Shown: piece after piece, positions 1 to 20,790 of the stretch
How the letters are laid out: each line of letters starts with the position of its first letter
Position numbering within the stretch: the first letter of the stretch is position 1
Origin: a virus
Virus record (IMG/VR): IMGVR_UViG_3300008448_000823
Span: 1 to 20,790 of that record
Strand: one strand, 5' to 3'
DNA: 20,790 bases
Translations under genes and position numbers: made by a program
The notes under the pieces: model-generated
What the model was told of the DNA's origin: nothing
Database searches by the model: none
Seen by the model: the letters and a program-made list of their open reading frames with translations, nothing else

Positions 1-1804
1 GGTTGGAAACCGTCAGCGTGGCGTTCTGGCCGGACGTGGCCGTGGCCGTCACCGGAAGCGATGGCGCGGAACGATGCAACAGTCCCTGCTGGTCCGTCCA
101 TTCGTACACGGCCACCCACTGGTATTGCCCAGCGGACAAGCCGCCACCGGAGCCGGACAGCGCCACCGTGACTTCATCCGGCCACACCAGGAACCCAAGT
201 TCCACCACGGACGCGCCATCGTATTGGGACGCTAGGCCGCCGCCCAGGACCAGCGAACCGCCCAGCGTCGAACGATTGTCCACCAGCGGCGCGCCCTGAA
301 AATCCACCACCATGGACGACACGCCGGTGATGGTCCGCAAATCGCCCAGGTCCGCGGCCACCGTTCCGGACTCCATCACCGCGACGCGGCACGATGAACC
401 GTCCAGCGTCACCGCGGACGCCACGTGTGACGCGCCTCCCGCGAACGTGGAGCGCGCGCCGTCCGCGGTTCCGTAGAACACGCGCGCCACCACGTCCACC
501 GGCGTGGCGTCCGACACCACCACCACCTGATTCTGGAGCGGAAGGACAGCGCCGGTGGTCCGCGATACGTACGCCAGCGCCGCGAAGGCGCGGCCCTGAA
601 ACACCCATGGCTGGGACACCAGCGCGGTGGACCAAATATATCCGGCGGATGAACTGGTCCCCGTGTCATGCGCCAGGACGATGGTGAACACGCGGAGCGG
701 AATGGCGTTGTCTCGCCACGTGGCCCACGTGCGGAACCGGGAGGACCCACCAGCCGCGTCCACGCTAACAGTCCCCACTTGGACACACGTGGCCGCGATA
801 ACACCCCCGACAACCAATGTGGGCAAGGCTGGAAAAGGGTTCAGCAGCTGGCCATCCGTTGCCGCGGTGTAAAGCAAAGGACCCACCCCGAACGTCACCA
901 GGACGCCGGCCGTGTCCGCTGTCACCGTCACCACGTCCGGGGAGTATCCCGCCAGAACCTGTTGGGCCAGCTGGACCGCGATGGCGCTGGACGCGTACAC
1001 GCGGAGCGTGATGCCACCGGCGTCATTGGCGAACACCAGGAACAAGCGGGGACCGTCCACCGTCGTCTGAACGCGTACGTCCCAATTTTGCTTGGCCGCC
1101 ACCGTGGACAGCGTGGACGTGGTGCCTGGTGATGCCGCCGTCAGGACCACCGGCGCGCCGATGGACACGCCCAGGGATGGATACACGGCCGACACGTACA
1201 GGCGGCCGTCCCCGCCCATGAAATACACCAGCGCGGATTCGTCCAAGTTCACCACCCGCGGCTTGGACGCGTTCGTGGCCACCAGGCCGCTGTTCAGGAC
1301 CAGCTGGCCGCTGCTGGTGTCCACGGCCGCGTATCGAACCAGCGGGGTGGACGTGGTGCTGTCGAACTCCTCCCAGGCGTACACCTGAAGGCCGGACGCC
1401 AGCGTGGTGGAATCCCCACCGCGACGCTGAACCGTTCCGTTCACCACCGGCGCTGTTTCGATATCGCATGGCGTAAATGCGCCTTTGTCCACCCACGATT
1501 CAGCGCCGTCCGCGTAACTGAACAGCCTGGACTCCGCCGGCGTGACACTGGAGCGCGCCACGGCCAGCAGTTCGTCCTGGTATCCGGTCAGCGCCACCGG
1601 ACTCTCCAGCTGGGCGAACCCGCTGGCGGTGGCAATCTTTCGCGGAAGCGCGGTGTATCCGTTTCGCTTCCGTAGCTGCTTCAGCGTGCCGAACGTCCCG
1701 TTTTCCAGTTCGGCCAGCTTCCCCATGGCCACTTGTTTCTGGTCCGTTTTGGTGTCGATTCCTCCCACCAGGGGAAGCGCGACGATTTGACGCTGGAGCG
1801 GCAT
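1..1804 (-). CDS. Nozzle-like tail protein, C-terminus cut off by window edge
   Basis: An open frame starts at ATG 1804 (MPLQRQIVALPLVGGIDTKT) and reads without a stop to the left edge, giving at least 601 residues. The ATG follows an AGGGGAA ribosome binding site and lies 3 nt after the fibre stop codon. The opening residues, including a segment reading ENGTFGTLKQLRKRNGYTAL (about residues 32-51), resemble podovirus tail proteins of the P22 gp10 / T7 gp12 nozzle type. The rest is rich in short beta-strand-like stretches (Val, Thr, Gly, Ala), as expected for a beta-propeller nozzle. Its place after adaptor and fibre genes supports a role in the tail tube that closes the portal channel. Family assignment is by resemblance and context. 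An alternative is another large beta-rich tail protein. The real C-terminus is not visible. Confidence 0.75.
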   Translation of the reverse strand, partial: MPLQRQIVALPLVGGIDTKTDQKQVAMGKLAELENGTFGTLKQLRKRNGYTALPRKIATASGFAQLESPVALTGYQDELLAVARSSVTPAESRLFSYADGAESWVDKGAFTPCDIETAPVVNGTVQRRGGDSTTLASGLQVYAWEEFDSTTSTPLVRYAAVDTSSGQLVLNSGLVATNASKPRVVNLDESALVYFMGGDGRLYVSAVYPSLGVSIGAPVVLTAASPGTTSTLSTVAAKQNWDVRVQTTVDGPRLFLVFANDAGGITLRVYASSAIAVQLAQQVLAGYSPDVVTVTADTAGVLVTFGVGPLLYTAATDGQLLNPFPALPTLVVGGVIAATCVQVGTVSVDAAGGSSRFRTWATWRDNAIPLRVFTIVLAHDTGTSSSAGYIWSTALVSQPWVFQGRAFAALAYVSRTTGAVLPLQNQVVVVSDATPVDVVARVFYGTADGARSTFAGGASHVASAVTLDGSSCRVAVMESGTVAADLGDLRTITGVSSMVVDFQGAPLVDNRSTLGGSLVLGGGLASQYDGASVVELGFLVWPDEVTVALSGSGGGLSAGQYQWVAVYEWTDQQGLLHRSAPSLPVTATATSGQNATLTVSN

Positions 1805-1807
1805 CGT

Positions 1808-3523
1808 TTAGTTCCCCTGGAACGCCAACAGCTGGGTGGAAATAAATGACGCGCTCCCTGTGTTTACCTTGGCAAAAAACGCAATCGCGGCCGGCGCGCC
1901 GCCCTCCACGATTTGCAAGGGCAGTTCATAAACCACCGGAAGCCCACCCATTGAATCCACGGGGTTGATTTGGTGAATAAACGTCCACGTGGTTCCGCTT
2001 ATTGTCACCTCTAACTTCAGGTCAATGGTCGCGGTGGCGGTGTAGATTTGCCCCATCACGCCGTCCTGTCTTGGCTGAACACGAACGTGAAGTATTCCAC
2101 CGGCCACGTTCCACGAAGTAGTCAGCGAATGAATCGACGTGTAGGACGTACTGGAAACCGTCAGCGTTCCCGTTCGCTGGGTGTAGCCCCATCGCGGCTG
2201 TAGTCGATCCGGCTCCAGGTTGTACGCCAGAACCTTTTGGTTGGTGACGTTCGCATCCTGAATCTTCGCGGTGGTCACGTTCAGGTCCGCGATTTTCGCG
2301 GTGGTGACAGCTAGTTCCGCCAGGTTTTCCGTGGCCACCGTGCGATATGCCAGATTTCCGGTGGGCGATGTTCCCGAAATGCCGCCGAACACTTCGCCCA
2401 AGCCAATGTTTCCAGCGGGCAGCCAGCCGCTTCCAGACGCAAAAAAGCCGCCGCCGGTAATCGTTCCCGCGGCGATGTTTCCGGTGGGGATACCAAAACC
2501 GTTCGTGCCTCCGGTGATGGTCCCCAGCGCGATGTTCCCGGCCATCGTCGCGGTTCCGGATGGCGTAGCCTGTCCGACGATGGTTCCCAGCGCGATGTTT
2601 CCGGACGCATAATATCCGCCGAAAAACGCGGACCCGCCGGTGATGGTCCCGGTGGCGATGTTGCCGGTGGCGCGCCAGTATCCGCTGAACGCGGCGGACC
2701 CGCCGGTGATGGTTCCTAGGCCAAGGTTTCCCGTGACGGTGGCGCGCGTATTGTCTGGCGTCGCCTGGCCTGTAATCGTCCCCAGCGCCACCTGGCCGGT
2801 GGGGCTTCCTGCATACGCGGCCTGGTTCCCCAGGATGCCGCCCACCTTGGCGCGGAGAGTCGTCCCCGAAACCTCCACCGTGGACGCGTCAGGCGCCACC
2901 CACGTGGACGTGACAGTGGAGCCGGCCGCGGTTCCGAACCAGAACCGGCCCACGGTGGCTGGCGCGGCGGCGGGGACCCGGAGCGTGTACGCAATCACGC
3001 CGGACGCTGGCGCCGCCACGGTGATGGCCGCACCAGCTGGCGCCGCCGCCTGGCGAAGAATGAACGAACCGGCTTCGATTCCGGACAGCGTTCCCGCGTT
3101 GCTGAAAATAAAAGAATCGGACCCGCTGTTATAGGCCGCGGACGTGGTGGCCAACATTCCGGTGATGGTTCCAGTGGCGCCCACCACGGACCCGTTGTTC
3201 GTCAGCTGGACCTGATAACCGGCGCCATCGTTCCAATACGCTTCCCCGCCCACCGCGTACAAGCCCACCGGGAACGTGGTGGCCGACAGCGGCGCCGCCT
3301 GGGACACCACCTGGAGCCGGTCCGCGTTCGTCAGGCCGTGGCCGGCCATGGACAAATCCGCGTCAATGTCCAGGCCAGCGACAGGAACCGGACGGCCGGC
3401 CCCGTTCGTGTGGTCGTGGGCGTCCACGGACTCCAGCGCCGCGTTCAGTTCGGATGCCCAGGTGGGGCCAATCGTCACACCTACGTCCGGAAGGACTAGG
3501 CCCATGTTCGGGGTGGTGGCCAT
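1808..3523 (-). CDS. Tail fibre protein with Gly-rich repeat shaft
   Basis: A 571-residue protein. Residues 1-70 (MATTPNMGLVLPDVGV, then ALESVDAHDHTNGAG and LDIDADLSM) look like the virion-anchoring N-terminus of many podovirus fibres. About residues 240-395 carry eight imperfect repeats with core GNIALGTITGG separated by 8-13 variable residues. Residues about 397-430 carry three trunk repeats of the type LAVTTAKIADLN, common in fibre stalks. The last 140 residues have no repeats and probably form the beta-rich tip. It should be a trimeric host-recognition fibre. The ATG follows AGGAGAACAGCAGC, and the gene ends in TAA. It sits between the adaptor and the nozzle-like gene. Fibre assignment is firm from architecture; receptor and enzymatic activity are unknown, and no chaperone or endosialidase motif was recognised. 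Confidence 0.85.
   Translation of the reverse strand: MATTPNMGLVLPDVGVTIGPTWASELNAALESVDAHDHTNGAGRPVPVAGLDIDADLSMAGHGLTNADRLQVVSQAAPLSATTFPVGLYAVGGEAYWNDGAGYQVQLTNNGSVVGATGTITGMLATTSAAYNSGSDSFIFSNAGTLSGIEAGSFILRQAAAPAGAAITVAAPASGVIAYTLRVPAAAPATVGRFWFGTAAGSTVTSTWVAPDASTVEVSGTTLRAKVGGILGNQAAYAGSPTGQVALGTITGQATPDNTRATVTGNLGLGTITGGSAAFSGYWRATGNIATGTITGGSAFFGGYYASGNIALGTIVGQATPSGTATMAGNIALGTITGGTNGFGIPTGNIAAGTITGGGFFASGSGWLPAGNIGLGEVFGGISGTSPTGNLAYRTVATENLAELAVTTAKIADLNVTTAKIQDANVTNQKVLAYNLEPDRLQPRWGYTQRTGTLTVSSTSYTSIHSLTTSWNVAGGILHVRVQPRQDGVMGQIYTATATIDLKLEVTISGTTWTFIHQINPVDSMGGLPVVYELPLQIVEGGAPAAIAFFAKVNTGSASFISTQLLAFQGN
2340..2810 (-). repeat. Degenerate direct repeats in the tail fibre gene
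   Basis: Eight imperfect units of roughly 55-75 nt encode the GNIALGTITGG-type shaft repeats. On the plus strand they show recurring words such as GCGATGTTTCCGG and GTGATGGT(T/C)CC. Because similarity is visible in the DNA as well as the protein, the array could gain or lose units by recombination and so change fibre length. Confidence 0.75.
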
Positions 3524-3538
3524 GCTGCTGTTCTCCTG

Positions 3539-4273
3539 TTACGGGGTCCACCAGCCACCACCGAAGCCGCCGTTGTATGGCCAGGCGCCGCTGGTGAACT
3601 GGGTGTCCGCCACGGTGGCGGGGTTGGCCGCGTCGCGGTTCGCGGCGGAGCCGTTGATTCGCTGGACCAGCGCGGCCTTTTGCGCCAGCAGAACGGACAC
3701 GTCGGATTCCTCCTTCTGGAGCGCCTTTATCGCGGCGTCCACCACCACATACTCCAGCCACCCGGAAATACCGTCCGCCACGTCCGCGTCCGTCACCAGC
3801 GCGACCACGCGCGGCACGTACCACAAGCGGAGCGATTGGCCGGCTTGGGGCGTGGGAGTAATCCACAGGCTGTTGGCGCTTAGTCGATACCGGATGTTGG
3901 TCACACCCACCCACGTTTGCACGCTGGCGGTGGTGTACCGGTTCCGCTCCGTCATATTGAACGGACGAAGGGACACGTACGTGGCGCTGGGGGTTCCGGC
4001 CGTCCCCTGGATGGCCAGGTCCACGCCCAGCAGCTTGTAAAAATCAGCGGGGAGCGGGTAACGCTCCACCCCGTCCACCGTGGTGATGGTCGCGGTGGTG
4101 GCGAAGTAATCGTTCCCGTAGTTCGTCACCAGCAGGTCGTACAGTTCGGCCAAGCTGCTGTTGATATAGCTATTGAACTCCGCGTCCGTGACGAACTGGG
4201 AAGCGGTCATGTCCGCGCGCTGGCGCGCCGCGGTGCGAATCTCCGCCAGGGTCATTTGGGGATACGTTGGCAT
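3539..4273 (-). CDS. Head-tail adaptor (connector) protein
   Basis: A 244-residue protein. Its N-terminus (MTLAEIRTAARQRADM, then FVTDAEFNSYINSSLAELYD at about residues 27-46) is typical of phage adaptor proteins that dock under the portal ring (P22 gp4 / T7 gp11-type role). The middle (about 60-150) is beta-rich. A helical segment near residues 165-208 (WLEYVVVDAAIKALQKEES) fits the C-terminal helices of this family. The C-terminus is Gly/Trp rich (GGFGGGWWTP). It starts at ATG 4273, with GGAGCGT about 7 nt upstream, and ends in TAA, 15 nt before the fibre gene. Position between head genes and tail genes supports the call. No catalytic function is expected. Confidence 0.8.
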   Translation of the reverse strand: MPTYPQMTLAEIRTAARQRADMTASQFVTDAEFNSYINSSLAELYDLLVTNYGNDYFATTATITTVDGVERYPLPADFYKLLGVDLAIQGTAGTPSATYVSLRPFNMTERNRYTTASVQTWVGVTNIRYRLSANSLWITPTPQAGQSLRLWYVPRVVALVTDADVADGISGWLEYVVVDAAIKALQKEESDVSVLLAQKAALVQRINGSAANRDAANPATVADTQFTSGAWPYNGGFGGGWWTP

Positions 4274-4305
4274 GGCGTGACGCTCCTGGCGGATGGTGGC
4301 CGGAA

Positions 4306-4336
4306 GCGCGGCCCCACCACGATGGTGAAGCCGCGC
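4306..4336 (-). promoter_or_regulatory. Strong intergenic RNA hairpin
   Basis: In the minus-strand transcript, GCGCGGC pairs with GCCGCGC (7 bp), then UU faces GG (two wobble pairs), then CACCA pairs with UGGUG (5 bp) around a UCG loop, giving a near-continuous 14-bp stem. On the plus strand the wobble positions become C-A mismatches, so the structure fits the sense transcript best. No U-tract follows, so it is more likely a stability or processing element than an intrinsic terminator. It lies in the 81-nt gap between the adaptor gene and the upstream repeat-protein gene. Confidence 0.6.
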
Positions 4337-4354
4337 CTCCGTTCGGTGTTCCTG

Positions 4355-4954
4355 TTACCGCGACAGCAGCGCGTCCGCCAGGCGGCGCCGCTTTCGCTCC
4401 GCCTCCAGCGTTCGCATGGCGCCTTCGTCCAGCGCGCCCAAGGCCATTTCCTTCCTTAGCTTCATCATGTCCGCGGCCTCCATGTCCTTCAGGGCGCCAG
4501 CATCCAGCGCGCCCAAGCCCATGGCGTTCTTCCGCTTCATCATGCTCGCGGCCTTCAGGTCCGCGACCACGCCAGCATCCAGCGCGCCCACCGTCCCGCC
4601 GTCCGCGTATCGCGCGCGGGCCTTGCCACCGTACGCGTGGCCGCCCAGGCGCTCCCCCAGTTCGTGGGACGCGCCTTCGTCGTCGTCGTCCTCCCCGATG
4701 TGTTCACCCTCCACGTGGGGGGATGCGTCACACACCAGGAACGCGGCCTTCAGCGCCTCCGCCACGGCCCTGGTGTCCCCGGCCTTCACCGCGTCCACCA
4801 GTTCGGCGGCCACGTCCTCCAGCTGGGACTCCAGGCTGGCCTCCGCGTCCTCCGCGTCCTCCGCGCCGTCCCCAAACCCCAGCTTCACACCCTCCGTGGG
4901 CTTCAGCTGGGCGAGAATCAGCGCCACCTTCCGGCTGTCATCGTCATGCGTCAT
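4355..4954 (-). CDS. Unknown head-region protein with 25-residue repeats
   Basis: A 199-residue protein of no recognised family. The N-terminal half is acidic and helical (about residues 28-60 include AEDAEDAEASLESQLEDV, and an EDDDDEGA patch lies near residues 88-95). The C-terminal part (about residues 120-197) has three tandem copies of a 25-residue unit starting GALDAG or GALDEG; the first two contain MMK followed by basic residues, and the third ends in a very basic stretch (ERKRRRLADALL). It starts at ATG 4954 with a strong GGAGG site and ends in TAA. It lies between the decoration-like gene and the adaptor gene, so an internal head, assembly or head-completion role is plausible. This is inference from position. 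The opposite charge of the two halves suggests a binding or assembly role. Confidence 0.75.
   Translation of the reverse strand: MTHDDDSRKVALILAQLKPTEGVKLGFGDGAEDAEDAEASLESQLEDVAAELVDAVKAGDTRAVAEALKAAFLVCDASPHVEGEHIGEDDDDEGASHELGERLGGHAYGGKARARYADGGTVGALDAGVVADLKAASMMKRKNAMGLGALDAGALKDMEAADMMKLRKEMALGALDEGAMRTLEAERKRRRLADALLSR
4400..4591 (-). repeat. Three copies of a 75-nt-period repeat inside a gene
   Basis: The word AGCGCGCCCA (plus strand) recurs at 4431, 4506 and 4581, exactly 75 nt apart, and is preceded each time by a related (C/T)TCGTCC or GCATCC stretch. These encode the GALDAG starts of the 25-residue protein repeats. The copies diverge away from this core. Confidence 0.8.
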
Positions 4955-4972
4955 GGTGGCCTCCGTCGCGCA

Positions 4973-5353
4973 TCACAGCGCGGTGCTGTTGGACAGCGTG
5001 AACGCCAACAGGATGGACTCCCCGCTGGCGGGGTCCGTCGCGGTGGCGCCAGCGTACGCCTTCAGCGTCAGCGTGGGCGCGTCCGCGTTCGTGATGGCGT
5101 CCGCGGACAGCGCCACGTCCGGCGCGGCCGGCGCGGCCGTCCCCTTCCACGTGGCGGTCAGGCCCAGCGTGGCCACGTAACTGTCCTGGAACGTCACCAC
5201 GTACGTCCCGGTGGCGGACTTCGCCACGCTGGCGATTCCCTTTCCGCGGACCAGCGTGGCCGCGCCGGAAGCGCCAAATGACACCTCCGCGAACAGCTGG
5301 ACCACGCCCTTCTCCAGCGTTCCCTGAAACTGGTTGAACATCCGATTTGCCAT
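4973..5353 (-). CDS. Probable capsid decoration or minor head protein
   Basis: A 126-residue protein starting MANRMFNQFQGTLEKGVVQL. The N-terminal half alternates strands and turns (VVQLFAEVSF, ATLVRGKGIASV, GTYVVTFQDSYVATLG), and the C-terminus (LLAFTLSNSTAL) is also strand-like. It resembles small structural proteins encoded just after the major capsid gene in many tailed phages. The start at ATG 5353 has an excellent GGAGGAAAAC ribosome binding site, consistent with high expression. It follows the capsid gene across a 73-nt gap that holds a hairpin. Location supports a head decoration or minor capsid role; this is inference, since no decoration fold can be proven from the sequence. A tail protein is a less likely alternative. 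Confidence 0.7.
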   Translation of the reverse strand: MANRMFNQFQGTLEKGVVQLFAEVSFGASGAATLVRGKGIASVAKSATGTYVVTFQDSYVATLGLTATWKGTAAPAAPDVALSADAITNADAPTLTLKAYAGATATDPASGESILLAFTLSNSTAL

Positions 5354-5373
5354 GTTTTCCTCCGTTGTGGGAA

Positions 5374-5408
5374 AGGCCGGCCACGGCCACGCGGACCCCG
5401 GCCGGCCT
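5374..5408 (-). terminator. GC-rich hairpin after the capsid gene, weak terminator
   Basis: Perfect 9-bp inverted repeat (AGGCCGGCC at 5374-5382, GGCCGGCCT at 5400-5408) with a 17-nt loop, located after the capsid stop codon. In the minus-strand RNA it is followed by only UUUCCC, so termination would be partial at best. It may protect the 3' end of the capsid message or reduce transcription into the downstream genes. Confidence 0.45.
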
Positions 5409-5426
5409 CCCCGGATTGTCGAACGA

Positions 5427-6656
5427 TTAAGCGCCCAGCGTCAGGACACCGTTCCAGCCGGGAGCGTTGCACCCCAGCTGGGCGTACGAAACCACGCGGA
5501 CCTCCGCGGCGTCCGCGTCACTCACACGCAGCATCTCCAGGCCGTCCGCGTACCGCGCGATGTGCGGCGCGTCGCCCAGGGAGTACAGCTTCCACGTGTC
5601 CGTCTGGAGAAGGAACGCGCGCTTGGGGGGACAGTTGCGGTCCGGGAACACCTTGATTTGGCCATGGGCGCCATTGATCAGGATTCCGGGGAACGCGATT
5701 TCCGCCGGACCCTCCATGGTGATGTACTGGGCCTTGGCGCCCAGGGACTTCTCCAGCGCGGAGTACGAACCGAAGGACATAATGCACACGTCCGGCTCGC
5801 CGCCTTCGCGGGCCACCAACAGCGAACCGTCCACCAGCGCCTCTTCGATGTTCTGCGCGCTTCCATCGTACCGGACGCCGGCCAGGCGCACGGGGTCCAC
5901 GGAACGATCCACACCGAACCAGTTGTCACCGGTGGTGGGAGCGTTCAGCGGGAGCCAGCCCAGAAGGCCGGACAGCTTGGCGTTCAGGTCGCCCTGAATC
6001 ACCAGCGAATCGCCAGCGGTCCAGCCGGTGGGCGAACCAGCGGCGCCGCCCCAGGTGGTGGCGGACACGGTGATGGTTCCGGCCGTACGGTTCACGGCCA
6101 CGATGTAACCGACACCCGCGCGCTGGGTTCCGCCGCCGTCCGTGCTGGTGGCGATGAGGACCTGATTCCGCTCGAAGTTCACCACGTCGCCAGGGTTGGA
6201 CAGCGTGACCACGCCGGACGTGATGCCGCCGGTGGCGATGGTGCCAATCGTACCCGTCCCCGAACGGAACAGGCCGGTGGCCAAGCTGTTCGTCAGGGTT
6301 CGGATGGCGTTGTCGATCACCAGCTGGGAGCCGTTCACGAACGCCATTTTGTCCGTGCGCGACGCCATCATCACCTGGTTGTCGATCTGGGCGATGGAGT
6401 AGTCCTTCACGCGCGACAGCTTGAACGAAACCACCTCCGCCGCGGTCTGGTTCGCGCGGGCGTTGGCGTACGTGGCGGACCGGCCCTGGCTGGCGTTGAA
6501 CACCAGCGGGAGCGGGAACACGGAACCACCAAACTCCGTGTACTTCGGGACCATCGCCATGAAGGGGTTGTTCTTGTACACCAGCGACATCACCCGCTGG
6601 TCGTCATAAAGTTCCTTCAGCGCCGCATTGGCCGCGGCCATATCAAATGAAGCCAT
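5427..6656 (-). CDS. Major capsid protein
   Basis: A 409-residue protein in the position of the coat gene, directly after the scaffold gene. The N-terminus (MASFDMAAANAALKELYDDQRV) is helical, as in P22-like coats. Residues about 42-63 (EFGGSVFPLPLVFNASQGRS) and 85-105 (KDYSIAQIDNQVMMASRTDK) fit the pattern of HK97-fold capsid proteins. Residues about 150-235 form a beta-rich stretch (NFERNQVLIATST, AGVGYIVAVNRTAGTITV, DSLVIQGD) that may be an inserted domain comparable to the P22 coat insertion. Length is close to the 430 residues of the P22 coat. The ribosome binding site AAAGGAAACAA is unlike the GGAGCGA type of many neighbours. It ends in TAA and has hairpins on both sides. The coat role is well supported by order and size; the inserted-domain reading is inference. 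Confidence 0.87.
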   Translation of the reverse strand: MASFDMAAANAALKELYDDQRVMSLVYKNNPFMAMVPKYTEFGGSVFPLPLVFNASQGRSATYANARANQTAAEVVSFKLSRVKDYSIAQIDNQVMMASRTDKMAFVNGSQLVIDNAIRTLTNSLATGLFRSGTGTIGTIATGGITSGVVTLSNPGDVVNFERNQVLIATSTDGGGTQRAGVGYIVAVNRTAGTITVSATTWGGAAGSPTGWTAGDSLVIQGDLNAKLSGLLGWLPLNAPTTGDNWFGVDRSVDPVRLAGVRYDGSAQNIEEALVDGSLLVAREGGEPDVCIMSFGSYSALEKSLGAKAQYITMEGPAEIAFPGILINGAHGQIKVFPDRNCPPKRAFLLQTDTWKLYSLGDAPHIARYADGLEMLRVSDADAAEVRVVSYAQLGCNAPGWNGVLTLGA

Positions 6657-6670
6657 TTGTTTCCTTTCGC

Positions 6671-6706
6671 GGACGCGTGGCGTCCAGCTGGCGCGTCAGG
6701 CGCGCC
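6671..6706 (-). promoter_or_regulatory. Two tandem hairpins before the capsid gene
   Basis: The 59-nt gap between scaffold and capsid genes holds GGACGC-gtg-GCGTCC (6671-6685) and GGCGCG-tcagg-CGCGCC (6690-6706), both perfect 6-bp stems. No U-run follows, so they are unlikely to terminate. They end 14 nt upstream of the capsid start codon, close to its AAAGGAA site, and could protect the 5' end of the capsid message or mark a processing site. Confidence 0.5.
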
Positions 6707-6715
6707 GGTGTGTGT

Positions 6716-7756
6716 TTACTTGCCATCCAGCCGCGCCAACGCGGCTTGGATGCGTTCCATATCGGACCGGGGACGTGGTGACGCGGCGGACGTTGCGGAC
6801 GCGGTGAAGGCGTTGGACAGCGTGGCGGGACGTTTCGCGGCCGGTGGATTCACGGACGGCTTCGTTCCCTGGTTCTGCTGTCGCTGGCCTTGAGCGGCCA
6901 CCCTTGCTTGGAATTTCCGTGTCGCTGCTAACGCGTCCAGTTCGGACTCCAGCCATTTTTCCACCAGGTCCGCCGCGGTAGTCAACGGCAACAGCTGGCC
7001 GGTGGACATAAAATGGTCCTCCACGGCCTTGGACACCAGGTGGCCCTGGTTCTTCGCGGCTGTCAGTTCGTACTTTTCCGCGTTCGCGGCCACGAACTCC
7101 GTGGCCTCCCGGCGGAAGTTATGAATGACGGCCTCCTGGCTTTGGTTCAGCCGCTCCTGGGCCGCGCGCTCCGCGCGCTCCAGCGCGGTCCGCTGTTCCT
7201 CCCGAAGCTGGGCCAGTTCCTCCCGGATAGTGGCCACGTCGTCCTTCGCGGCCACGGCCGGCGCGGTGCCTCCGGACAGAACGTGGTCCGTCAGCCCTTC
7301 ATACGAAAGGCCCAGCTGGGCCAGGACGGCCAGCGGGTCCTTCCGCGCCTGGTCCCGGATGGAGTCCAGGCTGGCGGTGGACTGTTGCGCCTGGGCCTCT
7401 ATCGCGGCGCGCTCCGCCTTCAGCTGCTGGCGCGCGCGGTGAATCTCCGCCTCTTTCCGGGCCAGCGCCGCGAACCGTGCGGCGCGGCTGGACGCGGTTT
7501 CCGTGGGCGTGGTGGCCTCCGGGACCGCGGTAGCGTCCTCCGTGTCCTCCGTGGCCTCCACGGGCGCCTGGGCGGCCGCCACCGGCGTGTCCGCCGGCTG
7601 TTCGGGGAGCGATTCCGGGGAACCCACCCTGTTGGCCGCGCCCATGGGGACCGGCGCCGGCGGAAGGCCAGGGACCGGCGCCTCCATCCGTGGCATTTCC
7701 ACGCGCGTGGTCTGGGGACCGCCCACCATTTTGAACGAACTTGCTTCCACCGTCAT
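6716..7756 (-). CDS. Capsid assembly scaffolding protein
   Basis: A 346-residue protein located between portal and coat genes, the usual place for a scaffold. Residues 1-85 are Pro/Ala/Glu/Thr rich and acidic (EATEDTEDATAVPEATTPTE), hence likely disordered. Residues about 88-130 (AARFAALARKEAEIHRARQQ) and about 170-215 (EELAQLREEQRTALERAERA) are strong coiled-coil or helical stretches. The C-terminal 50 residues are basic and Ser/Ala/Gln rich and end in a helix (MERIQAALARLDGK), comparable to the basic coat-binding helix of scaffold proteins. The start at ATG 7756 has a GGAGCGACGC site. It would direct procapsid assembly and then be lost. No protease gene was recognised nearby, so exit without cleavage, as in P22, is the simpler assumption. 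Confidence 0.85.
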   Translation of the reverse strand: MTVEASSFKMVGGPQTTRVEMPRMEAPVPGLPPAPVPMGAANRVGSPESLPEQPADTPVAAAQAPVEATEDTEDATAVPEATTPTETASSRAARFAALARKEAEIHRARQQLKAERAAIEAQAQQSTASLDSIRDQARKDPLAVLAQLGLSYEGLTDHVLSGGTAPAVAAKDDVATIREELAQLREEQRTALERAERAAQERLNQSQEAVIHNFRREATEFVAANAEKYELTAAKNQGHLVSKAVEDHFMSTGQLLPLTTAADLVEKWLESELDALAATRKFQARVAAQGQRQQNQGTKPSVNPPAAKRPATLSNAFTASATSAASPRPRSDMERIQAALARLDGK

Positions 7757-7770
7757 GCGTCGCTCCGCGT

Positions 7771-9729
7771 TTACCCGGCGCCTTGGGCCACCAGGTCACT
7801 TGGGGCCAGCGGGACCGGTGGCGCGATTGGCGCCGCGGTTCCACCAGCCGGTCCAGGCGGGACCATTCCCGCCAGCTGTTCGGCCATCCCGCCCAGGCCG
7901 GCATCCGGCCCAGCGCCAGGCGCTTCAGGCGCCGGCGGCGGGTTCTCCAGTTCCGTGATTTGCGCCAGGAACGTCCGCAACAGGTCCAGGCGTTCTTCCT
8001 CCAGGCCGGCGGCGCGTCCGCGAGAATAGTATTCCAGCGCCATTTCCTTCGCCATCGCCAGGTCGTCGAACGGCTCCGGTGGCGTGTACTCCCCGCGGTC
8101 CACGATGGCGTCCAGGATGCTGCAAAGGTAATCCTCCGACGCGTTGGCCAATCCCTCCACTTGCTCCAGGTCCGGGAAATCCAACAGCCGGCGCGCCTGG
8201 CGTGGCGACAGGAACCCCGCCTGGGCGTATTCCTGGATGGTCTGGAGGCGGCCGGCGGGGTCGCGCGGGAGCGACGAAACCGGAAACGCCTGCATCACGT
8301 ATTCGTCCGCGTCCAGGTTCACGTCGCTCCAGCGAACGGTGGCCGTTTCGCCCTGGCCGGGAACCGTCACTGAATAGTCCCCTTCCTCCGCCAGCTGCTT
8401 CACGGTGGCGATGGACAGCTTGGCCACGTCTAGGAACAGCTGTTCATATGCGCGGCCGATAACCGCGAACCGATCCGATTCAATGTCCACCATTTCCCGG
8501 AGCGCGCGGCCGCTGTTCAGGCCGGCCGGCTTCATGCTTCCGGCGGACAGCTGGGACACGCCGGCCAGTTCGTACGCTTTCCCCACCAGCGTGTTCAGGT
8601 GGCCGTATATCTCCGGGGGAACCAGCGGCGGAGTGGCGTACGTGGGCGGCTGGCCGGTGTACTTCACGATGGCGCCAATGTCATTGTTCAGGTGTTCACT
8701 CACAATCTTTGACCCGGACTCCAGGAACACCTTGAACGAACCGCCCAGGTGGAAGGACCGCTGAATCACCCACAGCAGCTTGTTTATCTCCATCTGAAGG
8801 TTCATCAGCTGTTCCGACAGCCCCTGTCCCCAGTATCCGAACAGCCGGGGCGTCCACTGGATGCGCGCGAAGGGGAACCATTCATGGTCCCACCGCTCCA
8901 TGTCCGTCAGCAGCTGGCCTTCAATCGAAATACAGTGGCGGCCGTCCTCCGCGCCTGGCGCGCTGGGAAGGTGCCAGGACTCCACCACCCGCAGAACATC
9001 CGAAATGTTCCCGCGTGACGTGTCCTCCAGGCGCGCGGTGGCCGCGGTCCGGATGGCGTCCGCATGGTCCGGGAACAGTTCCAGCAGAACGTCACGGTCC
9101 ACCAGCTTTTGGCGGTGCAGCTGGCGCGGCTGGCCATACATGGCTTCCACGTCGTCCACGAACAGTTCATTGGGAAGGACCCGCTCATGGCGAACGCGTC
9201 CCGCGTGGGGAAACACGTGGATGAATCCGTCGCCCCACACGGCCGCGTCACGGAACACGGACACGCCCAGGGCGTGTGTGTTGTTCTCATAGAACACGCC
9301 ATCCGAAAACTTGTTCAGCGCCTTGGCCTTCCGCTGCTGGCGGTAGTCGCCACCGCTGGTCAGGAACAGCGGCCGCGGCCGGTGCTGGGCAATCTTCGAC
9401 GTTACCGTGTCCACCACGGACTGAACCACGTTGTAAGAAACACGGTCCCGGAGCGCCGGCTGGGACGCGGCCAGCTTTGAAAAGGAAATCCCGGCCAGCG
9501 CCATGGGCGCCAGGTTCCCGTACAGGCGCGCCGAAATCACCCACTGGGACGCGCGCAGGGTCATGTTGTCGCGCATCCGGTTCAGGGTCATGCCGATGGC
9601 GTCCGCGGCCGCGGTTCCTTCCATCGTCCACCAGCGGTGGTGGTTCGTTCCGGACTGAATACTGTTCGCGCTGGAGCGGCCAGCGGCCCCGGTGGCGCGG
9701 ATGGTGAAGGCGGAGCGGTCAATGGTCAC
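7771..9729 (-). CDS. Portal protein
   Basis: A 652-residue protein beginning at GTG 9729, whose GTGA overlaps the stop of the preceding gene and which has GGGAG six nt upstream. It is Met-poor at the start (VTIDRSAFTIRATG), then helical (MTLNRMRDNMTLRASQW). Recognisable portal-like stretches include DAAVWGDGFIHVF and RVLPNELFVDDVEAMYGQP, then RIQWTPRLFGYWGQGLSEQL followed by a long helix (MNLQMEINKLLWVIQRSFH). Next comes a stretch reading MVDIESDRFAVIGRAYEQLF, typical of the stem and channel region. The C-terminus is Pro/Ala/Gly rich. Length is near that of podovirus portals (P22 725, T7 536 residues). It forms the dodecameric DNA gate at one capsid vertex and docks the terminase. It lies between the terminase region and the scaffold. 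Confidence 0.88.
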   Translation of the reverse strand: MTIDRSAFTIRATGAAGRSSANSIQSGTNHHRWWTMEGTAAADAIGMTLNRMRDNMTLRASQWVISARLYGNLAPMALAGISFSKLAASQPALRDRVSYNVVQSVVDTVTSKIAQHRPRPLFLTSGGDYRQQRKAKALNKFSDGVFYENNTHALGVSVFRDAAVWGDGFIHVFPHAGRVRHERVLPNELFVDDVEAMYGQPRQLHRQKLVDRDVLLELFPDHADAIRTAATARLEDTSRGNISDVLRVVESWHLPSAPGAEDGRHCISIEGQLLTDMERWDHEWFPFARIQWTPRLFGYWGQGLSEQLMNLQMEINKLLWVIQRSFHLGGSFKVFLESGSKIVSEHLNNDIGAIVKYTGQPPTYATPPLVPPEIYGHLNTLVGKAYELAGVSQLSAGSMKPAGLNSGRALREMVDIESDRFAVIGRAYEQLFLDVAKLSIATVKQLAEEGDYSVTVPGQGETATVRWSDVNLDADEYVMQAFPVSSLPRDPAGRLQTIQEYAQAGFLSPRQARRLLDFPDLEQVEGLANASEDYLCSILDAIVDRGEYTPPEPFDDLAMAKEMALEYYSRGRAAGLEEERLDLLRTFLAQITELENPPPAPEAPGAGPDAGLGGMAEQLAGMVPPGPAGGTAAPIAPPVPLAPSDLVAQGAG

Positions 9730-10004
9730 GTGGGACTCCCGGACACCGTGGTGGTGATGGTCTGAATGACAATCGTTCGTTCCTCCCGCGTCAACGGCGC
9801 CAGCGCCGGCCACCAGGGCCGTCCACCGGCGGCCGTGGCCTGGGCGATGGCCTCCGCGCTGTCAGCGGCGGCCGCGATGGCGGCGGCGCACAACGCGCGG
9901 CGCGCCTCCCACCGGCGCCTGGCCGCGGCCTCCAGCGGGTTCATGTGCGCCTGGTTCGACGCCTCCACCTGGGCGTCCGTCGTCATGCTGCTGTCCGTCG
10001 TCAT
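9726..10004 (-). CDS. Small helical protein upstream of portal, unknown
   Basis: A 92-residue protein. The start is placed at ATG 10004 (MTTDSSMTTDAQVEASNQAH) because GGAGCGACGA ends immediately before it; an ATG four codons earlier would lie inside that ribosome binding site. The middle is strongly helical and Ala/Arg rich (AARRRWEARRALCAAAIAAA). The C-terminus is strand-like and Thr rich (TIVIQTITTTVSGSPT). No family was recognised. Its stop overlaps the portal start (GTGA), so the two are probably translated together, suggesting a head or packaging accessory role. That role is inferred from position only. Confidence 0.7.
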   Translation of the reverse strand: MTTDSSMTTDAQVEASNQAHMNPLEAAARRRWEARRALCAAAIAAAADSAEAIAQATAAGGRPWWPALAPLTREERTIVIQTITTTVSGSPT

Positions 10005-10062
10005 TCGTCGCTCCATAGGTCCAGCTGTTCACCGGACCGGTTCATTCAAGCCACCGCGCGCG

Positions 10063-10347
10063 TCATGGCCCGCCGTCCACGGTGGAGGCGGACACACACA
10101 CCTCATGGGAACAGCCGGCCAGGCATCCCTGGTCCGTATGCTCCAGCCACGAATGGCCGCACGAACACACGCCGGCGCCATCCACGTCCGCGAACGCCTG
10201 GGCCGGCGGCATGGCGGGGCCGTCGTCCTGGGCCTGAGCCGCTCCCGGAGCCGGCCACACCAGTTCCACGTACGTGTCCCCGCGACGCCAGGCGCGGACC
10301 CCGCGCGCGCGCATCCACTCCACCAGCTGGTCATTCATCACGTCCAT
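10063..10347 (-). CDS. Small Cys/His-rich, probably zinc-binding protein
   Basis: A 94-residue protein that starts inside the end of the large terminase gene (10-nt overlap; ATG 10347 has GGAGTGACGG just upstream). The N-terminal 32 residues look like a small folded domain (LVEWMRARGVRAWRRGDTYV). The C-terminus has C61-x-C63-G-H65, H70, C75-x3-C79-x-H81 and C84, more than enough ligands for one zinc and possibly two. Similar short CxCGH motifs occur in small phage and actinobacterial proteins of unknown role. It follows terminase and precedes portal-side genes. It may help packaging or bind nucleic acid, but nothing in the sequence proves this. Confidence 0.72.
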   Translation of the reverse strand: MDVMNDQLVEWMRARGVRAWRRGDTYVELVWPAPGAAQAQDDGPAMPPAQAFADVDGAGVCSCGHSWLEHTDQGCLAGCSHEVCVSASTVDGGP

Positions 10348-11855
10348 CCGTCACTCCATGCTTCCTGTTCGCGGCGCTCCCGCTCCCGCTGTTCCCACGC
10401 GTCCAGCGCCACGCGCTCCAGGTCCGCGGCCTCCTGGGCCAACGCCTCCGGGGAACCGGCCGGCGGCCGCGCCACCGGGGCTTCCGCCAGGTACGCGTAA
10501 CAGAACCGCCAGGCGTACAGCGCCGCGTCCGCCGCGTGGTTTGGACAGGCCGGATGCTCTACTCGCCGGTCCTGGTGTCGAGTATCCCACACCAACCCTT
10601 CCCATTCCTCCGCCAGCGACGCGGCGCGCTCCACGTCCACGCGGATGCGGCCAGTTATCAGGTCGCCGTTCATCACTTCGATGAAATCAGCCTTTCCGGA
10701 CTTGTCCGCGGCCGTCAGCGGAAGGCCGTGACGGCGCTTCAGTTCTTCCACCGCTTGCTTGTTCGCCCCGTCCACCACCACGCGGTCCACGTCATACCGC
10801 GCCAGCAGCGCCTTCGTCCGTGTCGCCACGTCCGTCACGTCCAGGCGCTCCGCTTTGATCGACTCCAGCAGGAACAGCGTCCGGTCCGCGTCGTGGTACG
10901 CGGCCACCACCCACGCGGTTGAATCATTGAACCCCAGGTCCAGGCCAATAACGTGATGCCACCCGCCGCGGCCAGCGATGGACGGAAGCTGTCCGTTCCA
11001 TCCGTTCCTGGCGCGGTCCCACCGGTACACGCGCGCGTCGTCGTCCACCACCCACTGGCCCAGGTAGTGCTGGCGGAACAGCGGGGTTTCTTCGATGCGC
11101 GGATTGGCCGCGCGCAGTTCCTCCACCTCCGCGGCCCACTTGTCCGCCATGTGTGGATTGTCGCGCGCGCTCCACCGGTGGCCGCTCCAGCCGCGAAGGG
11201 ACCACCGGCCAGGCGCGCCGGGATCTTGGCCTTCCGTCAGGTCAAAAAACAGGCCGCGCTTCAGGTTGCCAGGCGTTCCAATGAGCGAAATCTGGCCGCG
11301 GTAGTCCGCCACCGCGGGCTTCAGGATGCCGTACACCAGTTCGTTCAGGTCAATGCTGAAGGACGCGGCTTCATCCACCACCACGGCCGCGAACTTCTGG
11401 CCCAGCGCCTTTTCCTTTTCGCCTTCGTCCGCGTCCAAGCCCAACAGGTAAATCACGGACCCGTTGGGGAGGGTCACGGATAGTTCCGTTTCATTGAACC
11501 GGCATCCCAGCTGCTTTTCCCGGTCCACCACCTTCAGAACGTCCTTCCACAGAATCCGCTTGGCGCTGGCGCGCGTCAGGGCCACGTACAGGCAGGACAC
11601 GCCAGGCGTGGCGAACGCGGCGCGGAACAGCGCCAGGCCGGCGCCATAGCTTTTCCCGCTCCGTCGAGTGCAAAGGACCACGCGGAGGGGGGAAGGGTCG
11701 TCCAGGAACGCCTGCTGTTCCTGGAACGCGGCGTCCCCAAACGTGGGCGCCACCGGGGATGCCACCAGCAGGGCGTCCAGTTCGGCGCGCTCCATGGGGT
11801 CCAGGTACTCCACCAGGCGCGCCAGCTGGACGGGGGACAGGTCCGCGGTGGTCAT
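10338..11855 (-). CDS. Terminase large subunit
   Basis: A 505-residue packaging motor with ATPase and nuclease parts. Walker A is TRRSGKS at residues 63-69; Walker B is AVVVDE at 157-162; the coupling motif is SLIGTPG near 190-196. The RNase H-like nuclease has its three acidic residues in GLDLG (D306), VVVDG (D362) and NHAADAAL (D443). Length is normal for the family, and all catalytic motifs are present. The C-terminus is a charged helix (WEQRERERREQEAW). ATG 11855 overlaps the small-subunit stop as ATGA, so the two subunits are translationally coupled. It cuts the concatemer and pumps DNA through the portal. Whether packaging is headful or site-specific cannot be told here. Confidence 0.96.
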   Translation of the reverse strand: MTTADLSPVQLARLVEYLDPMERAELDALLVASPVAPTFGDAAFQEQQAFLDDPSPLRVVLCTRRSGKSYGAGLALFRAAFATPGVSCLYVALTRASAKRILWKDVLKVVDREKQLGCRFNETELSVTLPNGSVIYLLGLDADEGEKEKALGQKFAAVVVDEAASFSIDLNELVYGILKPAVADYRGQISLIGTPGNLKRGLFFDLTEGQDPGAPGRWSLRGWSGHRWSARDNPHMADKWAAEVEELRAANPRIEETPLFRQHYLGQWVVDDDARVYRWDRARNGWNGQLPSIAGRGGWHHVIGLDLGFNDSTAWVVAAYHDADRTLFLLESIKAERLDVTDVATRTKALLARYDVDRVVVDGANKQAVEELKRRHGLPLTAADKSGKADFIEVMNGDLITGRIRVDVERAASLAEEWEGLVWDTRHQDRRVEHPACPNHAADAALYAWRFCYAYLAEAPVARPPAGSPEALAQEAADLERVALDAWEQRERERREQEAWSDGWT

Positions 11856-12436
11856 GCGTCACCGTCCCCGGTGTCCCCGCCGGCGGCCAGAATCATCCGC
11901 CGCTTGGCGGCCTCCAGCAGCGCGGCGGCGCGCGCGGCGCGGTCCTCCGCGGACATGGCGGACACGTTCATGTCCACGCGCTCCACGAACAGCTGGAAAT
12001 GCTTTCCCAGCAGTTCCAGGGCGCGGACTTTCGTGGGGGACACGTCCGGGTCCATCCCCACCTTGGCCAGTTCGGCCAGAACGTCCTTCGCTGTCACCTC
12101 CAGCTGGGCCGTCACGCGCGCCTGAGCGGCGCGGACCTTGGCTTGGACTTCCGGAAGCTGGGACAGCCGGTGGCCGGTAGCCTTTGCGGATGCCGGCTTG
12201 TATCCGGCGCGGAGCGCGGCCTTCGTGGCGTCCAGGTCCACCAGGTACTCCGCCACCCACCGCTGCTGTTTGGGTGTCAGTTCCCCGGCGGCCAGGCGCG
12301 CCTCCTGGCGCGGTTTCGGCCGCGGAGGGGACGCGCTGGCCTTCGGGGACGCCGGGGCCACCGGGGACGCCTTCGCGGCCTTGGCCTTTGCACGTGGCGC
12401 CGGGGACGCTGGCGCCTGTCCCTTCCGCCGCGTCAT
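11852..12436 (-). CDS. Terminase small subunit with long basic tail
   Basis: A 194-residue protein. Residues 53-105 (LTPKQQRWVAEYLVDLDATK, then AALRAGY and PEVQAKVRAA) match the Terminase_2-type small subunit, a helix-turn-helix DNA-binding domain that recognises the packaging site. Residues about 106-194 are helical, with an oligomerisation and large-subunit contact role expected. Residues 1-50 form an unusual Ala/Lys/Pro/Ser-rich basic tail (RAKAKAAKASPVAPASPKAS), likely disordered and DNA-binding. ATG 12436 overlaps the preceding stop (ATGA), and the gene is coupled to the large subunit in the same way. Family assignment is secure; the role of the tail is inference. Confidence 0.93.
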   Translation of the reverse strand: MTRRKGQAPASPAPRAKAKAAKASPVAPASPKASASPPRPKPRQEARLAAGELTPKQQRWVAEYLVDLDATKAALRAGYKPASAKATGHRLSQLPEVQAKVRAAQARVTAQLEVTAKDVLAELAKVGMDPDVSPTKVRALELLGKHFQLFVERVDMNVSAMSAEDRAARAAALLEAAKRRMILAAGGDTGDGDA

Positions 12437-12708
12437 GCCAGGCGGATGGTTTCCACGCGGGCGTACGGAACGATGGTCCGCGCGTTGGCCTCCACCACCA
12501 GGACGCCGGCGGGGTGGAGGGTCATTTCCTCCGCCACCACCACGTTGGCGCCGGACACGCCCACCTTGGCGCCATCCGTCGTCAGGTGTGTGACCAGGCG
12601 CGCGCCGGACCAGTGGCATCCGCCGGACTGAATCCGAACGTCCGCGACACGTTCACGTCCCGGCGTCGCGGGAGCGGCCGGTGTGGCCGTGGCGTCAGCC
12701 TTCGACAT
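12433..12708 (-). CDS. Small beta-rich protein of unknown function
   Basis: A 91-residue protein. ATG 12708 is preferred over the in-frame ATG 12720 because GGAGGCGCCA sits just before it. The first 20 residues are Ala/Thr/Pro rich; residues about 22-91 alternate strands and turns (VADVRIQSGGCHW, ARLVTHLTTDGAKV, ANVVVAEEMTLH, VLVVEANARTIVPYARVETI), suggesting a compact beta domain. Its start overlaps the end of the upstream gene by 14 nt, and its stop overlaps the small terminase start (ATGA). No family was recognised. A virion or packaging accessory is possible from location. Confidence 0.72.
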   Translation of the reverse strand: MSKADATATPAAPATPGRERVADVRIQSGGCHWSGARLVTHLTTDGAKVGVSGANVVVAEEMTLHPAGVLVVEANARTIVPYARVETIRLA

Positions 12709-12970
12709 TGGCGCCTCCATCCACGGCCGGCGCGCCGGCGGCCTGGGCGGCCTCCGCGGCCAGTTCCGCTTGGGCGGCGGCCTTGGCCTGGTTCATGGCG
12801 AACGCCTCCGTGTTCAGGGCGTAAATCTTCGCCATCACGTCCGCCAGTTCGCGGTCCGCCAGGTGGGCCTGATACTTCAGCTGGCCGGCGCGGAACAGCG
12901 CGTCCCGACACTCCGCTTCGATGGTGGCCATGGTCCGCGGCGGGGCCGCGGCCGGTGCTGCTGCTGTCAT
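12695..12970 (-). CDS. Small Ala-rich helical protein of unknown function
   Basis: A 91-residue protein starting at ATG 12970 (ATGA overlap with the GNAT gene; GGAGTGACGC upstream). After an Ala/Pro-rich start, residues about 14-75 form a long predicted helix (MATIEAECRDALFRAGQLKY, then a stretch with LADRELADVMAKIYALNTE) that could be a coiled coil. The C-terminus is Gly/Ala rich. No family was recognised and no catalytic residues stand out. It is coupled by overlap to the genes on either side, between the acetyltransferase and terminase. Confidence 0.7.
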   Translation of the reverse strand: MTAAAPAAAPPRTMATIEAECRDALFRAGQLKYQAHLADRELADVMAKIYALNTEAFAMNQAKAAAQAELAAEAAQAAGAPAVDGGANVEG

Positions 12971-13386
12971 GCGTCACTCCTGTCCAGCGCCTGGTACGGG
13001 TCAAACGGGGATTGGGCCAGGCGTTCGCCAATCTCCGGAATCCGAAGGGTGAAGGTTTCGTGGGAGTAGCTGGTGGCCGGCCAGTTCACGTCCGCCAGCA
13101 GCGCGGACGCCAGGCCCATGCGTCGAAACGCGGGCTTCACGTACACGAAATGGACACACCCCGGTTCCAGGACGGCCCACCCCAGAATCACGTCCGTGTC
13201 CTCCGCGGACGCGGCCACACGGACGGAACAGCCGTCCAACAGGCGTTCAATGACGCGGTGGTGGCGCGCGAAATAAACGCGCTCCGGGATGCGCCGCGTG
13301 AACTGGCCGCCGTGTCGATAGGACCGGAGCCACGTGGCAAATATCAGCGGAAAATCGTCAGGCGTTGCGTTCCGAACATTGAACAC
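12967..13386 (-). CDS. GNAT-family N-acetyltransferase
   Basis: A 139-residue protein. The start is placed at GTG 13386 because CGGAGCGAAAC, the recurrent ribosome binding site of this genome, ends right before it; a GTG five codons earlier has no such site. The N-terminal FNVRNATPDDFPLIFATWLR is the usual first strand and helix of GNAT enzymes. The acetyl-CoA-binding motif A is VHFVYVKPAFRRMGLASALL (residues 78-97, with R88-R-M-G-L-A93). The end of the fold is short (140 residues against a usual 150-180), but the core is complete. It should transfer an acetyl group from acetyl-CoA to an amine; the substrate is unknown. Similar GNAT proteins are found near phage packaging genes. A host-takeover or protein-modifying role is inference. 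Confidence 0.82.
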   Translation of the reverse strand: MFNVRNATPDDFPLIFATWLRSYRHGGQFTRRIPERVYFARHHRVIERLLDGCSVRVAASAEDTDVILGWAVLEPGCVHFVYVKPAFRRMGLASALLADVNWPATSYSHETFTLRIPEIGERLAQSPFDPYQALDRSDA

Positions 13387-13397
13387 GTTTCGCTCCG

Positions 13398-13649
13398 TCA
13401 CCGGCCGGCGGCCGCTGTTGCCAGCTGAACCGCGTGGGCGCGGTCCGTGGCGTCCTGGACTTGTTCGCACCATTCGCGGTCCATCCGGCGCCAATGCTGC
13501 CAGCCGGACATGGGCCACCGGACCGCCAGGTGGTCCTCCCCTACCTTTACCACCTCCCGCGCGTCGCGGGATAGCTGGTCCCACCGCTGGCGCGCGCGGG
13601 TCCCCATGCTGGCCGTGGCCGGCCGCTGGTCCTCCGCCCACCAGGTCAC
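13398..13649 (-). CDS. Small Trp-rich protein of unknown function
   Basis: An 83-residue protein. GTG 13649 is chosen because it overlaps the upstream stop as GTGA and has GGAG six nt before it; an in-frame GTG at 13697 would cause a 52-nt overlap. The sequence has many Trp and charged residues (VTWWAEDQRPA, RWPMSGWQHWRRMDREWCEQ) and helical stretches (RARQRWDQLSRDAREVVKVG). No family was recognised. The abundance of Trp/Arg could indicate protein or nucleic-acid contacts. It ends 11 nt before the GNAT start. Confidence 0.68.
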   Translation of the reverse strand: MTWWAEDQRPATASMGTRARQRWDQLSRDAREVVKVGEDHLAVRWPMSGWQHWRRMDREWCEQVQDATDRAHAVQLATAAAGR

Positions 13650-14155
13650 GTCCGGCTCCGCGGGTAGTGGCGCCAAAGGCCGGCGTGGTCGCGGCACAAT
13701 CCGGACCGGCTAAACGCGGCCGTCCGAACCGTGCATCCCTCCACCACACACGCGCGGGCCAGCGCCTGACAAGCGCCACAATATCCGGTCAGGTTCCCGC
13801 GGCCGGTCATAACCCCGCAGCTGGCGCACGGACCGCGGCGTGGAGCCGGCCGCGCCATTCCGGAATCCAGCGTGGACCGCTCCGGAATCGCGGCGGACTC
13901 CGGAATGGGTCCCGCCAGCTGGGCCTGGGCGGCCAGCTGGGCGCGGCGCCGGGGGGACGTTCGACACGTGATGCAAAGGCCGGACACGCTGGACGGGGCC
14001 ACGCCACCGGCGCATCCGGGGGAGGCGCACGGAATGACAGCCCTGGGCGCGCGGACGCCATCACCACACCTGGCGCAAAGGCGGCGGCGCTCCCCCCGCA
14101 GCAGCGTCAAGGGACAGCCGCACGTGTCGCACGTTTGGTCGCCGCGTCGTGTCAT
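13646..14155 (-). CDS. Protein with four zinc ribbons, internally duplicated
   Basis: A 169-residue protein starting at ATG 14155 (ATGA overlap). Cysteines fall in four sets of four ligands: C9/C12/C27/C30, C43/C48/C61/C64, C110/C113/C126/C129 and C136/C141/C154/H157. The first and third sets are CxxC...CxxC; the second and fourth are Cx4C...CxxC/H, and each of these ends in SGLC plus three residues. The protein is therefore two copies of a two-ribbon module joined by an Ala/Pro-rich linker (about 65-108). Such proteins commonly bind DNA, RNA or transcription machinery. No specific family was recognised. A regulatory role for late gene expression is possible but unproven. Confidence 0.82.
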   Translation of the reverse strand: MTRRGDQTCDTCGCPLTLLRGERRRLCARCGDGVRAPRAVIPCASPGCAGGVAPSSVSGLCITCRTSPRRRAQLAAQAQLAGPIPESAAIPERSTLDSGMARPAPRRGPCASCGVMTGRGNLTGYCGACQALARACVVEGCTVRTAAFSRSGLCRDHAGLWRHYPRSRT

Positions 14156-14559
14156 TGGGCCACGTCCTCCACGCCCAGGACCGCGCGAAGGTGCGGCGCC
14201 AGGGTGGCCCAGCATCCGCCGCAATACAGGACCGCGGGGTGAAGCTGGAGCGGCGCCAGGTCGCGCGGGAGACTGTCCGGGTCCAGGACCACCGCGCGGG
14301 ACCCCTCCACCAGCGCCTCCGCGTGGTCCGCGATGAACTCGCCACACCAGGCGCATCCCACCGCGTGGTCCCGGTAGTCCACTGTCCCCACCAGGACGTT
14401 CAGGCCGTGGGCGCCACCGACAAACGGAACCAGGCCGGCCTCCCCATGAACCGCGTTCCGTTCGTACAGCTGGCGAAGCCACCGAACCACGCGGGAGGCC
14501 ACTGGACGGCGGACGCGTAGCATCCGCGCCACGCCATCCTTCAGTTCGTCCAGCGTCAT
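14152..14559 (-). CDS. Small protein with paired CxxC motifs
   Basis: A 135-residue protein starting at ATG 14559 (ATGA overlap with the upstream stop). Residues 1-35 are helical and basic (MTLDELKDGVARMLRVRRPV). C69-x2-C72 (CAWCGEFI) and C113-x2-C116 (YCGGCWATL) form a likely zinc site with a 40-residue insertion that carries hydrophobic strands (AVVLDPDSLPRD). The GLNVLVGTVDYRD segment before the first CxxC looks like a beta hairpin. No named family was recognised. It lies among several other Cys-rich genes with the same stop-start overlap layout. Confidence 0.75.
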   Translation of the reverse strand: MTLDELKDGVARMLRVRRPVASRVVRWLRQLYERNAVHGEAGLVPFVGGAHGLNVLVGTVDYRDHAVGCAWCGEFIADHAEALVEGSRAVVLDPDSLPRDLAPLQLHPAVLYCGGCWATLAPHLRAVLGVEDVAQ

Positions 14560-14900
14560 GGCGCCAGTGTCCGGACACAACGGACCGCGGCCGGGAACGT
14601 CAGGCCCACGTCGTCCAGGGACCCGTCACGGAACAGGACGGCCCAGGCGCTGGGCGCCTCCGGGTTCACGTCCGGCCCCACGTACCGGTCCGCGGTCCAA
14701 TGCCAGCCGTCCATCCAAGGGAACAGTGGACAGCCTCCGGTGGAGTAGTCCCACAGGCCCACCAGTTCGGGGACGGTGGGGAGGCGCCACCCGTCGCCCA
14801 GGCCGGCCGCGTACGCCTGGGCGGCCTCCCACCCCATGGCGTCCGCCGGCGGGTCCTGTTGCCACTCCAGCGCGGTGGCCGCGGCACGTGTCACGGTCAT
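14556..14900 (-). CDS. DUF1566/Lcl-like domain protein
   Basis: A 114-residue protein starting at ATG 14900, which has a strong GGAGGACACC site and overlaps the upstream stop as ATGA. The pattern GWRLPTVPELVGL (residues 37-49), then HWTAD (67-71), AWAVLFRDGSL (85-95) and a final VRCVR (106-110) matches the DUF1566 / Lcl C-terminal domain, a C-type-lectin-like fold. The whole protein is essentially one such domain, with no signal peptide, so it would act in the cytoplasm or virion. Function in phages is unclear; binding of a sugar or protein ligand is the usual speculation. It is an unusual neighbour for zinc-finger genes. Confidence 0.82.
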   Translation of the reverse strand: MTVTRAAATALEWQQDPPADAMGWEAAQAYAAGLGDGWRLPTVPELVGLWDYSTGGCPLFPWMDGWHWTADRYVGPDVNPEAPSAWAVLFRDGSLDDVGLTFPAAVRCVRTLAP

Positions 14901-15175
14901 GGTGTCCTCCGGAACAAGCGGCGCCACCAGCTGGTGGGCGATGGAGGCGCCGGTGGTGGTGTCGAGTCCTCCACGAAAGGGGAGCGGCCCAGCTGGGCGG
15001 GGTCCCGGAGGACCAGGAACGCCAGGGTGATGACGGACGCCGGAACCCCGCGGCCGCGCGCCCCAATGAACCGGACCACCGGTTCCACCTGTTCGTCCGC
15101 GGACCAGGTGAACCGAAGGACCAGGCCGCTGGCGTCCTCCATCACGTCCACCGTCCGCGTGGTGGAGGCTGTCAT
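14897..15175 (-). CDS. Small protein of unknown function with basic Trp tail
   Basis: A 92-residue protein starting at ATG 15175 (ATGA overlap). Residues 1-66 appear folded, with strands (RTVDVMEDASGLVLRFTWSA, EPVVRFIGA, SVITLAFLVL). Residues 71-80 are a Pro-rich linker and the end is SWWRRLFRRTP, a short amphipathic basic stretch that may bind membrane or nucleic acid. It has no predicted transmembrane segment long enough to be confident; SVITLAFLVL is only about ten residues. No family was recognised. Confidence 0.7.
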   Translation of the reverse strand: MTASTTRTVDVMEDASGLVLRFTWSADEQVEPVVRFIGARGRGVPASVITLAFLVLRDPAQLGRSPFVEDSTPPPAPPSPTSWWRRLFRRTP

Positions 15176-15501
15176 GGCGCTACCGGGGCCGCGGCCTTCG
15201 CGCAGGACGCCACCTTCCACGCGTCGAACGCGTCCCGGATGGCGGCCACGCGGCTGGATTCCTCCGCCAGCTGGCGCTCCAGGTCGCGGACGCGCTCCAC
15301 CAGGCGGGTCACGTGCGGGTCCGCCGGCGCGCGGCCGGCTCCGCGACAGCGGCCGCAAAGTTCCCACCCGTCCGGGTCCACGGCCGCCGGCGTGGGCCGC
15401 TGGCCCGAACCGTAACAGCCGGGACACACCACCAGGCGCGCCGCGTCGCGCGCCCAGGTGTCCAGGTCAAAGGCCGTGGGCGGCCCTTCGTTCGGGGTCA
15501 T
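15172..15501 (-). CDS. Small protein with DnaJ-type zinc-binding repeats
   Basis: A 109-residue protein. ATG 15501 is chosen because CTGGAGCGAACC lies directly upstream; the open frame extends further but its extension is Arg/Gly-rich shadow sequence. C26PGCYGSG and C49GRCRGAG are two CxxCxGxG motifs, the signature of the DnaJ central zinc-binding domain, here as a single zinc site without a J domain. Residues 62-95 are a predicted coiled coil (VERVRDLERQLAEESSRVAA). Small proteins of this kind are frequent in phages of high-GC bacteria; their role is unknown, perhaps nucleic-acid or protein binding. Confidence 0.8.
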   Translation of the reverse strand: MTPNEGPPTAFDLDTWARDAARLVVCPGCYGSGQRPTPAAVDPDGWELCGRCRGAGRAPADPHVTRLVERVRDLERQLAEESSRVAAIRDAFDAWKVASCAKAAAPVAP

Positions 15502-15533
15502 GGTTCGCTCCAGGCGCCAGGTGGCGGGGTGGT

Positions 15534-15716
15534 TCAGCCGTTCGTGGTGGCGCCGGTGGCGTTCGACGGGGCCGGCGGCGGAACCACGGTCCCCACCGGC
15601 GCGGCATCCACGGCCACCGGGGCCAAGCAAGCCCCGGCCTTGGCGCATTTGTCACACGTCACCTGGTCCCCGTCCGCGTACACCACGCGGGCCAGCTGGT
15701 CACACGTCCATCCCAT
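15534..15716 (-). CDS. 60-residue Cys-containing protein
   Basis: Starts at ATG 15716, eight nt after GGAGG and 2 nt after the helicase-loader stop; the in-frame GTG at 15722 is too close to the ribosome binding site. The sequence begins MGWTCDQLARVVYADGDQVT and continues with C21-x2-C24 and C30, so C5, C21, C24 and C30 could hold one zinc. The second half is Pro/Ala/Thr rich and probably disordered. No family was recognised. Small size lowers confidence, but start signals and gene spacing are good. Confidence 0.68.
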   Translation of the reverse strand: MGWTCDQLARVVYADGDQVTCDKCAKAGACLAPVAVDAAPVGTVVPPPAPSNATGATTNG

Positions 15717-15718
15717 GG

Positions 15719-16387
15719 TCACGTCCTCCGCCGGCGCAAATCCGGCCCAGGTGTTTCAGCGACGCGCGAAAAGCGCGCATCCGACAGCCGGGACTCTACC
15801 CTGTCCCCGTATCGCTGGAAAAGCGCGCGCGTCGTCAAATTAGTCGTGATGACCGTTCGATGGCCGCGATTGAACCGCAGTTCCACCAGGTCCCCCAGTT
15901 CGCGCGCGGACCAATCCGTGGATTCCCGGCCCAGGTCGTCCACCACCAGCAGCTTGGACGCGGCGGCCTTCGGCCGTAGTTCGTCCCAGCCGGCCACGCG
16001 ACACTCCGCGGCGGACAGCCACACGCCGGCGTGGTGGTACTCCGCCAGCGCCCAGGTGGCCGCGAAGGACTTCCCACGGCCGGTGGGGCCGGCCAGGACT
16101 AGGACGCGCGCGGTTTGCTCCGTCAAGAACAGTTCCACGGCTTGGGCGGCGGCGGCGCTTCCAGGGTGGCCTTCGACGCGGGGACAGTGGCCGATGGCCT
16201 CCACGGCCGCAGCTGTCGCCTCCGGGTCCAGTGCGCCGGCGGCGCGGAGCCGGTTCCGGCGGCGCTCTAGGTGCTGGGCGCGCGCTTCCGCCTCCAGCTG
16301 GTCCGCCTGGGCCACCACGTCCAGGCTGGCCGTGGCGCGATGGCGGAGCGCGTCCAGCCACGCGCGGGGATTGGTTCCGTCCATCAT
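15719..16387 (-). CDS. DnaC-like AAA+ helicase loader
   Basis: A 222-residue ATPase. Walker A is GPTGRGKS (residues 100-107), Walker B LLVVDD (146-151), sensor I TVITTN ending at N183, and the arginine-finger motif SRL at 199-201 (R200). This set and the short size fit DnaC/DnaI/IstB-type loaders. The N-terminal 95 residues (AEARAQHLERRRNRLRAAGA, then HCPRVEGHPGSAA) would contact the host replicative helicase. It should place the host DnaB on the phage origin, the job lambda P does by a different fold. ATG 16387 overlaps the methyltransferase stop (ATGA) with GGGGTGAAGC upstream. An IstB-like transposition role is unlikely since no transposase is near. Confidence 0.9.
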   Translation of the reverse strand: MMDGTNPRAWLDALRHRATASLDVVAQADQLEAEARAQHLERRRNRLRAAGALDPEATAAAVEAIGHCPRVEGHPGSAAAAQAVELFLTEQTARVLVLAGPTGRGKSFAATWALAEYHHAGVWLSAAECRVAGWDELRPKAAASKLLVVDDLGRESTDWSARELGDLVELRFNRGHRTVITTNLTTRALFQRYGDRVESRLSDARFSRVAETPGPDLRRRRT

Positions 16388-18060
16388 GCTTCACCCCGTC
16401 CGCGGACCACCTGGAGGACGGCGCGGAGACAAGCCACGCGGGCCTTCATCGTTTCCATCCGCCGGTCATGTTCCACGCGCGTGGACTCCAGCATCGTTTC
16501 CATCCACTCCAGCTGGGCCTTGGCGCTGGCCAGTTCGGCCCCCACCGGCTCCGCGTCATGGCGTCCCGCGCGGGTCCTGTCCAGTTCGCGCTGGAGCGCG
16601 TCCCGCTCCGCGGCGGCCTTGTTCTGCTGTTCGCGGAAGTAGTCCGCGGCCCTGTTGGCTTCCCGCAGCTGTTCCCCGGCGTGCTTTAGGTCCACCCGCA
16701 GCTGGCCCGCGGTGGCTTGTTCGGCGCGGATGTTGTGGCGGGTCACGGCCAGCTGTTCCTCCAGCCGGTCCCGCTCCCCCGTGACAATCCCCAGCTGGAA
16801 CAGCGTTTGCTCCAGCCGCTTCTCCATAAACAGCGCGTCTTGTTCGCCAGCGTCCAATCCGGCCAGTTCGTGGTCCTCCACCTTCAGGTCCGGGAGCGCG
16901 TCCGAATCGTCCCCATTGACGCGCTCCAGCGTAGGCGCGGCGGCGGCCACATCGGGCGGCGCCACGGCCGGCGCTGGTTCATTTGCGGGGTGGTTCATCA
17001 CGGTGGCCATCCTTCGCCCAATCCACTCCGCCACGTTCACGGTGACAGCGTTTCCCAGCTGTTTGTACCGCGGCGCATCCGATTGGGCGCGGAGCCGGCC
17101 AGTTTCGTCCACTCCGCCGCTGGTCCATCCGTCCGGGAATCCCTGGAGCCGTTCACACTCCACCGGTGTCAGCCGGCGGACGTTCACGATGGCGGACGGG
17201 TCCGGCTGGTGAAACAGAATCCCACCGCTTTGTCCCGCGTTCCGGTTCAGCGTTCCGGCCTTGTCCTCCAGCGTTTCCGCGTTGGCCTGGTCACTTCCAC
17301 GCCACACGGGAACAAAAAGCGGCGCGCCGCCCAACGCGTGCTGGTCCTCCAGCCCCCACTTGTCCCCCAATGATGCGGTGAGCGTTTCCCCTACCGTTGC
17401 GGGCCATTTTGAAGCACTGTTTCCAGCGCCGCGCGAAGAATCGGCGGAAGCGCCTTTCCTTTTTTGTCCGCCCTTCGGATGATTCCCGCACAAGCCTTCG
17501 GACTCAAACAGTATCTGCTGGGCGCGTTCTCCAGCAAAATCTGCGACAAGGAACACGCGGCGCCTTCTCTGGGCGACTCCGAAGTTCTGGCTGTCCAGGA
17601 CTCGCCACGCGATGTCCACCGCCCCGATGTTTGCCAGCGCGTCAATGACAGCGGCGAAGTCGGCGCCTCCGTTGCTGCTGAAGGCTCCGGGGACGTTTTC
17701 CCAAACAGCGAAATCTGGTTTTCCATAACGCTCCCGCAGTTCGCGGATTACGCGGACCGCCTGAAAAAACAAGCCACTTCGTTCACCGGCCAAGCCGGCG
17801 CGATTCCCAGCCACGGACAGGTCCTGGCATGGACTCCCGAACGTCACCACGTCCACCGCGGGAAGGTTATGGGCGCCGATGGCGCACACGTCCGCGAACA
17901 GCTGGGCCTCCGGAAACCGATGACGGAGGACCCCTTGAGCGGCGGGGTCAATCTCACACACGAACGCGCTGGCAAAACCCGCGCGCTGGAATCCTAGGTC
18001 AAACCCTCCGATTCCCGCGAACAGCGAACCAATCCGCGGCTGTCCCTTCTGTCCGCTCAT
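16384..18060 (-). CDS. DNA cytosine-5 methyltransferase with coiled-coil tail
   Basis: A 558-residue protein starting at ATG 18060 (ATGA overlap, GGGGGACGCC upstream). All key C5-methyltransferase motifs are present: FAGIGG (14-19, SAM binding), PCQ with catalytic C78, ENV (121-123), QRRRR (164-168), RRLTPVECERLQGFPDGW (295-312) and GNAVTV (336-341). The variable target-recognition region is about 180-290; target sequence is unknown. It transfers a methyl group from SAM to C5 of cytosine, probably protecting phage DNA from host restriction. Residues 355-558 are an extra tail: an acidic/Pro-rich linker then a long coiled coil (VTGERDRLEEQLAVTRH, AAERDALQRELDRTRAGRHD). An internal ATG at residue 355 has a weak GAAGGA upstream, so a separate tail product is conceivable. 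Local GC is visibly lower than in neighbours, hinting at acquisition. Confidence 0.93.
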   Translation of the reverse strand: MSGQKGQPRIGSLFAGIGGFDLGFQRAGFASAFVCEIDPAAQGVLRHRFPEAQLFADVCAIGAHNLPAVDVVTFGSPCQDLSVAGNRAGLAGERSGLFFQAVRVIRELRERYGKPDFAVWENVPGAFSSNGGADFAAVIDALANIGAVDIAWRVLDSQNFGVAQRRRRVFLVADFAGERAQQILFESEGLCGNHPKGGQKRKGASADSSRGAGNSASKWPATVGETLTASLGDKWGLEDQHALGGAPLFVPVWRGSDQANAETLEDKAGTLNRNAGQSGGILFHQPDPSAIVNVRRLTPVECERLQGFPDGWTSGGVDETGRLRAQSDAPRYKQLGNAVTVNVAEWIGRRMATVMNHPANEPAPAVAPPDVAAAAPTLERVNGDDSDALPDLKVEDHELAGLDAGEQDALFMEKRLEQTLFQLGIVTGERDRLEEQLAVTRHNIRAEQATAGQLRVDLKHAGEQLREANRAADYFREQQNKAAAERDALQRELDRTRAGRHDAEPVGAELASAKAQLEWMETMLESTRVEHDRRMETMKARVACLRAVLQVVRGRGEA

Positions 18061-18623
18061 GGCGTCCCCCGATTCAGCGCCATCTGGAGCGCGGCCACGT
18101 CCCGCTTCAGCTGGTTCCGCTCCGCCGTCATGGCCTCCAGGCGCTTCTCCAGCTTTTCGATGTGTCGAACCGCGGCCTGGGTTTCCTTCACCTGGCGCGC
18201 CAGGGCCGTCCCCCATTCCTCCGCGGCCGGTAGGTATCGCTCCAGTTCGACGTGGAGCGCGTCCCGCGCGGCCAGCGCGTCGTCCCGCTCCAGCTGGGCC
18301 GCCTTCAGTTTCCCCACGGTTTCCTCCACACGATGCCACGCCAGCGCGTTCATGTTTTCCGCGTACTCCGTCCGCCGCTGGTACTCCGCCATGGCCACCA
18401 CCGCGTCCCGGCTTTCCTGAACCAGCGCGCCCAGGTGGAGCCGCGCCGCCATGATGAACCGCGCGTCCCGGAGCGCCTGGCGCTCCGTCGCGGTGTTCTG
18501 GGTGCTGGCCACGTAGAACTGGCCCTCCACGTGTTCCGCGGCCGGTTCAGGCCGGAACGTCCAGGGTCCAGGTGTCGCCAGGCGCTCCAGGCGCTCCAGC
18601 TTTCGGATTTGCTTGTCCGTCAT
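18057..18623 (-). CDS. Ead/Ea22-like coiled-coil protein
   Basis: A 188-residue protein starting at ATG 18623 (MTDKQIRKLERL), which overlaps the replication gene stop as ATGA and follows CGGAGCGAAGC. ATPGPW (residues 16-21) and DARFIMAARLHLGALV (53-68) are the hallmark motifs of small phage proteins of the Ead/Ea22-like type. Residues about 95-185 are a coiled coil (KAAQLERDDALAARDALHVE, HIEKLEKRLEAMTAERNQLK). The function of this family is unknown. A similar coiled coil is found at the C-terminus of the next gene product, the methyltransferase, so the two proteins might pair or share ancestry. That is inference. Confidence 0.8.
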   Translation of the reverse strand: MTDKQIRKLERLERLATPGPWTFRPEPAAEHVEGQFYVASTQNTATERQALRDARFIMAARLHLGALVQESRDAVVAMAEYQRRTEYAENMNALAWHRVEETVGKLKAAQLERDDALAARDALHVELERYLPAAEEWGTALARQVKETQAAVRHIEKLEKRLEAMTAERNQLKRDVAALQMALNRGTP

Positions 18624-19630
18624 GCTTCGCTCCGTTCGGCCGTTTCGTGGCCGTCCCGCCGCGCGAAATGCGCGGACCATTCATCCTCTATCCCGTGAAC
18701 CACCGGCCCACGCTTCACCGGCCGCTTGGCGTCAAGGTACGCCAGGCCGGCCTCCACCTTCTGGTCATTCCGCCACAACAGTTCCGGGTCCAGGTACAGC
18801 TTCCCGCCATCGTTCTGGCCGGTGTGGAAGCCGCTCCGAAGATACCCCTGGATGGACCGGCCCAGGTCCTCCACGGACCAGGTGGCCAGCCGGCGCTGGA
18901 GTAGTTCCCCCCGGCTCCGGACCCACCGTGGACGAAGGCCCAGCGGGGCCACCGCGGCCAGGTACGCTTCCCACACTCTGGCCGCGTCCGTCCCGGCATC
19001 CGGACCGGCGGGAGGCCGGCGGCCGCGTTTGGCCGCTGGCGCGTCCGGAGCGGCTGGACCCTCCACGGACCCGTCCGGGGTGGCGTTCGTGCGTCCTGGG
19101 CGAAGCGCGGGCCGTTCCTGGGCCATCGCCACCGGAGCGGTCCCGGCGCTGGGCGCCTCCGGAGCCGGCGGGGTGGTGTCCTCCAGGGCCGCCAGGATGG
19201 CCAGCGCGTCCGGGTCCCCCGAAATCACGTCCGCGTCCGTTGGGGTGGGGTTTGTCTTGAGCGGAGCGAAAGACAAAGGGGGAGAAGTACTTAAATCTTC
19301 TCTATAAGGAACGCGCGTGGGCGCGCGACCCTCCGCGTCACGCGGATTGTCACGGTTTTGAGCGTGACACCCTACCGCGTCACGCGGACTGTCACGCTTT
19401 TCACCGTGACGCGTCACGCGGACCGTCACGGTTTCCGGCGTGACGCGGGACCGCTCCCGGCGGCGGCGGGACCGCTCCCGGTCCGCCTCCCGGCGGCGCG
19501 CTTCCCTGGCCGCGGCGCCATCGTCCGGGAGCGCCACGCCGGCCTCCGCCAACGCCTGGCGGAGCGTTGCCAGCGCCTGGGCGGCGGCCTGATACGCGGC
19601 CGCCAGCTGCTGCTGTTCGCGCTCCGTCAC
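18620..19630 (-). CDS. Replisome-organiser-like protein with embedded origin
   Basis: A 336-residue protein starting at GTG 19630 (GTGA overlap). Residues 1-30 are helical, 41-62 very basic (AREARRREADRERSRRRRER). Residues 63-99 are encoded by three DNA iterons and 102-132 by the AT-rich block, and 100-215 are a Pro/Ala-rich linker. Residues 217-301 (AARVWEAYLAAVAPLG, then WSVEDLGRSIQGYLRSGFHT, GQNDGGKLYLDPELLWRNDQ) match the C-terminal domain of phage replication-initiation proteins. It probably binds the origin and recruits the helicase loader encoded downstream, a lambda O-like role. No clear winged-helix was found at the N-terminus, so the DNA-binding part is uncertain. It could alternatively be a helicase-recruiting accessory. 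Confidence 0.78.
   Translation of the reverse strand: MTEREQQQLAAAYQAAAQALATLRQALAEAGVALPDDGAAAREARRREADRERSRRRRERSRVTPETVTVRVTRHGEKRDSPRDAVGCHAQNRDNPRDAEGRAPTRVPYREDLSTSPPLSFAPLKTNPTPTDADVISGDPDALAILAALEDTTPPAPEAPSAGTAPVAMAQERPALRPGRTNATPDGSVEGPAAPDAPAAKRGRRPPAGPDAGTDAARVWEAYLAAVAPLGLRPRWVRSRGELLQRRLATWSVEDLGRSIQGYLRSGFHTGQNDGGKLYLDPELLWRNDQKVEAGLAYLDAKRPVKRGPVVHGIEDEWSAHFARRDGHETAERSEA
18626..18642 (-). promoter_or_regulatory. Recurrent translation-start element (copy 1)
   Basis: The 17-nt sequence CGGCCGAACGGAGCGAA on the minus strand ends 2 nt before ATG 18623. It is identical to the element before the gene starting at 20726, and its GGAGCGA core serves as ribosome binding site. Here it also encodes the last residues of the replication protein. 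Confidence 0.6.
19251..19308. other. AT-rich block with two inverted repeats, candidate unwinding element
   Basis: In a genome of about two-thirds GC, 19282-19308 is strikingly AT-rich (it includes TACTTAAAT and TCTATAAGG). It holds GAGAAG-tacttaaat-CTTCTC (19282-19302). Beside it, TTTGTCTT (19251-19258) pairs perfectly with AAGACAAA (19270-19277) across an 11-nt loop. It lies 26 nt from the iterons on the side downstream in the gene, as the AT-rich region does in lambda ori. The role as duplex unwinding element is inferred. Confidence 0.65.
19334..19444. repeat. Three 35-bp iterons, candidate replication origin
   Basis: Copies lie at 19334-19368, 19376-19410 and 19410-19444. All begin CGCGTCACGCGGA, have GTCACG at positions 16-21 and end in CGTGAC; 28 of 35 positions are identical in all three. 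Each unit has three GTCACG-type half-sites, two in direct and one in inverted orientation (GTCACG-8 nt-CGTGAC). They are within the replication gene, next to an AT-rich block. This is the layout of initiator-binding iterons. Confidence 0.8.
19445..19481. repeat. Two 16-bp direct repeats beside the iterons
   Basis: GCGGGACCGCTCCCGG occurs at 19445-19460 and 19466-19481 (21-nt period). Each is itself partly self-complementary (CGGGA...TCCCG). They encode the Arg-rich stretch of the replication protein, so codon bias (Arg/Ser runs) could explain them; the immediate contact with the last iteron makes an accessory origin element possible. Confidence 0.5.
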
Positions 19631-19911
19631 CGGTGGCCCCGGTCACGCCAAAACGCGCGGTCCTCCGCGATAGCTTCCGCGCGTTCGTCCGCCCACCGCT
19701 CCCGCTGGTCCTTCCGCCATTCCTCCCACGCGTCCTGGATGGCCGCGTGAATCCGGCGCATCCCCGCGGCGGGAACGGCCACCGGTTCGCCACCCTCCAG
19801 GACAGCCTCCAGCGCGGGGCCGTCGTCGTCCGGTTCCCACACGGCCACCACGTCCACGTCCACGCGGTCCCGCTCCACGTCCAGGTCCACCGTCACGGTC
19901 ACTCGCGGCAT
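19627..19911 (-). CDS. Small acidic-then-helical protein of unknown function
   Basis: A 94-residue protein starting at ATG 19911 with AAGGGGATGAATC upstream, overlapping the end of the preceding gene by 13 nt. Residues 1-27 form two Val/Asp-rich strands (RVTVTVDLDVERDRVDVDVV). Residues about 50-90 are a charged helix rich in Trp, Arg and Glu (RIHAAIQDAWEEWRKDQRER, then WADERAEAIAEDRAFW). Its stop overlaps the replication gene start (GTGA). No family was recognised. Coupling to the replication gene suggests an early or replication-linked role. Confidence 0.72.
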   Translation of the reverse strand: MPRVTVTVDLDVERDRVDVDVVAVWEPDDDGPALEAVLEGGEPVAVPAAGMRRIHAAIQDAWEEWRKDQRERWADERAEAIAEDRAFWRDRGHR

Positions 19912-20273
19912 GATTCATCCCCTTCCATTCCTTCGGCCAACAGGACTTCGCTCCACACGCCCACGCGGATGGTTCCCACCGCCAACAGGCGGATTTCATG
20001 GTCCACGCCATGTTCCTTCATCACGCGTTCCGCGGCCCCTTCCAGGACCAGCGTGATTTTGCGGCGCTTCCCCTGGGCGTCCGGATTCCGCGTCCGCTTC
20101 CGGTCATATCGCGCGACCACCACGAACGGACCGTCCACCGTGGCGCGTTCCTCCCGCGTGTACTGGTTGAGAATCCACCAGTGGACTTCCGCGTTCACGT
20201 CACCGCGAACGGACCCCGTGAAAAGCCACGTCCGGCGCGTCAGTCCGTCGTGGGACAATCGCTTCGCCATCAT
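19899..20273 (-). CDS. Basic 124-residue protein of unknown function
   Basis: Starts MMAKRLSHDGLTRRTWLFTG at ATG 20273, with GGAAGCGAAAC directly upstream. The body looks like a mixed alpha/beta domain (EVHWWILNQYTREERATV, FVVVARYDRKRTRNPDAQGK, KITLVLEGAAERVMKEHGV, IRLLAVGTIRVGVWSEVLLA) with a basic middle segment (RYDRKRTRNPDAQGKRRK) that could bind nucleic acid. No known domain was recognised. It lies just after a terminator and ahead of the replication gene. Confidence 0.75.
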   Translation of the reverse strand: MMAKRLSHDGLTRRTWLFTGSVRGDVNAEVHWWILNQYTREERATVDGPFVVVARYDRKRTRNPDAQGKRRKITLVLEGAAERVMKEHGVDHEIRLLAVGTIRVGVWSEVLLAEGMEGDESCRE

Positions 20274-20302
20274 GTTTCGCTTCCAATCCCGGCCAGCGGC
20301 CG

Positions 20303-20327
20303 AAAAGGCGGCCCCGAAGGGCCGTCC
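20303..20327 (-). terminator. Intrinsic terminator with UUCG loop
   Basis: The minus-strand RNA has GGaCGGCCC-UUCG-GGGCCGCC followed by UUUU: a 6-bp GC stem (8 bp if the two outer pairs form past a bulged A), a very stable UUCG tetraloop and a short U-run. It lies 22 nt past the stop codon of the 125-residue gene and 30 nt before the next start codon. Confidence 0.72.
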
Positions 20328-20348
20328 AGGTATCCCCCCCCCGGCGTG

Positions 20349-20726
20349 TCACAGTCCCTTCAGCGTTTCCAGCGCCACCGTGGTGGCGTACCGCGCGCGC
20401 GCCAGCTTCTGGTTCAGCAGCGCGCGGCCGGCCACGTTCCCGGTGTACGCCTCCAGCTGGGCGAACACTTCCGCTTCGGCGGCGCGCGCGCTCCGGAGCG
20501 CGGCCACCGCGCGGTCATGCGCCAGGACCCACAGCTGGCGCTCCTCCGCTTCCGCCTCCATCCACGCGTCATGCGCCGCGGCGCGGTCCGCCTCCGTGCC
20601 GAAGGCGCGCGCGTCCTCAAAGGCGTCCCGAAAGCTGGCCAGCTTGGACGCTCCAGCGGTTTCGGCCAGCAGCGCGTCCAGGTCCTGGTCAGCGGTGGTG
20701 GTGGTGGTCGCGGTGGTGATGTCCAT
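20349..20726 (-). CDS. Helical Ala-rich protein of unknown function
   Basis: A 125-residue protein starting at ATG 20726 (MDITTATTTTTADQDLDALL) with CGGAGCGAAAC directly upstream. After a Thr-rich start it is nearly all helix, rich in Ala, Glu and Arg (KLASFRDAFEDARAFGTEAD, AAHDAWMEAEAEERQLWVLA, AVAALRSARAAEAEVFAQLE), so a coiled coil or helical bundle is likely. No family was recognised. A terminator follows it, so it may belong to a transcription unit separate from the replication genes. Confidence 0.75.
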   Translation of the reverse strand: MDITTATTTTTADQDLDALLAETAGASKLASFRDAFEDARAFGTEADRAAAHDAWMEAEAEERQLWVLAHDRAVAALRSARAAEAEVFAQLEAYTGNVAGRALLNQKLARARYATTVALETLKGL

Positions 20727-20728
20727 GT

Positions 20729-20745
20729 TTCGCTCCGTTCGGCCG
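20729..20745 (-). promoter_or_regulatory. Recurrent translation-start element (copy 2)
   Basis: The minus-strand sequence CGGCCGAACGGAGCGAA ends 2 nt before ATG 20726 and matches 17 of 17 bases with the element ahead of 18623. The remaining bases to the window edge (20746-20790) show no recognisable gene end or promoter, only a 6-bp inverted repeat (CCGTGT at 20760-20765, ACACGG at 20785-20790). Confidence 0.6.
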
Positions 20746-20790
20746 GGGTTGTTTTGCTGCCGTGTGCGAACCCTCCAAAAGACGACACGG

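Follow-up and report, generated by a model that had tools for sequence, protein, structure and literature searches.

Whether the cluster of GTCACG-type repeats lying inside a replication gene of this virus serves as a replication origin was the question raised by the locus. The window (the whole stretch of DNA analyzed, 20,790 bases) is a virus record in IMG/VR with its genes on the minus strand. It was assigned to a tailed phage because it encodes a large terminase, a portal protein (P22/SU10-like) and a capsid protein (SU10-like); among the phage records listed, the best identity of the large terminase was at most about 26%. Judged from sequence, the array is very probably (roughly 0.85) an iteron origin situated inside the gene of its own initiator and bound by that initiator. 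The array, 19334-19444, comprises three units of 35 nt:

19334-19368, minus strand: gene-distal iteron unit, nearest the AT-rich region, with three GTCACG half-sites
19376-19410, minus strand: middle iteron unit, with three GTCACG half-sites
19410-19444, minus strand: gene-proximal iteron unit, with three GTCACG half-sites, in a frame that differs from that of the other two units

The initial annotation had described three 35-bp repeats with 28 of 35 positions invariant and three GTCACG-type half-sites in each, and both the coordinates and the geometry proved exact. Every unit reads GTCACG-N6-GTCACG-N8-CGTGAC, the spacers being constant in length and variable in sequence; the mixture of direct and inverted half-sites and the unlikeness to lambda iterons, also claimed at the outset, were borne out. 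The middle and gene-proximal units overlap by one base (19410). From one unit to the next the start moves by 42 and then by 34 nt; the first step preserves the reading frame and the second, not being divisible by 3, shifts it, so that the third unit is read in another frame from the first two. The resulting peptides are VT-rich in one frame (VTVRVT) and RD-rich in the other (KRDSPRDA, NRDNPRDA).

Nine GTCACG/CGTGAC sites fall within the array, and the record as a whole has few. In 300 dinucleotide shuffles of the whole record the maximum was 4 sites per 115 nt, which ruled out a chance cluster. When the codons were shuffled synonymously, with the protein kept and codons drawn from the initiator gene's own usage, the mean was 2.5 sites and the maximum 7. 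Nine or more sites were reached in 0 of 20,000 recodings, indicating that selection acts on the DNA.

The array lies about 190-300 nt inside a gene with the following features:

18620-19630, minus strand: replication initiator gene (336 aa; phrog_16167 in PHROG), with a GTG start overlapping the stop codon of the upstream ORF
18749-19036, minus strand: codons of the C-terminal domain, which is common to other phage initiators (phrog_16167)
19448-19516, minus strand: codons of a predicted basic helix, aa 39-61, AREARRREADRERSRRRRERSR, a candidate DNA-binding element (AlphaFold2 and motif comparison)

The earlier description of this gene as replisome-organizer-like was supported by a weak match of aa 199-294 to the 'replication initiation protein' family phrog_16167 (E 0.0056), and by a match of its homologue in contig L002 to the same family at 1.2e-9. 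AlphaFold2 predicted an N-terminal helix pair, aa 3-29 and the basic helix aa 39-61, in a block with pLDDT of about 64-90; the model was poor beyond residue about 61-66. Searches of Pfam and NCBIfam detected no winged helix in the initiator and no match to Phage_rep_O (PF04492/TIGR01610), a family that these libraries do detect in L010. The N-terminal domain DUF1376 (PF07120) was not matched in the initiator, nor was any bZIP profile in Pfam at E 1; the likeness to bZIP proteins is only a resemblance, of the basic helix and of the TGAC core of the half-site. A structure search with the poor initiator model returned nothing (best E 2.9), and a sequence search of solved structures nothing convincing. 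Because no winged-helix domain is detectable, DNA contact would be made through the basic helix at aa 39-61.

Further features were located downstream of the array in gene direction, within the initiator gene and beyond it:

19302-19315, minus strand: block of 14 nt at the border of the AT-rich stretch, CGCGTTCCTTATAG on the gene strand, which recurs unchanged in L002 in another frame
19251-19310, minus strand: AT-rich stretch, candidate DNA unwinding element, 42% GC versus about 68%
15719-16387, minus strand: DnaC-like helicase loader gene (phrog_50, E 8.1e-15; phrog_3277, 1.7e-13)

An AT-rich region had been expected by analogy with lambda. Indeed, the 60 nt of lowest GC in the entire 20.8-kb record begin about 25 nt past the array, downstream in the direction of the gene. 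The proposed DnaC-like helicase loader was likewise recovered, by its match to the PHROG family of that name. Between initiator and loader lies a gene read from its sequence as a Dcm-like C5 cytosine methyltransferase (18060-16384, minus strand), the ORF of which continues into a coiled-coil-like extension. A 22-nt sequence (leader CGGCCGAACGGAGCGAARCATG) occurs at 18621-18642 and 20724-20745 with 95% identity, each copy covering the start codon of a different minus-strand ORF; it was read as a shared translation or expression leader. GC skew gave no usable turn in the window or in L002. Because the record is a 20.8-kb fragment, a second origin could lie in the missing part.

If the array is an origin of this kind, homologous genes would be expected to carry repeats at the same point, as had been suggested earlier. 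This was tested in L002, a 43,475-base contig and the sole one found by a scan with the window's loader. The L002 loader is 61% identical to that of the window and its gene adjoins the initiator gene; the L002 initiator is 39% identical to the window's over its whole length. At the same point of the gene, L002 keeps a three-unit GTKAC array, followed by a lowest-GC stretch and then the loader; the outcome named at the outset as refuting the idea, a relative lacking the repeats, was thus not seen. The array has 12 sites in about 130 nt, each unit consisting of one inverted half-site and, 13-14 bp on, direct CGTKAC half-sites 10-11 bp apart. Synonymous recoding reached the observed number of sites in 0 of 20,000 trials, and among CGTKAC clusters in the 43.5 kb of L002 the array was the densest (12 sites; 4 in the runner-up). 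The 60 nt of lowest GC in L002, tied with one other place, start about 20 nt beyond the array. The longest word common to the two initiator genes is the 14-nt block, which stands at the start of both AT-rich stretches in different reading frames.

L002 supplied the only recognizable full-length relative of the initiator. No close relatives were found in phage records or viral contigs, and a profile built from the two initiators added none among viruses; against 794 bacterial genomes the same profile found only two relatives of the C-terminal domain, L247 and L248. The L247 gene (L247:1072-2130, in a bacterial genome) combines the same C-terminal domain with an N-terminus resembling a winged helix, and its mid-gene repeat is another one, of the CAGAATC type; its sequence suggests that the DNA-binding part and the repeats were swapped together. 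L248 has GTTAC sites and a basic stretch similar to that of the window.

From these features we infer binding by the window initiator, melting, helicase loading and origin activity, in the following predicted sequence. The initiator would bind the nine GTGAC half-sites, arranged in three units with a spacing of roughly one helical turn, and the bound protein would pack into a nucleoprotein array resembling the O-some of lambda. The nucleoprotein array would strain and melt the AT-rich stretch, beginning near CGCGTTCCTTATAG. The C-terminal domain of the initiator would then recruit the phage's DnaC-like loader, which would load the DnaB helicase of the host onto the melted strand.

The geometry of the window's units was found well outside this phage. 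A 19-base pattern from the window matched six viral contigs, and in L005, L006 and L008 it falls in quite different initiator-type genes; those of L008 and L006 have matches among the primosomal and replication initiation families of PHROG. The full GTCACG-N6-GTCACG-N8-CGTGAC geometry matched 44 contigs in IMG/VR, several of them near-duplicates, versus 1 for a scrambled hexamer of the same composition and geometry. About 29 of the 44 matches lie in or just before initiator-type genes, as judged by reading the overlapping genes, and about 19 of these are in families with a PHROG replication match; of the remainder, three fall in genes resembling small terminases and about ten in structural or other genes, with two unclear. 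In L022 (6532-6563) and L052 (8143-8174) the GTGAC array was observed just upstream of an initiator-like gene and not inside it. In bacterial and archaeal genomes the same scan returned 97 matches, which were scattered.

In 17 initiator genes, 68 of the 86 pairs of neighboring half-sites with the same orientation have a spacing of 9-12 bp; only for the window and L002 does this count include the pattern used in the search. Proteins aligned along the same face of the duplex would be expected to give such spacing. At 12 of 20 loci the cluster contains the AT minimum (within 1.5 kb) or is followed by it at most about 150 nt downstream, with a rough binomial probability of 6e-8 assuming a 10% target. 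The initial annotation had suggested an undescribed iteron type. The sequence is indeed unlike that of lambda's iterons, and a literature search found no description of GTGAC repeats in phage origins or of DUF1376 replication; the type is nevertheless found beyond this phage, since many unrelated initiator genes contain these half-sites one helical turn apart.

Repeats of other sequences were common in related genes. Most members of a non-redundant set of 39 DUF1376 initiators, selected by protein similarity, have clustered mid-gene repeats of other sequences, the hexamer scores being uncorrected for the many words tested. Among the DUF1376 initiators L161-L240, it is common for a hexamer specific to the family (AACCAA, GTTGAA, CAAGAA and others) to be clustered in mid-gene, and their sequences suggest many undescribed in-gene origins. 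An array of repeats within the initiator gene thus seems to be a frequent arrangement, of which the GTGAC class would be one version.

A basic stretch (score 10 or more) stands beside the array in 17 of 18 GTGAC-array proteins versus 5 of 47 proteins without a GTGAC array, in a sample of proteins that are not independent. A possible explanation, which we put forward tentatively and regard as doubtful, is that many unrelated initiators, that of the window included, recognize GTGAC-core half-sites one helical turn apart via a short, basic helix (approximate consensus R-x-x-R-[Y/H/R/W]-R-[E/D]-R), and that helix and cognate array travel between initiators as a module, perhaps even into small terminases. 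Two DUF1376 initiators, L228 and L232, have basic stretches (RMKRHRDRRA and RMRRYRERRA, respectively) yet carry GTTGCA rather than GTGAC arrays. Only one of the 39 DUF1376 initiators has a GTGAC array, and the other carriers of the motif have other repeats, which weakens the claim that the basic stretch alone dictates GTGAC. Given the non-independent sample and the carriers with GTTGCA, the association is a lead only.

Other functions of the array were weighed against the same data. Arrays of half-sites also act as operators, and inverted pairs with an 8-bp spacer look like operators for a dimer, so that the initiator or a repressor might regulate the replication operon here while replication starts elsewhere; autoregulation and origin function could also coexist. 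The array is nevertheless about 190-300 nt into the gene, far from its start, an AT-rich minimum follows it in both the window and L002, and the pattern recurs in other initiator genes, leaving the operator reading very unlikely. A role for the folded single strand, whether as an mRNA structure controlling translation or as a DNA hairpin giving a primosome or single-strand signal, would draw on the predicted RNA folding of the array, which far exceeds that of shuffles in the window (z -5.9) and in L002 (z -5.0). Any array with inverted half-sites folds well, however, the L002 repeats are mainly direct, and the predicted folds of the two arrays differ; a same-orientation spacing of 9-12 bp across unrelated genes suits protein on duplex DNA. 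The strong folding leaves this role a small probability, and we regard it as very unlikely.

The three matches in small terminase-like genes would fit a packaging (pac) or partition site that came to lie in the initiator gene by chance. These genes (L020:1594-2124, L035:6702-7229 and L038:1169-1702) have GTGAC clusters of 7-8 sites adjoining a basic stretch at the N-terminus (RARRYRRHR) that resembles the one in the initiators; the L020 gene matches the PHROG terminase small subunit, and the clusters are possibly a packaging-site counterpart. Against such a site in the window, GTGAC clusters are absent from its probable small terminase gene (12619-11852), the window showed no partition genes, and most of the geometry matches are held by initiator-type genes; a pac or partition function is thus extremely improbable. 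Equally remote is the proposal that the repeats merely mirror a repetitive, disordered protein linker. The array does code for a stretch predicted to be disordered, but its units are read in two frames and none of the 20,000 synonymous recodings reached nine sites, and the frame and recoding tests together contradict a repetitive linker.

An iteron origin within the initiator gene, the reading preferred here, would be of use beyond this phage. Hardly any environmental phage has a mapped origin, and the array is a concrete candidate origin in a metagenomic one. A repeat class common to many unrelated initiators would allow sequence-based prediction of origins together with the proteins that bind them. 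Should binding prove to run through the basic helix, phage initiators would have a type of DNA-binding element of which the literature searched gave no description.

Several known systems share parts of this arrangement. As at iteron plasmid origins of the RepA/Rep type, repeats bound by the initiator (in the window, by prediction) lie beside an AT-rich unwinding region. Plasmid iterons generally lie outside the rep gene, and no Rep-type protein was found in the window. The C-terminal (phrog_16167) or N-terminal (DUF1376) domains of initiators from a Flyfo siphovirus, Marinomonas phage P12026, Vibrio phage VvAW1, Thalassomonas phage BA3, Bordetella phage IFTN2 and others are related to those considered here, and most of these genes have clustered mid-gene repeats. 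Their repeats differ from those of the window (ATCCCC, GGAACAGG, AGCTAAA, CCAGAA and others), with no GTGAC array, and their basic stretches score low. In Pseudomonas phage MD8, repeats were reported inside the gene of an O-like protein and taken as a lambda-like origin (PMC8508860); the window's repeats are likewise inside the initiator gene, a likeness of placement.

The closest parallel in layout is with lambda and the Stx phages, whose origin occupies the central part of gene O and is made up of four or six iterons together with an AT-rich tract (PMC7466680). As in ori-lambda/O and the Stx lambdoid phages, the window has repeats and an AT-rich tract within the initiator gene and a helicase loader gene in the same direction (PMC7466680). 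Unlike lambda, with four iterons, or the Stx phages, with six (PMC7466680), the window has three units with nine GTCACG half-sites of another sequence and mixed orientation. Its initiator, unlike lambda O, has neither Phage_rep_O nor a detectable winged helix, and its C-terminal domain belongs to another PHROG. Since it matches lambda O in neither DNA-binding domain nor iterons, the system is best described as lambda-like in its predicted working and not of the O family.
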